From Cellulosimicrobium cellulans (GTDB lineage Bacteria > Actinomycetota > Actinomycetes > Actinomycetales > Cellulomonadaceae): a DNA stretch of 64,000 nt. Under the pieces are notes generated by a model. It worked only from the letters and a program-made list of their open reading frames with translations, was not told where the DNA came from and searched no databases. Shown one piece after another: positions 1 through 64,000 of this stretch. The translations under genes and the position numbers were made by a program. The stretch lies in NCBI RefSeq assembly GCF_016921195.1, contig NZ_JAFGYF010000006.1, positions 62,001 through 126,000 on the forward strand. Direction: 5' to 3'. Position 1 is the stretch's first letter, and the number at the start of each line of letters is the position of its first letter.

Positions 1-1
1 G

Positions 2-622
2 GTCGCGATCATCGGCTTCGTCCTCGCGATCCTCGGTTTCCTGGGGAGCTGGATCCCGTTCGTCAACATCTTCGCGGCCCTGCTCGGCATCACCGGCGTG
101 GTGCTCGGGTTCGTCGGGCTGTCCCAGGTGAAGCAGGGACGGTCGGGCAAGGGCTTCTCGATCACGGCGATCGTGCTCGGTGTGCTGTCCGTCCTGGCGA
201 CGATCCTCATGTGGGTGGTCTTCGTCGTCGCGGCCAACGAGGCGTCGACGCAGTACGAGCAGACGCTCTCCGAGATCCAGGAGGACTCCGACCGCGCGTT
301 CGGCGAGGCCACCGAGGACATCCTCGCCAACGACCTCGGCGTCGAGTTCGGCACCTTCGAGGGCACCGCTGACGAGTTCGGCTGGGTCGAGTCCTCGCTG
401 CCGGTCACGCTCACCAACACGTCCGACGAGCCCCTCACGTTCGACATCGATGTGGACGCGGTCGCCGCCGACGGCACCGTGATCGAGAGCGACTGGGCGT
501 ACTCCGAGACGCTGGAGCCGGGCGCCTCGGAGACGGTGGAGATCTTCGACTTCATCGACGCCGAGAACCTCGAGGCCATGAAGACGGCCACGTTCGAGGT
601 GACCGAGGCGAGCGCGTACTGA
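2..622 (+). CDS. Membrane protein with C-terminal exported domain, 5' end cut by window edge
   Basis: The frame is open from the first bases of the window, so the amino end is missing; 206 residues are visible. The visible part starts inside hydrophobic segments (about residues 1-40), followed by a short basic linker (QVKQGRSGKG) and a third membrane segment at about 50-75. This resembles the DUF4190 arrangement common in Actinobacteria. The remaining 130 residues are acidic and beta-rich, with a run like 'SLPVTLTNTSDEPLTF', as in DUF4352-like extracellular domains. The GTG at 98 is inside a membrane segment and is unlikely to be the true start. The next gene follows after 25 nt in the same direction and has a similar tail, so the two are probably co-transcribed. 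Function unknown. Confidence 0.75.
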   Translation, partial: VAIIGFVLAILGFLGSWIPFVNIFAALLGITGVVLGFVGLSQVKQGRSGKGFSITAIVLGVLSVLATILMWVVFVVAANEASTQYEQTLSEIQEDSDRAFGEATEDILANDLGVEFGTFEGTADEFGWVESSLPVTLTNTSDEPLTFDIDVDAVAADGTVIESDWAYSETLEPGASETVEIFDFIDAENLEAMKTATFEVTEASAY

Positions 623-647
623 CGCCGCGCGGAACGGAGCATCGAGC

Positions 648-1595
648 GTGAAGGACCCCGAAGCACCGCCCGGGGCGAGCTCGAACGAGCCCGCCTGGGG
701 CACGGCGCCCGGCACCGGTCGAGGCGACGCCGAGCGCGTCGCCGCGACCGGCCACGAGGACCCGGGCACGCCGCCCGGCTCCGGCGAGGACGACCGCGGG
801 AAGGGCGACCCTGCACAGTCCTCCGCCCCGTCGCACGGAGGCGGGCGGTGGTCGTGGACCACGGCCGCGCTCGTGGCGGCGACCCTCGGTGTCCTCCTGG
901 TCGTCGCCGTGCTCGCCACCGAGGCGGTGACGGCGCGGCGCGGCTGGGCGCACGTCGGAGGCCTCTATGCGGCGGCGGGCGCCGCGGTCGTCGCGGTGGG
1001 TGCGGTCGTGTGGCGGCGGGGCTCCCGTGGCGTGGCCGGGGCGACGCGTGCGCTCGTCGCGCTCCTGACCGGCACCGTGGTGCTCACCGCGTGGGTGACG
1101 GTCGACGTCATGACGGCTGGCGGGCCTGGGTACGGTCCCGGCAGCTCGCTGCGCGGGTACCCGCTCGGCGGAGGTCACGACGAGGGGCCCGAGATCGGCG
1201 CGGCGTCGGACCGGGTCTGGTACGGCGAGTCGGTGCGCTACACGGACGGCCTGGTCGTCTCCGTCGCGGCCCCGCAGCCGTACACCCCGACCGAGCACGC
1301 CGCGGGGCACGAGGACGGCCATCCGCACGTGGTCCGCCTGCGGGTGCGCGTCACCAACGGCACGGGCCGGGTGCTCGAGCCGGCCGGCCTCGACGTGCAG
1401 CCGGTGTCGGGCGGGCTCGTCGCCCGCAAGGTCTACGACTACGCGCCGGACGTGCTGCTCGACCGCCCGGACGAGATCGCTCGCGGGACGAGCGCCGAGT
1501 GGGACCTCGTGTACAGCGTGCACGACCCGGAGGACGTCATCGTCGGCGTCGACCCGACGTGGGCGAACTACGCCGTGGCCGTGTTCTCCTGGTGA
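648..1595 (+). CDS. Membrane protein with exported DUF4352-like domain, function unknown
   Basis: 315 residues from a GTG start with a GGAG stretch about 12 nt upstream. Residues 1-65 are hydrophilic and rich in Pro, Gly, Glu and Asp. Three membrane segments follow at about 68-90, 103-123 and 131-152. A glycine-rich linker (GGPGYGPGSSLRGYPLGGG) then leads to a beta-rich C-terminal domain containing 'VRVTNGTGRVLEPAGLDV', typical of DUF4352-like folds that sit outside the membrane. It follows the first gene by 25 nt and shares its membrane-then-DUF4352 layout, so the two may be paralogous or form one envelope-associated unit. I cannot assign a reaction. Confidence 0.75.
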   Translation: MKDPEAPPGASSNEPAWGTAPGTGRGDAERVAATGHEDPGTPPGSGEDDRGKGDPAQSSAPSHGGGRWSWTTAALVAATLGVLLVVAVLATEAVTARRGWAHVGGLYAAAGAAVVAVGAVVWRRGSRGVAGATRALVALLTGTVVLTAWVTVDVMTAGGPGYGPGSSLRGYPLGGGHDEGPEIGAASDRVWYGESVRYTDGLVVSVAAPQPYTPTEHAAGHEDGHPHVVRLRVRVTNGTGRVLEPAGLDVQPVSGGLVARKVYDYAPDVLLDRPDEIARGTSAEWDLVYSVHDPEDVIVGVDPTWANYAVAVFSW

Positions 1596-1617
1596 CCCCC
1601 GGGCGGTCCGTGGGTCG

Positions 1618-1634
1618 CCCCGCACCTGGCGGGG
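1618..1634. terminator. Hairpin between convergent genes
   Basis: CCCCGC (1618-1623) pairs with GCGGGG (1629-1634) around a 5-nt loop, exactly between the stop codons of two convergent genes. It has no T-tract, as is usual for high-GC actinobacterial terminators. It could serve both strands. Confidence 0.4.
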
Positions 1635-2015
1635 TCACTCCGTGCGGCCGAGGTACTCCTGCGCGAGCCACTTCGGGGCGCGGGCCAGCCACGCGTCCTG
1701 CAGCAGCTCCTCGAGCTGCGGCACGGCGACGTGGTCGAGGCGCGCGAGCACGATCGGGTAGCCGTCGAAATGGCTCGTCGTGAGGAAGACGTCCGGGGCG
1801 TCGCCGAGCAGCGCCGCCTTCTCCCCCTCGTCGGCGACGCGGAACGCGACCGGCGGCTCGGCGGGTGCGGCGTCGCCGAGCTCGTCGAGGTCCTTGGCCC
1901 GCAGGGGCCGCTCCCAGACGAACAGCTTGCCGTGCACGGTCCACTGCCGGGGCCCCTTGAGGTCCGTGCCCGGCAGCACCGCCACGATCCGCTCGACGTC
2001 GTCCCACGAGGCCAT
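1635..2015 (-). CDS. MmcQ/YjbR (DUF419) family protein
   Basis: 126 residues, a normal length for the small DNA-binding-like MmcQ/YjbR fold. The start 'MASWDDVERIVAVLPGT' and the later 'FLTTSHFDGYPIVLARL' and 'LEELLQDAWLARAPKWLA' are typical of the family, including the tryptophan-rich C-terminal helix. The family has a double-wing or CyaY-like fold, but its cellular role is not established. The ATG at 2015 is preferred over longer readings because a TACCGT -10 hexamer (2022-2027 on the minus strand) lies exactly 6 nt upstream, which implies a leaderless transcript. Confidence 0.85.
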   Translation of the reverse strand: MASWDDVERIVAVLPGTDLKGPRQWTVHGKLFVWERPLRAKDLDELGDAAPAEPPVAFRVADEGEKAALLGDAPDVFLTTSHFDGYPIVLARLDHVAVPQLEELLQDAWLARAPKWLAQEYLGRTE

Positions 2016-2021
2016 GCGTCC

Positions 2022-2027
2022 ACGGTA
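2022..2027 (-). promoter_or_regulatory. -10 hexamer of leaderless DUF419 gene
   Basis: TACCGT on the minus strand with 6 nt to the ATG at 2015. This spacing puts the transcription start at the initiation codon. Confidence 0.55.
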
Positions 2028-2070
2028 GGCCGCCCGCCGACGGCGGACCACACGACCGGCCGCCGGGCCG

Positions 2071-3078
2071 TCAGAAGGGCGCGACCTTCCCGAGCGGCGG
2101 GAAGATCTCGTCGAGCTCGGCCAGGTCCTCGGCCGTCGGGGCCCAGGCCCCGGCCGCGGCGTTCTGCCGCACCTGCTCGGGCTTCGTCGCGCCGGCGATG
2201 ACGCTCGACACCTGCGGGCGCGACAGCAACCACCCGAACGCGACCTGCACCTCGGTGATCCCCCGCACCTGGCAGAACGCGCCGAGGCGCGCGAGCGCCT
2301 CCCACGGCGCCGACTCCAGGAGGTGCGGCTTCGTCGTGACCAGGCGGCCGTCGTCGGGCCGCGCGCCGTGCGCGTACTTGCCCGTGAGCAGGCCGTTCGC
2401 GAGCGGGAAGTAGGGCAGCACCCCGAGCCCGTACGCGGACGCGGCGGGCAGCACCTCGAGCTCGGCCGCGCGGTCGACGAGGTTGTACTGGTTCTGCGCG
2501 GACACGAAGCGCACGGTCCCGGCGGCGCGGGCGGTGAACTCCGCCTCCGCGATCTGCCACCCGGCCCGGTTCGAGTGCCCGACGTAGAGCACCTTGCCCG
2601 CCCGCACGAGGTCGTCGAGCGCCGCGAGCGTCTCGTCGACCGGGGTCCGCGGGTCGGGCGTGTGGAACTGGTAGAGGTCGATCCGGTCGGTGCCCAGACG
2701 GCGCAGGGAGTCCTCCACGGCACGCACGACGTAGCGTCGCGACCCGCGCGCGTCGAAGTCGTCGCCGGCCGCGCCCCGCATCGACATGCCGAACTTCGTC
2801 GCGACCACGACGTCGTCGCGGCGCGACCCGAGTGCTTGGCCGAGCAGCTCCTCGCTCAGCCCCGGGCGGCCGCCGTACGTGTCGGCCGTGTCGAAAAACG
2901 TCACGCCGGCGTCGATCGCGGCGTCGACGACGGCGCGCGTGCCCTCGAGCGTCTCGGTCGCCGTGCGCGGGCGGCCGAAGTTGTTGCACCCCAGCCCGAC
3001 GGCGGACACGGCCAGGCCGGACCGGCCGAGGCGGCGCAGGGCGGGGCGGGGTGCGGTTCCGTCGTTCGCAGTCGTCAT
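2071..3078 (-). CDS. Aldo/keto reductase
   Basis: 335 residues, a full (beta/alpha)8 aldo/keto reductase that reduces carbonyls with NADPH. The catalytic tetrad is visible: Asp63 and Tyr68 (FFDTADTYGG), Lys95 (VVATKFG) and His139 (LYQFHT). The C-terminal part (VIAGATKPEQVRQN) fits the NADPH-binding region. It resembles the general-stress or YghZ-like class, but the substrate cannot be inferred. The start is supported by a TAGGGT -10 element 6 nt upstream (3085-3090), which overlaps the stop codon of the upstream membrane protein gene. It can therefore be transcribed on its own as well as by read-through. Confidence 0.9.
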   Translation of the reverse strand: MTTANDGTAPRPALRRLGRSGLAVSAVGLGCNNFGRPRTATETLEGTRAVVDAAIDAGVTFFDTADTYGGRPGLSEELLGQALGSRRDDVVVATKFGMSMRGAAGDDFDARGSRRYVVRAVEDSLRRLGTDRIDLYQFHTPDPRTPVDETLAALDDLVRAGKVLYVGHSNRAGWQIAEAEFTARAAGTVRFVSAQNQYNLVDRAAELEVLPAASAYGLGVLPYFPLANGLLTGKYAHGARPDDGRLVTTKPHLLESAPWEALARLGAFCQVRGITEVQVAFGWLLSRPQVSSVIAGATKPEQVRQNAAAGAWAPTAEDLAELDEIFPPLGKVAPF

Positions 3079-3084
3079 GCCGCG

Positions 3085-3090
3085 ACCCTA
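3085..3090 (-). promoter_or_regulatory. -10 hexamer of leaderless aldo/keto reductase gene
   Basis: TAGGGT on the minus strand, 6 nt before the ATG at 3078. It overlaps the terminal codons of the upstream gene. Confidence 0.5.
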
Positions 3091-4305
3091 CGACGGGACG
3101 CGCGCGCCCGTGACCGCGGACGCGCGCGTCGCCACCGCGGCGAAGACCCGTTCGAGCGGCCCGCGACCCAGCGCCCAGCGCCAGAGGGTCGCCACCGCGA
3201 GCGTGGCGAGGACGAGCGCGAGGAGGGGACCGTTCGTCGTCTGCTCGTAGGCCGCGTCGCCCCACGCCCAGAGCACCACGATCTGCGCCGCGTAGACCGT
3301 CAGCGCCATCGCGCCGACCGCGGCGACCGGGGCGAGCACCCAGCGACCGACCCGGCCCGCGAACAGGCACAGGCCCAGCAGCGCGACGGCGAACCCGCCG
3401 GACCCCACGACCTCCGGCAGGGTGTCGGTGTGCGGGCCGGCGAGCCACAGGTACGCGCTCGTCGGCCACGGGGCGGACCAGTCCAGCGGCTCGGGCCGGA
3501 AGCTGCTCGACCACACCGCCGCCACGTCCTCGACGGCCTGCGCCCCGCCGAGCTGGCCGGTCATCGTCGCCGAGACGCCGTACCCGATGCCCAGGGCGAG
3601 CAGCCCGCCGCCGACGAGCCCGATGCGCGTGGCGTTCGAGGACAGGTCGGAGCGCCCGATCGCGATCCCGACGAGCACGTACGCCATCCACACGACGGCG
3701 GGGTAGTGCCCGGAGACGAGGAAGTCCGTGAAGGCGCCCGAGCCGTCGTCGGGCAGGTGCAGCCGTGCGCGCGCGAGCACCTCGGGGAGCCAGTAGGCGA
3801 GCACCGGCCCGACCACCGCGACCGCACCCGCGAGCACGAGCAGGTCCCGGCGGCGCCAGCGCAGGAACGGCAGCGCGAGCACGAAGTAGGCGGCGTAGAA
3901 GCCGAGGATGAGCAGCACGCGCGTCCCCAGCAGGTCCAGCAGGCCCACGAGCCCGAGGAGCATCACGGCGCGCACGAGGATGCGCGTCCGGGTCTGCAGC
4001 GTGGGCAGCCCGTCGAGGGGCGTCCGGCCGCCCGAGACGATCGCGAGCGACACCCCCGCCACGAGCGCGAAGAGGATCGACGACCTGCCGTGCGCGAGCG
4101 AGAGCCAGCCGGAGACCTCGCCGAAGTTCTCGGAGGTGTAGCCGACGTGGGCGGTGAACATGCCGAGGACGGCGATCCCGCGCGCGACGTCGACCCCCGT
4201 GACGCGCCCGGGCCCGCCGAGCAGGCGGGCGGCGTGCCGCCGCGCGAAGCCGGGTGAGCGGGCGGGGTCGCCCGGGGACGAGGTCGTGCCGGTCGCGGCC
4301 GTCAT
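3088..4305 (-). CDS. DUF418 / acyltransferase-like multi-pass membrane protein
   Basis: 405 residues from the ATG at 4305. About ten hydrophobic segments run to near the C-terminus. The first segment carries 'GVDVARGIAVLGMFTAHVG', the signature of DUF418 and heparan-alpha-glucosaminide N-acetyltransferase-like proteins, where the Asp-Arg pair lies at the membrane edge. These proteins are thought to move acyl groups across or onto envelope components, but the substrate here is unknown. A longer in-frame reading back to 4425 adds an Arg/Pro-rich stretch with no family similarity, so I rejected it. Its stop is 9 nt before the aldo/keto reductase start on the same strand. Confidence 0.75.
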   Translation of the reverse strand: MTAATGTTSSPGDPARSPGFARRHAARLLGGPGRVTGVDVARGIAVLGMFTAHVGYTSENFGEVSGWLSLAHGRSSILFALVAGVSLAIVSGGRTPLDGLPTLQTRTRILVRAVMLLGLVGLLDLLGTRVLLILGFYAAYFVLALPFLRWRRRDLLVLAGAVAVVGPVLAYWLPEVLARARLHLPDDGSGAFTDFLVSGHYPAVVWMAYVLVGIAIGRSDLSSNATRIGLVGGGLLALGIGYGVSATMTGQLGGAQAVEDVAAVWSSSFRPEPLDWSAPWPTSAYLWLAGPHTDTLPEVVGSGGFAVALLGLCLFAGRVGRWVLAPVAAVGAMALTVYAAQIVVLWAWGDAAYEQTTNGPLLALVLATLAVATLWRWALGRGPLERVFAAVATRASAVTGARVPS

Positions 4306-4433
4306 GGGGGGATTGTCCGCGCGCGTGCGCGCTCGGACCGTGCCGCCACGCCGGTGCGGCCGGCGGCCGGACCCCGGCGCGGACCGCGCGACCAGAGTGT
4401 GAGAACGGGGTCGAGAACGGTGCACGTCCGGCC

Positions 4434-4439
4434 TACGGT
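4434..4439 (+). promoter_or_regulatory. -10 hexamer of leaderless methyltransferase gene
   Basis: TACGGT followed by 6 nt and the ATG at 4446. Confidence 0.55.
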
Positions 4440-4445
4440 GCGGGT

Positions 4446-5336
4446 ATGACGCACACCCCCCACGGCGCCGACGCGGCCGCCGACCTCCACGCCGACGCCC
4501 CCACCGGGGCCGGCAGCGACCCCGCGCAGGAGTCCGAGTCGTACACGCACGGCCACCACGAGTCCGTGCTGCGCTCCCACCGGTGGCGCACCGCGGAGAA
4601 CTCGGCCGGTTTCCTCCTGCCGCACCTGCGCGCGGGGATGAGCGTCCTCGACGTGGGCTGCGGCCCGGCGACGGTCACCGTGGACCTCGCCGACCGCGTG
4701 GCCGGGGGACGCGTCGTCGGGGTCGACGCGTCCGAGGCCGTCCTCGAGAGCGCGCGCGAGCTCGCCGCCCAGCGCGGCACCGCGAACATCACGTTCCAGC
4801 ACGCGAACGCGTACGAGCTGCCGTTCGCGGACGGGACGTTCGACGTCGTCTACGCGCACCAGCTCCTGCAGCACCTCTCCGACCCGATCGCGGCGCTGCG
4901 TGAGATGAAGCGTGTCGCGAAGCCTGGCGGGCTCGTCGCCGTGCGCGACGCCGACTACGCGGCCATGACCTGGTACCCCGAGTCGCCGGGCCTGACCGAG
5001 TGGAACACGCTCTACCACGAGGTCACGCACGCGTACGGGTTCGAGGCCGACGCCGGGCGCCGCCTCTTCTCCTGGGTCCAGGACGCCGGGTTCGACCTCG
5101 ACGGCATCGTGCCCAGCGCGAGCACGTGGTGCTACGCGACCCCCGCCGACCGCACCTGGTGGGGCGGGCTGTGGGCCGAGCGCTGCGTCGCCTCGAACTT
5201 CGCCGTGCAGGCGAAGGAGTCGGCGCTCGCGGACGACGTCGCGCTCGAGCAGCTCGCGCAGGACTGGCTGCGCTGGGCCGAGGAGCCCGCGGGCTGGTTC
5301 GCGGTGCTCAACGGCGAGGTCCTCGCTCGGGCGTGA
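4446..5336 (+). CDS. SAM-dependent class I methyltransferase
   Basis: 296 residues. The S-adenosylmethionine site is clear: motif I VLDVGCGPAT at residues 67-76, then an acidic ribose-binding position in 'VVGVDAS', 'FQHANAYELPF' and 'DVVYAHQLLQHLSDP' (motif IV/post-II). This is the UbiE/Methyltransf_11 type. The C-terminal third holds a long aromatic segment (TWYPESPGLTEWNTLYHEV) seen in small-molecule methyltransferases, and the substrate is unknown. The first 45 residues are Ala/His/Asp-rich and look disordered. The start at 4446 is chosen because TACGGT lies 6 nt upstream; longer readings back to 4254 run into the divergent neighbour's promoter region. Confidence 0.85.
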   Translation: MTHTPHGADAAADLHADAPTGAGSDPAQESESYTHGHHESVLRSHRWRTAENSAGFLLPHLRAGMSVLDVGCGPATVTVDLADRVAGGRVVGVDASEAVLESARELAAQRGTANITFQHANAYELPFADGTFDVVYAHQLLQHLSDPIAALREMKRVAKPGGLVAVRDADYAAMTWYPESPGLTEWNTLYHEVTHAYGFEADAGRRLFSWVQDAGFDLDGIVPSASTWCYATPADRTWWGGLWAERCVASNFAVQAKESALADDVALEQLAQDWLRWAEEPAGWFAVLNGEVLARA

Positions 5337-5383
5337 CCCTGCGTGCGGCACGGTCCCGCGCGGTCCCGCGGGCGCGGTGCGGA

Positions 5384-5389
5384 TAGCCT
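5384..5389 (+). promoter_or_regulatory. -10 hexamer of leaderless FAH-family gene
   Basis: TAGCCT, then 6 nt, then the GTG at 5396. Confidence 0.55.
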
Positions 5390-5395
5390 GAGCCC

Positions 5396-6178
5396 GTGCG
5401 CATCGCGAGATTCACCACCGGAGACGACCCCCGCTACGCCCTCGTCCAGCAGGAGGGGGACCGCACGTACCTCGCGGTCCTCACGGGCGACCCGCTGTAC
5501 ATGCCCGTCACGCCGACGGGCGAGCGCATCGAGCTGGGCGACGGCGTCCGGCTCCTCGCGCCGGTGATCCCGCGCTCCAAGATCGTGGCGGTCGGTCGGA
5601 ACTACGCCGACCACGCGAAGGAGATGGGCAACGACGTCCCGACCAGCCCGCTGCTGTTCCTCAAGCCGAACACGTCGGTCGTCGGCCCGGACGACCCGAT
5701 CGTCCTGCCCGACTTCTCGCAGGAGGTCTCCTACGAGGCGGAGCTCGCGATCGTCATTGGCCGGCTCGCCAAGGACGTCTCGCCCGAGGCCGCGCCCGGC
5801 TACGTGCTCGGCTACACCGTCGCGAACGACGTCACCGCGCGCGACGCCCAGCGCACCGACGGGCAGTGGGCGCGTGCCAAGGGCTTCGACTCGTCGTGCC
5901 CGCTCGGCCCGTGGATCGACACCGACCTGAACCCCGAGGACGTCGGCGTCCGCAGTCGCGTCAACGGCGAGGTCAAGCAGGACGGTCGCACGAGCGACAT
6001 GATCTTCGACATCCCCTTCCTCGTGTCGTACATCTCCGAGGCGATGACCCTGCTGCCCGGCGACGTCATCCTCACCGGCACGCCCGCGGGTGTCGGGCTG
6101 ATCGACGTCGGCGACCGTGTCGAGTGCGAGGTCGAGGGCCTCGGCGTCCTGAGCAACCCGGTCGTCCGGCGCGGCTGA
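5396..6178 (+). CDS. Fumarylacetoacetate hydrolase family protein
   Basis: 260 residues with the FAH/HpcE C-terminal catalytic fold over residues 60-258. Divalent-metal ligands are visible as Glu114 and Glu116 ([11 protein letters not shown]) and Asp145 (NDVTARD), with '[13 protein letters not shown]' and 'TGTPAGVG' as the other family marks. Members are acylpyruvate hydrolases, oxaloacetate decarboxylases or 2-hydroxyhepta-diene-dioate isomerases; the sequence alone does not choose between them. In Actinobacteria this gene commonly lies just before gltX, as it does here (65 nt gap). The GTG start has a TAGCCT -10 element 6 nt upstream. Confidence 0.9.
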
Positions 6179-6231
6179 GACGAGGACGGGCCCGACGCCG
6201 GACGTCCGGGCGGCGGGCGGCGTCGGGCAAC

Positions 6232-6237
6232 TACGCT
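6232..6237 (+). promoter_or_regulatory. -10 hexamer of leaderless gltX
   Basis: TACGCT followed by 6 nt and the GTG at 6244. Confidence 0.55.
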
Positions 6238-6243
6238 GGGCAC

Positions 6244-7746
6244 GTGATCCCCGCACCTGGTTCCTCGCCCGTCCGCGTCCGCTTCTGCCCGTCCCCGACC
6301 GGGACGCCGCACGTCGGGCTCATCCGCACCGCGCTGTTCAACTGGGCGTACGCGCGGCACACCGGCGGCACGTTCGTCTTCCGCATCGAGGACACCGACG
6401 CCGCGCGCGACAGCGAGGAGAGCTACCAGCAGCTCCTCGACGCGCTGCGCTGGCTCGGGCTCGACTGGGACGAGGGCGTCGAGGTCGGCGGCCCGCACGA
6501 GCCGTACCGGCAGTCGCAGCGCGCGGACATCTACCAGGACGTCATCGCGCGGCTCGTCGAGGGCGGGTACGTCTACGAGTCGTTCTCGACCCCGGAGGAG
6601 TCCGACGCGCGCAACGCCGCCGCGGGGCTCAAGACCAAGGGGTACGACAACTTCGACCGCACCCTCACGGACGAGCAGAAGGCCGCGTTCCGCGCCGAGG
6701 GCCGCGAGCCCGTGCTGCGCCTGCGCATGCCGGACGAGGACATCACGTTCACCGACCTCGTCCGCGGCGAGATCACGTTCAAGGCGGGCTCGGTCCCGGA
6801 CTACGCGCTCGTGCGCGCCAACGGCCAGCCGCTCTACACGCTCGTCAACCCGGTCGACGACGCACTCATGGGCATCACGCACGTGCTGCGCGGCGAGGAC
6901 CTGCTGTCGTCCACGCCGCGCCAGATCGCCCTGTACCGGGCGCTGCTGGAGATCGGCGTGGCCGACGTCATGCCGGAGTTCGGCCACCTCCCGTACGTCA
7001 TGGGCGAGGGCAACAAGAAGCTCTCCAAGCGCGACCCCGAGTCCAACCTGTTCCTGCACCGCGAGCGCGGGTTCACGCCCGAGGGCCTGCTCAACTACCT
7101 CGCGCTGCTCGGCTGGTCCATCTCCCCGGACCACGACATCTTCACCGTCACGGAGATGGTCGAGGCGTTCGACGTGCACGACGTGCTGCCGAACCCGGCG
7201 CGCTTCGACCTGAAGAAGGCCGAGGCGATCAACGCGACGCACGTGCGCCTGCTCGCGCCCGAGGACTTCCGCGACCGCCTCGTCCCGTACCTGCACGCGG
7301 GCGGACTCGTCCCGGCGGACTCGTTCGCGGACCTGTCGCCGCGGAACCAGGAGATCCTCACGGCGGCGGCGCCGCTCGTGCAGGAGCGCATGGTCCTCCT
7401 GGGCGAGTCGGTCGGCATGCTCGGGTTCCTGTTCGCGGCCGACGACGCGGTGACGGTCGAGGACGACGCGCGCGGCGCGCTGCGCGAGGACGCGAAGGAG
7501 ATCCTCGCCGCCGCGATCGCCGCGCTCGACGTGCTCCAGGACGGCGAGTTCGTCACCGCGGCGATCGAGGAGCGCCTGCGCGACGCGATTGTCGAGGGCA
7601 TGGGCGTCAAGCCGCGCTTCGCGTTCACGCCGCTCCGAGTCGCGCTCACGGGCCGCCGCGTCTCCCCGCCGCTGTTCGAGTCCATGGAGCTGCTCGGCAA
7701 GGGCTCGACGCTGGAGCGACTCGTGCGCCTGCGGGACGCGCTGTGA
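6244..7746 (+). CDS. gltX: Glutamyl-tRNA synthetase
   Basis: 500 residues, a normal length for the discriminating or non-discriminating bacterial enzyme that charges tRNA-Glu. The class I signatures are present: '[10 protein letters not shown]' (the HIGH motif) near the start, and KLSKR (KMSKS loop) at residues 259-263. The '[14 protein letters not shown]' block, which binds the acceptor end and ATP, is also intact. The C-terminal half is the helical anticodon-binding domain. The GTG start follows a TACGCT -10 by 6 nt. The stop overlaps the next gene by 4 nt. tRNA-Gln and tRNA-Glu genes lie 5 kb downstream. Whether it also charges tRNA-Gln (with GatCAB) cannot be read from this window. Confidence 0.97.
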
Positions 7747-8543
7747 CGGACCTCGAAGCCTCGGCGGCCCCCGCGCCGCTCGAGGGCGTCCTGTTCGACG
7801 TCGACGACACGCTCGTCGACACGCGCGCCGCGTTCGCGGAGGCGATCGCCGCCGCGTCGCGCGTGTGGCTCCCGCACCTGCCCGAGGACCGGTATGGCGA
7901 GGTCCTCGCGCTGTGGCGCGCCGACCCGAACGGCCACTACCGCGCGTACACGCGCGGCGAGGTCGACTTCGACGCGCAGCGCATGGCGCGCGCCAACGAG
8001 CTCCAGGCGACGTTCGGGGGCGAGCTGCTCGACGACGCCGCGTACGTCGACTGGAAGGATCTCTTCTGGGGCACGTTCGAGGCCTCGTGGACGGGGTTCG
8101 AGGACGCCCGTCCGGTCGTCGACGCGCTCGTCGGTGCGGGGGTCCGCGTGGGGTCGCTCTCGAACGCGCGCGTCGAGCTCCAGACCCGCAAGCTCGCCGC
8201 GGCGGGCCTGCCCGACGTCCCGCTGCTCGTCGGCGTGGACACGCTCGGGTTCGGCAAGCCGGACCCGCGCGTGTTCGCCGAGGCGTGCGCGCGGCTCGGG
8301 ACGGACCCGGCCCGCACGGCGTACGTCGGCGACGAGCTCGACGTCGACGCGCGCGCCGCGCGCGCGGCGGGGCTGGTCGGGGTCTGGCTCGACCGTCCCG
8401 GCGCGCGTCGCGGGGGCCCGCATCCCGAGGACCCGACGTCGGCCCGTGCGTCGGGCGTGCACGTCGTCCACGGTCTCGCGGAGCTGCCCGCGACGCTCGG
8501 CATCGACGTTCCCACCCCCACCGAGGTTCCCACGCCGAGCTAG
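7743..8543 (+). CDS. HAD-superfamily hydrolase
   Basis: 266 residues. Motif I is FDVDDT with nucleophile Asp19 and general acid Asp21. Motif II is in 'GSLSNAR', the motif III lysine is in 'GFGKPDP', and motif IV is 'YVGDELDVD'. The helical cap between residues 30 and 110 makes it a subfamily IA (phosphoglycolate/haloacid type) enzyme, so a small phosphorylated metabolite is likely the substrate. The GTG start overlaps the gltX stop by 4 nt, which indicates translational coupling. The last 20 residues ([11 protein letters not shown]) are low-complexity. A repeat array follows directly after the stop. Confidence 0.9.
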
Positions 8544-8549
8544 AACCCC

Positions 8550-8660
8550 GGTCCGCCGAGGTACAGCCGTGGTCTGCCGAGGTAGAGCCGTGGTCACGAA
8601 CAGGGTCTCCCTCGGGCGACCACGGTTCTCTCGCGTGGCCAGGGCTTCGTCTCGGCGGGG
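8550..8660. repeat. Short-motif repeat array, copy 1 (two forward, three reverse units)
   Basis: Two forward units of about 21 bp built on CCGAGGTAGAGCCGTG lie at 8551-8571 and 8572-8592. Three diverged reverse-complement units follow at 8601-8618, 8618-8635 and 8636-8658. The array fills the gap between two convergent genes, and the RNA could fold into a long imperfect hairpin, so it may terminate transcription. A second array with the same order of units lies at 32011-32123. Confidence 0.6.
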
Positions 8661-8665
8661 GCCGA

Positions 8666-9853
8666 TCAGGTGAGGAGCAGCACCCCGACGAGGGCCGTCG
8701 CCGTGACGAGGAGCGCCGACAGCCCGCCGAGGACGAGCGCGCGCCGCCCCGTGCGCAGCAGACAGGGCACGTCCACGCCCAGGCCGAGCGCGAACATCGC
8801 GGCGACGAACGCGACGGTCGTCGCGGTCGCGAGCGCGGCGAGCAGGGGCGCCGGCACGACGCTCAGGCTGCGCAGCGCCACCGCCGCCACGAACCCGACG
8901 ACGAACCACGGCACCGGCGCGACCCGCGGCGTGGCGGTGTCCGCCGTCGGGTTCGTGGCCGTGCCGGCGGCGCCGAGGTGGTCCGAACCGGCCGAGCCGA
9001 CTCGGGCGAGGGTGGCGCGCCGCGCGCCGCGGGCGACGACGACGCCCGCCACGGCGACCAGCGGCGCGAGCAGCGCGACGCGCGCGAGCTTGGCGACCGT
9101 AGCGGTCGCCAGGGCGGGGTCGGAGATCGTCCCGGCGGCCGTGACGACCTGCGCGACCTCCTGCACGCTCGCGCCGATCCACAGCCCCGCCTGGTCGTCG
9201 GTGAACCCCACCAGCGACGCGAGCCAGGGGAGCGCGACGATCGCGAGCGTGCCGTAGACGGTGACGAGCGCGAGGGACGCGGCGATGCCGTCGTCGTCCT
9301 CGCGGACCTGCCCGGGGGTGCGCACGGGACCGGCGACGACGCCCTGCATGGCCGAGATCGCCGCGGCCCCGCAGACCGAGAACCCGGTCGCGACGAGCAG
9401 CGTGGTGATGCGCGGCACCCGCAGCGCGCGACCGAGCGCGAGCGTGCCGGTGAAGGTGACGAGGAGGGTCGTCGCGACGACGACGAGCCCCCGCCAGCCC
9501 AGCGCGAGAACCTCGGGTACCGAGAGCTGGAACCCGAGCAGCACGACGCCCGTGCGCAGGACGACGCGGGACGTCCAGGCGACCCCCGGCCGGGCCGTGG
9601 CGACCGCCGCCGCCCCACGCCGGGTCCGGCCCACCCGGCCCAGGACGGGCGCCACGAGAGCGCCGAGCACGAGCGCGACGACGAGCGGGGACACCGTCGG
9701 GAGCAGCCGCGCCCCGAGCAGCACGAGGAAGGTTGCCACGGCGACCAGCCCGAGACCGGGCAGCAGCGCACGGGAGCCCGCGGCGCGGCGGGTCGTGCTC
9801 GACGTCGCGAGGGGTCGTGCGGTGCGGGTCGTGCGTGGTGCGGGAGGGGCCAT
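8666..9853 (-). CDS. YeiH family putative sulfate/anion exporter
   Basis: 395 residues with about ten membrane segments and the YeiH/UPF0324 marks: 'VVLRTGVVLLGFQLSV', 'ATGFSVCGAAAISAMQGV' and 'LWIGASVQEVAQVVTAAG'. Members are annotated as putative sulfate exporters, and substrate assignments are weak. A loop of about 35 residues with Ala/Thr repeats lies between segments at about residues 270-305. The ATG at 9853 is chosen because longer readings run into the divergent LysR gene. The divergent LysR regulator 70 nt away mirrors the yeiE-yeiH arrangement of enterobacteria and probably controls this gene. Confidence 0.85.
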   Translation of the reverse strand: MAPPAPRTTRTARPLATSSTTRRAAGSRALLPGLGLVAVATFLVLLGARLLPTVSPLVVALVLGALVAPVLGRVGRTRRGAAAVATARPGVAWTSRVVLRTGVVLLGFQLSVPEVLALGWRGLVVVATTLLVTFTGTLALGRALRVPRITTLLVATGFSVCGAAAISAMQGVVAGPVRTPGQVREDDDGIAASLALVTVYGTLAIVALPWLASLVGFTDDQAGLWIGASVQEVAQVVTAAGTISDPALATATVAKLARVALLAPLVAVAGVVVARGARRATLARVGSAGSDHLGAAGTATNPTADTATPRVAPVPWFVVGFVAAVALRSLSVVPAPLLAALATATTVAFVAAMFALGLGVDVPCLLRTGRRALVLGGLSALLVTATALVGVLLLT

Positions 9854-9910
9854 GCTCACGAGCCTGCTGCGCGCGGCGACGCCGCGGAAGGGCGACCTGC
9901 CTCGCAACCC

Positions 9911-9925
9911 ATAGAGTGGACCTAT
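9911..9925 (+). promoter_or_regulatory. -10 element and LysR-type T-N11-A box at the regulator start
   Basis: ATAGAGTGGACCTAT has ATAG/CTAT arms and contains a T-N11-A core, the consensus of LysR-type operators. The TAGAGT at 9912-9917 is also a -10 hexamer placed 6 nt before the ATG at 9924. Binding here would repress the regulator and leave room to act on the divergent yeiH-like gene. Confidence 0.5.
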
Positions 9926-10850
9926 GGCACCGACCTCCCGCGAGCGGACCTCGCTCTCCGCCCTGGAGCTGCTCGTCGCGACCGACTCGCACGGCTCGAT
10001 CAGCGCCGCGGCGCGGGCGCTCGGGGTCGCGCAGCCGACCGCCTCGGCGGGCCTGCGGGCCCTGGAGCGTCGCCTGGGGCTGGACCTCCTCGAGCGCACG
10101 ACGCGCGGCTCGCGCCTCACGGAGACGGGCCGCGCCACCGCCGCGTGGGCGCGCGAGGTGATCGAGGCGTCGGACCGCTTCGAGACGTCGGTCGCCGCGC
10201 TCCGCGACGCTCCCGCCGCCCGCGTGCGCGTCGCGGCGAGCCTCACGGTCGCCGAGTACCTCGCGCCGCGCTGGCTCGCGCGACTGGCGCTCGAGGGGCC
10301 CGGCCCGGGCGGGGGAGCGCCCGACGTCGAGCTCGTCGTGCGCAACTCGCGCGAGGTGACGGACCTCGTCCTCGACGGCGCCGTGGAGCTGGGCTTCGTG
10401 GAGAGCGCGACGCTGCGCCGCGGGCTGCGCAGCCGCACCGTCGCGCACGACCGGCTCGTCGTGGTCGTCGGGCCGGCGCACCCCTGGGCACGACGGAGCG
10501 CGCTACGGGTCGACGAGCTGCTCGCGGGCGGGCTGGTCGTGCGCGAGCGCGGCTCCGGGACGCGCGAGACGCTCGAGCGCGGCCTCGCGGCGCTCGGCGA
10601 GCGGCTGCCCGACCACCTGCCCTACCTCGGCTCGACGGCGGCGCTCAAGACCGCCGTGCAGCACGGCGGCGCCGTCGCGGTCCTGTCGAGCCTCGCCGTC
10701 GCCGACGACGTCGCGCGCGGTTCTCTGGTCCGCGTCGCCGTCCCGGGGCTCGAGCTCGACCGACGCCTGCGCATGGTCTGGAAGGACGGCACCGCGCTCT
10801 CCTCGGCCGCACGCCGCATCGCGGCCGCGGCGGCCGTCTCGTCGGGCTGA
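9924..10850 (+). CDS. LysR-type transcriptional regulator
   Basis: 308 residues. The N-terminal winged helix-turn-helix (about 12-70) includes 'SISAAARALGVAQPTASAGL' and 'ERTTRGSRLTETG', the LysR signature. The effector-binding domain spans about 95-300, with 'VRVAASLTVAEYLAPRWL' at its start. The 'QPTASAGLRALERRLGLDLLER' region matches YeiE/CysB-like regulators. It is divergent from the YeiH-type exporter, so it is probably its local activator or repressor. TAGAGT 6 nt upstream of the ATG implies a leaderless message, with the putative operator overlapping the start. Confidence 0.92.
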   Translation: MAPTSRERTSLSALELLVATDSHGSISAAARALGVAQPTASAGLRALERRLGLDLLERTTRGSRLTETGRATAAWAREVIEASDRFETSVAALRDAPAARVRVAASLTVAEYLAPRWLARLALEGPGPGGGAPDVELVVRNSREVTDLVLDGAVELGFVESATLRRGLRSRTVAHDRLVVVVGPAHPWARRSALRVDELLAGGLVVRERGSGTRETLERGLAALGERLPDHLPYLGSTAALKTAVQHGGAVAVLSSLAVADDVARGSLVRVAVPGLELDRRLRMVWKDGTALSSAARRIAAAAAVSSG

Positions 10851-10879
10851 CCGGTCCCGTCCGGGGTCGCCGCGGCGCC

Positions 10880-11518
10880 TCAGCGCACCGACGCGTCCCA
10901 GCGCCAGCGTGTGCGCTGCCGCCGGTCGGGCAGCTCGCCGCGCCCGGTCGCCCACAGGAGCAGGAGGTCCGGGTCGTCCTCCGGTCCGGGCTCGACGTCC
11001 GGGAAGAGCCGTGCGAGGACCCGCGGCGCGAGGCCCGCGGGAAACGGCACGTGCTCGCCCGCGAGCCCGAGCAGGACGTCGTGGCCGTGCACGAGGACCT
11101 CGACGACACCCATCGCCGCGAAGCCGGCGGCGTCGGAGGTCCCGTAGGGGTGGTAGGCGCGCGCGGCCGCCGGCCGGGTCTCGGCGAGGGTCGCGAGCAG
11201 CTCGCCGCTGCCGAGCAGCGCCTCGCACAGGCCCGCTGTCCCCGCCGCGCGGTCGACGTGCGCGATCTCGTCCTCCCCGCGCGGCCCGACGAGCGGGACG
11301 TACGCCAGGCGCGGGAGGGCAGCGAGCTGGAGGGCGTAGGCGAGCAGGTCGTCCACGACGTGCTCCGCCGTCGTCCAGCACGACCAGCGGACCGGGCCGG
11401 CCTGCGCGTCGAACGTGGCGACCGGGTGCTGCACCAGGTGATCCGCGAGCCAGCGCGTCGCCGTCCGGACGTCGTCGCCCGTGACGACGTCGGGGGAGCT
11501 CTCGGTGCGGGCGCTCAC
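10880..11518 (-). CDS. DinB/MDMPI-like (TIGR03083-type) protein
   Basis: 212 residues. 'TRWLADHLVQHPVATFDAQAGP', 'WSCWTTAEHVVDDLLAYALQLA' and 'VVEVLVHGHDVLLGL' match the four-helix DinB fold of mycothiol-dependent maleylpyruvate isomerase-like proteins. The histidines in 'TAEHVVDDL' and 'VHGHDV' are the expected metal ligands. The exact reaction of this copy is unknown; many relatives are thiol-dependent S-transferases. The GTG start overlaps the stop of the upstream methyltransferase by 4 nt (GTGA), so the two form a coupled pair. The two genes may modify related substrates. Confidence 0.75.
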   Translation of the reverse strand: MSARTESSPDVVTGDDVRTATRWLADHLVQHPVATFDAQAGPVRWSCWTTAEHVVDDLLAYALQLAALPRLAYVPLVGPRGEDEIAHVDRAAGTAGLCEALLGSGELLATLAETRPAAARAYHPYGTSDAAGFAAMGVVEVLVHGHDVLLGLAGEHVPFPAGLAPRVLARLFPDVEPGPEDDPDLLLLWATGRGELPDRRQRTRWRWDASVR

Positions 11519-12294
11519 GCGTCGTCCGACGTCGTCGCGAGCGCGTCGGCCCGCCAGCACTCGGCGAGGTACGGCAGGTCCAGGTCGGTGCGCCCCGCGA
11601 GCGCCGGGTGCGTCGCGACGAGGTCGTCGATCTCGCTGAGCAGCTCCTCCCGGCGCTCGGCAGGGAGGGTCAGGAGGTAGCTGCGCGACGCCGCGAGCGG
11701 GCGCAGGGACGACGTCGGGACGCGGTCCGCCCAGGGCACCGTGCGGTGCTCCGGCGCGGTGAAGAGGTGGTCCGCCAGCTCCGGCTCGCGGTAGCTGTGC
11801 TCCAGGGTGTCGCCCCGGTGGATGACCTCCGTGAACCGGCCGACCCAGTCGACCGCGTTGTCCCGCACGTTCCACACGATGCCGAGCCGTCCGCCGGGGC
11901 GCAGCACGCGCGCGATCTCCGGCTGGGCGGCGGGGGAGAACCAGTGCCACGCCTGGGCGACGAGCACGGCGTCGACGCTCGCGTCGGGGAGCGGGATCGC
12001 CTCGGCCGAGCCGGGCAGGGCCCGCGCGCCCGGGACGGACGCCGCGAGGCGCGCGCGCATCGCGTCCGACGGCTCGACGGCGACGACGTCCAGCCCGCGC
12101 GCGACGAGCCGCTCGGTGAGCTTCCCCGTGCCCGCGGCGAGGTCCAGCACGCGGCGCGCTCCCTCCGGAAGGAGCCAGTCGACCGCCTCGTCCGGGTACG
12201 AGGGGCGCGTGGCGGCGTACTGGGCGGCACCCTGCTCGAACGACGCGGCGCGGTCGGCACGCGAGCCGGGGTCGGGGGAGTCTCCTGAGCTCAT
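11515..12294 (-). CDS. SAM-dependent class I methyltransferase
   Basis: 259 residues. Motif I is 'RVLDLAAGTGKLTE' near residue 50, with the acidic position in 'VVAVEPSDAM' and 'VDAVLVAQAWHWF' downstream. This is the Methyltransf_11 type related to actinobacterial small-molecule methyltransferases. 'FEQGAAQYAATRPSYPDEAVDWLL' is a common lead-in for this class. The ATG at 12294 is preferred: a weak -10 (CACCGT, minus strand, 12301-12306) lies 6 nt upstream, and the extension to 12369 is low-complexity. It is translationally coupled to the MDMPI-like gene. Confidence 0.85.
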   Translation of the reverse strand: MSSGDSPDPGSRADRAASFEQGAAQYAATRPSYPDEAVDWLLPEGARRVLDLAAGTGKLTERLVARGLDVVAVEPSDAMRARLAASVPGARALPGSAEAIPLPDASVDAVLVAQAWHWFSPAAQPEIARVLRPGGRLGIVWNVRDNAVDWVGRFTEVIHRGDTLEHSYREPELADHLFTAPEHRTVPWADRVPTSSLRPLAASRSYLLTLPAERREELLSEIDDLVATHPALAGRTDLDLPYLAECWRADALATTSDDA

Positions 12295-12400
12295 GCCCCG
12301 ACGGTGCCAGACGGCGACGCCGCACGTCGACCCGTACGCGCGTCGCGGCGTCCGCCGCGGGTGGGGCACGGGCGCATTTGGTCCGCGTCGTCATGTCAGG

Positions 12401-12406
12401 TAATGT
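12401..12406 (+). promoter_or_regulatory. Candidate -10 for tRNA-Gln
   Basis: TAATGT followed by TCTCG, about 90 nt upstream of the tRNA-Gln 5' end. The same hexamer-plus-TCTCG pattern precedes tRNA-Glu. Confidence 0.4.
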
Positions 12407-12495
12407 TCTCGGCCGGTGGGACCTCCACGGGAGGAAGCCAGGGGACGAGTCTCGACTCGTCGCAACGGCTTCCGGACAGTGGCTGGTTACCCCCT

Positions 12496-12567
12496 TGGGG
12501 TATGGTGTAATTGGCAGCACGAGTGATTCTGGTTCACTTAGTCTAGGTTCGAGTCCTGGTACCCCAG
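12496..12567 (+). tRNA. tRNA-Gln(CTG)
   Basis: 72 nt. The acceptor stem TGGGGTA/TACCCCA, the D-loop with GTAATTGGCAGCA, the anticodon stem-loop AGTGA-TTCTGGT-TCACT (anticodon CTG) and the T-arm TTCGAGTC are all complete. Discriminator G at 12567. CCA is not encoded, so it must be added after transcription. Confidence 0.95.
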
Positions 12568-12617
12568 CGAAGAGCTCCTGCTCAGATCGAGTGGTCAGAA
12601 CCGCTCGAAACATGAGG

Positions 12618-12623
12618 TAGAGT
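12618..12623 (+). promoter_or_regulatory. Candidate -10 for tRNA-Glu
   Basis: TAGAGT followed by TCTCG, about 44 nt before the tRNA-Glu 5' end. This suggests tRNA-Glu has its own promoter in addition to read-through from tRNA-Gln. Confidence 0.45.
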
Positions 12624-12666
12624 TCTCGACGGAGAAACGGACCGGGAACGGTCCGAAGATCCACAG

Positions 12667-12739
12667 GCCCCCATCGTCTAGCGGCCTAGGACGTCGCCCT
12701 CTCACGGCGGTAACACGGGTTCAAATCCCGTTGGGGGTA
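12667..12739 (+). tRNA. tRNA-Glu(CTC)
   Basis: 73 nt. The acceptor stem is GCCCCCA/TGGGGGT (first pair G-T), and the anticodon loop CTCTCAC gives anticodon CTC. The T-arm is CGGGTTCAAATCCCG. Discriminator A at 12739, with no encoded CCA. It is followed by a strong terminator. Confidence 0.95.
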
Positions 12740-12744
12740 CAGAG

Positions 12745-12779
12745 AAAGGCCCGGTCACCATCACGGTGGCCGGGCCTTT
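12745..12779 (+). terminator. Intrinsic terminator after tRNA-Glu
   Basis: AAAGGCCCGG (12745-12754) pairs perfectly with CCGGGCCTTT (12770-12779). An inner CACC/GGTG pair extends the stem. It starts 5 nt after the tRNA and ends in a short T run. Confidence 0.85.
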
Positions 12780-12858
12780 GTCGTGCCCGGCGATTTTCCC
12801 GAGAGCGCGGGGCGCTGTGTCGTGCGCCGCCGTGTGCCCTGTGCCGTGCGCTCGCTCT

Positions 12859-12872
12859 GGGGCGTACGCCCC
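12859..12872. repeat. 14-bp perfect palindrome in non-coding DNA
   Basis: GGGGCGTACGCCCC lies in the roughly 200-nt non-coding stretch between the tRNA terminator and the end of the PH-domain gene. Its role is unknown. The stretch shows no plausible reading frame. Confidence 0.4.
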
Positions 12873-12976
12873 GTGACATGGCCCCGGTGACGGACGCGGA
12901 GCGGCGTCTGCCGTCGGCGCGGGGTCGCGCGGGCGCGACCGGGCCGTTCACCTCGCCCCGCTCGGGCCCCGGGTCG

Positions 12977-13957
12977 TCAGGGCGCGCCGTCGCGTCCGCG
13001 GCCGGGCTCGTAGGGCTTCGGGATCGGCGTCGGCGTGGGCCGCGGGTGGATGACGGGGACGTACGTCGCGCGGTGCTCCCCGGAGACCGCCCAGCCGGGC
13101 TCGTCGTCGTGAGGCTCCGCGGGGTGCTCGCCCACGGACCGTCCGTCCCGCCGTCCGGCAGCGCCCTGTGCCGCCTGCGACGGGCCCGCGACCGGGATGG
13201 GCTGCGTCGGTCCGCTCGACTCGCCGGCCGCGCGCCCGGGGACCACGACGACGCGCTGGTCCGCGGGTGGCGGCGCGGGGATCGGCGGCAGGGTCTCGGC
13301 CGGGCTACGGCCGTCCCACGCCGGCGCGGGCGCGACGGGCGCCGGCTCGGCCGGCTGGGGAGGGCGCGGGCCGGGCGGGGGGATCGATGCGGGGGCGCCC
13401 TGTGTCCCGCCCTGGGGCATGCCGGGGCCGCTCGACGGTGCCGCGCCAGGTCGGCTGCCCGGTGTGAAGAGCGTGTCGCACAGGAGCCGGTAGGTCGCGT
13501 CGGGGTGGGAGACCCAGTCGATCTGGCGCAGCGCCTGGTCCTGCCCGGCGGACTCGAGGAGGAACTGTCCGTAGCCGAACACGCGCCCGACGGGCGAGCG
13601 GCCGTAGTTCATGTCGGTGACCTTGGTGAGCGGCATCATCGCGACCTTGTGCGTGATGAGGCCGTAGAGCAGGAGCAGGCGCTTGTCGGTGGCGACGAAC
13701 CACTCGTTGCGCCACTCGAAGACCTTCCACACCAGGCGCCCGGCGAGGATCAGCCACAGCCACCACAGGAGCAGCACGCCGTCCCCGACGGCGGGCCCGG
13801 CCTGCACGACGAGCCAGGCGACGACGACCGCCCCCGCGACGGTGGTGACGACCGGCTCGAGCAGCATCCCCCAGTGGTGGCGCGTGGCCACCACGACCCG
13901 CTCACCGCTCAGCACGTAGCGGTCGAGGATCCTGCTCCGGGGACGGCCGCGGGCCAC
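12977..13957 (-). CDS. PH (bPH2/YdbS-like) domain membrane protein with long Pro-rich tail
   Basis: 326 residues. Residues 1-25 are basic. Two adjacent membrane segments at about 28-70 (LEPVVTTVAGAVVVAWLVV and VLLLWWLWLILAGRLVW) precede a bacterial PH domain at about 78-150, with 'RNEWFVATDKRLLLLYGLI' and 'PLTKVTDMNYGRSPVGRVFGYG' as the bPH2 signature. The remaining 170 residues are Pro/Ala/Gly-rich and presumably disordered, ending in a PTPTPIPKP motif. The GTG start lies 2 nt after the stop of a 55-codon gene, so translation is coupled. The function of this two-membrane-segment plus PH class is unknown. Confidence 0.8.
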   Translation of the reverse strand: MARGRPRSRILDRYVLSGERVVVATRHHWGMLLEPVVTTVAGAVVVAWLVVQAGPAVGDGVLLLWWLWLILAGRLVWKVFEWRNEWFVATDKRLLLLYGLITHKVAMMPLTKVTDMNYGRSPVGRVFGYGQFLLESAGQDQALRQIDWVSHPDATYRLLCDTLFTPGSRPGAAPSSGPGMPQGGTQGAPASIPPPGPRPPQPAEPAPVAPAPAWDGRSPAETLPPIPAPPPADQRVVVVPGRAAGESSGPTQPIPVAGPSQAAQGAAGRRDGRSVGEHPAEPHDDEPGWAVSGEHRATYVPVIHPRPTPTPIPKPYEPGRGRDGAP

Positions 13958-13959
13958 CG

Positions 13960-14127
13960 TCAGTCCAGGAGCGAGTTGAAGAACTGGCCGATGGAGCTGA
14001 AGGCGCCGACGATGACGTCCCAGATGCCCTCGACGATGTCGGCGGCGCGGTCGGGGCTCCTGATGACCGCGTAGACGGCGAAGATCACGAGCACCCAGAT
14101 CAGGGTCATCTTCACCTTCGGATGCAT
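13960..14127 (-). CDS. Small 55-residue membrane protein upstream of PH-domain gene
   Basis: 55 codons from the ATG at 14127, with a GAGGAG ribosome-binding site 6 nt upstream. One membrane helix (about residues 8-23, LIWVLVIFAVYAV) is followed by a charged turn (RSPDRAADIVEG) and a second, amphipathic helix (about 31-54) ending FFNSLLD. It ends 2 nt before the PH-domain gene, which argues for a shared function such as a partner subunit or localisation factor. A minus-strand CAAAAT hexamer at 14229-14234 could be its -10. No family recognised. Confidence 0.7.
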   Translation of the reverse strand: MHPKVKMTLIWVLVIFAVYAVIRSPDRAADIVEGIWDVIVGAFSSIGQFFNSLLD

Positions 14128-14266
14128 CGGGACTCCTCGTGTCTCGGGTTCGGACGGTCAGGCTCGCCCCCTGCCGCCACCGAGCCGTCCGGCGCCGGGG
14201 CACGCACAGCATGGCAGCGGCCGGTGACATTTTGACAGGGCACGTCCCGTTTGCGGCCCGCGGCAC

Positions 14267-14341
14267 GCCGAACCCGACGTGCCGAACCCGGGGATGACGC
14301 CGGGCTCGGCGGCCGAACCCGGCCGTGTCCCCGGGTTCGGC
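14267..14341. terminator. Large hairpin built from CCGAACCCG repeats
   Basis: GCCGAACCCGGGGA (14281-14294) pairs perfectly with TCCCCGGGTTCGGC (14328-14341): 14 bp with a 33-nt loop. Further CCGAACCCG units lie at 14268-14276 and 14313-14321. It lies 8 nt past the IclR-type gene stop and probably ends that transcript. Confidence 0.6.
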
Positions 14342-14349
14342 GCGTCGTG

Positions 14350-15069
14350 CTACTCGCCGGCGCGGCGCAGCACCTCGGTGAGGCGGTTCGCTGCGGCCAC
14401 GACCGACCCGGAGTGCAGACGGCCGGGCTGACGGCTCAGGCGCTCCACCGGGCCGGAGATGGAGACGGCGGCGACGACGCGGCCGGACGGCCCGCGCACC
14501 GGGGCGGACACCGAGGCGACGCCGAGCTCGCGCTCGGAGACGGACTGGGCCCAGCCCCGGCGTCGGACGCCCGAGAGGATCGTGGCCGTGAAGACGGCCT
14601 CGCGCAACCCGCGATGGAGGCGGTCCGGCTCCTCCCACGCGAGCAGGATCTGCGCCGCGGAGCCGGCGTTCATCGTCAGGGTCGCGCCGACGGGGATCGA
14701 GTCGCGCAGGCCCACCGGGCGCTCGGCGGCGGCGACGCAGATGCGGTGGTCGCCCTGGCGGCGGTAGAGCTGGGCGCTCTCGCCTGTGTGGTCGCGCAGC
14801 GCGGTCAGCACGGGGTTCGCGGCGGCGAGCAGGCGGTCCTCGCCGGCGGCCGTCGCGAGCTCGTTGAGCCGCGGACCGAGGACGAAGCGACCCTGCATGT
14901 CGCGCGCGACCATGCGGTGGTGCTCGAGCGCGACGGCGAGGCGGTGCGCCGTCGGGCGGGCCAGGCCGGTGGCCGTGACGAGCTGGGCGAGCGTGGCAGG
15001 TCCGGACTCCAGGGCGCCCAGGACCGAGGCCGCCTTGTCCAGCACTCCGACTCCGCTAGTATTGTCCAT
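14350..15069 (-). CDS. IclR-family regulator, NdgR/LtbR-like, of the leucine operon
   Basis: 239 residues. N-terminal winged helix (about 5-65, 'VLDKAASVLGALESGPATLAQLV' then 'GLARPTAHRLAVALEHH') and a C-terminal IclR effector domain (about 75-235, 'VGATLTMNAGSAAQILLAW'). An IclR protein divergent from leuCD is the conserved actinobacterial arrangement known for LtbR of Corynebacterium and NdgR of Streptomyces, which control branched-chain amino acid genes. By position and domain layout this is the orthologue candidate. The ATG at 15069 is chosen because CAATAT lies 6 nt upstream with TTGCAT 17 nt before it. It probably represses leuCD and itself. Confidence 0.88.
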   Translation of the reverse strand: MDNTSGVGVLDKAASVLGALESGPATLAQLVTATGLARPTAHRLAVALEHHRMVARDMQGRFVLGPRLNELATAAGEDRLLAAANPVLTALRDHTGESAQLYRRQGDHRICVAAAERPVGLRDSIPVGATLTMNAGSAAQILLAWEEPDRLHRGLREAVFTATILSGVRRRGWAQSVSERELGVASVSAPVRGPSGRVVAAVSISGPVERLSRQPGRLHSGSVVAAANRLTEVLRRAGE

Positions 15070-15075
15070 AGGTCG

Positions 15076-15104
15076 ATATTGACGTCTCACGCACTGAGAT
15101 GCAA
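15076..15104 (-). promoter_or_regulatory. Promoter of the IclR-type gene, overlapping a palindrome
   Basis: On the minus strand TTGCAT (15099-15104), a 17-nt spacer and CAATAT (15076-15081) are followed by 6 nt and the start codon. The spacer contains TCTCA-N5-TGAGA. Confidence 0.6.
15085..15099. promoter_or_regulatory. Candidate IclR-type operator TCTCA-N5-TGAGA
   Basis: A perfect 5-bp inverted repeat sits between the -35 and -10 of the IclR-type promoter and next to TTGACG (15079-15084) on the plus strand, a possible -35 for leuC. Its position would let one bound dimer control both directions. Confidence 0.5.
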
Positions 15105-15202
15105 GTCCGGCACGGATGTTCCACCCGCTGGACGTTCTCCCCGGCAGGCTGCCGGACGGCGGACGATCGACCCAGACGGCTCTCCGTACCCCCAGGAGGA
15201 CC

Positions 15203-16711
15203 GTGACAGACGACGAGGAGATGAGCTACATGGCCGGCACGCTGGCGGAGAAGGTCTGGGACGCGCACCTGGTGCGACGAGGCACCGACGGGTCGCCCGA
15301 CCTCCTCTACATCGACCTCCACCTCGTGCACGAGGTCACCAGCCCCCAGGCGTTCGAGGGCCTGCGCCTCGCGGGCCGCCCGGTCCGCCGTCCCGACCTC
15401 ACGATCGCGACCGAGGACCACAACACCCCGACGCTCGACATCGACCTGCCGATCGCGGACCTCACGAGCCGCACGCAGATCGACACGCTGCGCAACAACG
15501 CGCGCGAGTTCGGCGTCCGCATCCACTCGCTCGGCGACGCCGACCAGGGCATCGTGCACCAGGTGGGGCCGCAGCTCGGGCTCACCATGCCCGGCCTGAC
15601 GGTCGTGTGCGGCGACTCGCACACCTCGACGCACGGTGCGTTCGGTGCGCTCGCGTTCGGCATCGGCACGTCCGAGGTCGAGCACGTCCTGGCCACGCAG
15701 ACGCTGCCGCTCGCCCCGTTCAAGACCATGGCGATCAACGTCGAGGGCGAGCTGCCGCCGGGCGCGACGAGCAAGGACATCATCCTCGCGATCATCGCCA
15801 AGATCGGCACCGGTGGTGGCCAGGGCTACGTCCTGGAGTACCGCGGCGAGGCCATCCGCAAGCTCTCCATGGAGGCGCGGATGACGATCTGCAACATGTC
15901 GATCGAGGCGGGCGCCCGCGCCGGCATGATCGCGCCGGACGAGACGACGTTCGAGTACCTCAAGGGCCGCCCGCACGCGCCCGAGGGCGCGGACTGGGAC
16001 GCGGCCGTCGAGTACTGGCGCACGCTGCGCTCCGACGACGACGCCGTCTTCGACACCGAGGTCACGCTCCGCGCGTCCGACCTCGAGCCCTTCGTCACCT
16101 GGGGCACCAACCCCGGCCAGGGCCTGCCGATCTCCGCGACCGTGCCCGTCCCCGAGCAGATCGCGGACGAGAACGAGCGCGTCGCCGCCGAGCGCGCGAT
16201 CGAGTACATGGGCCTCACGCCGGGCCAGCCGCTGCGCGAGATCCCGGTCGACACCGTGTTCATCGGCTCGTGCACCAACGGCCGCATCGAGGACCTGCGC
16301 TCCGTCGCCAAGGTCGTGCAGGGCAAGAAGAAGGCCGACGGCGTGCGCGTGCTCGTCGTCCCGGCCTCCGCGCGCGTGCGCCTCCAGGCCGAGGCCGAGG
16401 GTCTCGACAAGATCTTCCTCGACTTCGGCGCGGAGTGGCGCAACGCGGGCTGCTCCATGTGCCTCGGCATGAACCCCGACCAGCTCCAGCCGGGGGAGCG
16501 CGCGGCGTCCACCTCGAACCGCAACTTCGAGGGTCGCCAGGGCAAGGGCGGGCGCACGCACCTCGTGTCGCCGCTCGTCGCCGCGGCCACCGCGCTCCGC
16601 GGGACGCTCTCCTCGCTCAGCGACCTCGACCTGCCCGAGGGCACCGACATCACGTCGTTCGACGGCACGCCGCTCGCGCCGCTCGACCCGCGCGTCCTCG
16701 TGCAGGTCTGA
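15203..16711 (+). CDS. leuC: 3-isopropylmalate dehydratase large subunit
   Basis: 502 residues. It isomerises 2- to 3-isopropylmalate in leucine synthesis together with LeuD. The three [4Fe-4S] cysteines are in place: Cys357 (GSCTNGR), Cys417 and Cys420 (AGCSMC). Aconitase-family marks 'EDHNTPT', '[26 protein letters not shown]' and '[10 protein letters not shown]' are intact. The GTG at 15203 follows AGGAGG by 3 nt. An ATG at 15230, 9 nt after GAGGAG, is an alternative start. The frame is open back to 15116, but that stretch does not resemble LeuC. The leader contains a CCGGCA/TGCCGG hairpin (15141-15155). Confidence 0.95.
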
Positions 16712-16763
16712 GCCACCCGCCGTCGCCCATCCGTCGCCCCGAAGACTCGAAGAGGTTCCTCGC

Positions 16764-17402
16764 ATGGAGAAGTTCACGACCCACACCGGTGTCGGCGTCC
16801 CGCTGCGTCGCAGCAATGTCGACACCGACCAGATCATCCCCGCCGTCTACCTCAAGCGCGTGACGCGCACGGGGTTCGAGGACGCGCTGTTCGCCGCCTG
16901 GCGCGGTGACCCCACGTTCGTCCTCAACCAGGACGCCTACCGCGCGGGCTCCGTCCTCGTGGCCGGGCCCGACTTCGGCACCGGCTCGTCGCGCGAGCAT
17001 GCCGTGTGGGCGCTCAAGGACTACGGCTTCCGCGTCGTCCTCGCGTCGCGCTTCGCCGACATCTTCCGCGGCAACTCCGGCAAGCAGGGCCTCGTCGCCG
17101 GCATCGTCGCGCAGGAGGACATCGAGCTCCTCTGGAAGATCCTCGAGACCAACCCGGGCACCGAGGTGACCGTCGACCTGGTCAACCGCACCGCGTCCGC
17201 GCAGGACGTCACCGTGCCGTTCCAGATCGACGACTACACGCGCTGGCGCCTCATGGAGGGGCTCGACGACATCGGCCTGACCCTCCAGCACGAGGACGAG
17301 ATCTCCGCGTTCGAGGCGACGCGCGCATCGTGGCGCCCGAAGACGCTGCCGGCGAAGACGCTGCCCAAGGTCGAGATCGAGGCGGCGCGGCCGGTCGGCT
17401 GA
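16764..17402 (+). CDS. leuD: 3-isopropylmalate dehydratase small subunit
   Basis: 212 residues, the swivelling domain that completes the LeuCD active site. The family signature '[18 protein letters not shown]' near the start, '[17 protein letters not shown]' and '[15 protein letters not shown]' are all present; the Gly-Ser-Ser-Arg loop binds substrate. It lies 52 nt downstream of leuC with a GAGG stretch before the ATG, so the two are one operon under the upstream IclR-type regulator. The C-terminal 25 residues ([20 protein letters not shown]) are an actinobacterial extension. Confidence 0.96.
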
Positions 17403-17426
17403 CGGTCCGCCCGTGCCATGGGGCGG

Positions 17427-17535
17427 GGGCGGGCTCTGGGGTGTTGACGACGGGTCTACCATCCGCAGGGCCCGTTCCTCGCCCTGCTCCCGCCAGGCCC
17501 GCCACGACCCGTCGTCACCACCCCAGAGCCCGCCC
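17427..17535. repeat. 109-bp inverted repeat with 30-bp arms
   Basis: The arm at 17427-17456 is the reverse complement of 17506-17535 except for one mismatch (T17445 against the G expected); the spacer is 49 nt. It lies between leuD and a convergent gene, so it may terminate both transcripts, but its length and near identity also fit a small mobile palindromic element. Confidence 0.7.
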
Positions 17536-17584
17536 GTGATCGCGTCGCCGACACGTCGTGCCGATCCCCGCCCGGATGATGACG

Positions 17585-18496
17585 TCAGGGGCGGGGCGGG
17601 CCCTCGTTGATCGCGGCCAGGAGCGAGTCGGGGGTCGCGGTCTCGGGGTTCCAGCGGGACTCGACCCACCACGTGGCGCCCGCGTCGGCGAGGCCGGCGA
17701 GCTGGTCCGCCGCCGCGGAACGGTCGGACGGGAGCTCGCCCTGGACGACGACGTCGAACGGCCGACCCGCGTCGAGGCCGAGTTCTGCGCGGCGCCCGGT
17801 GAGCCACGCGACCAGCGCGGAGACGTCGTCGGGCGTGGGCACGTCGAAGCCGCGCTCGCCGCGGAGCTGGAGCACGATCCCGTCGGCCCGCAGCGCGCGG
17901 TCGAGGGAGCGCAGCGGCGGTCGCTCGGCGTCCCAGACGCCCACCGGCCACACCGGCACGTGGTGCCCGACGACCGGGCGCTCCACGGGCCGCGGGAGGA
18001 ACAGCATCTCGCCCGCGTGCACGTGCGTGCCGTCGAAGGCGAACGTCTCCCCGGTCCAGGCCCGGTCGAGGTAGGCGATCGCGTCGTCGAGCAGCTCCGC
18101 GCGCTCGCGCAGCGACTGCAGCTGGCCCGGGACGGCGGAGAACCCGCCGTCGTCGAGCACGCCCACGCCCACGGGCAGGACGAGGCGCCCGCCCGAGAGG
18201 TGGTCGACGGTCAGCGCCTGCCGCGCGACCTCCCACGGCCGGCGGCGGGGAAGGGCGAAGACCATCGCCCCGAGCGCGATGCGCTCCGTCCGCACGGCCG
18301 CCGCGGCGAGCACCGCCCACGGGTCGAACGTGTCGACCGGCATGGACAGCAGACTCAGCCCGTCCCACGAGAAGAACCCGTCCCAGCCGGACTCCTCGGC
18401 CCCGACCGCCATGTCCAGCACCTGTGCCGCGGAGCCGAAGCTCCCGACCACCCCGACCTTGATCCCCGACCCTGTCTCCGTCGTCGTTGCGCTCAT
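17585..18496 (-). CDS. LLM-class flavin-dependent oxidoreductase
   Basis: 303 residues with the bacterial luciferase-like TIM barrel. 'GIKVGVVGSFGSAAQVLDMAVGAEESGWDGFFSWD' opens the barrel; 'VRTERIALGAMVFALPRRRPWEVARQALTVDHLSGGRLVLPVGVG' is the cofactor-binding segment typical of F420- or FMN-dependent members. The choice of cofactor and substrate is open. Relatives include F420-dependent oxidoreductases and alkane or nitrilotriacetate monooxygenases. The ATG at 18496 has TAGCGT 7 nt upstream (18504-18509), so longer readings to 18538 are not needed. Confidence 0.85.
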   Translation of the reverse strand: MSATTTETGSGIKVGVVGSFGSAAQVLDMAVGAEESGWDGFFSWDGLSLLSMPVDTFDPWAVLAAAAVRTERIALGAMVFALPRRRPWEVARQALTVDHLSGGRLVLPVGVGVLDDGGFSAVPGQLQSLRERAELLDDAIAYLDRAWTGETFAFDGTHVHAGEMLFLPRPVERPVVGHHVPVWPVGVWDAERPPLRSLDRALRADGIVLQLRGERGFDVPTPDDVSALVAWLTGRRAELGLDAGRPFDVVVQGELPSDRSAAADQLAGLADAGATWWVESRWNPETATPDSLLAAINEGPPRP

Positions 18497-18503
18497 CCGC
18501 CAG

Positions 18504-18509
18504 ACGCTA
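18504..18509 (-). promoter_or_regulatory. -10 hexamer of leaderless oxidoreductase gene
   Basis: TAGCGT on the minus strand, 7 nt before the ATG at 18496. Confidence 0.45.
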
Positions 18510-18589
18510 CGCCCCGCCACCCACACCGCTGAGTGCATGAGATGGTCGCGTCCGCGTGCCTCGCCCGCGGCTGTTCCATCACTCGGCGA

Positions 18590-19897
18590 TCAGGGGAGCG
18601 GGGTGACGTCGAGGCGGACGATGCGGCGGCGGGCGACGTCGGTCACGGTGAGGCGGCGGTCGTCGACGTCGACGTGGTCGCCCACGACCGCCAGCCGTCC
18701 GAGCTGCGCGACGACGTACCCCGCGACGGTCTCGTACGGGCCGTCGGGCAGCTCGACGCCGGTGCGCCGCGCGAACTCCTCGATCGTCTGACCGGCGTCG
18801 ACGCTCGTCGCGGTGCCGTGCTCGCGCGCCGGTGACGGCTCGTCGGCGTCGTACTCGTCGCGGATGTCGCCCACGAGCTCCTCGACGAGGTCCTCGAGCG
18901 TGACGATCCCGTCGGTCCCGCCGTACTCGTCCACGACGACGGCGATGTGCACGCCCTCGCGGCGCATCTGCGACATCGCGGGGAGCACGGTGTTCGTCGC
19001 GGGCAGCGCGAGGATCGGGCGGACGACGTCGCGCACCACGAGGGCGCGCCCGGTCTCCGGGTCGGTGGCCGGGTGGTCGGGGCATTCGCGCCCGAGGAGG
19101 TCGCGCACGTGGAGGAAGCCGACGACGTCGTCGAAGTCGTCGCCGGTCACGGGATAGCGCGAGTACGGGCCGGCGGCCACGGTCTCGGCCGCGGCCGCGA
19201 GCGGGGTGTCGGCGGTGAGGAACGCGACCTCCCCGCGCGGTGTCATGGCCTCGGCGAGCGAGCGGTCGCCCGCCTGGAAGACGTCGTCGAGGATGCGGCG
19301 CTCGTCCTCGGGCAGAGACTCGTGGGCGAGCACGATCTCGCGCAGCTCCTCCTCGCTCATCTCCTCGCTGCGCGCGGACGGGTCGCCGCCCAGCAACCGC
19401 ACGACGCCGTCGGTCGAGCGCGAGAGCAGCCAGATGACGGGCCGCATGAGCGTCGCGAAGCGGTCGAGCGGCGGTGCCACGACGAGCGCGACCCCGGCCG
19501 AGCGCTGCAGCGCGATGCGCTTGGGGACGAGCTCGCCGAGCACCAGGGAGAGGTACGCGATGACGAGCGTCAGCCCGACGAGCGCGACCGTGTCCGCGAG
19601 CGTCGCCGACAGCCCGAGGTCCTCGAGCGCGGGCGAGAGGTCAGGGGCGAGCGTCGAGGCGCCGTACGCCGCGGAGAAGAAGCCCGCGACGGTGACCCCG
19701 ATCTGCACGGCGGCGAGGAACCGGTTGGGGTCGCGCGCGACCGCCGCGACCCGGGCGCCACGCGCCGACTGCTTCTCGAGCCGCGAGACCTGGCTCTCGC
19801 GCAGGGACACGAGCGCGATCTCGGTGCCGGCGAACACGCCGCCGACGAGGATGAAGAGCAGGACGAGGCCGATGTTCGTCCAGGTGCCGGAGTCCAT
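18590..19897 (-). CDS. CNNM/CBS/CorC_HlyC transporter-like protein ('hemolysin family')
   Basis: 435 residues. The N-terminal CNNM membrane domain (about 1-200) has four hydrophobic stretches, including 'LFILVGGVFAGTEIALVSLRESQV' and 'LVLGELVPKRIALQRS'. Two CBS domains follow at about 215-340 ('AMTPRGEVAFLTADTPL', 'VRDVVRPILALPATN' and 'VDEYGGTDGIVTLEDLVEELVGDI'). A CorC_HlyC domain ends the protein. The family includes magnesium and cobalt exporters, and the CBS pair usually binds ATP-Mg. Two further paralogues lie at 41.4-43.8 kb. Confidence 0.9.
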   Translation of the reverse strand: MDSGTWTNIGLVLLFILVGGVFAGTEIALVSLRESQVSRLEKQSARGARVAAVARDPNRFLAAVQIGVTVAGFFSAAYGASTLAPDLSPALEDLGLSATLADTVALVGLTLVIAYLSLVLGELVPKRIALQRSAGVALVVAPPLDRFATLMRPVIWLLSRSTDGVVRLLGGDPSARSEEMSEEELREIVLAHESLPEDERRILDDVFQAGDRSLAEAMTPRGEVAFLTADTPLAAAAETVAAGPYSRYPVTGDDFDDVVGFLHVRDLLGRECPDHPATDPETGRALVVRDVVRPILALPATNTVLPAMSQMRREGVHIAVVVDEYGGTDGIVTLEDLVEELVGDIRDEYDADEPSPAREHGTATSVDAGQTIEEFARRTGVELPDGPYETVAGYVVAQLGRLAVVGDHVDVDDRRLTVTDVARRRIVRLDVTPLP

Positions 19898-19933
19898 GCC
19901 TCATCCAAGCAGGCTGCTCGGCCCGCCGCGGGA

Positions 19934-20932
19934 TCAGCGGTCGGTGGGCTCCGGGTCCGGTCCCGTGGCCTCCGGGTCCGTCGCTGCCTCGGCGGCGGGC
20001 TCGGCGTGCTTGCGGCGGGGGATGAGGTGCGCCACGAGGACCACGACGCCACCCACGAGGATGCCGACGACGGCCGAGCAGGCCGTGTTGACGAGCCAGC
20101 CGAGGAACCCGCCCACCCCCGCGACGCCGGTGACGGCGTGCTCGAGGTGGTGCACGACGTCGTACGGGCCGTGCCAGCCGAGGTCGTAGGCGCCCTGGAG
20201 CAGGATGTGACCGCCCACCCACAGCATCGCGATGATCCCGACGAACGAGATGACGGCCATGACCTTGGGCATCGCGCCGACGAGCCCGCGTCCGAACGAC
20301 TGGACCCACGGCGTCTCGCGCTTGGCGAGGTGCAGACCGATGTCGTCCATCTTCACGATGAGCGCCACGACCCCGTACACGAGCACCGTGATGAGCACCG
20401 CGACGATCACGAGGATGACGAGGCGCGACCAGAATGCCTCCGACGCGACCTCGTTGAGCGCGATCACCATGATCTCCGCGCTGAGGATGAAGTCGGTGCG
20501 CACCGCGCTCGAGACCACCGAGTCCTCGTCGACGGCCTTCTTCTCGGCCTTCGTCTCGACCTCGGCGTGGTGCTTGCCCGAGACGAGCTCCCACACCTTC
20601 TCGGCGCCCTCGAACGCGAGGTACGTCCCGCCGAGCATGAGCAGCGGCGTGAGCAGCTGGGGCAGGAACTGGCTCAGCAGCAGGATCGCCGGGAGGATGA
20701 ACAGCAGCTTGTTGCGCAGCGACCCGGTCGCGATCCGCTTGACGACGGGCAGCTCGCGCTTGGCGGCCAGACCCTCGACGTAGCGGGGCGTGACGGCGGT
20801 GTCGTCGATGACGACGCCCGTCGCCTTGGCGCTCGCGCGCCCGGCGGCGGCGCCGACGTCGTCGATCGACGCCGCGGCGAGCTTGGCGAACGCCGCGATG
20901 TCGTCCAGGAGGGCAGCGAGTCCGAAGGCCAT
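19934..20932 (-). CDS. DUF808 family membrane protein
   Basis: 332 residues with the DUF808 (YedI) layout: a start 'MAFGLAALLDDIAAFAKLAAASIDDV', then 'GVVIDDTAVTPRYVEGLAAKRELPVV', and about six to seven membrane segments from residue 75 onwards. The central acidic loop (GKHHAEVETKAEKKAVDEDSVV) is a normal family feature. Function unknown. The ATG at 20932 has no good Shine-Dalgarno. A minus-strand TACGAT at 21004-21009 would give a leader of about 65 nt. Longer readings back to 21019 do not match the family. Confidence 0.85.
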   Translation of the reverse strand: MAFGLAALLDDIAAFAKLAAASIDDVGAAAGRASAKATGVVIDDTAVTPRYVEGLAAKRELPVVKRIATGSLRNKLLFILPAILLLSQFLPQLLTPLLMLGGTYLAFEGAEKVWELVSGKHHAEVETKAEKKAVDEDSVVSSAVRTDFILSAEIMVIALNEVASEAFWSRLVILVIVAVLITVLVYGVVALIVKMDDIGLHLAKRETPWVQSFGRGLVGAMPKVMAVISFVGIIAMLWVGGHILLQGAYDLGWHGPYDVVHHLEHAVTGVAGVGGFLGWLVNTACSAVVGILVGGVVVLVAHLIPRRKHAEPAAEAATDPEATGPDPEPTDR

Positions 20933-21039
20933 GGGGAGGTGCTCCGTGCGCCGGCCCGCGTCGCCGCGCACGGGCCCGCTGGTCGAGTGGACGCGGCGGC
21001 AGCATCGTAGCGACTTCACCCCCCGCTCGCGTCGGCGGG

Positions 21040-23622
21040 TCAGGACGTCGCGGCGCGGGTCACCACGTTCACCACGTGCGGCTCGCGCACGACGACGCGC
21101 ACGACCTCGCGCCCGGCCGTCGCCCGCGCGACGCCGGTCGTCGCGAGCGCGAGGTCGTGCAGCGCACGCTCGTCGACGTCCGCGGGCACACGCACCCGGT
21201 CGCGGACCTTCCCGTCGACCTGCACGGCCGCCTCGACCTCGTCCGCGGCGAGCAGCCCCGGGTCGACGACGGGCCAGGTCGCGTCAGCCACCGACGGCTC
21301 GCGACCCAGCCGGTGCCAGGCCTCCTCGGCCGTGTGCGGCGCGAACAGGCTCAGGAGGACCGCGACCACCTCGACGGCCTCGCGCACGGCGGCGGCGTGG
21401 GCGACGCCGTCCTCGTCCGGTGCCGGGCCGACCTCGGACGCCCGGCGCGCGGCGGTGACGAGCTCCATGACGCGCGCGACGACCACGTTGAACCGGCTGC
21501 GGTCGAGCAGGTCCTGCGACTCGTGCACGGTCCGGTGCGTGGCACGGCGCAGCGCGTGCGCGCGCGAGCCGAACCTGACGACATCCCGCGCCCCGGGGCC
21601 GGACGTGCCGTGCCCGGTGTCCGGGCCGACGGCATCCGAGAGCCGCAGCACGCGCGCGCAGAACCGCCGCATGGCGTCCGGGTCGACGTCGGCCCAGTCC
21701 ACGTCGTCCTCCGGCGGCCCCGCGAACACCATCGCGAGGCGCACCGCGTCGGCGCCGTGCCGGTCGAGCTGCTCGCCCAGGTCGACGCCGTTGCCGAGCG
21801 ACTTGCTCATGGCCCGCCCGCCGCCCAGGACCTGTCCCTGGTTGAGCAAGGTCGCGAACGGCTCGACGACGTCCACCCACCCCTCGTCGTGCAGGAACTT
21901 CGTGACGAACCGGCTGTACAGCAGGTGCAGGATCGCGTGCTCGACGCCACCCACGTACTGCGCCGCGGGCATCCACCGCCGCGCGTCCTCGGGACGGAAC
22001 GGCACGTCGTCGGTCACGCCGTCGCCTACCGAGCAGTACCGCAGGAAGTACCAGGACGAGTCCACGAACGTGTCGAGCGTGTCCGGGTCGCGCTCGGAGG
22101 CCGCGCCGCAGCGCGGGCACGGCACGCACCGCCACGCGTCGGCGGCGGGGGAGGCGAGCGGCGAGCGTCCGCGAGGCAGCAGGTCGTCGCCGGCCAGGTC
22201 GGGCAGCCGCACGGGCAGCTCGTCGTCGGGGACGGGCACGACGCCGCAGCCGGGGCAGTGCACGACCGGCACCGGGGCGCCCCAGTAGCGCTGGCGCGAG
22301 ACGAGCCAGTCGCGCAGCCGGTACGACGTCGCGCGCTCGCCCGCGCCGTCGGCCTCCAGCCGCGTGATCGCCTCCTCGACGCCGGGCCACGTCTCGCCCG
22401 ACCCGGTGGGCAGGCCGTGCGCGGCGGCGAAGCGCGCGTCGCGGTCGTCGTGCGCGGGCACGCCCATGACAGCGCCCGTCCCGTAGCGGGGCAGCACGTG
22501 GTCGGCGGCCCACACTGGCAGTCGCTCGCCGGTGCCGGGGTGGCGGACCCAGGCACCCAGGAACGTCCCGGCGCTCGGGCGCTGCGCGTTCGTGCGCTCG
22601 ATCTCCCCGGAGGCCAGCGCGGCCTCGCGGTGCCGGGCGAGGGCGTCCGCGTGCTCGGGCGCGCACAGCGCCGCCGCGAGCGGCCCGTCCGGCGCGACGG
22701 CGACGAACGTCGCGCCGGGCAGGGTGTCGGGGCGCGTGGTGAAGACCTCGACGTGCTCCGGGCGAGCGCCCGCACCGGGTGAGGCGCTCGCGGTGGCGCG
22801 CGGACCGCCGTCGGGCACGACCGCGAAGCGCACGCGTGCGCCCGCGCTCCGCCCGATCCAGTTCCGCTGCATCGTCAGGACGCGCGCGGGCCACGCGCCC
22901 GCGAGCGCGTCCATGTCGTCGAGCAGCCGGTCCGCGTAGGCGGTGACGCGCACGAACCACTGCGTGAGCTCGCGTTGCACCACGGCCGCCCCGCACCGCT
23001 CGCACCGTCCGCCCACGACCTGCTCGTTGGCGAGCACCGTCCGGTCGGCGGGGCACCAGTTGACCGGGGCCGTCGCGCGGTAGGCGAGGCCGCGCTCCAG
23101 CAGGCGCAGGAACAGCCACTGGGTCCACCGGTAGTACTCCGGGCGGTGGGTCTCCAGGCGGCGCGACCAGTCGAACGACACCCCGTACCGGTGTGCCGTC
23201 GCGGCCTGTGCCGCGATGTTGGTCTCGGTGAAGACGGCGGGGTTCTCGCCCCGGCGGATGGCCGCGTTCTCGGCGGACAGCCCGAACGAGTCCCAGCCGA
23301 TCGGGTTGAGCACGTCGTACCCGCGCAGGCGCCAGTACCGCGCGACGACGTCCTCCAGGGCGAACACCTCGGCGTGACCCATGTGCAGGTCGCCTGAGGG
23401 GTACGGGAACATCGTCAGCAGGTACCGGCGGGGCCGCGCGCCGTCGTCGCGCGCGCGGAACGTGCCGTGCTCGGCCCAGTACCGCTGCCAGCGGACCTCG
23501 ACCTCGCGCGTCGACCCGCCGAGCATGCGGTCGTCGCCCGAGACCGGCCCGGCACGGTCGCTACCCGCATGGTCGGCGGGGTGGGAGGGGTGGGTGGGGT
23601 GGGGTGGGGGTGCGGCGTCCAC
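21040..23622 (-). CDS. leuS: Leucyl-tRNA synthetase
   Basis: 860 residues from GTG 23622, which follows GAGGAG by 7 nt. Class I motifs are HMGH (residues 80-83, in 'PYPSGDLHMGHAEVFA') and AMSKS (604-608), where the first Lys of KMSKS is Ala but the catalytic second Lys is kept. The CP1 editing domain keeps 'FTTRPDT' and 'GTGAVMGVPAHDDRDARFA', with a shortened segment after it. Residues 2-36 are Pro/His-rich and then encoded by a 64-bp palindromic repeat; homology to other LeuRS begins at about 'TREVEVRWQRYW'. An ATG at 23526 would give 828 residues but has no clear ribosome-binding site. It may be the only leuS or a second copy. Confidence 0.93.
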   Translation of the reverse strand: MDAAPPPHPTHPSHPADHAGSDRAGPVSGDDRMLGGSTREVEVRWQRYWAEHGTFRARDDGARPRRYLLTMFPYPSGDLHMGHAEVFALEDVVARYWRLRGYDVLNPIGWDSFGLSAENAAIRRGENPAVFTETNIAAQAATAHRYGVSFDWSRRLETHRPEYYRWTQWLFLRLLERGLAYRATAPVNWCPADRTVLANEQVVGGRCERCGAAVVQRELTQWFVRVTAYADRLLDDMDALAGAWPARVLTMQRNWIGRSAGARVRFAVVPDGGPRATASASPGAGARPEHVEVFTTRPDTLPGATFVAVAPDGPLAAALCAPEHADALARHREAALASGEIERTNAQRPSAGTFLGAWVRHPGTGERLPVWAADHVLPRYGTGAVMGVPAHDDRDARFAAAHGLPTGSGETWPGVEEAITRLEADGAGERATSYRLRDWLVSRQRYWGAPVPVVHCPGCGVVPVPDDELPVRLPDLAGDDLLPRGRSPLASPAADAWRCVPCPRCGAASERDPDTLDTFVDSSWYFLRYCSVGDGVTDDVPFRPEDARRWMPAAQYVGGVEHAILHLLYSRFVTKFLHDEGWVDVVEPFATLLNQGQVLGGGRAMSKSLGNGVDLGEQLDRHGADAVRLAMVFAGPPEDDVDWADVDPDAMRRFCARVLRLSDAVGPDTGHGTSGPGARDVVRFGSRAHALRRATHRTVHESQDLLDRSRFNVVVARVMELVTAARRASEVGPAPDEDGVAHAAAVREAVEVVAVLLSLFAPHTAEEAWHRLGREPSVADATWPVVDPGLLAADEVEAAVQVDGKVRDRVRVPADVDERALHDLALATTGVARATAGREVVRVVVREPHVVNVVTRAATS
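23516..23579. repeat. 64-bp palindromic repeat, copy A, inside the leuS 5' coding region
   Basis: Outer arms CCGCCGAGCATG (23516-23527) and CATGGTCGGCGG (23568-23579) pair with one mismatch. The first 19 nt are identical to copy B at 40019-40082, and the two copies have exactly the same length. Confidence 0.6.
23579..23612 (+). other. G-run tract with quadruplex potential
   Basis: At least five runs of three to five G separated by single T or TGGGA-like spacers on the plus strand, the template strand of leuS. It encodes the Pro/His run at leuS residues 4-14 and abuts repeat copy A. Confidence 0.5.
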
Positions 23623-23627
23623 GGGAA

Positions 23628-23748
23628 GGCTCCTCGAGACGGTGGGCTTCGTCGTCGGGCACTCGCCCGGTCCCGTGAGGACGCGCGGGCATCGCCGCGC
23701 TGAGCGTGCCCGCCCGGCGGGCTCAGCGCGGCCGGCGAAGGAGGAGCC
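23628..23748 (-). promoter_or_regulatory. leuS leader: Leu codons complementary to the leuS Shine-Dalgarno
   Basis: On the minus strand GGCTCCTC (23741-23748, part of the leader-peptide Leu codons) is the exact complement of GAGGAGCC (23628-23635, the leuS Shine-Dalgarno region). The Leu-codon run also contains CCTCCTT, the core of the 16S rRNA anti-Shine-Dalgarno. Pairing would close the leuS start unless a ribosome occupies the Leu codons. Confidence 0.5.
23695..23731 (-). promoter_or_regulatory. Attenuator-like hairpin in the leuS leader
   Basis: CCGCGCTGAGC (23695-23705) and GCTCAGCGCGG (23721-23731) form a perfect 11-bp stem with a 15-nt loop. The proximal arm overlaps the last codons and stop of the leader peptide. 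An alternative GCCCG/CGGGC pairing inside the loop competes with its base. No T-tract follows. Confidence 0.55.
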
Positions 23749-23761
23749 GCAGGTGTCGCAT
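23723..23761 (-). CDS. Candidate leader peptide of leuS with three consecutive Leu codons
   Basis: Twelve codons, [12 protein letters not shown], from the ATG at 23761, with four Leu including the run CTC-CTC-CTT. It ends inside the first arm of an 11-bp hairpin. The ATG lies 7 nt after a CACAAT -10, so translation would start at or within 1 nt of the RNA 5' end. A short Leu-rich frame before a leucyl-tRNA synthetase gene is what ribosome-mediated attenuation requires. Too short for homology to help; confidence rests on position, codon run and structure. Confidence 0.55.
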
Positions 23762-23768
23762 CCCGGAC

Positions 23769-23798
23769 ATTGTGACCCGCCCGACGGCGCAGGGTCAA
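23769..23798 (-). promoter_or_regulatory. Promoter of the leuS leader
   Basis: Minus strand: TTGACC (23793-23798), an 18-nt spacer, CACAAT (23769-23774). The best sigma-70-like promoter on this stretch. Transcription would start near 23762. Confidence 0.65.
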
Positions 23799-23866
23799 CC
23801 CTGGCGGGCCTCTCGGGTGTGGCGGACGTCGCGCGCAACGGCGCGCCACGGCCGATCCCGCGCCAG

Positions 23867-23872
23867 TAGGCT
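23867..23872 (+). promoter_or_regulatory. -10 hexamer of leaderless lpd
   Basis: TAGGCT followed by 7 nt and the ATG at 23880, back-to-back with the leuS leader promoter about 70 nt away. Confidence 0.5.
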
Positions 23873-23879
23873 TGACGCC

Positions 23880-25286
23880 ATGGCATCCCACTACGACGTC
23901 GTCGTCCTCGGTGCAGGTCCCGGTGGTTACGTGGCCGCGATCCGTGCAGCCCAGCTGGGCCTGTCGGTCGCGGTCGTGGAGGAGAAGTACTGGGGTGGGG
24001 TGTGCCTCAACGTGGGCTGCATCCCGTCCAAGGCGCTCCTGCGCAACGCCGAGCTCGCGCACATCTTCACCCACGACGCGAAGACCTTCGGCATCTCCGG
24101 AGACGTCAGCTTCGACTTCGGTGCGGCGTTCGACCGTTCGCGCACCGTGGCGGAGGGGCGCGTCAAGGGCGTGCACTTCCTCATGAAGAAGAACAAGATC
24201 ACCGAGTACGACGGCCGCGGCACGTTCCGCGACGCGCACACGCTCGACGTGAAGCTCGCCGACGGCTCGACCGACCAGGTGACGTTCGACAACGTCATCA
24301 TCGCGACCGGCTCGAAGGTGCGCCTGCTCCCGGGCGTCGAGCTGTCCGAGAACGTCGTCACGTACGAGAAGCAGATCCTCACGCGCGACCTGCCGAAGTC
24401 GATCGCCATCGTCGGCGCCGGCGCGATCGGCATGGAGTTCGGCTACGTCCTCAAGAACTACGGCGTGGACGTCACGATCATCGAGTTCCTCGACCGGGCG
24501 CTGCCCAACGAGGACGCCGACGTGTCGAAGGAGATCGCCAAGCAGTACAAGAAGCTCGGCGTCAACCTCCTCACGTCGACCGCCGTCCAGACGGTCAAGG
24601 ACAACGGCACGGACGGCGTCACGGTCACCTACAAGGGCGTCAAGGACGACAAGCCGGGCGAGCTCGTCGTCGACAAGGTGCTCATGGCCGTCGGCTTCGC
24701 GCCCAACGTCGAGGGCTTCGGCCTCGAGAACACCGGCGTCCAGCTCACCGAGCGCGGCGCCATCGCGATCGACGACGTCATGCGCACCAACGTCGAGCAC
24801 ATCTACGCGATCGGCGACGTCACCGCGAAGCTCATGCTCGCGCACGTCGCGGAGGCGCAGGGCGTCGTCGCGGCAGAGACCATCGGTGGCGCCGAGACCC
24901 TCACGCTCGGCGACTACCGCATGATGCCGCGCGCGACGTTCTGCCAGCCGCAGGTCGCGAGCTTCGGCCTCACCGAGCAGCAGGCCCGCGACGAGGGCTA
25001 CAAGGTCAAGGTCGCGACCTTCCCGTTCATGGCGAACGGCAAGGCCCACGGCCTCGGCGACCCGACCGGCTTCGTCAAGCTCATCTCCGACGAGACCTAC
25101 GGCGAGCTCCTCGGCGGCCACCTCATCGGCCCCGACGTCTCCGAGATGCTGCCCGAGCTCACCCTCGCGCAGAAGTGGGACCTCACCGTCAACGAGGTGG
25201 CGCGCAACGTGCACACCCACCCGACGCTGTCCGAGGCCGTCCAGGAGTCGATCCACGGCCTCGCGGGGCACATGATCAACTTCTGA
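23880..25286 (+). CDS. lpd: Dihydrolipoyl dehydrogenase
   Basis: 468 residues. It is the E3 flavoprotein that reoxidises dihydrolipoamide with NAD+ in 2-oxoacid dehydrogenase and glycine cleavage complexes. FAD site '[19 protein letters not shown]' at the N-terminus, redox-active disulfide in '[13 protein letters not shown]' near residues 40-52, NAD site '[21 protein letters not shown]', and the C-terminal base pair His-Glu in 'HTHPTLSEA'. No E1 or E2 gene is nearby, so this is a stand-alone copy serving complexes elsewhere. Codon use is strongly biased to GC-ending codons with AAG for Lys, fitting high expression. A strong terminator follows. Confidence 0.96.
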
Positions 25287-25299
25287 TCCGTCCGAGGGC

Positions 25300-25319
25300 G
25301 GTCGCCCGGGCGGGCGACC
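25300..25319 (+). terminator. Hairpin shortly after lpd
   Basis: GGTCGCCC (25300-25307) pairs with GGGCGACC (25312-25319) around 4 nt, 13 nt after the lpd stop. It is followed by a stronger hairpin. Confidence 0.5.
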
Positions 25320-25330
25320 ACCGGTGCCGA

Positions 25331-25361
25331 GGCCCGGACCTGCGTCCCGCAGGTCCGGGCC
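25331..25361 (+). terminator. Strong intrinsic-type terminator of lpd
   Basis: GGCCCGGACCTGC (25331-25343) pairs perfectly with GCAGGTCCGGGCC (25349-25361); the loop is GTCCC. TTCGTCGTC follows, with no continuous T run. Confidence 0.8.
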
Positions 25362-25447
25362 TTCGTCGTCGAACGGGGCCTCGGGTCCCCCGGGAGAGCT
25401 ACCCGGGCTGCTCGCCTGCGGGCGATTCGCTCGCGGTCGCGACTTCC

Positions 25448-25453
25448 TAGCGT
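25448..25453 (+). promoter_or_regulatory. Candidate -10 for the CPBP/two-component unit
   Basis: TAGCGT about 48 nt before the protease-like gene start, leaving room for a leader with a GGAG ribosome-binding site. Confidence 0.4.
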
Positions 25454-25500
25454 TGCTGCTGGTCGCCGATCCGGGCGGCCGCGCAGCGACGGAGGCGATC

Positions 25501-26367
25501 ATGAGCACGACGACCACGGAACCCCGACCGGACACCCTCGACACCGGCGGCGGCCCGGTAGCCCGCCTCCTGCGGCACCCCCTGACCTGGATGCTGATCG
25601 GCGTGGTCGGCGTCGGCGTCGTCGCCGGCCCGACGGCGTCGGCCGAGCCGTTCCTGCTGCTCCCCGTGCTGGGCGCGGCGCTCGCGGTCGTCGTCTACCG
25701 GGTGGTCATGCGGTTCGTCGCCCGACGCCGCACGCCTGAGATCGCGGCCCGCCGCGCCGTGCCGGAGGCCCTGCTGGGCGCGGCGCTCGGGCTCGGCTTC
25801 GTGGCGGTGTCCGCGGCCGTCGTCACGGCCCTCGGCGGCTACACGTTCCGCATCGCCGACGTCGACCTCCTCGCGGTCGTGGCTCCCATCCTCGCGGTCA
25901 CCGTGGGCGCGGCCGTGACGGAGGAGCTCATGTTCCGCGGCTTCGCGCTCCAGGCGCTGGAGCGTGTGCTCGGCAGCTGGGCCGCGCTCGCGGTCACGGC
26001 CCTGTTCTTCGGCCTGACGCACCTGTTCAACCCGGGCGCGACCCCGTGGAGCGCGCTGGCGATCGCGATCGAGGCCGGCGGGCTGCTGGGCGCCGCGTTC
26101 CTCTGGCGCCGCAACCTCTGGTTCGTCATCGGCCTGCACCTCGCCTGGAACGCCACGGTGGCGCTGCTCGGCATCCCCGTCTCGGGCCACGCGGCCCCGG
26201 GCCTGCTGGTCGCGGACGTCGCAGGGCCGAGCATCCTGACGGGCGGCGCCTTCGGCATCGAGGGTTCGCTGGTGACCGTGACGATCGGTGCGCTGATCGC
26301 CGTCCCGATGCTCGTCCTCGCGCGCCGCCGTGGGACGCTGCTCCCCGCCCGCGGCCGTCGCCCGTAG
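25501..26367 (+). CDS. CPBP-family (CAAX protease/bacteriocin-processing-like) intramembrane metalloprotease
   Basis: 288 residues and about eight membrane segments. The three CPBP motifs are intact: Glu-Glu in 'TEELMFRG', 'LFFGLTHLF' (FxxxH) and 'GLHLAWNAT' (HxxxN). These residues form the glutamate/histidine active site facing the membrane interior. Members process prenylated peptides or act in bacteriocin self-protection in other phyla; no such partner is here. The ATG at 25501 has GGAGG 6-10 nt upstream. The next gene, a histidine kinase, starts 9 nt after the stop but has its own -10 inside the end of this gene, so the three genes are functionally linked but separately started. Confidence 0.88.
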   Translation: MSTTTTEPRPDTLDTGGGPVARLLRHPLTWMLIGVVGVGVVAGPTASAEPFLLLPVLGAALAVVVYRVVMRFVARRRTPEIAARRAVPEALLGAALGLGFVAVSAAVVTALGGYTFRIADVDLLAVVAPILAVTVGAAVTEELMFRGFALQALERVLGSWAALAVTALFFGLTHLFNPGATPWSALAIAIEAGGLLGAAFLWRRNLWFVIGLHLAWNATVALLGIPVSGHAAPGLLVADVAGPSILTGGAFGIEGSLVTVTIGALIAVPMLVLARRRGTLLPARGRRP

Positions 26368-26370
26368 GCT
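26365..26370 (+). promoter_or_regulatory. -10 hexamer of leaderless histidine kinase gene
   Basis: TAGGCT overlapping the stop of the CPBP gene, 6 nt before the GTG at 26377. Confidence 0.5.
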
Positions 26371-26376
26371 CGGGCC

Positions 26377-27636
26377 GTGCCCGTCAACCTCGTCCTCGAC
26401 CGGGCCTCGCTCACCGGCCGGACGCCTGGACGGTGGCGAGCGAGCCGGCAGGACGCCCTGGACGCCTCGCTCGCGGTCGCGCTCGCCGTGCTCGGGTTCG
26501 TCCCGACGCTCTCGGCGATCGGCGTCGAGCTCGGGGACCTGCCGGAGCGGCCGACGGACGCGCTGGCCGTGACGCTGGTCCTCGCGCAGTGCCTGCCCCT
26601 CGCGGTCCGCCGTCGCAGTCCCGCGACGTGCCTCGCCGTCGTCGGGGCGGCGTTCGCGGCGGACCAGGTCCTGTCGTACCCGCCGTCGTTCGCGAGCGTG
26701 GGCCTCTACGTCGCGCTGTACACCGCCGGAGCGCACCTGGTGCGATTCCGACGGAGCGTCGCCACCCTGGCGACCGGGGGCTACGTCATCCTCGCGACGG
26801 CGCTGACCGGTCTGGGTTCGCCCAACCGGCTGCCGGTGTTCCTCGCCTTCTACCTCGTCCTGGTGGTGATCTGGTTGGCCGGCACGGGAGTGCGCCGCCG
26901 GCGTGCCGAGGAGGCCGAGCGCCGACGTCTGGCCGCCGCCGTGGCGACGTCCCAGGAGCGCGCTCGGATCGCCCGGGAGCTGCACGACGTCGTGACGCAC
27001 CACGTGACGGCGATGGTCGTACAGGCCGACGCCGCGCAGTTCCTCCTGTCCGCGGCGCCCGACCGCGCGGCCGAGGGGCTCGTCGCGATCAGCGGCACCG
27101 GGCGGCGCGCCCTGATCGAGCTCCGGCACCTGCTGGGCGTGCTCGAGGCCACGGGAGAGTCGGCACCCGCGGAGCGGGCACCCGTGCTCGGCCGCGTGGG
27201 CGACCTCGTCGAGCAGGCCCGCCGGTCGGGTCAGCCGGTGGAGTGGGCCGAGGAGGAGGGCGGACGGCGTGACCTGCCCGACGCCGTCGGGCTCGCCGCC
27301 TACCGGGTCGTGCAGGAGGGTCTCACCAACGCGCTCAAGCACGCCCCCCGGCGGCCGACCACCGTCCGCGTACGGCACGACACCGAGCACCTCGTGGCCG
27401 AGGTGACCACCGGCGGACCCGCCCCGTCGGACGGTCCGTCGGTCGCGACGTCGGGCAGCTCGGCGCCGGGGGTGCCCGCGACCGCGGGGGTGGCGGCACC
27501 GGCCGGCCGGGGGCTCGCCGGCCTGCGCGAACGTGTCCGCGTCCTCGACGGCGACCTGGAGACCGGCCCGACGCCCGACGGGGGCTTCCGCGTGCGGGCC
27601 CGGATCCCCACCGCCCCGACCAGGAGCCGTTCATGA
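26377..27636 (+). CDS. NarL-family sensor histidine kinase (HisKA_3)
   Basis: 419 residues. About four to five membrane segments (residues 25-165) form the sensor, with little outside the membrane. A short coiled linker leads to the HisKA_3 dimerisation domain with the phospho-accepting His in 'RIARELHDVVTHHVTAMVVQ' (about residue 205). The ATPase domain follows, with 'YRVVQEGLTNALKHAP' (N box) and 'GRGLAGLRERVRVLDGD' (G box). A Gly/Ser/Pro insertion (about 348-372) splits the ATPase domain and is unusual. The stop overlaps the response regulator start by 4 nt. The signal is unknown; adjacency to a CPBP protease suggests an envelope signal. Confidence 0.93.
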   Translation: MPVNLVLDRASLTGRTPGRWRASRQDALDASLAVALAVLGFVPTLSAIGVELGDLPERPTDALAVTLVLAQCLPLAVRRRSPATCLAVVGAAFAADQVLSYPPSFASVGLYVALYTAGAHLVRFRRSVATLATGGYVILATALTGLGSPNRLPVFLAFYLVLVVIWLAGTGVRRRRAEEAERRRLAAAVATSQERARIARELHDVVTHHVTAMVVQADAAQFLLSAAPDRAAEGLVAISGTGRRALIELRHLLGVLEATGESAPAERAPVLGRVGDLVEQARRSGQPVEWAEEEGGRRDLPDAVGLAAYRVVQEGLTNALKHAPRRPTTVRVRHDTEHLVAEVTTGGPAPSDGPSVATSGSSAPGVPATAGVAAPAGRGLAGLRERVRVLDGDLETGPTPDGGFRVRARIPTAPTRSRS

Positions 27637-28337
27637 CCGTCTCGCCGGCGCCGTCACGACCCCCGATCCGCGTCCTGGTCTGCGAGGACCAAGAGCTGGT
27701 CCGGGTCGGCTACGTCACGATCTTCTCCGCGCAGTCCGACATGGAGGTCGTCGGTGAGGCGGAGGACGGCCGAGCAGCCGTCGAGGCCGCGCGACGGCTG
27801 CGACCCGACGTCGTGGTCATGGACGTCCGGATGCCCGTGCTCGACGGCATCGAGGCGACGCGGCAGATCGCGGGGCCCGGCGTCGAGACACCGGCCAAGG
27901 TGCTCATGGTGACCACCTTCAACGTCGACGAGTACGTCTACGAGGCGCTGCGCGCCGGGGCGAGCGGGTTCCTGCTCAAGGACGCCCCTCCCGCCGAGCT
28001 GGTCGACGGCATCCGGACGATCGCGCGGGGCGAGTCCTTGCTGGCCCCGACCGTCACGCGCGCCCTCATCGGCCGCTACGCCGAGCGTGTGCGGCCGACC
28101 GACACCTCCCGCCCCGCGAGGGACGAGGTCGTGCGCAGCCTGACCCCGCGCGAGCTCGAGGTGCTCGAGCAGCTCGCTGCCGGGCTGTCCAACGCCGAGA
28201 TCGCGCGAGAGCTCGTCATCACACCGGAGACGGTCAAGACCTACGTGTCCCGGATCCTGGCCAAGCTGGGTCTGCGGGACAGGGTGCAGGCGGTCGTGCT
28301 CGCCCACCGGGTGGGTCTGGTGTCGGCGGGGGAGTAG
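27633..28337 (+). CDS. NarL/LuxR-type response regulator
   Basis: 234 residues. The receiver domain (about 8-130) has the phospho-accepting Asp in 'PDVVVMDVRMPVLDG', acidic residues in 'VLVCEDQEL' and the Lys in 'GFLLKDAPP'. The C-terminal LuxR helix-turn-helix (about 165-230) has 'LTPRELEVLEQLAAGLSNAEIARELVI' and 'ETVKTYVSRILAKLGLRDR'. Its ATG overlaps the kinase stop (ATGA), so the pair is translationally coupled. The regulator likely controls the upstream CPBP gene or its own operon; no target site could be identified. Confidence 0.93.
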   Translation: MTVSPAPSRPPIRVLVCEDQELVRVGYVTIFSAQSDMEVVGEAEDGRAAVEAARRLRPDVVVMDVRMPVLDGIEATRQIAGPGVETPAKVLMVTTFNVDEYVYEALRAGASGFLLKDAPPAELVDGIRTIARGESLLAPTVTRALIGRYAERVRPTDTSRPARDEVVRSLTPRELEVLEQLAAGLSNAEIARELVITPETVKTYVSRILAKLGLRDRVQAVVLAHRVGLVSAGE

Positions 28338-28404
28338 GTGGAGCCGCGGCGCGAGGCGTTGCGCGACGGCGCGCTGCGAGCGGGCGGCACCGCGCTCATG
28401 CTGG

Positions 28405-28421
28405 ACGTTCCGCCGAAACGT
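28405..28421. promoter_or_regulatory. Palindrome upstream of the SDR gene
   Basis: ACGTTCCGCCGAAACGT is an inverted repeat with one mismatched pair, ending 17 nt before the SDR start codon and close to its ribosome-binding site. It could be an operator or a small RNA hairpin. Confidence 0.4.
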
Positions 28422-28438
28422 CGACAGGGGAGCCGTAC

Positions 28439-29329
28439 ATGTCCGACCAGACCACGCCCCAGGACCCGACCACGCAGCAGCCGCAGCCCGAGCAGCCCGC
28501 GGACCAGCTGGAGCCGCCCGGCCGCACGGGCGACATGTCCCAGGAGCCCGACCACGGGGAGTCCACGTACCGAGGATCGGGCCGGCTCGAGGGCAAGCGC
28601 GCACTGATCACCGGGGGCGACTCCGGCATCGGCCGCGCGGTCGCCATCGCGTTCGCGCGCGAGGGCGCCGACGTGGCGATCTCGTACCTCCCGGACGAGG
28701 AGGAGGACGCCCGGACGACCGCCCGGTGGGTCGAGGACGCGGGCCGCACGGCCGTCCTGCTGCCGGGCGACATCCGCGACGAGGAGTTCTGCCGGCAGCT
28801 CGTCTCCGACGCCGTCGCGGGCCTGGGCGGCCTCGACGTCCTCGTGAACAACGCCGCGTACCAGATGTCGCAGGACGAGGGCCTGCGGGGGATCACGACC
28901 GACCAGCTCGACCGCGTCCTGAAGACCAACGTCTACGCGCTGTTCTGGATCACGAAGGCCGCGCTCGACCACCTGCCGCGCGGCGGGGCGATCGTCAACA
29001 CCACGTCCGTGCAGGCGTTCGAGCCGAGCCCGCAGCTGCTCGACTACGCCACCACCAAGGCCGCGATCCTCAACTTCACCAAGGGCCTGGCGCAGCAGCT
29101 CGCGCCGGAAGGCATCCGCGTCAACGCGGTGGCGCCCGGACCGATCTGGACGCCCCTCATCCCGGCCACGATGCCGGAGGAGAAGGTCGAGCAGTTCGGC
29201 GCCGACACGCCGCTGGGCCGCGCCGGGCAGCCCGCCGAGCTCGCGCCGGCGTACGTGTTCTTCGCGTCGCAGGAGTCCAGCTACATCACCGGCGACCGCA
29301 TCGGCGTGACCGGCGGCAGGCTGCTGTAG
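28439..29329 (+). CDS. Short-chain dehydrogenase/reductase, general-stress type
   Basis: 296 residues. A disordered Gln/Pro-rich lead of about 45 residues and then 'GRLEGKRALITGGDSGIGRAVAIAFAREGADV' (TGxxxGIG NAD(P)-binding motif, about residues 50-80). The catalytic set is visible: Asn in 'VLVNNAAYQ', Ser in 'VNTTSVQAF', Tyr and Lys in 'LDYATTKAA' (YxxxK). The long lead and 'YRGSGRLEGK' are typical of the YghA/YdaD-like SDRs linked to general stress. The ATG follows AGGGGAG by 6-7 nt. It lies 101 nt after the response regulator and may be one of its targets. Confidence 0.9.
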   Translation: MSDQTTPQDPTTQQPQPEQPADQLEPPGRTGDMSQEPDHGESTYRGSGRLEGKRALITGGDSGIGRAVAIAFAREGADVAISYLPDEEEDARTTARWVEDAGRTAVLLPGDIRDEEFCRQLVSDAVAGLGGLDVLVNNAAYQMSQDEGLRGITTDQLDRVLKTNVYALFWITKAALDHLPRGGAIVNTTSVQAFEPSPQLLDYATTKAAILNFTKGLAQQLAPEGIRVNAVAPGPIWTPLIPATMPEEKVEQFGADTPLGRAGQPAELAPAYVFFASQESSYITGDRIGVTGGRLL

Positions 29330-29401
29330 AGCCTCGACGGATCACCGGGCACGACCGCGGGCCGGCGGCACGTCTACCGCCGGCCCGCCGTCGTGGAACG
29401 G

Positions 29402-30763
29402 TCAGCCGCAGGCGACGCCGTTGAGCGCGAAGCCGGTCGGTGCCGGGTGGGTTCCTGCCGTCGCGGTCGCGCCGTTGAAGCCGAACGTGACCGACTGCCC
29501 CGGCGCGATGCTCGACTGCCACGCCGGGTGCGCCGCCGTGACGGTGCTCCCGTCCTGGCTCACCACGGCGCTCCAGCCGGGCTCGTCCACCGTCTGTCCG
29601 CCCGGGTAGGCGAACGTGACCGACCAGCCGTTCACCGGGGCGGTCGACGTGTTGGTCACGGTGACCGACGCGGTGAACCCGGTGCTGTTGCCGCCCCACG
29701 AGGACGCGGAGTAGTCGACCTCGCAGGCGCCGGGCGGCTCCGGCGTCACGTCGTCCTCCAGGGTGGTGAACGTGACGGAACGCGTGGTCGAGACGGCGCC
29801 GGAGTGGTCGTTGCGCGACCGGACGTCGACCGTGTAGGCGGTGCCGGGTTCCAGGCCGGTGAGGTCGACCATGGGCGACCCGTCGGTGCTCGCGATCACC
29901 TCGCCGGTCGCGGGATCGAGCACGTCGTACCCGGTGACGCACCCGGACTCGGCCGCGCCCCACATGACGTGCGCGCTGCTCGAGGTGACGGACATGGCCA
30001 TGACGGACCCCGGGGCACCCGGCGCCTCGTCCGGGCACGCGGGCTCGGTCGGCTCGCCGCCGTCGTCGCCGATCCCCGTGACCTCGCCGTCGCCGCCGTC
30101 GAACGCGACGTCGGAGCACGAGTAGAAGTTCTCGTTGCTGTCCGAGCGGACCCAGTGGGTGAAGATCATGTGGTCGCCGCTGCGGTCGGCGGGAAGCGTG
30201 ACGTCCCAGTAGTAGTAGTTCAGCCCGCCGGGCCCACCGTTGGCGGGCGGATCGGTCACGGAGTCGACGAGCTCGAGATCGCTCCACGCGAGCGGGCTGC
30301 CGGGGTCCCAGCCCTCCTTGGTGACGTACACGTCGAACCGACCCGGGTGCGCGGCCCAGTTGTTGTGCTGGAACTGGTACGTCTCCCCGGCGGTCAGGTG
30401 GGTCCGCGGCCAGTCGTCCCGCACGGCGTTGAACCCGCTGAAGTCGTACGGGCCGCGACCCCCGCCGTCGCAGATCTGACCGTCGGGGATGTAGCCCGCG
30501 GTCCGTCCCGCGCCGTTCGAGTCGAGGTTCCCGAACCAGTTGTAGAAGGCCGAGGTCCCGCTGACGGCGTAGGCGTTCGCGCACGCCGGGTTCTGCGGGT
30601 CCACCTGACCGTTGCCCGTCTGGCCGTCCACCCAGCACAGGTACTGACGGCTCCCCGGGAACACCTCCGCCCCGTGCGCCGCGGCGGGGGAAGGTGGCGA
30701 GGCCGCCACGAGGCCTGCCGCGCCGAGGACCACCGCGGCGGCCCACGCTGCAATGCGTCGCAT
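29402..30763 (-). CDS. Secreted AA10 lytic polysaccharide monooxygenase with FnIII and CBM2
   Basis: 453 residues. A Sec signal (residues 1-29, ending PAAA) would be cut before His30, giving the N-terminal His of the copper histidine brace. The second brace His is His139 (NNWAAHPGRF) and the axial Phe is in 'SCSDVAF'. AA10 catalytic domain about 30-222, a Glu/Pro linker, an FnIII domain about 247-337, and a CBM2 about 350-453 with Trp in 'SSWGGN', 'NGWSVTF' and 'PAWQSS' and flanking Cys (GACEV, NGVAC). It cleaves cellulose or chitin by C1 or C4 oxidation; CBM2 favours cellulose. Ribosome-binding site AAGGAG. A LacI-like operator lies 75 nt upstream. Confidence 0.96.
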   Translation of the reverse strand: MRRIAAWAAAVVLGAAGLVAASPPSPAAAHGAEVFPGSRQYLCWVDGQTGNGQVDPQNPACANAYAVSGTSAFYNWFGNLDSNGAGRTAGYIPDGQICDGGGRGPYDFSGFNAVRDDWPRTHLTAGETYQFQHNNWAAHPGRFDVYVTKEGWDPGSPLAWSDLELVDSVTDPPANGGPGGLNYYYWDVTLPADRSGDHMIFTHWVRSDSNENFYSCSDVAFDGGDGEVTGIGDDGGEPTEPACPDEAPGAPGSVMAMSVTSSSAHVMWGAAESGCVTGYDVLDPATGEVIASTDGSPMVDLTGLEPGTAYTVDVRSRNDHSGAVSTTRSVTFTTLEDDVTPEPPGACEVDYSASSWGGNSTGFTASVTVTNTSTAPVNGWSVTFAYPGGQTVDEPGWSAVVSQDGSTVTAAHPAWQSSIAPGQSVTFGFNGATATAGTHPAPTGFALNGVACG

Positions 30764-30837
30764 CTCTCCAGCTCCTTTGCTCTCGGACGTCGAACACGGC
30801 GACGATGCCCGACGACGAGCCGCTGCGGTACCGACCT

Positions 30838-30845
30838 AATCGATT
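30838..30845. promoter_or_regulatory. LacI-type operator candidate upstream of the LPMO gene
   Basis: AATCGATT, a perfect 8-bp palindrome with the central CG and outer AA/TT of many LacI/GalR-family operators, 75 nt upstream of the LPMO start and 113 nt from the divergent deaminase gene. Sugar-responsive repression is inferred from family knowledge. Confidence 0.35.
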
Positions 30846-30957
30846 CGGTTCGGCCGGGTCCCGCCCGACGCCGCGTCACGACCTCGCGCGCGGGCGGCCC
30901 TCCGCCGTCGGGCAGGGGAGGATAGGGAGGGGGGACACCGACCCGAGAAGGAGACCC

Positions 30958-31998
30958 ATGCCCGCGCCCACGACGCCCACCCGCGAGTTCGTCACCGGCC
31001 TGCCGAAGGCGGAGCTGCACCTGCACCTGGAGGGCACGCTGGAGCCCGACCTCAAGCTGCGCCTCGCGCAGCGGAACGGCATCGACATCGGCCAGTCGAC
31101 GGTCGAGGAGGTGCGCGCGACGTACGCGTTCGACTCCCTGACGAGCTTTCTCGCCGTGTACTACCCGGCGATGGAGGTGCTGCAGACCGCGGACGACTTC
31201 TACGAGCTCGCGGACGCCTACCTCGCCCGCGCGGCCGCCGACGGGGTGAAGCACGCCGAGATGTTCTTCGACCCGCAGGCGCACACGTCGCGCGGCGTGC
31301 CGTTCGAGGCCGTCGTCACCGGCTACCACCGCGCCGCGGCCGAGGCGCCGAGCAAGCACGGCGTCGACGCGCACCTCGTCCTGTGCTTCCTGCGCGACCA
31401 CTCCGCCGAGAGCGCGGCCGAGACGCTCGAGGCGTCGTTGCCGTTCCGGGACAAGATCCTGGGCGTCGGGCTCGACTCGGACGAGCGCGACAACCCGCCG
31501 CAGAAGTTCGCCGACGTGTTCGCGCGCGCCCGCGAGCTCGGGTACCGGCTGACGATGCACTGCGACATCGACCAGGTCGGCAGCATCGACAACATCCGGA
31601 CCGTGCTCGACGAGATCGGCGTGGACCGCGTGGACCACGGGACGAACGTCGTGGAGGACCCGGCGCTCGTCGACGTCGTGCGCGAGCGCGGGCTGGGCCT
31701 CACGACGTGCCCGATCTCGAACTCGTTCGTCACCGACGACATGAAGGCGACCGAGATCGCGGGCCTGCTGCGCTCGGGCGTGCGCGTCACCGTGAACTCC
31801 GACGACCCGGCGTACTTCGGCGGCTACGTGGCCGACAACTACGTGGCGCTCGCGGAGGCGGCAGGGCTGACGACGCAGGAGGTCGTGCAGCTCGCGAAGA
31901 ACTCGTTCGAGGCGTCGTGGCTGGGCGACTCGCAGCGTGCGGCCTACCTCGCCGAGATCGACAGGTACGTCGCCGCGTTCGACGCGACCGCCGTCTGA
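30958..31998 (+). CDS. Adenosine deaminase-like (adenosine/adenine deaminase family) metal-dependent hydrolase
   Basis: 346 residues in the adenyl-deaminase amidohydrolase fold. Zinc ligands: His-x-His in 'KAELHLHLEGT', His in 'YRLTMHCD', His in 'RVDHGTNVVED' and Asp in 'TVNSDDPAYFGGY'. The Glu in 'HCDIDQVGSIDNIR' is at a shifted position compared with classical adenosine deaminases (HAGE), which points to the adenine deaminase-like branch (YAL-type); I would not name the substrate. The ATG follows AAGGAG by 6 nt. It is divergent from the LPMO gene. The longer frame back to 30694 is not family-like. Confidence 0.85.
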   Translation: MPAPTTPTREFVTGLPKAELHLHLEGTLEPDLKLRLAQRNGIDIGQSTVEEVRATYAFDSLTSFLAVYYPAMEVLQTADDFYELADAYLARAAADGVKHAEMFFDPQAHTSRGVPFEAVVTGYHRAAAEAPSKHGVDAHLVLCFLRDHSAESAAETLEASLPFRDKILGVGLDSDERDNPPQKFADVFARARELGYRLTMHCDIDQVGSIDNIRTVLDEIGVDRVDHGTNVVEDPALVDVVRERGLGLTTCPISNSFVTDDMKATEIAGLLRSGVRVTVNSDDPAYFGGYVADNYVALAEAAGLTTQEVVQLAKNSFEASWLGDSQRAAYLAEIDRYVAAFDATAV

Positions 31999-32010
31999 CC
32001 CGGTCTCCCG

Positions 32011-32123
32011 GACCGCCGAGGCAGAGCCCTGGACCGCCGAGGGAGAGGCGTGGTCGTGACCAGGGCTCTACCTCGCGGGACCAGGGCTCTACCTCGCGCG
32101 GCCAGGGTTGTCCCTCGCGGTCC
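32011..32123. repeat. Short-motif repeat array, copy 2 (two forward, three reverse units)
   Basis: Forward units at 32011-32031 and 32032-32052 (GACCGCCGAGG core) and reverse units at 32058-32078, 32079-32100 and 32101-32123 (ACCAGGGCTCTACCTCGCG core). The architecture matches the array at 8550-8660. It starts 12 nt after the deaminase stop and may fold into a terminator-like structure. Confidence 0.6.
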
Positions 32124-32168
32124 CGGACTCCCGTCCCGTGAAGGGGTACCGGGGAGTAACGTGTCGGG

Positions 32169-32223
32169 GACGGCCGCCGCCGTCGTCTCGGCGGCGAGCA
32201 CCCCCGCAGGGGGTGAATAATCT
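32169..32223 (+). promoter_or_regulatory. murA upstream region: palindromes and candidate -10
   Basis: GACGGC-CGCC-GCCGTC (32169-32184) and the perfect palindrome CACCCCC-GCA-GGGGGTG (32199-32215) precede TAATCT (32218-32223), the best -10 for murA. This leaves a leader of about 120 nt. Apart from this and the repeat array I see nothing else between the deaminase and murA. Confidence 0.4.
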
Positions 32224-32349
32224 CCGGGTGCCGCACGTTGGCACGCACGGGACCCGCGCGCGCGGAAACGGCCGTCCGCGGCCCCGCACGCGGGCCCCTG
32301 CCCGCAGGGGCACCACGATCATCGGCTGGCGAGAGGGCGACCAGAGCTC

Positions 32350-33666
32350 ATGAAGGATGTGCTGTACGTCGACGGCGGGACCCCGCTGGACGGGACGATC
32401 ACCGTGCGCGGCGCGAAGAACTTCGTGTCCAAGGCCATGGTGGCGTCGTTGCTGGGGGAGTCGCCGAGCGTGCTGCGCAACGTGCCGCAGATCCGCGACG
32501 TCGGCGTCGTGACGGGGCTCCTGGAGCTGCACGGCGTGGCGGTGAAGTCCGACCCGGACGCGGGGATCCTCGACCTGGACCCGTCCAACGTCGAGTCGGC
32601 GCACGTCGCGGACATCGACGCGCACGCGGGCTCCAGCCGCATCCCGATCCTGTTCTGCGGCCCGCTGCTGCACCGCCTCGGCGAGGCGTTCATCCCCGAC
32701 CTCGGCGGGTGCCGGATCGGCGACCGGCCGATCAACTACCACCTGGACATCCTGCGCCAGTTCGGTGCCGTCGTGGACAAGCGCGAGAACGGGATCCACA
32801 TCCGCGCCCCGCGACGCCTCCAGGGCACCAAGATCGCGCTGCCGTACCCGTCGGTGGGTGCCACGGAGCAGCTCCTGCTCACGGCCGTGCGCGCCGAGGG
32901 CATCACGGAGCTGGCGAACGCCGCGATCGAGCCCGAGATCATGGACCTCATCGCGGTGCTCCAGAAGATGGGCGCGATCATCTCGGTCGACACCGACCGC
33001 GTGATCCGCATCGAGGGCGTGGACCGCCTCGACGGGTACACGCACACCGCGCTGGGCGACCGCATCGAGGCCGCCTCGTGGGCGTCGGCCGCGCTCGCCA
33101 CCGGCGGCGACATCACCGTCAAGGGCGCGACGCAGCCCGAGATGATGACGTTCCTCAACACCTTCCGCAAGGTCGGCGGCCGGTTCGACGTGCAGGACGA
33201 CGGCATCCGGTTCTGGCACCCGGGCGGGGACCTGGACCCCATCGTGCTCGAGACCGACGTGCACCCGGGCTTCATGACGGACTGGCAGCAGCCGCTCGTC
33301 GTCGCGCTCACCCAGGCCAAGGGCCTGTCGATCGTGCACGAGACCGTCTACGAGAACCGCTTCGGCTTCACCGACGCGCTGCGCGGCATGGGCGCGACCA
33401 TCCAGGTCTACAAGGAGTGCCTAGGCGGGCGCGACTGCCGGTTCGGGCAGCGCAACTTCCACCACTCGGCGGTCGTCTCCGGTCCGACGCCGCTCGCCGC
33501 GGCCGACATCGAGGTGCCCGACCTGCGCGGCGGCTTCTCCCACCTCATCGCGGCGCTCGCCGCGAAGGGCACGTCGACGGTGCGCGGCATCAGCCTCATC
33601 GACCGCGGCTACGAGAACTTCCAGGAGAAGCTGGTCGCGCTCGGCGCCGACGTCCGCCGGGACTGA
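32350..33666 (+). CDS. murA: UDP-N-acetylglucosamine 1-carboxyvinyltransferase
   Basis: 438 residues, full length. It transfers enolpyruvate from PEP to UDP-GlcNAc, the first committed step of peptidoglycan synthesis. The catalytic cysteine is Cys121 in 'LGGCRIGDRPINYHL', so the enzyme should be sensitive to fosfomycin unless drug uptake is absent. The N-terminal Lys-Asn pair of 'RGAKNFVSKAM' and the two-domain inside-out repeat pattern ('VSGPTPLAAADIEVPDLRGGFSHLIAALAAKGTSTV') are in place. Ribosome-binding site is weak (GAGCTC near the start). In many Actinobacteria plsC follows directly; here a two-component system is inserted. Confidence 0.96.
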   Translation: MKDVLYVDGGTPLDGTITVRGAKNFVSKAMVASLLGESPSVLRNVPQIRDVGVVTGLLELHGVAVKSDPDAGILDLDPSNVESAHVADIDAHAGSSRIPILFCGPLLHRLGEAFIPDLGGCRIGDRPINYHLDILRQFGAVVDKRENGIHIRAPRRLQGTKIALPYPSVGATEQLLLTAVRAEGITELANAAIEPEIMDLIAVLQKMGAIISVDTDRVIRIEGVDRLDGYTHTALGDRIEAASWASAALATGGDITVKGATQPEMMTFLNTFRKVGGRFDVQDDGIRFWHPGGDLDPIVLETDVHPGFMTDWQQPLVVALTQAKGLSIVHETVYENRFGFTDALRGMGATIQVYKECLGGRDCRFGQRNFHHSAVVSGPTPLAAADIEVPDLRGGFSHLIAALAAKGTSTVRGISLIDRGYENFQEKLVALGADVRRD

Positions 33667-33740
33667 CCGGACCGCCCGTCGCCGCGGGTCATGACGCCTG
33701 TCACGGCGGTGCGGCGCGCGTGCGTGGGACGCTGGTCCGC

Positions 33741-35045
33741 GTGATCACCCGACCGCGCACGTTCCTCGACGTGTGGAGTCGTCGGACCGCCCCTGAGCGG
33801 TTCGACGCCTACACGCGCTGGTCGCTGTACCTGCTCTCGCTGTTCGAGCCGTTCCTCGCACTCGTGCTCGTCGGTTCCGACCCGACGTTCCGACCGGGGG
33901 TCGTCAGCGCGTGGCTGCTGCTCGTCCTCGCGCACACCGTCACGTGCCTCGCCCTGCTCCGGGCCGGGGTGGTGCACTTCCTCGGGGGCCCGGTCGTGCG
34001 CCCGTGGCTGCTCGCGCTCCACGGGGCCGTGTCCCTCGCGGTCGCGATGGTCGGTCTCTGGACCTTCCCCGTCGAGTCGGCGGACGACGTCGCAGCGAGC
34101 GCCCGGTACTACGCGCTCCTGGTGGGGTTCGGCTTCGGCACGCTCGCCGTCGTGCCGCTCCTCACGTTCCGTCGCCTCGCGCTGCTCGCCGTCCTGTTCG
34201 GCGCCGTCACGGGGTGCGCGGTGTGGGTCGGGACGGGGCCGATCACCCCGACGACCGCCGGCGCGGCGCTCGCCCTCGGCCTCTCCGGCACGGTCATGCT
34301 CGTCGCGGTCTTCGGGTCCTACCGGGTGTCGGTGTGGATGCTCGGCATCGTGTGGGAGCAGGAGCGCACGCGCGTGCTGCACGCGCGGCTGGCCGTCGCC
34401 GAGGAGCGGCTGCGGTTCTCGCGCGACCTGCACGACGTCTTCGGGCGCACCCTGTCCGTGGTCGCCGTGAAGAGCGAGCTCGCCGCGGAGCTCGCGGCCC
34501 GCGGCCGGCCCGGCGCGGAGGAGCAGATGCTCGAGGTACGCCGCATCGCGCAGGACGCGCTGCGCGAGGTGCGCGCCGTCGTCGCGGGCTACCGCACCGC
34601 CGACCTCGGCGCCGAGCTCGTGGGCGCGCGCTCGGTGCTGCGCTCGGCGGGCATCGAGACCACCGTGCACGGCGAGGAGACACCGGTCGGCGCCGCGGCG
34701 CAGGAGGCGCTCGCGTGGGCGGTCCGGGAGGCGGTGACGAACGTCGTGCGGCACTCGACCGCACGCACCTGCACGATCACCGTCCACCGGGACGGTGCGT
34801 CGAGCGTCGTGGAGATCGTCAACGACGGCGCACCTGCGGGCGCAGGCGACGGGCGCGGCTCGGGGCTGGTCGGGCTCCGCGAGCGGTTGGAGGAGGCTGG
34901 GGGGAGCCTGCGGACGTGGTTCGACGGCGGGCGGTTCGGCCTCGTCGCGCGCGTGCCGGACGACGGCGCTGCCCGCGGCGCGCCGGCGCGGCAGCCCGAC
35001 CACGACCTCCCCTCTCCTGCGCCCGAAAGGTCCACGCGCGCGTGA
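33741..35045 (+). CDS. DesK-like sensor histidine kinase (HisKA_3)
   Basis: 434 residues from GTG 33741 with a GACGCT -10-like hexamer 7 nt upstream. Five to six membrane segments (about 22-205) with short loops form a membrane-embedded sensor. The HisKA_3 motif 'LRFSRDLHDVFGRTLSVVAVKSELA' carries the phospho-accepting His near residue 232, and 'WAVREAVTNVVRHST' and 'GSGLVGLRERLEEAGGS' are the N and G boxes. The sensor layout recalls DesK, which reads membrane state, but sequence alone cannot assign the signal. The stop overlaps the response regulator by 4 nt (GTGA). Inserted between murA and plsC. Confidence 0.92.
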   Translation: MITRPRTFLDVWSRRTAPERFDAYTRWSLYLLSLFEPFLALVLVGSDPTFRPGVVSAWLLLVLAHTVTCLALLRAGVVHFLGGPVVRPWLLALHGAVSLAVAMVGLWTFPVESADDVAASARYYALLVGFGFGTLAVVPLLTFRRLALLAVLFGAVTGCAVWVGTGPITPTTAGAALALGLSGTVMLVAVFGSYRVSVWMLGIVWEQERTRVLHARLAVAEERLRFSRDLHDVFGRTLSVVAVKSELAAELAARGRPGAEEQMLEVRRIAQDALREVRAVVAGYRTADLGAELVGARSVLRSAGIETTVHGEETPVGAAAQEALAWAVREAVTNVVRHSTARTCTITVHRDGASSVVEIVNDGAPAGAGDGRGSGLVGLRERLEEAGGSLRTWFDGGRFGLVARVPDDGAARGAPARQPDHDLPSPAPERSTRA

Positions 35046-35647
35046 TCCGCATCCTGCTCGCCGACGACGAGAACCTCATCCGCGACGCCGTCGCGTCGCT
35101 CCTGGCGCTCGAGGACGACCTCGACGTCGTCGCCCAGGCCGCCTCCGGGCCCGAGGCCGTGGCGGCGGCGCTCAAGCACGAGCCCGACGTCGCGGTGCTC
35201 GACCTCCAGATGCCCGGCCTGGACGGGGTCGAGGTCGCGCAGCGGCTCGCGCGCGACCTGCCGTCCTGCGGTGTGGTGATCGTCACGAGCCACGGGCGGC
35301 CCGGCTACCTCAAGCGGGCGCTGGAGGCGGGCGCGCGCGGGTTCCTCCCCAAGACGGTCTCCTCGCGCGTGCTCGCGGACGTCGTGCGCCAGGTGCGCGA
35401 CGGCGGCCGGTACGTCGACCCCGAGCTCGCCGCCGAGGCGATCGCGGCGGGTGCGAGCCCGCTCACCGCGCGCGAGGCGGACGTGCTCGAGCTCGCCGCC
35501 GACGGCGCGCCCGTCGAGGAGATCGCGACGCGCGCCCACCTGGCTCCCGGCACGGTGCGCAACTACCTGTCGTCGGCGGCGGCCAAGCTCGGGGCGGCGA
35601 ACCGCCACGAGGCCGCGCACGTCGCCCGGCGGCACGGCTGGATCTGA
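35042..35647 (+). CDS. NarL/LuxR-type response regulator, DesR-like
   Basis: 201 residues. Receiver (1-118) with Asp in 'PDVAVLDLQMPGLDG', acidic pair in 'ILLADDENLIRD' and Lys in 'GFLPKTVSS'. LuxR helix-turn-helix (about 140-200) 'LTAREADVLELAADGAPVEEIATRAHLAPGTVRNYLSSAAAKLGAANRH'. The overlap with the kinase stop makes the pair one unit. The next gene, a phospholipid acyltransferase, starts about 30 nt later with its own -10, so lipid-related control is plausible, consistent with the DesKR-like relationship. Confidence 0.93.
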   Translation: MIRILLADDENLIRDAVASLLALEDDLDVVAQAASGPEAVAAALKHEPDVAVLDLQMPGLDGVEVAQRLARDLPSCGVVIVTSHGRPGYLKRALEAGARGFLPKTVSSRVLADVVRQVRDGGRYVDPELAAEAIAAGASPLTAREADVLELAADGAPVEEIATRAHLAPGTVRNYLSSAAAKLGAANRHEAAHVARRHGWI

Positions 35648-35665
35648 GCGCGGGGTCGCGCCCGG

Positions 35666-35671
35666 TAGGCT
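35666..35671 (+). promoter_or_regulatory. -10 hexamer upstream of plsC
   Basis: TAGGCT, 8 nt before the GTG at 35680. Confidence 0.4.
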
Positions 35672-35679
35672 CGGTGACC

Positions 35680-36405
35680 GTGCCGAGCCTGCCCGAGACC
35701 CCGCGCGCGTACAAGACCCTCGCGTTCTTCCTGCGCCCGATCCTCTTCGCGATCACCCGCCGCGACTGGCGCGGCGCGGAGAACCTGCCCCCGACCGGCT
35801 TCATCGCCGCGGCGAACCACGTCACGGAGGTCGACCCCGTGACGCTCGCGCACTTCCTTTACGACCAGGGACGCGCACCCAAGATCACGGCCAAGGCGTC
35901 GCTGTGGAAGGTGCCGGTCCTCGGCCGGATCCTCACGAGCACGGGCATGATCCCGGTGCACCGCGGCACGGCGGGTGCGGCGCAGTCGCTCGTCGACTCG
36001 ACGGCGCGCCTCGCCGAGGGCCAGTGCGTCGTGTTCTTCCCCGAGGGGACGCTGACGCGCGACCCCGACGGCTGGCCCATGGTCGGCAAGACGGGCGTCG
36101 CGCGCCTCGCCCTGACGAGCCGCGCCCCGGTGGTGCCCATCGCGCAGTGGGGCGCGGAGCAGCTCCTGGCGCCGTACGGCAAGGTGTTCAAGCCGATCCC
36201 GCCCAAGCGGGTCGCCGTCCACGCCGGACCGCCCGTCGACCTGTCCGACCTCTACGACCGCCCGCAGGACACCGCGACGCTGCGCGAGGCGACCGAGCGC
36301 ATCATGGCGGCGATCACGCGCCAGCTCGAGGAGATCCGCGGCGCGAAGGCGCCCGCGGAGCGCTTCGACCTGCGTCAGCACCCGGGCTCGGAGCGCCGCC
36401 GGTGA
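35680..36405 (+). CDS. plsC: 1-acyl-sn-glycerol-3-phosphate acyltransferase
   Basis: 241 residues. Acyltransferase motif HxxxxD in 'AANHVTEVDPVTLAH' and the substrate-binding 'FFPEGTLTRD' (FPEGT) are intact; 'VPVHRGT' gives the third block. It acylates lysophosphatidate to phosphatidate on the cytoplasmic face of the membrane. A GTG at 35674 is an alternative start, but 35680 fits the -10 element better. Its stop overlaps the gpsA start by 4 nt, so the two glycerolipid genes are translationally coupled. Confidence 0.93.
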   Translation: MPSLPETPRAYKTLAFFLRPILFAITRRDWRGAENLPPTGFIAAANHVTEVDPVTLAHFLYDQGRAPKITAKASLWKVPVLGRILTSTGMIPVHRGTAGAAQSLVDSTARLAEGQCVVFFPEGTLTRDPDGWPMVGKTGVARLALTSRAPVVPIAQWGAEQLLAPYGKVFKPIPPKRVAVHAGPPVDLSDLYDRPQDTATLREATERIMAAITRQLEEIRGAKAPAERFDLRQHPGSERRR

Positions 36406-37484
36406 GCGGGGACCAGACCGTCGAGATCAGCCCCGCGCCGCTCGGCACGGACGACGCGTCCACCGAGGAGCGCGTCGTCGCCGCGGTCCTCGGGTCGGGG
36501 AGCTGGGGCACGACGTTCGCCGCCGTGCTCGCCGACGCCGGCTGCGAGGTCCGCCTGTGGGGTCGCGACCCCGAGGTCGCCGCGCAGGTGAACGTCGAGC
36601 GACGCAACGAGAAGCGGCTGCCGGGCATCGAGCTGCCCACGGGCATCCGGGCCACGACCGACGCGCGCGACGCGCTCGCCGGGGCGGGCCTGGTGGTCGT
36701 CGCGATCCCCTCGCAGGTCGCGCGCACGACGCTCGCCGAGCTGCGTCCGCACCTGGAGCCCGACGCCGTCGCGGTCTCGCTCATGAAGGGCGTCGAGCTG
36801 AGCACCGACCGCCGCATGAGCGAGGTCGTCGCGGAGTCCCTCGGACTGCCGCCGGAGCGCGTCGCCGTGGTGTCCGGACCCAACCTGGCGCGGGAGATCG
36901 CGCACCGTCAGCCGACGGCGACCGTGGTGTCGTGCGTCGACGAGGACGTGGCGCGGTACGTCGCGCGCGCCTGCTCGTCGTCGTACTTCCGCCCCTACAC
37001 CAACCGCGACGTGGTCGGGGTCGAGCTGTGCGGGGCGGTGAAGAACGTCATCGCGCTCGCCGTGGGGATCGCCCAGGGCCGGGGGTTCGGCTACAACACG
37101 ACGGCCACCGTCATCACGCGCGGCCTCGTGGAGATCACGCGGCTCGGGCTCGCGCTCGGGGCGGACGCCGAGACGTTCCCCGGCCTCGCGGGCATGGGGG
37201 ACCTCGTCGCGACGTGCTCGTCGCCGCTCTCGCGCAACCACACGCTGGGCAAGCACGTCGGCCAGGGGCTGAGCCTCGACGACGCCATCGCGGCGACCGG
37301 CGGCACGGCCGAGGGGGTCAAGTCGTGCCGCTCGGTCCTTGAGCTCGCCCAGAAGGTGGGGGTCGAGATGCCGATCACGGCCGGCGTCGTCGCGGTGCTC
37401 CACGAGGGGATGCCGGTCGACGAGATGGCGCGCGGCCTCCTCGCCCGCCCCCAGAAGGCCGAGGGGATCTCGGCGGAGCGCTGA
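36402..37484 (+). CDS. gpsA: NAD(P)-dependent glycerol-3-phosphate dehydrogenase
   Basis: 360 residues, slightly long because of a 20-residue acidic N-terminal lead. It reduces dihydroxyacetone phosphate to sn-glycerol-3-phosphate, the head-group precursor for PlsC. Nucleotide-binding 'VLGSGSWGTTFAAVLADAG', 'SGPNLAREIA' and the catalytic Lys block 'LCGAVKNVIALAVGIAQG' with 'GLAGMGDLVATCSSP' are present. The GTG start sits inside the plsC stop (GTGA). This plsC-gpsA pair is the conserved actinobacterial arrangement between murA and ddl. Confidence 0.96.
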   Translation: MSGDQTVEISPAPLGTDDASTEERVVAAVLGSGSWGTTFAAVLADAGCEVRLWGRDPEVAAQVNVERRNEKRLPGIELPTGIRATTDARDALAGAGLVVVAIPSQVARTTLAELRPHLEPDAVAVSLMKGVELSTDRRMSEVVAESLGLPPERVAVVSGPNLAREIAHRQPTATVVSCVDEDVARYVARACSSSYFRPYTNRDVVGVELCGAVKNVIALAVGIAQGRGFGYNTTATVITRGLVEITRLGLALGADAETFPGLAGMGDLVATCSSPLSRNHTLGKHVGQGLSLDDAIAATGGTAEGVKSCRSVLELAQKVGVEMPITAGVVAVLHEGMPVDEMARGLLARPQKAEGISAER

Positions 37485-37520
37485 GGGGGTCGCCGACCCT
37501 CGGGTGGGGCCGCGCGCGCG

Positions 37521-38240
37521 TCAGTCGTCGTCGCGCACGTCGACGACCACGCGTGTCGGGTCCTCGAGCGAGAACACCCGGAACGGGCGCCGCTCGTCGT
37601 CGACCCCGACGAACGCCTGGGTGTACCCCTCGAACACGCCGCGGAGCAGGACCTCCTCGACCTCGCCGTCGTCGCCGGCACGCACCGGGTTGGGCTCGGT
37701 GTACTCCTCGACGCCGGTGTCCATGGGGTAGCCCGAGCCGGAGATCATGACCTGCAGGTAGGCGTCGCCGTCGACCGTCGCGACGTTGCCGCTGCCGTCG
37801 TCGACCGGCTGGTCGACGTACTCCACGCGCCACCCGGGCGTCCCGGTGCCGCCGAGCTCGAGGACGACCCGGTCGTACCCGTCGTGGTGCCCGATCCGGA
37901 TGTCCGTCACGGTGAGCGCCGCGTCCGCGGAGGGGTCCTGCGTGTCCGGGTCGGTGTTCGCGGGGAACGGGAGCGGTGCTTCGGTCGCGTCGTCGGCCGG
38001 TGCCGTGGAGCCGTCCGTCGGGCTCTCGCCCGGGCCGTCGGTCGGTGAGTCGGTGGGGCTGGGGGAGCCGCTCGTCGCGGTGCCCGACGGCGACGGGGAG
38101 TCGTCCGTGCCGCCGGGGGAGCATGCGGCGAGCGAGAGCGCCAGCAGCCCGACGACGGCCGTCGCGACCCGCGGTGACGTCACGGTCGCGCGTCGCCCCC
38201 GGTCGCCACGGTCCGTGCGCATCGTTCCTCGTGCGTCCAT
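37521..38240 (-). CDS. Secreted lipoprotein with AMIN-like domain
   Basis: 239 residues. Basic N-terminus, hydrophobic segment and lipobox 'LALSLAAC' (Cys at about 40) followed by a Ser/Pro/Thr/Asp-rich linker of about 50 residues. The C-terminal domain (about 105-239) has 'VTDIRIGHHDGYDRVVLEL' and 'VEEVLLRGVFEGYTQAFVGVDDERRPFRVFSLEDPTRVVVDV', the pattern of AMIN-like domains that bind cell wall or carbohydrate. It is convergent with gpsA. The ATG at 38240 has TACGAT 7 nt upstream (38248-38253); MRTDRGD, 6 codons later, is an alternative start. Confidence 0.8.
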   Translation of the reverse strand: MDARGTMRTDRGDRGRRATVTSPRVATAVVGLLALSLAACSPGGTDDSPSPSGTATSGSPSPTDSPTDGPGESPTDGSTAPADDATEAPLPFPANTDPDTQDPSADAALTVTDIRIGHHDGYDRVVLELGGTGTPGWRVEYVDQPVDDGSGNVATVDGDAYLQVMISGSGYPMDTGVEEYTEPNPVRAGDDGEVEEVLLRGVFEGYTQAFVGVDDERRPFRVFSLEDPTRVVVDVRDDD

Positions 38241-38247
38241 GGGACCG

Positions 38248-38253
38248 ATCGTA
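38248..38253 (-). promoter_or_regulatory. -10 hexamer of leaderless lipoprotein gene
   Basis: TACGAT on the minus strand, 7 nt before the ATG at 38240. Confidence 0.45.
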
Positions 38254-38402
38254 GAAACCGCAGGTCACGCTCGCGCGACGGCCAGAGCACGGTCCGGTCC
38301 CGGTCCGGTCACGGAGGCGTCTCGACGGGACCTCGCCCGCGTCTCGTAGACCGTGCGCGCCGGGGGTCTGCGGACCCGTGGCCCCGCCCACGTGGTCGAC
38401 GC

Positions 38403-38408
38403 TAGGCT
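38403..38408 (+). promoter_or_regulatory. -10 hexamer of leaderless small membrane-protein gene
   Basis: TAGGCT followed by 6 nt (CGGAGG) and the ATG at 38415. The spacer is also Shine-Dalgarno-like. Confidence 0.5.
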
Positions 38409-38414
38409 CGGAGG

Positions 38415-38774
38415 ATGCTGCAGGGGACCGGCGCAGACGTGGTGGGTGTGCTCGTCGCGATCGCGCTCACGGTGCTGCTCGTGGCTGGGATCGCGCGGTT
38501 CACCTCGGGCGCCGAGGCGCGCGCCCGCCGCGACGCGGGCGGGGGCGAGAGCGCGTCGTCTGGCATGTTCGGCGAGATCGTCGAGATCTTCCAGCCCAGC
38601 CGCACGCACCTCACCGAGGAGAAGGAGCGCCAGCGCCTCGACATCGTGCAGCGCCCCGCCGAGGGCCGCCCGTTCGACGTCGACCTCGACGGCGGCGTCT
38701 TCTACGTCCCGACGGACTCGACGGACTCGACGGACCCGACGCGGTCCCGGCGCCCGGGCACCGGCGCGCGGTAG
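38415..38774 (+). CDS. Small single-span membrane protein (DUF6191-like)
   Basis: 119 residues with one membrane helix (about 8-27, VGVLVAIALTVLLVAGIA) and a cytoplasmic part containing 'SSGMFGEIVEIFQPSRTHLTEEKERQRLDIVQR', which resembles the short actinobacterial DUF6191 proteins. The match is by eye and the family name is uncertain. Near the C-terminus a 9-bp tandem repeat gives TDSTDSTDPT. Function unknown. Convergent with the trans-sulfuration gene. Confidence 0.7.
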   Translation: MLQGTGADVVGVLVAIALTVLLVAGIARFTSGAEARARRDAGGGESASSGMFGEIVEIFQPSRTHLTEEKERQRLDIVQRPAEGRPFDVDLDGGVFYVPTDSTDSTDPTRSRRPGTGAR

Positions 38775-38790
38775 CGGACCCCGCGCGAGG

Positions 38791-39942
38791 TCAGCCGGCG
38801 GACGCCCGCAGCGCCTGGTCGAGGTCCCGCCAGAGGTCCTCGACGTCCTCGATGCCCACGGAGAGCCGCAGCAGGTCCTCGGGGACCGTGAGCGACTCGG
38901 TCGCGAACCGGCGACGACGCTCCAGGCTCGACTCCACGCCCCCGAGGCTCGTCGCAGGCACCCACAGGCGCACGGCACCGACGACGGCGTCAGCGCCTGC
39001 GGCGCCGCCGCGCGGCCGAAGCCCGAGGATCGACCCGTAGCCCGTCATGAGGCGCGACGCGCGATCATGCCCGGGATCGGCGGGCAGGCTCGGGTGGCGC
39101 ACCTCGACGACGTCGGGGTGGTCCGCGAGACGCTGGGCGAGCTCCGCCGCGTTCGCCTGCGAGCGTTCCACGCGCAGCGCGAGCGTGCGCAGCCCGCGCA
39201 GCGCGAGCCACACCTCGAACGGGCCGGGGATCGACCCGTGGAGCGTCCGGTAGGCCCGCAGCGTCGCGGTGAGCTCGGCCGTGCGCGCGACGGCGGCCCC
39301 GAGGACGACGTCGGAGTGCCCGGCGAGGTACTTCGTCACCGAGTGCACGACGACGTCCGCGCCGTGGGAGAGCGGCTGCTGCCCCAGAGGCGTCGCGAAC
39401 GTGTTGTCGACGGCGGTGAGGACGCCGCGCTCGCGCGCGGCCGCGAGCAGCACGGGCAGGTCGGCGACCTCGAGCATGGGGTTCGTCGGGGACTCGACGA
39501 GCAGGAGCGAGGCCCCGTCGAGCGCGGCGACGACCTGGTCGGTGTCCGCGACGTCGACGCGGACGACCTCGACCCCCGCGCGCGCGGCGAGGTCGTCGGC
39601 GAAGCCGAGCGTCACCTGGTACGCGTGCCGGGGGAGCACGACCTTGCCACCGGCCGGGACGACCGAGAAGACCGCCGCGATCGCCGCCATCCCGGAACCG
39701 AAGACCACGCCGGCCTGCTCGCCGCCCTCGAGCGCGGCGAGCGCCTCCTCGAACGGGTGCCACGTCTCGGTGTCCATGCGGGTGTACAGGAGCTCTCCGG
39801 GCTGCTGGACGCCTTGCGAGACGTACGTCGAGGACAGGACGATCGGCGGGTTCACGGGCGCGCCCTGCGCCCGCTCGGGCCGTCCCGCGGCGACGGCGAC
39901 GGTAGCGGGGGAGAGGGCGGCGGGGACGTGCGGGTCGCTCAT
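38791..39942 (-). CDS. Trans-sulfuration PLP enzyme (cystathionine gamma-synthase/lyase type)
   Basis: 383 residues of the Cys/Met-metabolism PLP family. PLP lysine is Lys204 in 'VVHSVTKYLAGHSDV', Asp179 in 'TAVDNTFATPLGQQP' contacts the pyridine nitrogen, and 'VFGSGMAAIAAV' holds the phosphate. Members are cystathionine gamma-synthase, gamma- or beta-lyase or O-acylhomoserine sulfhydrylase; short loops make the choice uncertain. The leaderless start is supported by TACGCT 6 nt before the ATG (39949-39954). No regulatory RNA of the SAM type is seen upstream. Confidence 0.88.
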   Translation of the reverse strand: MSDPHVPAALSPATVAVAAGRPERAQGAPVNPPIVLSSTYVSQGVQQPGELLYTRMDTETWHPFEEALAALEGGEQAGVVFGSGMAAIAAVFSVVPAGGKVVLPRHAYQVTLGFADDLAARAGVEVVRVDVADTDQVVAALDGASLLLVESPTNPMLEVADLPVLLAAARERGVLTAVDNTFATPLGQQPLSHGADVVVHSVTKYLAGHSDVVLGAAVARTAELTATLRAYRTLHGSIPGPFEVWLALRGLRTLALRVERSQANAAELAQRLADHPDVVEVRHPSLPADPGHDRASRLMTGYGSILGLRPRGGAAGADAVVGAVRLWVPATSLGGVESSLERRRRFATESLTVPEDLLRLSVGIEDVEDLWRDLDQALRASAG

Positions 39943-39948
39943 GGCGGC

Positions 39949-39954
39949 AGCGTA
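39949..39954 (-). promoter_or_regulatory. -10 hexamer of leaderless trans-sulfuration gene
   Basis: TACGCT on the minus strand, 6 nt before the ATG at 39942. Confidence 0.55.
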
Positions 39955-40018
39955 CGCCCGGGGCCGTGACGCGTGCCCCGGGCGATCACCTCCCGGTCAC
40001 GCCTCCCGTCCCCGGCTT

Positions 40019-40082
40019 CCGCCGAGCATGCGGTCGTGGCCCGTCCGGTGCTCAGGACGGGCCGCAGCCACATGCTCGGCGG
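40019..40082. repeat. 64-bp palindromic repeat, copy B, intergenic hairpin
   Basis: Outer arms CCGCCGAGCATG (40019-40030) and CATGCTCGGCGG (40071-40082) pair perfectly, and inner arms GGCCCGTCC (40038-40046) and GGACGGGCC (40055-40063) extend the structure. It ends 12 nt before the stop of the upstream gene (minus strand) and can act as its terminator. Homologous to copy A in leuS. Confidence 0.7.
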
Positions 40083-40094
40083 GCGACGCGCCGC

Positions 40095-41309
40095 TCAGTC
40101 GAGCGGGCCCAGCAGGGACTGCGCGACCGTGGAGTGCGCGGACTCGTCGTCGGACGGGTGGAAGATCCCGGCGAGCACGTCGCGGTACAGGCGGCCCAGC
40201 TCGTTCCCGGCGAAGTAGCTGGACCCGCCGGCGACGCGCACCATCTGGTCGACGACCGTCTTCGCGGTCTCCGTGGCGCGCACCTTGAGCCCCGCGGTCG
40301 CGCGGAACCAGCCCGCGCCGCGGTCGACGAGCGCGTCGAGCTCGCCCGCGACGGTGTCGATCTGCGGCCACACCGCGTCGAGCGCGAGAGCCGCGTCCGC
40401 GAGGCGCCAGCGGATGTCGGGATCCTGCGCGAGCGACGCGCCGTCGTTCTTCATCGACGTCCGGCGACGCGCCGCGGCGACGCCCAGCTCGAGCGCGCGC
40501 TCCGCGATCCCGGTGTAGACGGACGCGAGGAGGGTCTCGAACGTCGTGAAGATCCCGACGACGAGCGGGTCGAGCGTGGGGCCGGGCGCAAGGCGCCGGA
40601 CGACCCGGTCGGCCGGCGCGTGGGCGCCGTCGAGCACCGTGGATCGGGACTGCGACGCGCGCATGCCCATCGTGTCCCAGTCGTCGAGGACCTCGACGCC
40701 GGCGTCCCGGGGGACGAACGCGTGCACGAGGCGCGGGGCGTCGTCGGACGTCGTGTCCAGGCCGAGGACGCCGAGGCGCGTCCACGCGGGCGAGTTGGAC
40801 GTGAAGATCTTGCGGCCGTGGAACGTGTAGCCGCCCGCGCCGTCCGGACGTGCCTCGGTGCGCGAGCCGAGCAGGACGAGGTCGTTGCCGCCCTCGGAGT
40901 ACCCGAAGCCGAACACCTCGCCGCGACCGGCCTCCTCGAGCAGCCAGTCGAGCGAGTCGTCGCCGCGCTCGTGCAGGTAGCGCGCGACGCCGGTCCACAC
41001 GTGGTGCATGTTCACCGCGAGTGCCGTCGCGGGCGCCGCGCCCGCGAGCCGCGCCTGCTCGTGCGCGACCTCGCGCAGGCCGAGGCCGGCGCCGCCGAAC
41101 GACGTGGGCACGAGCGCGCGCAGGTATCCCGCCTCGATCAGGGCGGCGAGGTCCTCGTCGAAGAACGCGTTGTCGCGGTCGTAGCCCCCGGCGCGGCCGC
41201 GGACGGCGTCGAGGAGGTCGTCCGTGAGGAGCGTGCGCGGGGCGGGGAAGGGCGGAGCGAACGGCGTGGCGAGGGGCGCGGCGGACGGCGGGGGGACGGG
41301 CGTGGACAT
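40095..41309 (-). CDS. Acyl-CoA dehydrogenase-family flavoprotein
   Basis: 404 residues in the acyl-CoA dehydrogenase fold. N-terminal helical domain (about 25-130, 'AALIEAGYLRALVPTSFGGAGLGLREVAHEQARLAG'), beta domain ('GFGYSEGGNDLVLLGSRTEARPDG', 'GRKIFTSNSPAWTRLGVL', 'WDTMGMRASQSRSTVL') and C-terminal helices. The catalytic Glu of classical dehydrogenases is not evident, so this may be a monooxygenase-like or sulfur-compound-oxidising relative (SfnB/DszC-type) rather than a beta-oxidation enzyme; this is inference. A minus-strand TACGGT at 41374-41379 would give a leader of about 55 nt. Confidence 0.82.
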   Translation of the reverse strand: MSTPVPPPSAAPLATPFAPPFPAPRTLLTDDLLDAVRGRAGGYDRDNAFFDEDLAALIEAGYLRALVPTSFGGAGLGLREVAHEQARLAGAAPATALAVNMHHVWTGVARYLHERGDDSLDWLLEEAGRGEVFGFGYSEGGNDLVLLGSRTEARPDGAGGYTFHGRKIFTSNSPAWTRLGVLGLDTTSDDAPRLVHAFVPRDAGVEVLDDWDTMGMRASQSRSTVLDGAHAPADRVVRRLAPGPTLDPLVVGIFTTFETLLASVYTGIAERALELGVAAARRRTSMKNDGASLAQDPDIRWRLADAALALDAVWPQIDTVAGELDALVDRGAGWFRATAGLKVRATETAKTVVDQMVRVAGGSSYFAGNELGRLYRDVLAGIFHPSDDESAHSTVAQSLLGPLD

Positions 41310-41390
41310 GGCCTGCCTTCGGTCGGTGCGGACGGCGAGGGGCCCCGGCGACGTGCGTCACCGAGGCTCCTCCACCGTACGCCGGACCGG

Positions 41391-42422
41391 TCAGCCGACG
41401 AGCACCGGCGTCGGCTCCTCCGGGGACGGCAGGATGCGGCGCAGCACGTCGGCGAGCGTCACGACGCCGACGAACCGCTCGCCGTCCATGACGATCGCGA
41501 GCTGCTCGCTCGACTCGCGCATGCGCGCGAGCGCGGCGTGCACGGTCGTCCCCGACGCGAGCACGAACCCGGGGCGCGCGAGCTCCCCGGCGGGCCGGTC
41601 GTCCGGCTCCAGGAGCGTGTCGCGCACGTGCACGACCTTCGGGACGACGCTCCCGTTCTGGACGAGGATGCGCAGGTGCCCCGACCGGGCGGAGGCCGCG
41701 CGGACGTCCGCCGCCGTGGCCGTCGCGGGGACCGACGTCGGGCGGCCCTCGGCCGGCACGAGCGCGTCGACCGTGAGGGTCTCGAGCTCGATGACGCCCG
41801 AGATCTGGACGCGGTACGACGCCTCGAGCGCGCCGACGTTCGCCGAGTGCTCCACGAGGTGCCGCAGGGTCGCGGGGTCCTGCCCGCCGCCCTCGACGTT
41901 CTCGACGGGCTCGACGCCCACGGCCCGCACGCAGCGGTTCGCGAGCGCGTTGAGCCAGCGCAGGAGCGGGCGGAAGGCCCACATGAACCCGCGCATCGGC
42001 AGCGCCAGCAGGGTGGCCGAGCGCTCCGGGTGCGCGATCGCCCAGGACTTGGGCGCCATCTCGCCGATGACGAGGTGGAGGAACGTCACGACGACGAGCG
42101 CGAGCACGAAGCCCGCGACGTCGGCGGCCCACAGCGGTGCGCCCCAGGTCTCGAAGACCGGGGTGAGCCAGTGGTGCACCGCGGGCTTGGTGATGGCGCC
42201 CAGCGCGAGCGTGCACGCCGTGATGCCGAGCTGCGCACCGGCCATGAGCAGCGTGAGCTCGTTCGAGCTGCGCAGCGCGGCGCGCGCCGCGCGGCTCGCC
42301 GGCGCGGCGTCCTCGAGCCGGTGCCGCTTGGCGCCGAGGAGCGCGAACTCCACGGCGACGAAGAACGCGCTGAGCGCGATGATGGCGACGGTCGCCACGA
42401 CGACGACCCAGGGGTTGCTCAT
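41391..42422 (-). CDS. CNNM/CBS protein ('hemolysin family'), second of coupled pair
   Basis: 343 residues. CNNM membrane domain (about 1-195; 'IIALSAFFVAVEFALLGAKRHRLED', 'VVTFLHLVIGEMAPKSWAIAHPE') followed by a divergent CBS pair (about 205-343; 'LASGTTVHAALARMRESSEQLAIVMDGERFVGVVTLADVLRRI'). The C-terminal CorC_HlyC domain is missing, so it is shorter than its partner and its 18.6-kb paralogue. The start overlaps the upstream partner's stop (ATGA). The two probably form a hetero-oligomeric ion transporter or regulator. Confidence 0.9.
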   Translation of the reverse strand: MSNPWVVVVATVAIIALSAFFVAVEFALLGAKRHRLEDAAPASRAARAALRSSNELTLLMAGAQLGITACTLALGAITKPAVHHWLTPVFETWGAPLWAADVAGFVLALVVVTFLHLVIGEMAPKSWAIAHPERSATLLALPMRGFMWAFRPLLRWLNALANRCVRAVGVEPVENVEGGGQDPATLRHLVEHSANVGALEASYRVQISGVIELETLTVDALVPAEGRPTSVPATATAADVRAASARSGHLRILVQNGSVVPKVVHVRDTLLEPDDRPAGELARPGFVLASGTTVHAALARMRESSEQLAIVMDGERFVGVVTLADVLRRILPSPEEPTPVLVG

Positions 42423-43849
42423 CGGGTCTCCTCCGCTGCGTCCGTCGGGCGGGCAGTCTCGTGCGTGGTGGGGTGCGCGTCGTCGTCCGCCGGGGCGTCG
42501 CCCCGCTGCTCGACGAGCCGGACGCGCACGAGGCGCGGCACGTGCCGCTCGACCGACAGGACGTCGACGACGAGCGTGCGGTGCACGGGCTCGTCGTGGA
42601 CGAGGTCGGCCGGGTCGTCCGGGAGCGGGACCTCGATCGTGTCGCCCGCGCGCGGCAGGGCGCCGTGCTGGGCGATGAGGAGCCCGGAGACCGTCTCGTG
42701 GTCGCCGCGGGGCAGGTCGTGGCCGAGCGCGCGCTCCGCCTCGTCGACGTGGACGTCGCCGCCCATGACCCACACGCCGTCCTCCTCGGCCGTGACCGTG
42801 ACGGGCTGCTCCGGGTCGTGCTCGTCGGTGATCTCGCCCACGAGCTCCTCGGCGAGGTCCTCGACGGTCAGCACGCCGGTGAAACCGCCGTACTCGTCGA
42901 TGACGCACGCGAGCTGGTTGCGCGTGGAGTTGAGCTGCGCGAGCGCGTCGGGCAGCGTCATCGCCGTCGGCAGCACGACGGCCGGGCGCATGAGGTCGGT
43001 CACGGCAGCGTCGTCGGGCAGGTCGGTCGCGAGGACGTCGGCGAGCTGGACGACGCCGAGCGGCTGGTCGGTCTCGTCGACCACCGGGTAGCGCGTGTGC
43101 GCGCGGGCCATGAGCTCGCGCACCTCGGCGACCGTGGCCTCGGGGCGCACCGTGCCGACGCGCGAGCGGGGGATCATCGCGTGCTCGACGTCCTGCTGGG
43201 GGAAGTCGAGGATGCGGTCGAGCAGCACGGACAGCTCGTCGGGCAGGTCCCCGCTCTCACGCGAGTCGGCCACGATGTGCTCGAGGTCGCGCGCGGTCGC
43301 GGTGTTGTCGACGTCGTGCACTGGCTCGATCTTCAGCAGGCGCAGCAGGGCGTTGGACGCCTTGTCGAACACCGCGATGAGCCAGCCGAACACCGTGAGG
43401 TACGCGGACGTGGAGCGCGCCAGGCCCTTCGCGAGCGGCTCGGGCCGGGCGATGGCGAGGTTCTTGGGGAACAGCTCGCCGAAGAGCATCTGGACGATCG
43501 TCGAGAGCACGAGGGCGAGGACGGTGCCCACCGCCACGCCGACGCCCGTGGGGACGCCGACGCCGCCGAGCATCGTGCCCAGCGACTCGCCGATGAGGGG
43601 CTCGGCCACGTAGCCGACGAGGAGTCCCGTCACGGTGATGCCGAGCTGGGCCCCGGACAGGACGAAGGACGTGCGCCGGGTGACGGCGAGCGCGCGCCGG
43701 GCCGACTCGTCGCCGGCCTCCGCCTTGGCCCCCAGGCGGGAGCGGTCGACGGTCATGTAGGCGAACTCCTGGGCGACGAAGTAGGCCGTCGCCGCCGTGA
43801 TCGCGAGAACCACGAGGAGCCCGAGCAGGAGGGAGAGGAAGGTCGTCAT
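42419..43849 (-). CDS. CNNM/CBS/CorC_HlyC protein ('hemolysin family'), first of coupled pair
   Basis: 476 residues with all three parts: CNNM (about 1-195, 'ITAATAYFVAQEFAYMTVDRSRLG' and 'VQMLFGELFPKNLAIARPEPL'), a CBS pair (about 215-345, 'HAMIPRSRVGTVRPEATVAEV' and 'VIDEYGGFTGVLTVEDLAEELVGEITDE') and a CorC_HlyC domain (about 355-435). A Glu/Asp/Pro-rich tail ends the protein. The stop overlaps the next gene. A divergent ddl starts 200 nt away; a minus-strand CATAGT (43924-43929) may be its -10 and overlaps TATGGT on the plus strand. Confidence 0.92.
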   Translation of the reverse strand: MTTFLSLLLGLLVVLAITAATAYFVAQEFAYMTVDRSRLGAKAEAGDESARRALAVTRRTSFVLSGAQLGITVTGLLVGYVAEPLIGESLGTMLGGVGVPTGVGVAVGTVLALVLSTIVQMLFGELFPKNLAIARPEPLAKGLARSTSAYLTVFGWLIAVFDKASNALLRLLKIEPVHDVDNTATARDLEHIVADSRESGDLPDELSVLLDRILDFPQQDVEHAMIPRSRVGTVRPEATVAEVRELMARAHTRYPVVDETDQPLGVVQLADVLATDLPDDAAVTDLMRPAVVLPTAMTLPDALAQLNSTRNQLACVIDEYGGFTGVLTVEDLAEELVGEITDEHDPEQPVTVTAEEDGVWVMGGDVHVDEAERALGHDLPRGDHETVSGLLIAQHGALPRAGDTIEVPLPDDPADLVHDEPVHRTLVVDVLSVERHVPRLVRVRLVEQRGDAPADDDAHPTTHETARPTDAAEETR

Positions 43850-44043
43850 CGTGCCCGCACCGCCCTCCGGTCGTCGGGGACGCGTTCGCGCGTCCGCTCG
43901 CTGCCGGGGCCGGTGCGGCCGGGACTATGGTCGGGGTCGTCGGCCGCGGGGGCCTCGAGAGTCGTGTCTTCCACGGCACTCCCAACGCAGGACGTCCCCG
44001 GATCGTTCCCGGTGACGCGTCGGGTACGCGAGCAGGCGTCCGG

Positions 44044-44049
44044 TAGGGT
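44044..44049 (+). promoter_or_regulatory. -10 hexamer of ddl
   Basis: TAGGGT, 8 nt before the ATG at 44058. Confidence 0.4.
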
Positions 44050-44057
44050 CGTCCGCG

Positions 44058-45227
44058 ATGTCCAGCCAGAGCCCCGACCGGTCCGTGCCGTCCACCGACG
44101 AGCACCCCACCGGCGCGCCCCGCAAGCCCCGCGTCCTCGTGCTGTTCGGGGGGCGCTCCGGTGAGCACGCCATCTCCGCGGCGACCGCCGCGGGCGTCCT
44201 GCGCGCGATCGACCGGTCGCGCTACGACGTCGTCCCCGTCGGGATCACGACGACGGGGGAGTGGGTCCTCGCGGCCGACGAGCCCGCACGCTGGGAGATC
44301 ACGGAAGGGCGCCTGCCGCAGGTCGAGCCGACGGGCGAGGAGGTCATCCTCCCCCTGTCGACCGGGCGGCGGGAGCTGCGCGTCCTCACCCCGGGCGACG
44401 TCCCGCGCGTGCTCGGCGAGGTGGACGTCGTCTTCCCGCTGCTGCACGGCCCGTACGGCGAGGACGGCACGCTCCAGGGGATGCTCGAGCTCGCCGACGT
44501 CCGCTACGTCGGCGCGGGCGTCCTGGCGTCCGCCGTCGGCATGGACAAGCACTTCATGAAGCTCGTGCTCGCGGGCGAGGGTCTGCCCGTCTCGCCGTAC
44601 ACCGTGATCCGCCCGGGCGAGTTCGAGCGCGACCCGGAGGCGTGGACGCAGACCGTGGCGGCTCTCGGCCTGCCCGTCTTCGTCAAGCCCGCGCGCGCCG
44701 GGTCGAGCCTCGGCATCTCCAAGGTCGACGACCTCGCGGACCTCCCCGCGGCCGTCGCCGCCGCGCAGGAGCACGACCCCAAGGTGATCGTCGAGGCGGG
44801 CGTCGTCGGACGGGAGATCGAGTGCGCCGTCCTCGGGGGCCGCGGGGGCGCGCGTCCGCGCGCGTCGCTGCCCGGCGAGATCGTCGTCACGGGCGAGGCG
44901 CACGACTTCTACGACTTCGAGGCCAAGTACCTCGACGAGGCCGGGGTCGAGCTGTCGTGCCCGGCCGACCTGCCCGAGCACCTCGTCGAGCGCGTGCGCG
45001 AGATCGCGATCCGCACGTTCGAGGCGGTCGGCGCCGAGGGCCTCTCGCGCGTCGACGTCTTCGTCACGCCCGACGAGCAGGTCGTCGTCAACGAGATCAA
45101 CACGATGCCCGGCTTCACGCCGTTCTCGATGTACCCGCGCATGTGGGAGAAGTCGGGGCTGAGCTACCCCGAGCTCATCGACGAGCTCGTCGCGCTCGCG
45201 CTCGAGCGGCCCACCGGCCTGCGCTGA
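44058..45227 (+). CDS. ddl: D-alanine--D-alanine ligase
   Basis: 389 residues of the ATP-grasp fold. It makes the D-Ala-D-Ala dipeptide for peptidoglycan. The N-terminal 'VLFGGRSGEHAIS' and the catalytic 'PLLHGPYGEDGTLQGML' block are followed by 'FVKPARAGSSLGISKV' (ATP and the Ser of the omega loop) and 'VVNEINTMPGFTPFSMYP' (metal-binding Glu and Asn). About 20 residues of Pro/Asp/Ser-rich lead precede the fold. Located after gpsA by conserved synteny, with a convergent DUF3515 gene behind it. Confidence 0.96.
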   Translation: MSSQSPDRSVPSTDEHPTGAPRKPRVLVLFGGRSGEHAISAATAAGVLRAIDRSRYDVVPVGITTTGEWVLAADEPARWEITEGRLPQVEPTGEEVILPLSTGRRELRVLTPGDVPRVLGEVDVVFPLLHGPYGEDGTLQGMLELADVRYVGAGVLASAVGMDKHFMKLVLAGEGLPVSPYTVIRPGEFERDPEAWTQTVAALGLPVFVKPARAGSSLGISKVDDLADLPAAVAAAQEHDPKVIVEAGVVGREIECAVLGGRGGARPRASLPGEIVVTGEAHDFYDFEAKYLDEAGVELSCPADLPEHLVERVREIAIRTFEAVGAEGLSRVDVFVTPDEQVVVNEINTMPGFTPFSMYPRMWEKSGLSYPELIDELVALALERPTGLR

Positions 45228-45232
45228 CCGCC

Positions 45233-45256
45233 CGGCCGCGGTCGGACCCGCGGCCG
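45233..45256. terminator. Hairpin between convergent ddl and DUF3515 gene
   Basis: CGGCCGCGG (45233-45241) pairs with CCGCGGCCG (45248-45256) around 6 nt, just after the ddl stop and shortly before the stop of the opposing gene. It can serve both. Confidence 0.6.
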
Positions 45257-45266
45257 CGCCCCCGGC

Positions 45267-45827
45267 TCACCCCACGTCGGCCACGCCGACGCACGCGCGC
45301 GTCTGCGGGACCTCCATGACCGCGCGGCCGAGGTCCGCGATGAACGACGTCGAGTGGCCCTCGGTGACGGCGGGCGGCACGACGACCTGCACCGCGGGGT
45401 CGCGACCGTAGGTCGTGAACGTCCACGTGCCGGCGTCCTCGACGACGAGCCAGTCCACGCTGCCGCCCTCGGACTCGACGCTCTGGCACGCGGTCGTCGT
45501 GGGCCCGGGCACCTCGACGCCGCACCGCAGCGTCACCGCAGCACCGGGCTCGCCCCACGCCGCCGTGGCCTGGCTCGTCGTGCCGACCTTCGGCAGGTCC
45601 TCGCCCAGCGACTCGGGCAGCGCGAGCACGACGTCCGCGCACAGCGGGTTCTGCGCGTCGTCCGCCACCGGGACACCGATCCGCGGCGCGCACGCGGCGG
45701 TCGCGACGACCGCGCCGAGGAGCGCGGGCACGGCGAGCCGGCGGGCCAGGGGACGCCGCGACGAGCGGCGAGGCCGGGACGCGCGGTGGCGGGAGGACGG
45801 CGAGGCGGGAGGGACGACGTCGGGCAC
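45267..45827 (-). CDS. DUF3515 lipoprotein
   Basis: 186 residues. A long basic lead is followed by a hydrophobic segment and a lipobox-like 'LGAVVATAAC' (Cys about residue 46). The mature part has 'CADVVLALPESLGEDLPKVGTTSQATAAWGEP', 'VTLRCGVEVPGPTTTACQSVESEGG' and 'TFTTYGRDPAVQVVVPP', typical of DUF3515. Two cysteines (LRCG, TACQ) could form a disulfide. Its position between ddl and thiL is conserved in Actinobacteria. The GTG start has TACGGT 6 nt upstream. Function unknown. Confidence 0.88.
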   Translation of the reverse strand: MPDVVPPASPSSRHRASRPRRSSRRPLARRLAVPALLGAVVATAACAPRIGVPVADDAQNPLCADVVLALPESLGEDLPKVGTTSQATAAWGEPGAAVTLRCGVEVPGPTTTACQSVESEGGSVDWLVVEDAGTWTFTTYGRDPAVQVVVPPAVTEGHSTSFIADLGRAVMEVPQTRACVGVADVG

Positions 45828-45833
45828 GCGACC

Positions 45834-45839
45834 ACCGTA
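45834..45839 (-). promoter_or_regulatory. -10 hexamer of leaderless DUF3515 gene
   Basis: TACGGT on the minus strand, 6 nt before the GTG at 45827. Confidence 0.55.
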
Positions 45840-45879
45840 GCGGCCCGCGGCGGGTGCCCGTGACCGCCCGGGCGACGAC

Positions 45880-45885
45880 TAGGGT
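45880..45885 (+). promoter_or_regulatory. -10 hexamer of leaderless thiL
   Basis: TAGGGT, then 6 nt, then the GTG at 45892. The two divergent -10 hexamers are 40 nt apart. Confidence 0.55.
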
Positions 45886-45891
45886 GGCGCC

Positions 45892-46902
45892 GTGAGCGAG
45901 ACGCCCCTGCTGGTCCGCGACGTGCCCGAGGAGGCGCTCCTCGCCCGGATCTTCCCCCTGCTGCCCACCGCGCCGACCACCCTCGTCGGGCCGGGGGACG
46001 ACTGCGCCGTCGTCGCGGCGCCCGACGGCCGCTACGTCGTGTCGACCGACGTCCTCGTCGAGGACCGGCACTTCCGCCGGCGCTGGTCGTCCGGGTACGA
46101 CGTCGGCTGGCGGGCCGCGGTGCAGAACCTCGCGGACGTCGTGTCCATGGGCGCGCGCCCCGCGGCGCTCGTGGTGTCGCTCGTCATGCCGGGCGACCTG
46201 CCCGTCGACTGGGTCATCGGCCTCGCGCGCGGCCTCGCCGACGCGTGCACGCCGCTGGGTGCCGCCGTCGTCGGCGGGGACCTGTCCGGGGGCGACCAGG
46301 TCGTCGTCGCGGTCACCGTCCACGGCGACCTCGAGGGCCGCGAGCCCGTCCTGCGCTCCGGCGCGCGCCCGGACGACGTCGTGGCCCTCGCCGGGACGCT
46401 CGGGAGGTCCGCCGCGGGTCTCGCGCTGCTCGACGCCGACCGGGCCGACGTCGACGACGCGCTCGTCCTCGCGCACCTGCGCCCCGACCCCCCGCTCGCC
46501 GCGGGTCCCGCGGCCGCCGACGCCGGCGCGACCGCGATGATGGACGTGTCCGACGGGCTGCTGCGGGACGCGGGCCGGATGGCGCGGGCGAGCGGCGTCG
46601 TCGTGGACCTCGAGCTCGCCGCTCTGGGTGTGGACCGCGACCGGCTGCGCGCGGCGGGCGCGGCGCTCGACGGCGCGAGCGGGGACGGTGCCGGGGCGAG
46701 CGACGGCGACCGCGCCGACGGCTGGGTGCTGTCGGGAGGCGAGGACCACGCGCTGCTCGCGACGTTCCCCGCGGACGTCGACCTGCCGGACGGGTTCCGC
46801 GCGATCGGCACCGTCCGACGTACGGGGTGCGGCGACCCCGGTGTCCGGGTCGACGGCCGCGTCGCGCGCCGCGCGACCGGCTGGGACCACTTCCGCGCCT
46901 GA
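45892..46902 (+). CDS. thiL: Thiamine-monophosphate kinase
   Basis: 336 residues of the PurM/ThiL fold. It phosphorylates thiamine phosphate to thiamine diphosphate, the last step in cofactor synthesis. 'VGPGDDCAVVAAPDGRYVVSTDVLVEDRHFRR' (nucleotide and metal site), 'AVQNLADVVSMGARPAALVVSL' and 'GGDLSGGDQVVVAVTVHG' are canonical. A Gly/Ala/Asp insertion of about 15 residues (GASGDGAGASDGDRADG) lies near the C-terminus. It ends 10 nt before the stop of the convergent acetyltransferase gene. Confidence 0.95.
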   Translation: MSETPLLVRDVPEEALLARIFPLLPTAPTTLVGPGDDCAVVAAPDGRYVVSTDVLVEDRHFRRRWSSGYDVGWRAAVQNLADVVSMGARPAALVVSLVMPGDLPVDWVIGLARGLADACTPLGAAVVGGDLSGGDQVVVAVTVHGDLEGREPVLRSGARPDDVVALAGTLGRSAAGLALLDADRADVDDALVLAHLRPDPPLAAGPAAADAGATAMMDVSDGLLRDAGRMARASGVVVDLELAALGVDRDRLRAAGAALDGASGDGAGASDGDRADGWVLSGGEDHALLATFPADVDLPDGFRAIGTVRRTGCGDPGVRVDGRVARRATGWDHFRA

Positions 46903-46911
46903 GCGCGACGG

Positions 46912-47427
46912 TCAGCTCCGGCGGTAGCGCACCGCGGTGAGGTCCTTGCCGCCGATGTCGTCGCGGCGCTCGACGCCGTCGGGCGTGAAGCCGTGGCGGC
47001 GGTAGAAGCGGCGCGCGCGCTCCGCGTCCTCGAGGACCCAGAGCGTGACGGTCGTGCCGGGGCGAACCTCGCCCAGCATGGTCCGCATGAGGTCGCGCGC
47101 GACGCCCCGCCCCCAGGACTCGGGGTCGAGGTAGATGGCGTAGATCTCGAGGTCGCCGGGCTCGGCGTCCTCGTCACGGCTCGGGCCGAGCGTCGCGAAG
47201 CCGATCGTGCGGCCGTCGGCGTCGGCGAGCCAGGTGCGGGCCCCGGCGGTGGCGAGGCTCTGGACCCAGTGCTTCTCGCGCTGGTCGTGGTCGAGCGAGG
47301 CCAGGTACTCGTCGGGGACGATGCCCGCGTAGGCACCCCGCCACGACGCGATGTGCACGGCCGCGATGGCGCTCGCGTCCGCGGGAGCGGCCGGGCGGAT
47401 GGTTACCTCGCTCAGTTCCGTCACCAT
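46912..47427 (-). CDS. GNAT-family N-acetyltransferase
   Basis: 171 residues. Typical GNAT: 'VTIRPAAPADASAIAAVHIASWRGAYAGIVPD' (motifs C/D), 'LEIYAIYLDPESWGRGVARDLMRTML' (acetyl-CoA-binding Q/RxxGxG/A, here GRGVAR), 'VTLWVLEDAERARRFYRRHGF' (motif B). This is the PhnO/RimI-like class; the acceptor is unknown. The ATG at 47427 has CAGTCT 6 nt upstream on the minus strand, so leaderless initiation is plausible; a TTG at 47433 is a longer alternative. Confidence 0.85.
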   Translation of the reverse strand: MVTELSEVTIRPAAPADASAIAAVHIASWRGAYAGIVPDEYLASLDHDQREKHWVQSLATAGARTWLADADGRTIGFATLGPSRDEDAEPGDLEIYAIYLDPESWGRGVARDLMRTMLGEVRPGTTVTLWVLEDAERARRFYRRHGFTPDGVERRDDIGGKDLTAVRYRRS

Positions 47428-47542
47428 GCACAAAGACTGCCACCCGGGTGGCGATCCACCAAACCGCTTTGTCCCGATCTCCAGGAGATCTCCGCATCTG
47501 CCGGTGGCCAGGGAGCCACCGCCGCGACCAGCGCACAGACGA

Positions 47543-47576
47543 CGAGAGCGCCTGCCGGGACCGGCAGACGCTCTCG
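47543..47576 (-). terminator. Terminator hairpin of rpmB
   Basis: CGAGAGCG-CTGCCGG (47543-47550, 47552-47558) pairs with CCGGCAG-CGCTCTCG (47561-47567, 47569-47576), with one C-A mismatch. It lies 20 nt past the rpmB stop. Confidence 0.75.
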
Positions 47577-47595
47577 TGCGGAGTCTCGCGATTGC

Positions 47596-47787
47596 TCAGG
47601 CGGGGCGGGTGACCTTCCCGGCCTTGAGGCAGGAGGTGCACACGTTGAGACGCTTGGGCGTCCCCGCGACCACGGCGCGCACACGCTGGATGTTCGGGTT
47701 CCAGCGGCGCTTCGTGCGGATGTGGGAGTGCGAGATGCTGTGCCCGAAGCCCGGGCCCTTGCCGCAGACGTCGCAGTTGGCAGCCAC
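47596..47787 (-). CDS. rpmB: 50S ribosomal protein L28, zinc-binding type
   Basis: 63 residues, a normal L28 length. 'CDVCGKGPGFGHSISHSHIRTKRRWNPNIQRV' and 'LNVCTSCLKAGKVTRPA' are canonical. Two CxxC pairs (Cys5/Cys8 region and near residue 51) mark the zinc-containing C+ form, which many Actinobacteria replace with a C- paralogue under zinc limitation. The GTG follows AGGAGA by about 6 nt. A minus-strand TACCCT (47923-47928) is the best -10 and would give a leader of about 130 nt. Confidence 0.96.
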   Translation of the reverse strand: MAANCDVCGKGPGFGHSISHSHIRTKRRWNPNIQRVRAVVAGTPKRLNVCTSCLKAGKVTRPA

Positions 47788-48108
47788 GGTTTCTCCTGAT
47801 CGTCGTGCACGTCGCGCACGCAGCGGCGACGTCCTGAATGGTCTGTAGGGTGTCGCGCCCGGTGTTCCTCGGCGGCTCCTCGACGGTGTCGAGGGCGCGC
47901 GAAGCACCCGGGCAACCTCGTCAGGGTAGCCGATCCGAGGGCCTGAGCTCAAACCGGGTGCTCGTCACACCCGCCGGCCGCCCCTCGTGGCCCGCCGTGC
48001 GCCTCGACGGCCCGCACGGTTGACTACCGTGGTCCCGACGGCCCGCCGTGCCGTCCGACCGTCAGGCCGCCCGGCCGGGTCGCCCCGAGCGCGAGGAGCC
48101 GGTCCGAC
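47788..48108. other. Intergenic region between divergent rpmB and DAK2 gene
   Basis: 321 nt without a supported gene. It holds the likely rpmB -10 (minus strand TACCCT, 47923-47928) and a plus-strand TACCGT (48025-48030) that would give the DAK2 gene a leader of about 70 nt. I saw no Zur-like AT-rich operator and no convincing regulatory RNA fold. Confidence 0.45.
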
Positions 48109-49977
48109 GTGAGCCCCGGAGCCGACGTGGTCGACGCCGCCGTCGTCGTCGCGTGGGGCCGCGGGGGCGTCCGGGCGCTCGGCGCCGCACGCGAGGCGCT
48201 CGACCGCGTGAACGTCTTCCCGGTCGCGGACGCGGACACCGGCACCAACATGTACCTCACGCTCCTCGACGCGGTCCGCGCGCTGCCCGCCGACGTCGGA
48301 CCGGGGGCCCGTCCCGACGAGGGTACGCCCGGCGGTGCCGGCGACCTGCTCGTGCGCCTGGCTCGCGGCGCGCTCGTCGGCGCCCGCGGCAACTCGGGCG
48401 TCATCCTCAGCGAGTACCTGCGCGGGCTGGCCCTGGAGCTCGCGGAGCACCGGACCGTCACCGGGCCGGCGCTCGCCGCGGGCCTCGACCGCGCCGCCCG
48501 CACCGCGCGCGGGGCGGTCGCCCGGCCCGCACCCGGCACGATCCTGACGGCCGCCGACGCCGCGGCGCGAGCGGCTGCGACCGCGTCGGAGCAGGGCGAG
48601 GTCTCGCCCGTCGTCGTCGCCTCCGCGGCCCGCGACGGGGCGCGCGCCGCGGCACGGCGCAGCACCGGCGAGCTGGACGCGCTCGCCCGGGCGCAGGTGC
48701 TGGACGCCGGGGCCCTCGGTCTGGTGCTCGTCCTCGGCGCCCTCGTCGCGGCGCTCGACGCGCGCGGCACGGGTGCGGCCGACGTCGCGGTCCCCGCACC
48801 GGCCGCCGGGCAGGTCGCGCGCGACGACGCCGGGGCTGCGGGGACGGGCGTGTCGGAGGTGCTCGGCATGATGGCGGGCATGGTGCCGGTCCCGGGCTCG
48901 CCCCGGGAGTCGGGCACCGGATCGCAGGCCGGGGACGAGGGGGGCGAGTTCGAGGTGATGTACGTCGTCGACGTCCCCGTGGACGGCGGGGCGCACCCCG
49001 CCGGGGGTCGGCTGGTCGAGGACCCCGCCGAGCTGCTCCGAGCGCAGCTCGCACGGGTCGGCGACTCCGTCGTCGTGGTGGGCGGGCCGGGCGACCGGGG
49101 CTCGGGTCTCTGGCAGGCGCACGTCCACACGGACGACCCGATGGCGGCGGTCTCGGTCGGCCGCGACGCGCTCGCGACGGTGCGGTCTGAGCGGGACGAC
49201 CACGAGGGCGCCGCGCGGACCTCGACGCGGGACGACGTCGCGCTGCGCCAGGTGCGGGTCCGGCACCTTCCCGGGCCCCACGAGCACGGTCACGCGCCGG
49301 ACGCCACGGGGCACGGCACCGGACCGGTCGCGAACTCGGCCACCGAGGGCCCGGGACTGGTCGCGGTGACGGCGGCGCCCGGGCTCGTCGCCGACCTCGC
49401 CCGGGCGGGCGCCGTCGTGCTGCTGCGCGAGGAGCCACGGCCCCTCGACCTGTCCGCCCTGCACCGCGTCGCCGTCGACGCCCGCGCGACGCACGTCGCG
49501 CTCCTGCCTGGAGCCGAGCTCCCGGAGGACGCCGTCGCCGCGCTCCGGGCGACGCTGCGCGACGACGGTGTCGAGACGCTCGAGGTGCTGCCGGCACCGA
49601 CCGACCTGCACGTCGCGGTCGCGCTCGCCGCCGCCCAGCTCGTGGAGCCGGGCGCCGCCCACCGGCTCGAGGCGGCCCGGTCGGCGCTCGCGGGCGTGCG
49701 GGTCGCCCGGGCGGACACGGCGGACGGCCCTGCGCCGGAGGTCGCGCGCCTCCTCCTCGACGCGCTCTCCCCGCTCCTCCTCCCGACTCCGGCGCTCGTG
49801 ACCGTCCTGGCCGACGACGACGTGCCGCGCCCGGCCGTCGACGCGCTCGCGGCCGGCGCGACCCGGACCGGTGCGGAGGTCGTCCTCCTGCGCTCGGGCC
49901 GCGACGGCGGTGCCGTCACGCTCGCGGTCGAGGGGCCGGACGCCGTGGACGACGACACCGTGGAGGGCCGAGCATGA
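48109..49977 (+). CDS. DAK2 (DhaL/FakA-like) kinase-domain protein
   Basis: 622 residues. The N-terminal DhaL domain (about 5-205) has the nucleotide/metal motif 'DRVNVFPVADADTGTNMY' (35-49), where the usual PDGDTG is ADADTG with the Asp ligands kept, and 'GARGNSGVILSEYLRG'. A central linker and a C-terminal DegV-associated-type domain (YloV/FakA arrangement, 'VVDVPVDGG', 'SVVVVGGPGDRGSGLWQAHVHTDDP') follow. FakA phosphorylates fatty acids bound to FakB (DegV) proteins; no fakB is in this window. The GTG follows GAGGAG by about 10 nt. It is coupled to recG by a 4-nt overlap. Confidence 0.9.
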   Translation: MSPGADVVDAAVVVAWGRGGVRALGAAREALDRVNVFPVADADTGTNMYLTLLDAVRALPADVGPGARPDEGTPGGAGDLLVRLARGALVGARGNSGVILSEYLRGLALELAEHRTVTGPALAAGLDRAARTARGAVARPAPGTILTAADAAARAAATASEQGEVSPVVVASAARDGARAAARRSTGELDALARAQVLDAGALGLVLVLGALVAALDARGTGAADVAVPAPAAGQVARDDAGAAGTGVSEVLGMMAGMVPVPGSPRESGTGSQAGDEGGEFEVMYVVDVPVDGGAHPAGGRLVEDPAELLRAQLARVGDSVVVVGGPGDRGSGLWQAHVHTDDPMAAVSVGRDALATVRSERDDHEGAARTSTRDDVALRQVRVRHLPGPHEHGHAPDATGHGTGPVANSATEGPGLVAVTAAPGLVADLARAGAVVLLREEPRPLDLSALHRVAVDARATHVALLPGAELPEDAVAALRATLRDDGVETLEVLPAPTDLHVAVALAAAQLVEPGAAHRLEAARSALAGVRVARADTADGPAPEVARLLLDALSPLLLPTPALVTVLADDDVPRPAVDALAAGATRTGAEVVLLRSGRDGGAVTLAVEGPDAVDDDTVEGRA

Positions 49978-52232
49978 GCGACCGACTGGCCGAGCCGCTG
50001 ACCCGTGCGGTCGGCACGCGCAGCGCGGGCCCGCTCGCGAAGCTGGGCCTCGAGACCGTCGGGGACCTCCTGCGGCACTACCCGCGGCGGTACGGGGACC
50101 CGGGCCGGCTCACGGACCTGGGGGGCCTCGCGCTGGGTGAGCACGTGACGATCGTCGCCCAGGTCCGCAGCGCGACGGTCCGACGCATGCGCAACCGTGC
50201 CGGGGCGATCCTCGAGGCCGTCGTCACCGACGGCCCGCAGCAGCTCTCGCTCACCTTCTTCGCCAAGAGCCCCAACGTGCTGCGCTACCACGAGCAGCGG
50301 CTCGCCCCGGGTCGCCACGGGCTCTTCACCGGGGTCGTCGGGCTGTACCGCGGTACGCGCCAGCTCACGCACCCGGACTACAAGATCATCGGGGTCGACG
50401 ACGACGCCGAGGACGCCGAGAGCGCCGTGCTCGAGGCGAGCCGGCCCATCCCCATCTACCCCGCGAGCGCGAGCATCCCGAGCTGGAAGATCCAGCCCGC
50501 GGTGCGCACGGTGCTCGACCCCCTGCGCGAGGAGGACGTCCCCGACCCGCTCCCGGACGCCGTCCGCGAGCGGCACGGGCTCGGGACGCGGCTCGAGGCG
50601 CTGCGCGACGTGCACGAGCCCTACGACGAGAAGCAGTGGCGGCGCGGGCGCGACCGGCTGCGGTACGAGGAGGCGTTCGTCCTCCAGGCGGCGCTCGCCC
50701 AGCGCCGGGCTCGGGCCGCGGCCGAGCCCGCGACGGCCCGCCCTCCCCGCGAGCCGGGGGAGCCGAGCCTCCTCGCCGACTTCGACGCCGCCCTCCCGTT
50801 CACGCTCACGACGGGTCAGCGGGAGGTCGGGGAGGAGATCGCGGCGGACCTCGCGCTCGCGCGCCCCATGCAGCGGCTCCTGCAGGGCGAGGTGGGCTCC
50901 GGCAAGACGGTCGTCGCGCTGCGCGCCATGCTCCAGGTGATCGACGCCGGAGGCCAGGCGGCGCTCCTCGCCCCGACCGAGGTGCTTGCCGCGCAGCACG
51001 CGCGCACCCTGCGCGCGCTGCTCGGGCCGCTGGCCGAGGGCGGGTTCCTCGGCGGCGCGGAGCACGGGACGCGTGTCGCGCTCCTCACCGGGTCGCTCGG
51101 CGCCGCCGCGCGCAAGGAGGCGCTCCTGGACGCCGCGAGCGGTGCAGCCGGGATCGTCGTCGGCACGCACGCGCTGCTGTCCGAGACCGTGCAGTTCGCC
51201 GACCTCGGCCTCGTCGTCGTGGACGAGCAGCACCGGTTCGGGGTCGAGCAGCGCGACGCGCTGCGGGCCAAGGCGCGGACGGCCCCGCACCTGCTCGTCA
51301 TGACGGCCACCCCGATCCCGCGCACCGTCGCGATGACCGTGTTCGGCGACCTCGAGACGTCGTCGCTCACCGAGATCCCGGCGGGGCGCGCGGGGATCAC
51401 GACCCACGTCGTGCCCGCCGGCAACGAGGCGTGGATGGAGCGCACCTGGGCGCGCGTGCGCGAGGAGGTCGACGCCGGGCACCGCGCGTACGTGGTGTGC
51501 GCGCGAATCCACCCGGACGAGCCGGACGCGGACGGGCCGCCGCGGGGGAGCGACGACTTCGACGAGGTGCCCGACTTCCTCCTCGACCCCGACGCGCCGG
51601 ACGCCGCGGACCGCGCGCCGCTGCGGGCCGTGCTCGAGGTCGCGGAGGAGCTGCGCGCCCACCCGCGCCTGGCGGGGCTCGACGTCGGCGTGCTGCACGG
51701 GCAGATGGCCCCGGCGGACAAGGACGCCGTGATGGCCGACTTCGCGTCGGGCGCGGTCCAGGTGCTCGTCTCGACGACGGTCGTCGAGGTCGGTGTGGAC
51801 GTGCCCGAGGCCACGGTCATGGTGGTCCTCGACGCGGACCGGTTCGGCATCTCCCAGCTCCACCAGCTCCGCGGGCGCGTCGGGCGCGGGTCCGCGGCGG
51901 GGCTGTGCCTGCTCGTCTCGACGGCGCAGCCGGGCACGCCCGCCGCGACGCGTGTCGAGACGCTGGCCCGCACGACCGACGGGTTCGAGCTCGCGACCGT
52001 CGACCTCGAGCTGCGCAGCGAGGGGGACGTCCTCGGTGCCGCACAGTCCGGGCGCGCGAGCTCCCTGCGGCTCCTGCGCGTCGTCAAGGACACCGACGTC
52101 ATCGCGACCGCCCGGAGCGACGCGGCCGCCGTCGTTGCGGAGGACCCCGAGCTGACCGACCACCCCGCGCTCGCCGACGCGATCCGCGACCAGCTCGACC
52201 CCCGGCGCGAGGAGTTCCTCGAGCGCGCGTGA
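49974..52232 (+). CDS. recG: ATP-dependent DNA helicase RecG
   Basis: 752 residues, normal length. Wedge OB-fold domain (about 60-150, 'HVTIVAQVRSATVRRMRNRAGAILEAVVTD') followed by helicase domains with Walker A 'GEVGSGKTV', the DEAH-box variant DEQH in 'VVVDEQHRFGVEQR', 'MTATPIPRT' and the TRG region 'VLDADRFGISQLHQLRGRVGRGS'. It reverses stalled replication forks and processes recombination intermediates. Two Glu/Asp/Pro-rich insertions (about 245-262 and 515-535) are longer than in E. coli. It starts at an ATG inside the DAK2 stop (ATGA). Confidence 0.97.
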   Translation: MSDRLAEPLTRAVGTRSAGPLAKLGLETVGDLLRHYPRRYGDPGRLTDLGGLALGEHVTIVAQVRSATVRRMRNRAGAILEAVVTDGPQQLSLTFFAKSPNVLRYHEQRLAPGRHGLFTGVVGLYRGTRQLTHPDYKIIGVDDDAEDAESAVLEASRPIPIYPASASIPSWKIQPAVRTVLDPLREEDVPDPLPDAVRERHGLGTRLEALRDVHEPYDEKQWRRGRDRLRYEEAFVLQAALAQRRARAAAEPATARPPREPGEPSLLADFDAALPFTLTTGQREVGEEIAADLALARPMQRLLQGEVGSGKTVVALRAMLQVIDAGGQAALLAPTEVLAAQHARTLRALLGPLAEGGFLGGAEHGTRVALLTGSLGAAARKEALLDAASGAAGIVVGTHALLSETVQFADLGLVVVDEQHRFGVEQRDALRAKARTAPHLLVMTATPIPRTVAMTVFGDLETSSLTEIPAGRAGITTHVVPAGNEAWMERTWARVREEVDAGHRAYVVCARIHPDEPDADGPPRGSDDFDEVPDFLLDPDAPDAADRAPLRAVLEVAEELRAHPRLAGLDVGVLHGQMAPADKDAVMADFASGAVQVLVSTTVVEVGVDVPEATVMVVLDADRFGISQLHQLRGRVGRGSAAGLCLLVSTAQPGTPAATRVETLARTTDGFELATVDLELRSEGDVLGAAQSGRASSLRLLRVVKDTDVIATARSDAAAVVAEDPELTDHPALADAIRDQLDPRREEFLERA

Positions 52233-52254
52233 CGGGGGACGTCGACCGGCTGCG

Positions 52255-52260
52255 TAGGGT
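52255..52260 (+). promoter_or_regulatory. -10 hexamer of leaderless rsmD
   Basis: TAGGGT, 6 nt before the GTG at 52267. Confidence 0.55.
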
Positions 52261-52266
52261 GGGCGC

Positions 52267-52905
52267 GTGACGAGGATCGTGGCGGGAACAGTCGGCGGGC
52301 GCACTCTGCAGGTTCCGCCCCGCGGCACGCGACCGACGAGCGAGCGCGTGCGCGAGGCGATCTTCTCCCGGCTCGAGCACCTCGGCGTCGTCGACGGCGC
52401 GCGCGTCCTCGACCTCTACGCGGGCTCGGGCGCGCTCGGCCTGGAGGCGGCGAGCCGTGGCGCCGCCGACGTGACGCTGGTCGACTCCGCCCGGGTCGCC
52501 GCCGACGTCGCCCGACGCAACGTCGCCGCCCTGGGCCTCAGCGGCGTGCGCGTCGTCGCCCAGCCCGCCGAGACGTTCGTCGCCGGCGTGGCCGCCGCCG
52601 TCGCGACGCAGCGGACGGCGGTCGGTGGGGCGTCCGGGGCGTCGTCCACCGGGGACGCAGGCCACGGCCCGTACCACCTCGTGCTCGTCGACCCGCCGTA
52701 CGACGTCACCGCCGAGGCGCTCGAGCGCGTCCTCGCCCACCTCGCGGTGCCCGGGGTCCTCGACCCGGCCGCCGTCGTCGTCGTCGAGCGCTCGACCCGG
52801 ACCCCGGAACCGACCTGGCCGGCCGGCTGGGAGGTCCTCGCGCGCAAGGACTACGGCGAGACGACCGTGTACTTCGTCGGCCCCGAGCTCCCCGACGAGA
52901 CGTAG
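52267..52905 (+). CDS. rsmD: 16S rRNA (guanine(966)-N(2))-methyltransferase
   Basis: 212 residues. Methylates G966 of 16S rRNA in the 30S subunit. Motif I 'VLDLYAGSGALGLEAASRGA', 'VTLVDSARVAADVARRN' and the catalytic DPPY in 'VLVDPPYDVTAE' are all intact, and the opening 'RIVAGTVGGRTLQVPPRGTRPTSERVREAIFSRL' is the RsmD signature. A Gly/Ala/Ser insertion near residue 125 is unusual. It is followed by a convergent GNAT gene and then coaD, the usual partner of rsmD. Confidence 0.96.
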   Translation: MTRIVAGTVGGRTLQVPPRGTRPTSERVREAIFSRLEHLGVVDGARVLDLYAGSGALGLEAASRGAADVTLVDSARVAADVARRNVAALGLSGVRVVAQPAETFVAGVAAAVATQRTAVGGASGASSTGDAGHGPYHLVLVDPPYDVTAEALERVLAHLAVPGVLDPAAVVVVERSTRTPEPTWPAGWEVLARKDYGETTVYFVGPELPDET

Positions 52906-52971
52906 CCCCACGCGCCACCTGCTCGGCCGGTCGGGACGGCATGGTCGACGACGCCGACCCGCCCCGAGGGC

Positions 52972-53724
52972 TCAGGCCGCCGGGGCGTGGGACTCGGATG
53001 GGGCGAGCGTGCCGACCGGGACGGTCGCGAGGGCGGCCGGGTCGCCCGGGTCGACGAGCGCCACCCGGTCGCCGTTCGCGGCGTCGAGCAGGCGGCGGGT
53101 CGCGGGGTCGTCCGCCAGCGTGCCCTCGCTCGCGCGGAGGTTCTCCGTGAGGAAGGCGCGCAGCGGCGCTGCCGGGACGGCGTCGGCGGTGCCCGGTCCG
53201 AGGGGGAACGACACGAGCAGGAGCGCGGGCACGCGCTCGCCCCCGGGACCGTCGCCGGGCTGGAAGTAGGGGAGCGCGAGGACGCGGGCGCCGAGCCGGG
53301 CGTAGAACCGCAGCCGCGCGACGGGGTCGCCGTGCGCCGCGCTGCCGGGATGGTGCGCGGGGTGCTCGACCTCTCCGACGACGAGGAGCGGGTCCACGGC
53401 GCGCCAGGCGGCGAGGGCCGCGGCCACGAGCCGCCCGCCCACTCCGCCGCCGCGCCGGCCGGGCGCGATGGCGAGGTAGAGCACGAGGAGGACGCGCGCG
53501 TCGGGGAACCACTCGCCGACGACACCGGCGACCACGCGGCCGTCCTCCACCACCCCGAGGCTGCGCAGACGTCCGGTCGCGTGGTCGCCGAGGAACGCGT
53601 CCTCGTCCATGAGCTCCGCGGGCGGGAACGACGGCGCGAGCACGTCACGGTGGAGCGAGCGCAGGAGCTCGGGCGTCGTGAGCGGGACGACGGCAGGTTC
53701 CTCCGGGGTGGTCACGCGGACCAT
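52972..53724 (-). CDS. GNAT-family N-acetyltransferase
   Basis: 250 residues. GNAT core about 15-165 with 'LYLAIAPGRRGGGVGGRLVAAALAAW' (acetyl-CoA loop) and 'RFYARLGARVLALPYFQPG' (motif B). The last 80 residues have 'APLRAFLTENLRASEGTLADDPATRRLLDAA', an additional small helical domain not typical of plain GNATs. Substrate unknown. The gene is inserted between rsmD and coaD, which are adjacent in many genomes. A perfect palindrome, CGTCGCGCGCGACG (53725-53738), abuts the ATG on its upstream side. Confidence 0.82.
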   Translation of the reverse strand: MVRVTTPEEPAVVPLTTPELLRSLHRDVLAPSFPPAELMDEDAFLGDHATGRLRSLGVVEDGRVVAGVVGEWFPDARVLLVLYLAIAPGRRGGGVGGRLVAAALAAWRAVDPLLVVGEVEHPAHHPGSAAHGDPVARLRFYARLGARVLALPYFQPGDGPGGERVPALLLVSFPLGPGTADAVPAAPLRAFLTENLRASEGTLADDPATRRLLDAANGDRVALVDPGDPAALATVPVGTLAPSESHAPAA

Positions 53725-53738
53725 CGTCGCGCGCGACG
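53725..53738. promoter_or_regulatory. 14-bp palindrome abutting the GNAT start codon
   Basis: CGTCGCGCGCGACG, perfect. Either an operator placed at the transcription start of a leaderless gene or an RNA hairpin near the 5' end. No assignable regulator. Confidence 0.35.
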
Positions 53739-53790
53739 TCGATCCGCGCCCGCCCGGCCGTGCCGCCCGGGTCCGCGCGGCCTGGTGTAC

Positions 53791-53796
53791 TACCGT
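53791..53796 (+). promoter_or_regulatory. -10 hexamer of leaderless coaD
   Basis: TACCGT, 6 nt before the GTG at 53803. Confidence 0.55.
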
Positions 53797-53802
53797 GACG
53801 AG

Positions 53803-54300
53803 GTGACCACAGCCGTCTGTCCCGGGTCGTTCGACCCGATCACCCTGGGCCACCTCGACATCGTCCGACGCGCCCGCGCGCTCTTCGACGAGGTCGTCGT
53901 CGGCGTCGCGCGGAACGCGTCGAAGTCGGCGCTCCTGAGCGTCGACGAGCGCGTCGCGCTGGCCCGCGCGGCGGTCGCCGACGCCGGGCTCGACGGGGTC
54001 CGCGTGGAGGTCGTGCCGGGGCTGCTGGTGGACTTCTGCCGGGAGATCGGCGCGGGCGCCGTGGTCAAGGGGCTGCGCGGTGGCGCGGACTTCGACGCCG
54101 AGCTGCCGATGGCGCTCATGAACCGGCACCTGGCCGGCGTCGAGACCGTGTTCGTCGCGGGCGACGCCGCGCTCCTGCACGTCGCGTCGTCGCTCGTGAA
54201 GGACATCGCGCGTCACGGGGGGCCGGTGGACGACCTCGTCCCGCCGGGGGTCGGGGACGCCGTCCGTACGGCGCTGGCAGGGCAGGGGAGCAGCAGGTGA
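53803..54300 (+). CDS. coaD: Phosphopantetheine adenylyltransferase
   Basis: 165 residues, normal. It adenylates 4'-phosphopantetheine in coenzyme A synthesis. 'VCPGSFDPITLGHLDIVRRARALFDEVVVGVARN' carries the T/HxGH nucleotidyltransferase motif (TLGH), and 'VVKGLRGGADFDAELPMALMNRHL' and 'VASSLVKDIARHGG' are the other family blocks. The leaderless start is set by TACCGT 6 nt upstream. It overlaps the next gene by 4 nt. Confidence 0.97.
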   Translation: MTTAVCPGSFDPITLGHLDIVRRARALFDEVVVGVARNASKSALLSVDERVALARAAVADAGLDGVRVEVVPGLLVDFCREIGAGAVVKGLRGGADFDAELPMALMNRHLAGVETVFVAGDAALLHVASSLVKDIARHGGPVDDLVPPGVGDAVRTALAGQGSSR

Positions 54301-54896
54301 GCACGACGGGAAGGACCGGGCACGTGAGCGAGCAGCAGGACCGACGGGTGACGCACGAGGACCGCGCGACACAGGAGGCGCAGGTCGGGCTCAACGCGAT
54401 CCTCGACGACCTCGCGCATCTCGTGGAGTCGGCGCGCGCGATGCCCATGTCGGCGTCGGTGCTGGTGCACAAGGGTGACGCGCTCGCGCTCGTGGACGAG
54501 CTGCGCAGCGCGCTGCCGGAGCAGCTCGCGCACGCCGACGAGGTGCTCGCCCAGGCGGACGCCGTGCTCGAGGACGCGCACCGGCAGGCGGAGGAGATCC
54601 TCACGACGGCCCGGGCGCGTGCCATCGAGCTCGTGCAGGCGGAACAGGTCGTCGTCCAGGCGGAGTCGCGGGCCCGGGAGATCGTGGACGAGGCCGACGA
54701 GAAGGCCGCGGCGCTCCGGCGGGACGCCGACGACTACTGCGACTGCCGGCTCGCGGACTTCGAGGTCGACCTCGGCAAGCTCCTCGCCCAGGTCCAGGGC
54801 GGGCGAGCGAAGCTCGCGGACCGGCTCGGGGACCGGGTCGGCGAACCCGAGGAGTCGCCCTTCCCGGCGACGATGCGGGAGCGCGCGGCGCGCTGA
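54297..54896 (+). CDS. SepIVA-like DivIVA-domain coiled-coil protein
   Basis: 199 residues, mostly helical, with a heptad-rich middle (about 55-170, 'ALPEQLAHADEVLAQADAVLEDAHRQAEEILTTARARAIELVQAEQVVVQAES'). The position directly before yceD-rpmF-rnc-mutM matches Mycobacterium, where this gene (Rv2927c, SepIVA) is a DivIVA-like divisome or envelope-assembly regulator. Assignment is by synteny and coiled-coil pattern. The classical DivIVA N-terminal motif is not obvious. GTG start inside the coaD stop (GTGA). Confidence 0.75.
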   Translation: MSTTGRTGHVSEQQDRRVTHEDRATQEAQVGLNAILDDLAHLVESARAMPMSASVLVHKGDALALVDELRSALPEQLAHADEVLAQADAVLEDAHRQAEEILTTARARAIELVQAEQVVVQAESRAREIVDEADEKAAALRRDADDYCDCRLADFEVDLGKLLAQVQGGRAKLADRLGDRVGEPEESPFPATMRERAAR

Positions 54897-54994
54897 GGTC
54901 GTGCCGTGACCGAGCGCCGGGCCGAGATCGCCTCCGCGCCAGGTCCAGCACGACGGCGGGCCGGGGCAGGTGGCGGTCGAGCCGTCGCGTGACG

Positions 54995-55000
54995 TAAGAT
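54995..55000 (+). promoter_or_regulatory. Candidate -10 upstream of yceD-rpmF
   Basis: TAAGAT; transcription would start near 55007, downstream of the earliest in-frame GTG at 54970 and upstream of the likely start at 55093. Confidence 0.45.
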
Positions 55001-55092
55001 CGATGTTTGGCTCGGCGCGTCACGCGTCGGCCTGTGCCTGGCAGTCGCCGTCGAGCGGCCGTCGGCCCCCGACCACCGTTGACCATCCGTCC

Positions 55093-55719
55093 GTGGGCAC
55101 CCACGCCCGCGGCCTGGCGATCCTGGAGCCCGCGATCACCGCCGAGAAGACGTCGCCGCTCGTGCTCGACACGCACGAGCTCGGTCGGCGACCCGGGAGC
55201 ATGCTGACGGTCCGCCGGACCGTCCCTGCGCCGGCCGACCTCGGGACCGCCGTGATCGGCATCCCCGAGGGCAGCGAGCTCGAGCTCGACCTGCGCCTCG
55301 AGGCGGTCATGGAGGGCGTGCTGGTCTCGGGGACGGTGACGGGCCGCGCGGTCGGGGAGTGCGTGCGCTGCCTCGACACGGTCCACGAGGACGTCACGGT
55401 CGAGCTCGGCGAGCTCTACGCCTACCCGGAGCGCGCGAAGGCGGCCGAGGAGTCGGGCGACGACCTCGAGGACGCGGAGGACGTCTACGAGCTCGACGGC
55501 GACCTCGCCGACGTCGAGCCCGCGCTACGGGATTCGGTCGTCACTGCACTACCATTCAGTCCGGTGTGCCGAGCGGACTGCCCGGGGCTGTGCTCCGAGT
55601 GCGGGGCGCGTCTGGCGGACGACCCGGGGCACGCACACGAACTTGTCGACCCTCGCTGGTCGGCGCTGGAGAGCATGTTCGACACCTCGAACGTGTCCGA
55701 CGAGACGAAAGAGAGCTAG
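55093..55719 (+). CDS. yceD: YceD (DUF177) family protein
   Basis: 208 residues from GTG 55093. '[18 protein letters not shown]' opens the conserved part, followed by '[26 protein letters not shown]' (first CxxC), an acidic stretch, and '[38 protein letters not shown]', a Cys-rich zinc-binding element typical of actinobacterial YceD. The protein is linked to 23S rRNA accumulation and L32 in bacteria and is encoded directly before rpmF. The start is uncertain: no Shine-Dalgarno is seen, and the candidate -10 at 54995 argues against the 54970 reading. Confidence 0.85.
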
Positions 55720-55721
55720 CC

Positions 55722-55916
55722 GTGGCTGTTCCGAAGCGCAAGATGTCGCGCAGCAACACCCGTGCGCGTCGTTCGCAGTGGAAGACGACCGCCGCGAACC
55801 TCACCACCTGCCCGCAGTGCAAGGGCGACAAGCTGTCGCACGCGGCGTGCCCGACGTGCGGTACCTACAAGGGCCGCCAGTACGCCGAGGCGCTGCGCAC
55901 CGAGCACGCAGGCTGA
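55722..55916 (+). CDS. rpmF: 50S ribosomal protein L32
   Basis: 64 residues. '[22 protein letters not shown]' is the L32 start (Pro/Lys/Ser-rich), and the zinc ribbon has 'CPQCKGDK' and '[11 protein letters not shown]' (four Cys). The GTG at 55722 is 2 nt after the yceD stop, with AGAGAG about 7 nt upstream, so it is translated in tandem with yceD, the conserved arrangement. Confidence 0.96.
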
Positions 55917-55921
55917 GGCGC

Positions 55922-56680
55922 GTGGCACCGGCTGCACCGGCATCCGGTCTTCTCGAGAAGCTCGGGGTCCATCTGGATCCCGAGCTTCTCGTGCTTGCGC
56001 TCACGCACCGGTCGTTCGCGCACGAGAACGGCGGCATCCCCACGAACGAGCGTCTCGAGTTCCTCGGTGACACCGTCCTGGGCCTCGTCGTCACGGAGAC
56101 CCTCTACCGCCGCCACCCCGACCTGTCGGAGGGCGAGCTCGCCAAGATGCGCGCCGCGACCGTGTCGCAGAAGTCGCTCGCCGCGATCGCGCGCCGGCTC
56201 GGCCTCGGGCAGTACGTGCTCCTCGGCAAGGGCGAGATCCGCACGCGCGGCAACGACAAGGACTCGATCCTGTCCGACACCGTCGAGGCGATCATCGGCG
56301 CGGTCTACCTGAGCCACGGGCTCGAGCCCGCGCGCGGCCTCGTGCTCGAGCTCGTCGAGCCGACGCTGTCCGCGGCGGCCGGCCTGGGCGCCGGGCTCGA
56401 CTGGAAGACGTCGCTCCAGGAGGCCGCCGCCGCTGCAGGACTGAGTGCGCCCTCCTACTCGAGCGACGCCGTCGGGCCGGACCACGCGCGCGTCTTCACG
56501 TCGTACGTGCACCTCGACGGCCGGCTCTACGGAACCGGCAGCGGCACCGCGAAGAAGTACGCCGAGCAGGAGGCCGCCGAACGCGCCTACCGCGCCCTCG
56601 CGGCCGAGCGCGCGCAGACGCCGTCGTCCGACGAGCGCCCGAGGGCCACGGCGGAGGCCGTCGAGGACGCGGGTGCCTGA
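55922..56680 (+). CDS. rnc: Ribonuclease III
   Basis: 252 residues. RNase III signature '[18 protein letters not shown]' (about 43-60) with catalytic Glu and Asp, '[19 protein letters not shown]' (second acidic cluster), then a dsRNA-binding domain (about 160-230, '[20 protein letters not shown]' and '[19 protein letters not shown]'). It processes rRNA precursors and other double-stranded RNA. The GTG start lies 5 nt after the rpmF stop. A disordered Ala/Glu/Thr tail overlaps the start of mutM by 8 nt. Confidence 0.97.
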
Positions 56681-57626
56681 GCTGCCCGAGGTCGAGACCG
56701 TCCGCGACGGCCTCGCCCGCCACGTGCTGGGTGCCCGGGTCGTCGACGTCGAGGTGCTGCGCGACTACAGCGTGCGGCGCCACGACGGCGGCCCGGGCGA
56801 CTTCCGCGACCAGCTCCTCGGCCAACGGCTCGACGCCGCGGTGCGCCGCGGCAAGTTCCTCTGGCTCCCGCTGACGCCGGCCGGGCCGACGGACGGGTCC
56901 GACGTCGGCCCCGCGGCCGCGCTGCTCGCGCACCTCGGGATGTCCGGCCAGCTCCTCGTGCGCTCGGGGCCGGGGCTGGGCGAGAGGTCGCCCCACCTGC
57001 GCGTGCGGCTCGTGCTCGAGCCCGACGGCGTGGGCCCCGCGGGTGCGCTCGCGCTCGACTTCGTCGACCAGCGCACCTTCGGGCACCTGTCCGTCCAGGA
57101 CCTGTTGCCCACGCCCGACGGCGCGCCCGGCGGTCTCGGGTCCGACCTCGCCGCCGTCCCCGGCCCGGTCGCGCACATCGGCCGTGATCTGCTCGACCCG
57201 TCGCTGCGGCGCGACGACGTGGTCGACGCGATCCGCCGTCGTCGGACGGGGGTGAAGCGCGCGCTGCTCGACCAGACCGTCGTGTCCGGGGTCGGCAACA
57301 TCTACGCCGACGAGGCGCTCTGGCGCGCCCGGCTGCACTTCGCCCGCGCCACCGACACGCTGCGCCGGCCGGAGGCGCACCGCCTGCTCGACGCCGCCGC
57401 CGAGGTCATGACGGAGGCGCTCGCCCAGGGCGGCACGAGCTTCGACGCGCTCTACGTCAACGTCAACGGGCAGTCCGGGTACTTCTCGCGCTCGCTCGCC
57501 GTGTACGGACAGGAGGGCGAGCCGTGCCCGCGGTGCGGCACGCCGGTGCGCCGCGACGAGTTCATGAACCGCTCGTCCTACACGTGCCCCCGCTGCCAGC
57601 CGCGCCCGCGCAACGGCCGCTGGTGA
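56673..57626 (+). CDS. mutM: Bifunctional DNA-formamidopyrimidine glycosylase/AP lyase
   Basis: 317 residues. The mature N-terminal Pro2 and Glu3 ([14 protein letters not shown]) form the active site. Helix-two-turn-helix '[25 protein letters not shown]' and the C-terminal zinc finger '[25 protein letters not shown]' are present. It excises oxidised purines such as 8-oxoguanine. The insertion '[16 protein letters not shown]' in the beta-domain is longer than in E. coli. It starts inside rnc, continuing the sepIVA-yceD-rpmF-rnc-mutM order. Confidence 0.96.
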
Positions 57627-57645
57627 CCCTCCTGCACTCAGCGGG

Positions 57646-58587
57646 TCAGCGGGGGACGACGTTGCGGAGCTCGCGGCCCGCGCGGAGGGCGTCGAGGTTG
57701 GCGTTCACGAGGTCCGACGCGCGCTGCGGGCGGTTGCCCGCGACGTGCGGCGTGAGGATCAGCCGAGGGGCGTCCCACAGGGGTGACGACGCGGGCAGGG
57801 GCTCGGTCTCGGTGACGTCCAGCGCGGCGCCGCCCAGGCGGCCCTCGCGCAGTGCCGCGACGAGCGCGTCCTCGTCGACCGTGGCGCCGCGCCCGACGTT
57901 GACGAACACCGCGTGGTCGGGGAGCTGGTCGATCCGGGCGGCGTCGAACGCGTGGCGGGTCGCGTCGAGCGCCGGGAGCAGGGAGACGAGCACGTCGGTC
58001 GTCGCGAGGACGTCCGGGAGGTCGTCGTCGGTCACGACGCGGAAGCCGTGGCGCTCGCCGCGGCTGCTCGCGACGCCCGTCACCTCGGCGCCCAGGGCCG
58101 CGAGCAGCGGCGCGAGGCGCGCCGCGATCGAGCCGAACCCCCAGATCGTGACCCGCGCGCCGTCGATCGTGTACCGCGGCGCGGTGGCCGGGTCGGCCTG
58201 CGCGCGGTTCACGACGGTGTCCCACCGGTGCTCGCGCTGCGCCGCCCCGAGCACGTCGAGCCGCCGCACCGCCGCGAGGACGAGCGCGAGCGCGTGCTCG
58301 GCGACCGGTCCGTCGTGCAGGGACCGACCCGACGTGATCGTCACCTCGGGACCGAACCCGGCGGCCAGCACCGCGTCCGGGCCCGCCGCGAGCGTCTGGA
58401 CCCAGCGCAGGCGCGTGAGCCGCGCGGCGGCGTCCGCGAGGTTCGCGGGGTTGTTCGCCCACGCCACGAGCACCTCCGCGTCGGCGTCCTCGGGGCGGAG
58501 CGGCGTCGCGGCGTCGTAGCCGACGACCTCGTCGCCCGGGCCTCCGCGCACGTCGAGGGCGATGGTGCTGGGCACGAGGATCTTCAA
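57646..58587 (-). CDS. D-isomer-specific 2-hydroxyacid dehydrogenase family protein
   Basis: 313 residues. The NAD-binding region has 'GARVTIWGFGSIAARLAPLLAALGAEVTGVASSRGE' (GxGxxA-like, here GFGSIA), and the catalytic Arg, Glu and His are in 'VSLLPALDATRH', 'ALDVTETEPLPASSPLWDAPRLILTPHVAGN' and 'VNVGRGATVDEDAL'. The short N-terminal substrate domain and low identity to known members leave the substrate open (glyoxylate/hydroxypyruvate type possible). A TTG start at 58587 is chosen because GGGAG lies about 7 nt upstream and MKILVPS is the family start. A minus-strand TACGTT (58652-58657) may be its -10. Confidence 0.85.
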   Translation of the reverse strand: MKILVPSTIALDVRGGPGDEVVGYDAATPLRPEDADAEVLVAWANNPANLADAAARLTRLRWVQTLAAGPDAVLAAGFGPEVTITSGRSLHDGPVAEHALALVLAAVRRLDVLGAAQREHRWDTVVNRAQADPATAPRYTIDGARVTIWGFGSIAARLAPLLAALGAEVTGVASSRGERHGFRVVTDDDLPDVLATTDVLVSLLPALDATRHAFDAARIDQLPDHAVFVNVGRGATVDEDALVAALREGRLGGAALDVTETEPLPASSPLWDAPRLILTPHVAGNRPQRASDLVNANLDALRAGRELRNVVPR

Positions 58588-58800
58588 CGCTGCTCCCGGG
58601 GGTCGTCCGTCGCGGTCGCGACCTGCCCGGCGCGGGACGGGCCGCCTCGCGAACGTACCACCGTGCGGCTCAGGTGCCGCTCGGGCCCCGTCACCTGCGG
58701 TTCCGCAGACGCGAGAGGCCCGGGGGACAGGGGCGATGTTCCGGCGAGCCGCCTCCGCGCGCCGTCGGTCGGCCCGCGGGGTCACGTCGTCGATCTGCCT

Positions 58801-60603
58801 CTACCGCGGCGCGGGCGTCTCCTGGTCGAGCGCCCACCGGTAGGCCGGGAGCGCGAGCAGCTCGGCGTGCGTCCCGCGCGCGACGACCCGCGCCGGAGCA
58901 TCGTCGGTGCTCTCGGGGACACCGAGGAGCAGCACCTCGTCGACGCACTCGAGCGCGCTGAGCCGGTGCGTCGCGAGGACGACGCCACGCCGGCCCGCCC
59001 CGGCCGGCCCGCGCGTCGTCGCGACGAGGTGCCGCACGAGCGCGTCGGCGCCGGCCGCGTCGAGGTGCTCGGACGGCTCGTCGAGCAGGAGCAGCGGCGC
59101 GGAGGACAGGAGCGCCCGCGCGACGAGCAGACGACGGCGCTCGCCGCCGGAGACCGTGGTGGCGTCCGGGCCGAGCAACGTCTCGACACCGTCCGGCAGC
59201 GCGGCGAGCCAGGCGTCCAGGCCGACGTCGTGCAGCGTCGCCACGGCCTCCTCCGCCGTGACGTCGCCCCGCGCGACGCGCAGGTTCTCCAGCACCGTCG
59301 TGTCGAAGACGTGCCCGTCCTCGGCGACGAGGACGACGCCGCGCGCCGCGCCCTCCCGCGACAGGTCGCCGATCCGCGACCCGTCGAGCGACACCCGGCC
59401 CGCGAGCGCCGGGACGAGGCCCGCGGCGGTCGCGAGCAGCGTCGTCTTGCCGACGCCCGACGGTCCGACGACGGCGACCGCGCGCCCGGGCCGGAGGTCG
59501 AGGTCCGCGCCCGCCACGACGGCGCGCCGAGCCCCCGGCCAGCCGGCCGTGACGTCGTCGAGCACGAGCGTCGCCCCGGCGCCCGCCGGGGTGCGCCCCG
59601 ACGAGGCCGTGGCGTCGTCGTCGGCCGAGCCGGCGAGCAGACCGACCACCCGTGCCGCGGCCTGGCGCGAGCGGTGGAGCTGCACGGCGGCGGCGGGCAG
59701 CGTGCTCGCGGCCTCGAACACCGCGAGCGGCGTGAGCACGATCACCAACAGCTCCACCGGCGCGAGCGTCCCGGCCGTGACCGCCGGGATGCCGAGCAGG
59801 AGCGACGCGAGCACCGCGAGGCCGACGGCGAGCGCGGCGATCCCGGCGGCCGCCCCGGCGGGGCGGGCGCCGTCGTCGGTGACGCGGGCGAGGGCCCGGT
59901 CGGTCGCGCGCAGGTCGTCGAGGCGCGCGCCGAGCCGACCCGAGACGGCGAGCGGGCCGGACTGCTCGAGGATCTCGAGCGTCGTCGCGGTCATCGCCGC
60001 GCGTGTTGTCGCGCCGCGCGCCTCGACCTCGCGGGCCGACCGTGCGGAGAGCCACGGCGCGACGACCGCGGCGAGGAGCAGGCACAGCGCGAGGGCGACG
60101 CCCGCGGCGGGCAGGAACGCCCCGACGAGGACCACGGACCCCACGGAGATCACGAGCGCGACGCCTGCCGGGACGAGCGCGCGCACGACGACGTCGCCCA
60201 CCGCGTCGACGTCCGCGCCGACCCGGGCGAGCAGGTCGCCGCGCCGCAGCCCGACGAGCGCGCCCGGCGACCCCTCCGCCAGGGCGGTGTAGAGGTTGGC
60301 GCGCAGGGACGCCATGCCGCGCAGCGCGACGTCGTGCGAGGCGAGGCGCTCGAGGTAGCGGAACACCCCGCGCGAGATGCCGAACGCGCGGACGCCGACG
60401 ACCGCGACGGAGAGCGTGAGGACGGGCGGCATCTGCGAGGCCCGGGCGATGAGCCACGCGGCGACGGCCGCGAGACCGACGGCGCTCCCGAGCGAGAGCG
60501 TGCCCAGCACGACGGCCCACACCACGCGGCCCCAGCGCACGTCGAGCAGCCCGACCGCGCGCCACAGCGGGTCGGCCGCGAGGCGCGCACGAGGTCCGGT
60601 CAC
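58801..60603 (-). CDS. cydC: Thiol reductant ABC exporter subunit CydC
   Basis: 600 residues. Type IV ABC exporter half: six membrane segments (about 20-320, 'VVWAVVLGTLSLGSAVGLAAVAAWLI' first) and an ATPase domain with 'VVGPSGVGKTTLLA' (Walker A), 'TVSGGERRRLLVARALLSSAPLLLLDEPSEHLD' (signature and Walker B) and the switch His in 'VLATHRLSA'. With CydD it exports glutathione-type thiols or cysteine for periplasmic redox balance and cytochrome bd assembly. It overlaps the cydD stop by 4 nt. It is the last gene of cydABDC. Confidence 0.95.
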   Translation of the reverse strand: MTGPRARLAADPLWRAVGLLDVRWGRVVWAVVLGTLSLGSAVGLAAVAAWLIARASQMPPVLTLSVAVVGVRAFGISRGVFRYLERLASHDVALRGMASLRANLYTALAEGSPGALVGLRRGDLLARVGADVDAVGDVVVRALVPAGVALVISVGSVVLVGAFLPAAGVALALCLLLAAVVAPWLSARSAREVEARGATTRAAMTATTLEILEQSGPLAVSGRLGARLDDLRATDRALARVTDDGARPAGAAAGIAALAVGLAVLASLLLGIPAVTAGTLAPVELLVIVLTPLAVFEAASTLPAAAVQLHRSRQAAARVVGLLAGSADDDATASSGRTPAGAGATLVLDDVTAGWPGARRAVVAGADLDLRPGRAVAVVGPSGVGKTTLLATAAGLVPALAGRVSLDGSRIGDLSREGAARGVVLVAEDGHVFDTTVLENLRVARGDVTAEEAVATLHDVGLDAWLAALPDGVETLLGPDATTVSGGERRRLLVARALLSSAPLLLLDEPSEHLDAAGADALVRHLVATTRGPAGAGRRGVVLATHRLSALECVDEVLLLGVPESTDDAPARVVARGTHAELLALPAYRWALDQETPAPR

Positions 60604-62366
60604 GGGTGCCTCCCTTCGGCGGGCCCGCTCGCCGCTGCGAGCCGGACCGATGCCTCCGCGTCCCCGGCGGCGCGTGGGGGCGTGACCGTCAGGGGCGCGG
60701 AGCGGACCTCGACGACGTCGTCGGCCGCGCGCACGAGCGAGGCGCGGTGGGCCACGACGACGACGGTGCGGCCCTGGTCGCGGAACGTCCGCACGGCGTC
60801 GAGCACCACCTGCTCGCCGCGGGCGTCGAGGTGGGCGGTCGGCTCGTCGAGCACGACGAGCGGGACGCGCGCGGGGTCGCCGAGCAGGGCCGCGGCGAGC
60901 GCGACGCGCTGGCGCTGACCGACGCTCAGCCCGACGCCGCCGCGCCCGACCTCGGTGTCCCAGCCCGAGGGCAGCGTGGCGAGCACGGCGTCGAGGCCGG
61001 CGGTGCGGGCCGCACGGTCGAGGTCGGCGTCCGTGACGTCCAGGCCGTCGGCGACGACGTCGCGCAGCCGGCCGGGTGCGAGCACGGGCCGCTGGGGGAG
61101 CCAGGCGACCTGGGCCCAGAACGACGCCGGGTCGACGTCGGCGAGGTCGAGCGGCCCGGCGCCCGGAGCGGTCAGGGAGACCGTGCCCCGGTCGGGGCGG
61201 ACGAGGCCGAGGAGGACGAGCGCCGTCGTCGTCTTGCCCGCTCCGCTGGGACCGGTGAGGGCCACGACGCGCCCGGACGTGCCGAGCCGGAGCTCGAGAT
61301 CGAGGTCGGCGGGCGCGAGCACGTCACGATCCCCGGCGCGGACGCTCACGCCGCGCAGGGCGAGCGTGCTGCCGGCGAGCGCGGGCGCCGGGGTGGTACC
61401 GGGCTCGGGAGCCTCCTCGTCGAGCACCGCGAACGCCTGCTCCGCCGCGGCCATGCCGTCGGTCGAGGCGTGGAAGTGGAGGCCGACCTGGCGCAGCGGC
61501 AGGTAGACCTCGGGCGCGAGCACGAGCACCGCGAGCGCGGGCTCGAGCTCCATGCCGCCGTGCACGAGGCGCAGCCCGACGCCGACGGCGACGACCGCCA
61601 CGGACAGGGTCGTGAGGAGCTCGAGCACCATGCCGGAGAGGAACGCGACGCGCAGCGTGCCCATCGTGGCGCGGCGGTTGGCCTCGCCGAGCGCGCGCAC
61701 GCGCCGCTCGGGGCCGCGCGCGCGACCGAACGCGAGGAGCGTCGGCAGACCGGCGAGCAGGTCGAGCACCTGCGCGCCGAGCCGCTGCATGACGACGAGG
61801 CGCCGCTCCGACGTCCCGGCGGTGAGCCGTCCGACGAGCACCATGAAGAGCGGCACGAGCGGAATCGTCACGGCGATGACCACGGCGGAGACCCAGTCGA
61901 GGCCGAGCACGACGGCGAGCGTGGCCGGCGTGACCGTCGCGGCGAGCAGGAGCTGCGGCAGGTACCGCACCATGTACGGCTCGAGGGCGTCGAGCCCGCG
62001 CGTCGCGAGGGTCGCGACCTCGGGGCCGCGGCCCGACGCCAGCCACCGAGGGCCGAGGGCCACGGCGTGCGTGACGACCTGCTCGCGGAGCTCGGCGACG
62101 GTGCGCGTCGCGGCGCGCAGCGCGAACCGCTCCTGCGCCCAGGAGGTCGCGGCGCGGGCCGCGACGACGGCGCCGAGCAGCCCGACCCGCGGCCCGAGGT
62201 CGGCCAGGTCGGCCGTCCCCTGGATCGCCGGCGCGAGGACCGACGCGAGCACGACCGCCTGGGCGACGACGAGGGCCGCGGTGGCGAACCCCAGCACCGC
62301 CGTCAGGACGACGTATCCTCGCGCGGCCCGCGCGTGGCGCAGGAGCCGCGGGTCGAGCGGCTTCAC
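60600..62366 (-). CDS. cydD: Thiol reductant ABC exporter subunit CydD
   Basis: 588 residues from GTG 62366. Membrane domain about 15-310 with 'VVLTAVLGFATAALVVAQAVVLASVLA' and 'DGMAAAEQAFAVLDEEAPEP'. The ATPase domain has 'ALTGPSGAGKTTTALVLLG', 'GVGLSVGQRQRVALAAALL', 'VLDEPTAHLDARGEQ' and 'VVVVAHRASLV'. It pairs with CydC and is required for assembly of cytochrome bd. The start overlaps the cydB stop (GTGA), and the cydC start lies in its own stop, so cydB-cydD-cydC are translationally chained. Confidence 0.95.
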   Translation of the reverse strand: MKPLDPRLLRHARAARGYVVLTAVLGFATAALVVAQAVVLASVLAPAIQGTADLADLGPRVGLLGAVVAARAATSWAQERFALRAATRTVAELREQVVTHAVALGPRWLASGRGPEVATLATRGLDALEPYMVRYLPQLLLAATVTPATLAVVLGLDWVSAVVIAVTIPLVPLFMVLVGRLTAGTSERRLVVMQRLGAQVLDLLAGLPTLLAFGRARGPERRVRALGEANRRATMGTLRVAFLSGMVLELLTTLSVAVVAVGVGLRLVHGGMELEPALAVLVLAPEVYLPLRQVGLHFHASTDGMAAAEQAFAVLDEEAPEPGTTPAPALAGSTLALRGVSVRAGDRDVLAPADLDLELRLGTSGRVVALTGPSGAGKTTTALVLLGLVRPDRGTVSLTAPGAGPLDLADVDPASFWAQVAWLPQRPVLAPGRLRDVVADGLDVTDADLDRAARTAGLDAVLATLPSGWDTEVGRGGVGLSVGQRQRVALAAALLGDPARVPLVVLDEPTAHLDARGEQVVLDAVRTFRDQGRTVVVVAHRASLVRAADDVVEVRSAPLTVTPPRAAGDAEASVRLAAASGPAEGRHP

Positions 62367-63475
62367 GAGCCGGTTCCCCCGCCGTCGGTCAGGCCGCGGC
62401 CGGTCGAGCCGCCCGAGGACGCCCCGCCGAACGCAGCCTCGCGGACCTTCTTGAGCGACAGGCCGGCGGGCGCGGGGATGTCCTTGGTCGACAGGCGGCG
62501 GCGGAACACCCAGTACGTCCACGACTGGTAGGCGATGACGAGCGGCGTGAGGATCACCGCGACCCACGTCATCACGGTGAGCGTGTAGTCGGTCGACGAC
62601 GCGTTGTGCACGGTCAGCGAGTTGGCCGGGTCGACGGCGGGCATGACGTCGGGGTACATCGAGCCGAAGATGAGCACGACCGCCGCGACGATCGTCGCGG
62701 CCGACGCGGTGAAGGCCCAGCCCTCGGCGCCGCGCCGGTTGGCGACGAGCGCCGCGACGAGACCGCCGGCGGCGAGCACGACGGCGGCCCACGTCCAGGG
62801 CACCGAGTACGCGACCTGGGCCCAGACGGCCCAGCCACCGGCGAGCACGAGCGCGGCGACGCCGAAGACCGAGGCGTGCCGGCGCGCGCGGGCGCGGATC
62901 TCGCCGTCGGTCTTGAGCGCGACGAACACCGAGCCGTGCAGCAGGAACAGGCTCAGCGTGACGAGGCCGCCCAGGAGCGCGAAGGGTGACAGGAGCGAGA
63001 AGAAGCCGCCGACGAACTGGTGGTCGGCGTCGAGCTGCACGCCGCGCACGAGGTTGGCGAACGCGACGCCCCACAGCACGGCGGGGACCCACGACCCGAC
63101 CTGGATCGCGACGTCGCAGCGCCGTGCCCAGCCCTCGTCGCGGATCTTGCCGCGGTACTCGAACGCCACACCGCGCACGATGAGCGCGACGAGGATGAGC
63201 AGGAGCGGCAGGTAGAAGCCGGAGAAGAGGGTCGCGTACCACTCGGGGAAGGCGGCGAACGTCGCGCCGCCCGCGGTGAGCAGCCACACCTCGTTCCCGT
63301 CCCAGACGGGCCCGATGGAGTTGATGAGGACGCGGCGCTCCTTCTCCCGGTGCTCCTTGTCCCCGCGCGGCAGGATCGACAGCAGCATGCCGACCCCGAA
63401 GTCGAAGCCCTCGAGCACGAGGTAGCCGGTCCACAGGACCGCGATGAGCACGAACCAGACGACGGCGAGATCCAC
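62363..63475 (-). CDS. cydB: Cytochrome bd ubiquinol oxidase subunit II
   Basis: 370 residues with about eight to nine membrane segments. The family opening 'VWFVLIAVLWTGYLVLEGFDFGVGMLLSILPR' and 'RVLINSIGPVWDGNEVWLLTAGGATFAAFPEWYATLFSGFYLPLLLIL' are canonical. Subunit II of the bd-type terminal oxidase, which works at low oxygen. A C-terminal Gly/Ser-rich tail (GGASSGGSTGRGLTDGG) is an actinobacterial addition. The GTG follows AGGAGG by 8 nt, so translation is independent of cydA. Confidence 0.97.
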   Translation of the reverse strand: MDLAVVWFVLIAVLWTGYLVLEGFDFGVGMLLSILPRGDKEHREKERRVLINSIGPVWDGNEVWLLTAGGATFAAFPEWYATLFSGFYLPLLLILVALIVRGVAFEYRGKIRDEGWARRCDVAIQVGSWVPAVLWGVAFANLVRGVQLDADHQFVGGFFSLLSPFALLGGLVTLSLFLLHGSVFVALKTDGEIRARARRHASVFGVAALVLAGGWAVWAQVAYSVPWTWAAVVLAAGGLVAALVANRRGAEGWAFTASAATIVAAVVLIFGSMYPDVMPAVDPANSLTVHNASSTDYTLTVMTWVAVILTPLVIAYQSWTYWVFRRRLSTKDIPAPAGLSLKKVREAAFGGASSGGSTGRGLTDGGGTGS

Positions 63476-63514
63476 GGCGGTGTCCTCCTGAGATTCTGGA
63501 CGGGTCCGGGCGCG

Positions 63515-64000
63515 TCAGTACGCGAAGGACAGCGGACGGTCGGCGGCCTCGGAGCCCTCGTCCGGCGGCTCCTGGGCCTCCGGGGACTCGTCGCGGACCG
63601 TGAGCGGGACGCCCTCGATCGCGTAGCGCCGCATGAGCGTGAACCAGACCGCGGCCAGCGCCCCGTAGACGAGCGTGAAGACGATCATCGACGTGAGCAC
63701 GACGCCGGGGCTCACCACGGTGGACACGCCCCGCTCGGTGAGCAGCCGGATCTGGTCGATGCCCGTCGGGTTCGGGGCGACGACCCACGGCTGGCGGCCC
63801 ATCTCGGTGAAGATCCAGCCGAAGGAGTTCGCGAGGAACGGCATGGGGATGGCGACGAGGCCGACGCGCGCGAACCACACGTTGTCGGTGACGCGGCCCT
63901 TGCGCGTGAGCCACAGCGCCATGAGGGCGAGGAGCACCGAGCCCGCGGCCATGCCGATCATGAGCCGGAAGGACCAGTAGGTCATGGCGAGGTTCGGCGT
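63515..64000 (-). CDS. cydA: Cytochrome bd ubiquinol oxidase subunit I, C-terminal part (cut by window edge)
   Basis: The visible 161 codons cover the C-terminus. 'FTEMGRQPWVV' is the conserved GRQPW block near the haem region of subunit I, and 'TYWSFRLMIGMAAGSVLLALMAL' plus two more membrane segments fit the last helices. The rest lies beyond the window. It is the first gene of the cydA-cydB-cydD-cydC operon, 39 nt from cydB. Confidence 0.95.
   Translation of the reverse strand, partial: TPNLAMTYWSFRLMIGMAAGSVLLALMALWLTRKGRVTDNVWFARVGLVAIPMPFLANSFGWIFTEMGRQPWVVAPNPTGIDQIRLLTERGVSTVVSPGVVLTSMIVFTLVYGALAAVWFTLMRRYAIEGVPLTVRDESPEAQEPPDEGSEAADRPLSFAY

Follow-up and report, generated by a model that had tools for sequence, protein, structure and literature searches.

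Attenuators have been proposed for the leucyl-tRNA synthetase genes (leuS) of S. coelicolor and S. avermitilis, in the passages of Seliverstov et al. 2005 that concern them (PMC1262725), and the cited passages on S. lividans TK24 report a leader peptide, LeuL2 (MRAVRLLLSEPR), that lies upstream of leuS, is transcribed leaderless, and has a hairpin and a run of uridines behind it (PMC8079986). Since leuS leader peptides have been published in Streptomyces, the basic phenomenon is already known. In the LEU element of leuA, the Leu codons and the Shine-Dalgarno sequence (SD) form a base stem; speaking against codon sensing, the same passages cite experiments on ilvB and on the LEU element in which altered regulatory codons, leucine codons in the latter case, made no difference. 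In place of codon sensing, they suggest that a protein binds the LEU element, with an ML1624-like helicase-domain protein as a candidate (Seliverstov et al. 2005, PMC1262725). Given this base stem, sensing codons that pair with an SD have already been described in these bacteria.

Other systems share single traits with the locus described below. The trpRS1 gene of Streptomyces encodes an auxiliary, indolmycin-resistant TrpRS under ribosome-mediated transcriptional attenuation. Mycobacterial polycysteine leader ORFs are leaderless and are thought to control a downstream SD, and in translational attenuation of the ermC type, a ribosome stalled on the leader uncovers the SD that had been masked.

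Here, we describe a leader in a 64,000-nt stretch of Cellulosimicrobium cellulans DNA (the window) that we consider rather likely to act as a ribosome-mediated attenuator of an auxiliary leucyl-tRNA synthetase (LeuRS), auxiliary in the sense that the genome holds a second synthetase for one amino acid. The leader resembles the Streptomyces leuS attenuators in its 12-residue peptide (MRAVRLLLSEPR there) with LLL at codons 6-8 and a terminal PR, in the hairpin over the stop codon, and in its position upstream of leuS, and one covariance model recovers both. It differs in that theirs carry an intrinsic terminator and a Leu-codon:SD match of 3-5 bp and serve a long-type leuS, whereas the gene here is a second, short-type one. 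As there is no terminator with a U stretch here, we regard the leader as related to the LeuL2-type transcriptional attenuators and do not file it among them. With the LEU element it shares the Leu-run leader, the hairpin, a loop pseudoknot (predicted here), and a Leu-codon:SD base stem (8 bp here), but that element precedes leuA and not leuS2, has other stem sequences, and ends in a longer peptide tail (..LLLRCRGEAL). As in trpRS1, a spare synthetase is preceded by a leader peptide for the amino acid that it charges; trpRS1 differs in its established transcriptional attenuation and drug resistance. The polycysteine leaders are alike, by description, as leaderless amino-acid-rich actinobacterial ORFs, and unlike in using cysteine and preceding other genes; ermC-type systems differ in their trigger, a ribosome-bound drug, and in a masking strand that is distinct from the sensing codons.

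The locus and its gene

The gene behind the leader, leuS2 (21040-23622, minus strand), has a GTG start and the SD GAGGAG and encodes a short-type LeuRS of 860 amino acids. Its product scores 802 bits against TIGR00396 (leuS_bact; cut-off 548.4) and aligns over its length with the T. thermophilus LeuRS 1h3n, including the HIGH, KMSKS, and editing-site stretches; its closest titled relative is from Cellulosimicrobium funkei (88%). An earlier note on this DNA had placed the leader upstream of leuS, and the gene is indeed one for a LeuRS, but it is the second LeuRS and not the main leuS. Both LeuRS genes of the genome lie on one contig. The main gene is of the long type, which 59 of 61 family genomes carry; a TAAACT stands 7 nt 5' of its GTG start, and we saw no Leu leader upstream of this gene. 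Short-type LeuRS occurs in 37 of 200 family genomes (read from the score list), in 15 of 17 same-genus genomes (its absence from the other two, G007 and G118, was checked), and also outside the family, elsewhere in the order and class. As leuS2 is missing from 2 of these 17 genomes, it is an extra, dispensable synthetase here. By analogy with the duplicated synthetases described in the cited passages (PMC9437257) and with trpRS1, leuS2 may serve as a backup. A search of the open-access literature for Cellulosimicrobium together with leucyl-tRNA synthetase found no paper, which is no proof of absence. One family genome (G022, locus L039) carries a divergent short LeuRS (62% identity); this genome shows neither a leader in the scanned stretch nor a long-type LeuRS at E<=1e-100.

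Upstream of leuS2, a promoter-like TTGACC-18-CACAAT (23798-23769, minus strand) matches at 9 of 12 positions and is the sole sigma-70-like match in 701 bases (23400-24100, both strands; shuffles gave a mean of 0.0, SD 0.1), which bears out the promoter named in the earlier note. Its TTGAC is retained at 15 of 15 same-genus loci. Judging from the promoter position, the transcript 5' end would lie at or adjoining the leader ATG, so that the ORF would be leaderless. The leader ORF itself (23761-23723, minus strand), 12 codons with consecutive CTC CTC CTT as previously noted, is in a different frame from leuS2, and the two starts are 139 nt apart. The leader stop codon lies within the 5' arm of a perfect hairpin, P1 (23694-23732, minus strand; arms GCCGCGCTGAGC/GCTCAGCGCGGC), which had been described as 11 bp long (23695-23731); the hairpin is real and perfect but comprises 12 bp. 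Within the P1 loop lies GGGCAC (23706-23711, minus strand), one strand of a predicted pseudoknot (PK), and 3' of P1 lies its partner GTGCCC (23657-23662, minus strand). The 8-nt complementarity that had been pointed out between the Leu codons (GGCTCCTC, 23741-23748, minus strand) and the leuS2 SD region (GAGGAGCC, 23628-23635, minus strand) is exact; we call this stem P0. Folding of the whole leader is just modestly more favorable than that of shuffles (z = -1.64).

An Rfam cmscan of the window at gathering scores returned two tRNAs only and no T-box or other riboswitch family, and on this result a T-box riboswitch identity was rejected. Elsewhere in the window, positions 60001-64000 show a strong AT skew (0.26), unlike the rest.

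Conservation of the leader and its hairpin

The leader is present at 35 of 37 short-LeuRS loci of the family, in variants such as MHVVRLLLTRPR (genus g21), MRSSLLLTPPR (g23), and MRTARSLLT (g7); in one relative, L033 (MRNARSPLT), a single Leu codon is left. It is missing from the scanned stretch at the two remaining loci, L028 and L039. At L028, the upstream region has been exchanged for other sequence, and a covariance-model match over P1 persists (1.1e-6). The earlier note had held that relatives keeping leuS while losing the Leu run and hairpin would speak against its reading; this combination occurs at only 1 or 2 of the 37 loci.

Across the short-type leuS loci, a short ORF containing LL was found upstream of 101 of 145, compared to a mean of 7.6 (maximum 14) in dinucleotide shuffles, and 82 of 145 also had a TANNNT box 5-8 nt 5' of the ATG (shuffles: mean 0.15, maximum 1), where 29 of the 145 loci offered <420 nt to scan. 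The same-genus leaders carry CACRAT or GACGAT as a weaker -10 and no TANNNT, and fall outside the 82. Conservation of the leader ORF exceeds chance. As a control, main leuS loci yielded an LL ORF in 9 of 30 cases by this loose test and the box as well in 1 of 30 (L194). Three of these nine control loci (L194, L204, and L209) are members of the leader family described here, as they are matched by R1, a covariance model of the leader core built from leuS leaders; the other six ORFs are unrelated.

Searched against the class at E<=0.001 with stricter filters, R1 matched 113 of 394 genomes, the window's own included, with one match each and two in one genome. Among the best 30 matches, all 29 that were not the window's own were followed, on the same strand, by a LeuRS gene, with the LeuRS match starting 135-232 nt 3' of the leader ATG. 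These 29 loci comprise 22 long-type and 7 short-type genes, where the assignment of L239 and L243 rests on the first 60-80 residues. The exact peptide MRAVRLLLSEPR is encoded at 14 of the 29, and MRAVRLLL with a different ending at six more; since the best matches come mostly from one genus, the 29 are not independent. Starts of these distant leaders were set in frame with the LeuRS match, which gave a start in 28 of 29 cases (L258 has none, and that of L240 is doubtful).

CTT closes the Leu run in 90 of 101 leaders and in 28 of 29 model matches. In this genome, CTT accounts for 1 of 285 Leu codons across six coding sequences, one of them partial. Such a rare final codon fits a charging sensor, but it might also result from a constraint at the RNA level.

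We analyzed the structure in an alignment (A1) of 33 of the 35 leader loci, having dropped L011, a near-copy of L010, and L037, for which the available stretch was too short. In P1, 5 of 10 counted pairs were altered on both sides in a compensated manner. For P1 together with six loop pairs, 98.5% of cells were paired versus 94.3% in shuffles, and the covariation score of P1 with PK was 0.175 versus 0.090; for these two measures and for the number of pairs altered on both sides, 0 of 500 shuffles were as high. Structures slid along A1 were just 28-47% paired. The number of further pair types was under the shuffle level (6 versus 8.0). Of the 33 leaders, 3 had a broken innermost counted pair of P1, and 5 had a broken outer pair of PK. 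The loop match GGCAC:GTGCC is present in 33 of 33 leaders, and the downstream GTGCCC is invariant in all of them. In one genus of another family (L127-L129), the strands read GAGCAC and GTGCTC, a matching change on both sides. This conserved match between loop and downstream stretch fits a predicted pseudoknot; in Streptomyces-type leaders, it was not evident by eye. P1 including its loop is identical in 14 of 14 aligned same-genus leaders, and the stretch 3' of it is variable. Judged by the alignment, the hairpin matters more than the earlier note had said, given its covariation and the match of its loop to an invariant stretch further downstream. The cross-genera comparison that the note had called for thus found the Leu run kept and compensatory changes in P1, but a mixed picture for the Leu-codon:SD stem, as set out below.

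Losses and exchanges were also seen at individual loci. In the same-genus genome G118 (L268/L273, C44:21290-21357), an orphan leader with P1 is present and leuS2 is gone, with flanks 95-96% identical to those in the window; G007 has neither leader nor leuS2. In three genomes (G027, G014, and G054; loci L267, L269, and L270), the same leader family stands before the main, long-type leuS, and the TAGAAT and GTG start of the long-type gene are still visible behind the leader. From these sequences, it looks like the synthetase was replaced behind a retained leader.

Pairing of the Leu codons with the Shine-Dalgarno region

Among the 14 aligned same-genus leaders, the Watson-Crick run of P0 is 8 bp in 12, 7 bp in 1, and 6 bp in 1. 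It is 4-9 bp in the 19 other family leaders. Of the 28 distant leaders, 27 have a run of 3-5 bp, and the remaining one, L234, a short-type locus with a terminator, has 7 bp. By itself, the 8-bp match is weak evidence, as Leu codons rich in pyrimidines readily match SDs rich in purines: when Leu-Arg-Leu-Leu-Leu-Arg is recoded at random with synonymous codons, 8% of draws give 8 bp with this SD, and the SD regions of other family genera reach at least 8 bp with this leader in 2 of 19 cases. When SDs were swapped between genera, own pairs were better for g1 and g21 against g7 and g3 (-0.8 to -5.5 kcal/mol), whereas the remaining genus pairs ranged from -1.8 to +2.1, and the true assignment ranked 17 of 120; an alternative swap test was confounded by GC-rich SDs. 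As co-adaptation is mixed, we do not use the swap test as proof.

The proposal of the earlier note that the sensing codons themselves are the sequestering strand stands insofar as the Leu codons can pair with the SD, but the long match is confined to this part of the tree, the co-adaptation of codons and SD does not hold in every genus pair, and SD masking by Leu codons has already been published for leuA. The likeness of CCTCCTT to the 16S anti-SD, to which the note had also drawn attention, looks incidental; Streptomyces-type leaders read CTT/CTC-CTG-CTT, and because they lack CCTCC, we set the mimicry aside.

Directly 3' of P1, leaders of g21, g23, g7, and g3 carry a terminator of the type CCCCTC..GAGGGG followed by a T run, and most distant leaders examined have the same terminator-type hairpin and T run. 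A run of four T is absent from 15 of 15 same-genus leaders, and no terminator-like site was found within 23400-24100. With the terminator of its relatives absent and P0 at its longest in this genus, we infer that control here is translational. The leaders of three short-LeuRS loci, L127-L129 (genomes G362, G426, and G471, of another family), also have no T run, and terminator loss may have occurred more than once.

The leuA loci carry a comparable arrangement. A Leu-run leader precedes each of the two leuA genes in this genome, one of which is a second leuA-like gene (L045, G000 C21:216067) with its own leader MSWTALLLRRHGGV; R1 gave no match to these two leaders at E<=1. By the pattern used, 30 of 32 family leuA loci have a Leu run (all except L161 and L184). 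The best match of this run, with 120 nt examined, is 5-9 bp, in 15 cases TCCTTCG:CGAAGGA or a longer form, and the flanks of the stem change in step, e.g., TCCTTCGG:CCGAAGGA and TCCTTCGCT:AGCGAAGGA. This stem corresponds to the published base stem of the LEU element.

A proposed translational switch and its alternatives

Using ViennaRNA folding, in which pseudoknots are outside the model, we computed SD accessibility for the 33 leaders and found a mean of 0.14 for the free leader that rose to 0.41, 0.40, and 0.39 with a ribosome at the first Leu codon, the last Leu codon, and the stop codon, respectively, versus 0.10 for a control mask of equal size placed elsewhere. For the window's own leader, the corresponding values were 0.00, 0.38, 0.38, and 0.35, with 0.00 for the control mask. 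Placing the ribosome on the first Leu codon increased accessibility in 30 of 33 leaders; 3 of 33 displayed no clear rise. The earlier suggestion that a stalled ribosome would free the leuS start is thus reproduced in the folding models, but a ribosome at the stop codon does nearly the same (0.39). Because it, too, frees the SD, the model requires a stalled ribosome to dwell longer than a terminating one.

In the mechanism that we propose, RNA polymerase would initiate at the leader ATG, and a ribosome would load onto the transcript 5' end. With ample Leu-tRNA, the 12 codons would be read fast, the ribosome would depart, and P1 would close, leaving its loop able to pair with the downstream GTGCCC in a pseudoknot. 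CTC-CTC-CTT would then pair with the leuS2 SD, and leuS2 would hardly be translated in the cell. If Leu-tRNA ran short, from scarce leucine or an impaired main LeuRS, the ribosome would wait on the Leu codons, cover them, and extend into P1, so that the SD would be free and leuS2 would be made. The best reading of the locus is a known leuS leader-peptide attenuator that moved from transcriptional to translational control and guards a dispensable spare synthetase. More specifically, and tentatively, an old leuS transcriptional attenuator may have lost its terminator and been rebuilt as a translational switch with the Leu codons as the SD mask, guarding an emergency LeuRS for failure of the main LeuRS or of leucine supply.

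An alternative is a transcriptional attenuator as proposed for leuS of Streptomyces, in which the leader would choose between termination and readthrough ahead of leuS2; in this genus, such an attenuator might use Rho or a non-canonical terminator. This view draws on the hairpin and T run behind P1 in g21, g23, g7, g3, and most distant leaders, and on the description of S. lividans LeuL2, in the cited passages, with a hairpin and uridine stretch (PMC8079986). We nevertheless think it unlikely, as 23400-24100 holds no terminator-like site, the 15 same-genus leaders hold no four-T run, and masking produced no antiterminator in 10 relatives. In these terminator-bearing relatives, a classical antiterminator was rejected, the terminator being still folded under the leader mask in 10 of 10; in L033 without a mask, the leader itself pairs with the 3' arm of the terminator. 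P1 abuts the terminator in terminator-bearing leaders (e.g., L017, L023, and L035), for which no antiterminator is predicted under masking.

The leader might also be a protein- or pseudoknot-binding element that does not sense codons, the mode of action favored by Seliverstov et al. for the LEU element of leuA. Within the family, the match between the P1 loop and GTGCCC is kept more strictly than the Leu codons, the leuA element has the same layout, the L033 relative is down to one Leu codon, and for the leuA element, mutated codons are cited as having had no effect (PMC1262725, passages on that element). However, Leu runs ending in the rare codon CTT are retained, together with the promoter spacing, in distant families with other P1 sequences, and the loop match is not evident by eye in Streptomyces-type leaders, which makes this possibility quite improbable in our view. 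Least probable is a fossil leader with no regulation in this genus since the loss of the terminator: G118 retains leader and P1 despite having lost leuS2, so a leader can persist for some time without its target, but P1 and its loop are identical in 14 same-genus leaders although the stretch behind them varies, and the Leu-codon:SD match is 6-8 bp in all 14.

Overall, we conclude that the leader is real and conserved and belongs to a known family of leucine leaders, and that in this genus it is a terminator-less, probably translational variant guarding an auxiliary LeuRS. A leucine-starvation switch tied to this second LeuRS, a duplicated synthetase, would predict when that copy is used. One family would offer a natural series of leaders with and without a terminator and with short or long codon:SD matches, on which a change from transcriptional to translational attenuation would be testable with real intermediates, and the same series may help settle how the leuA LEU element, which has the same layout, works.
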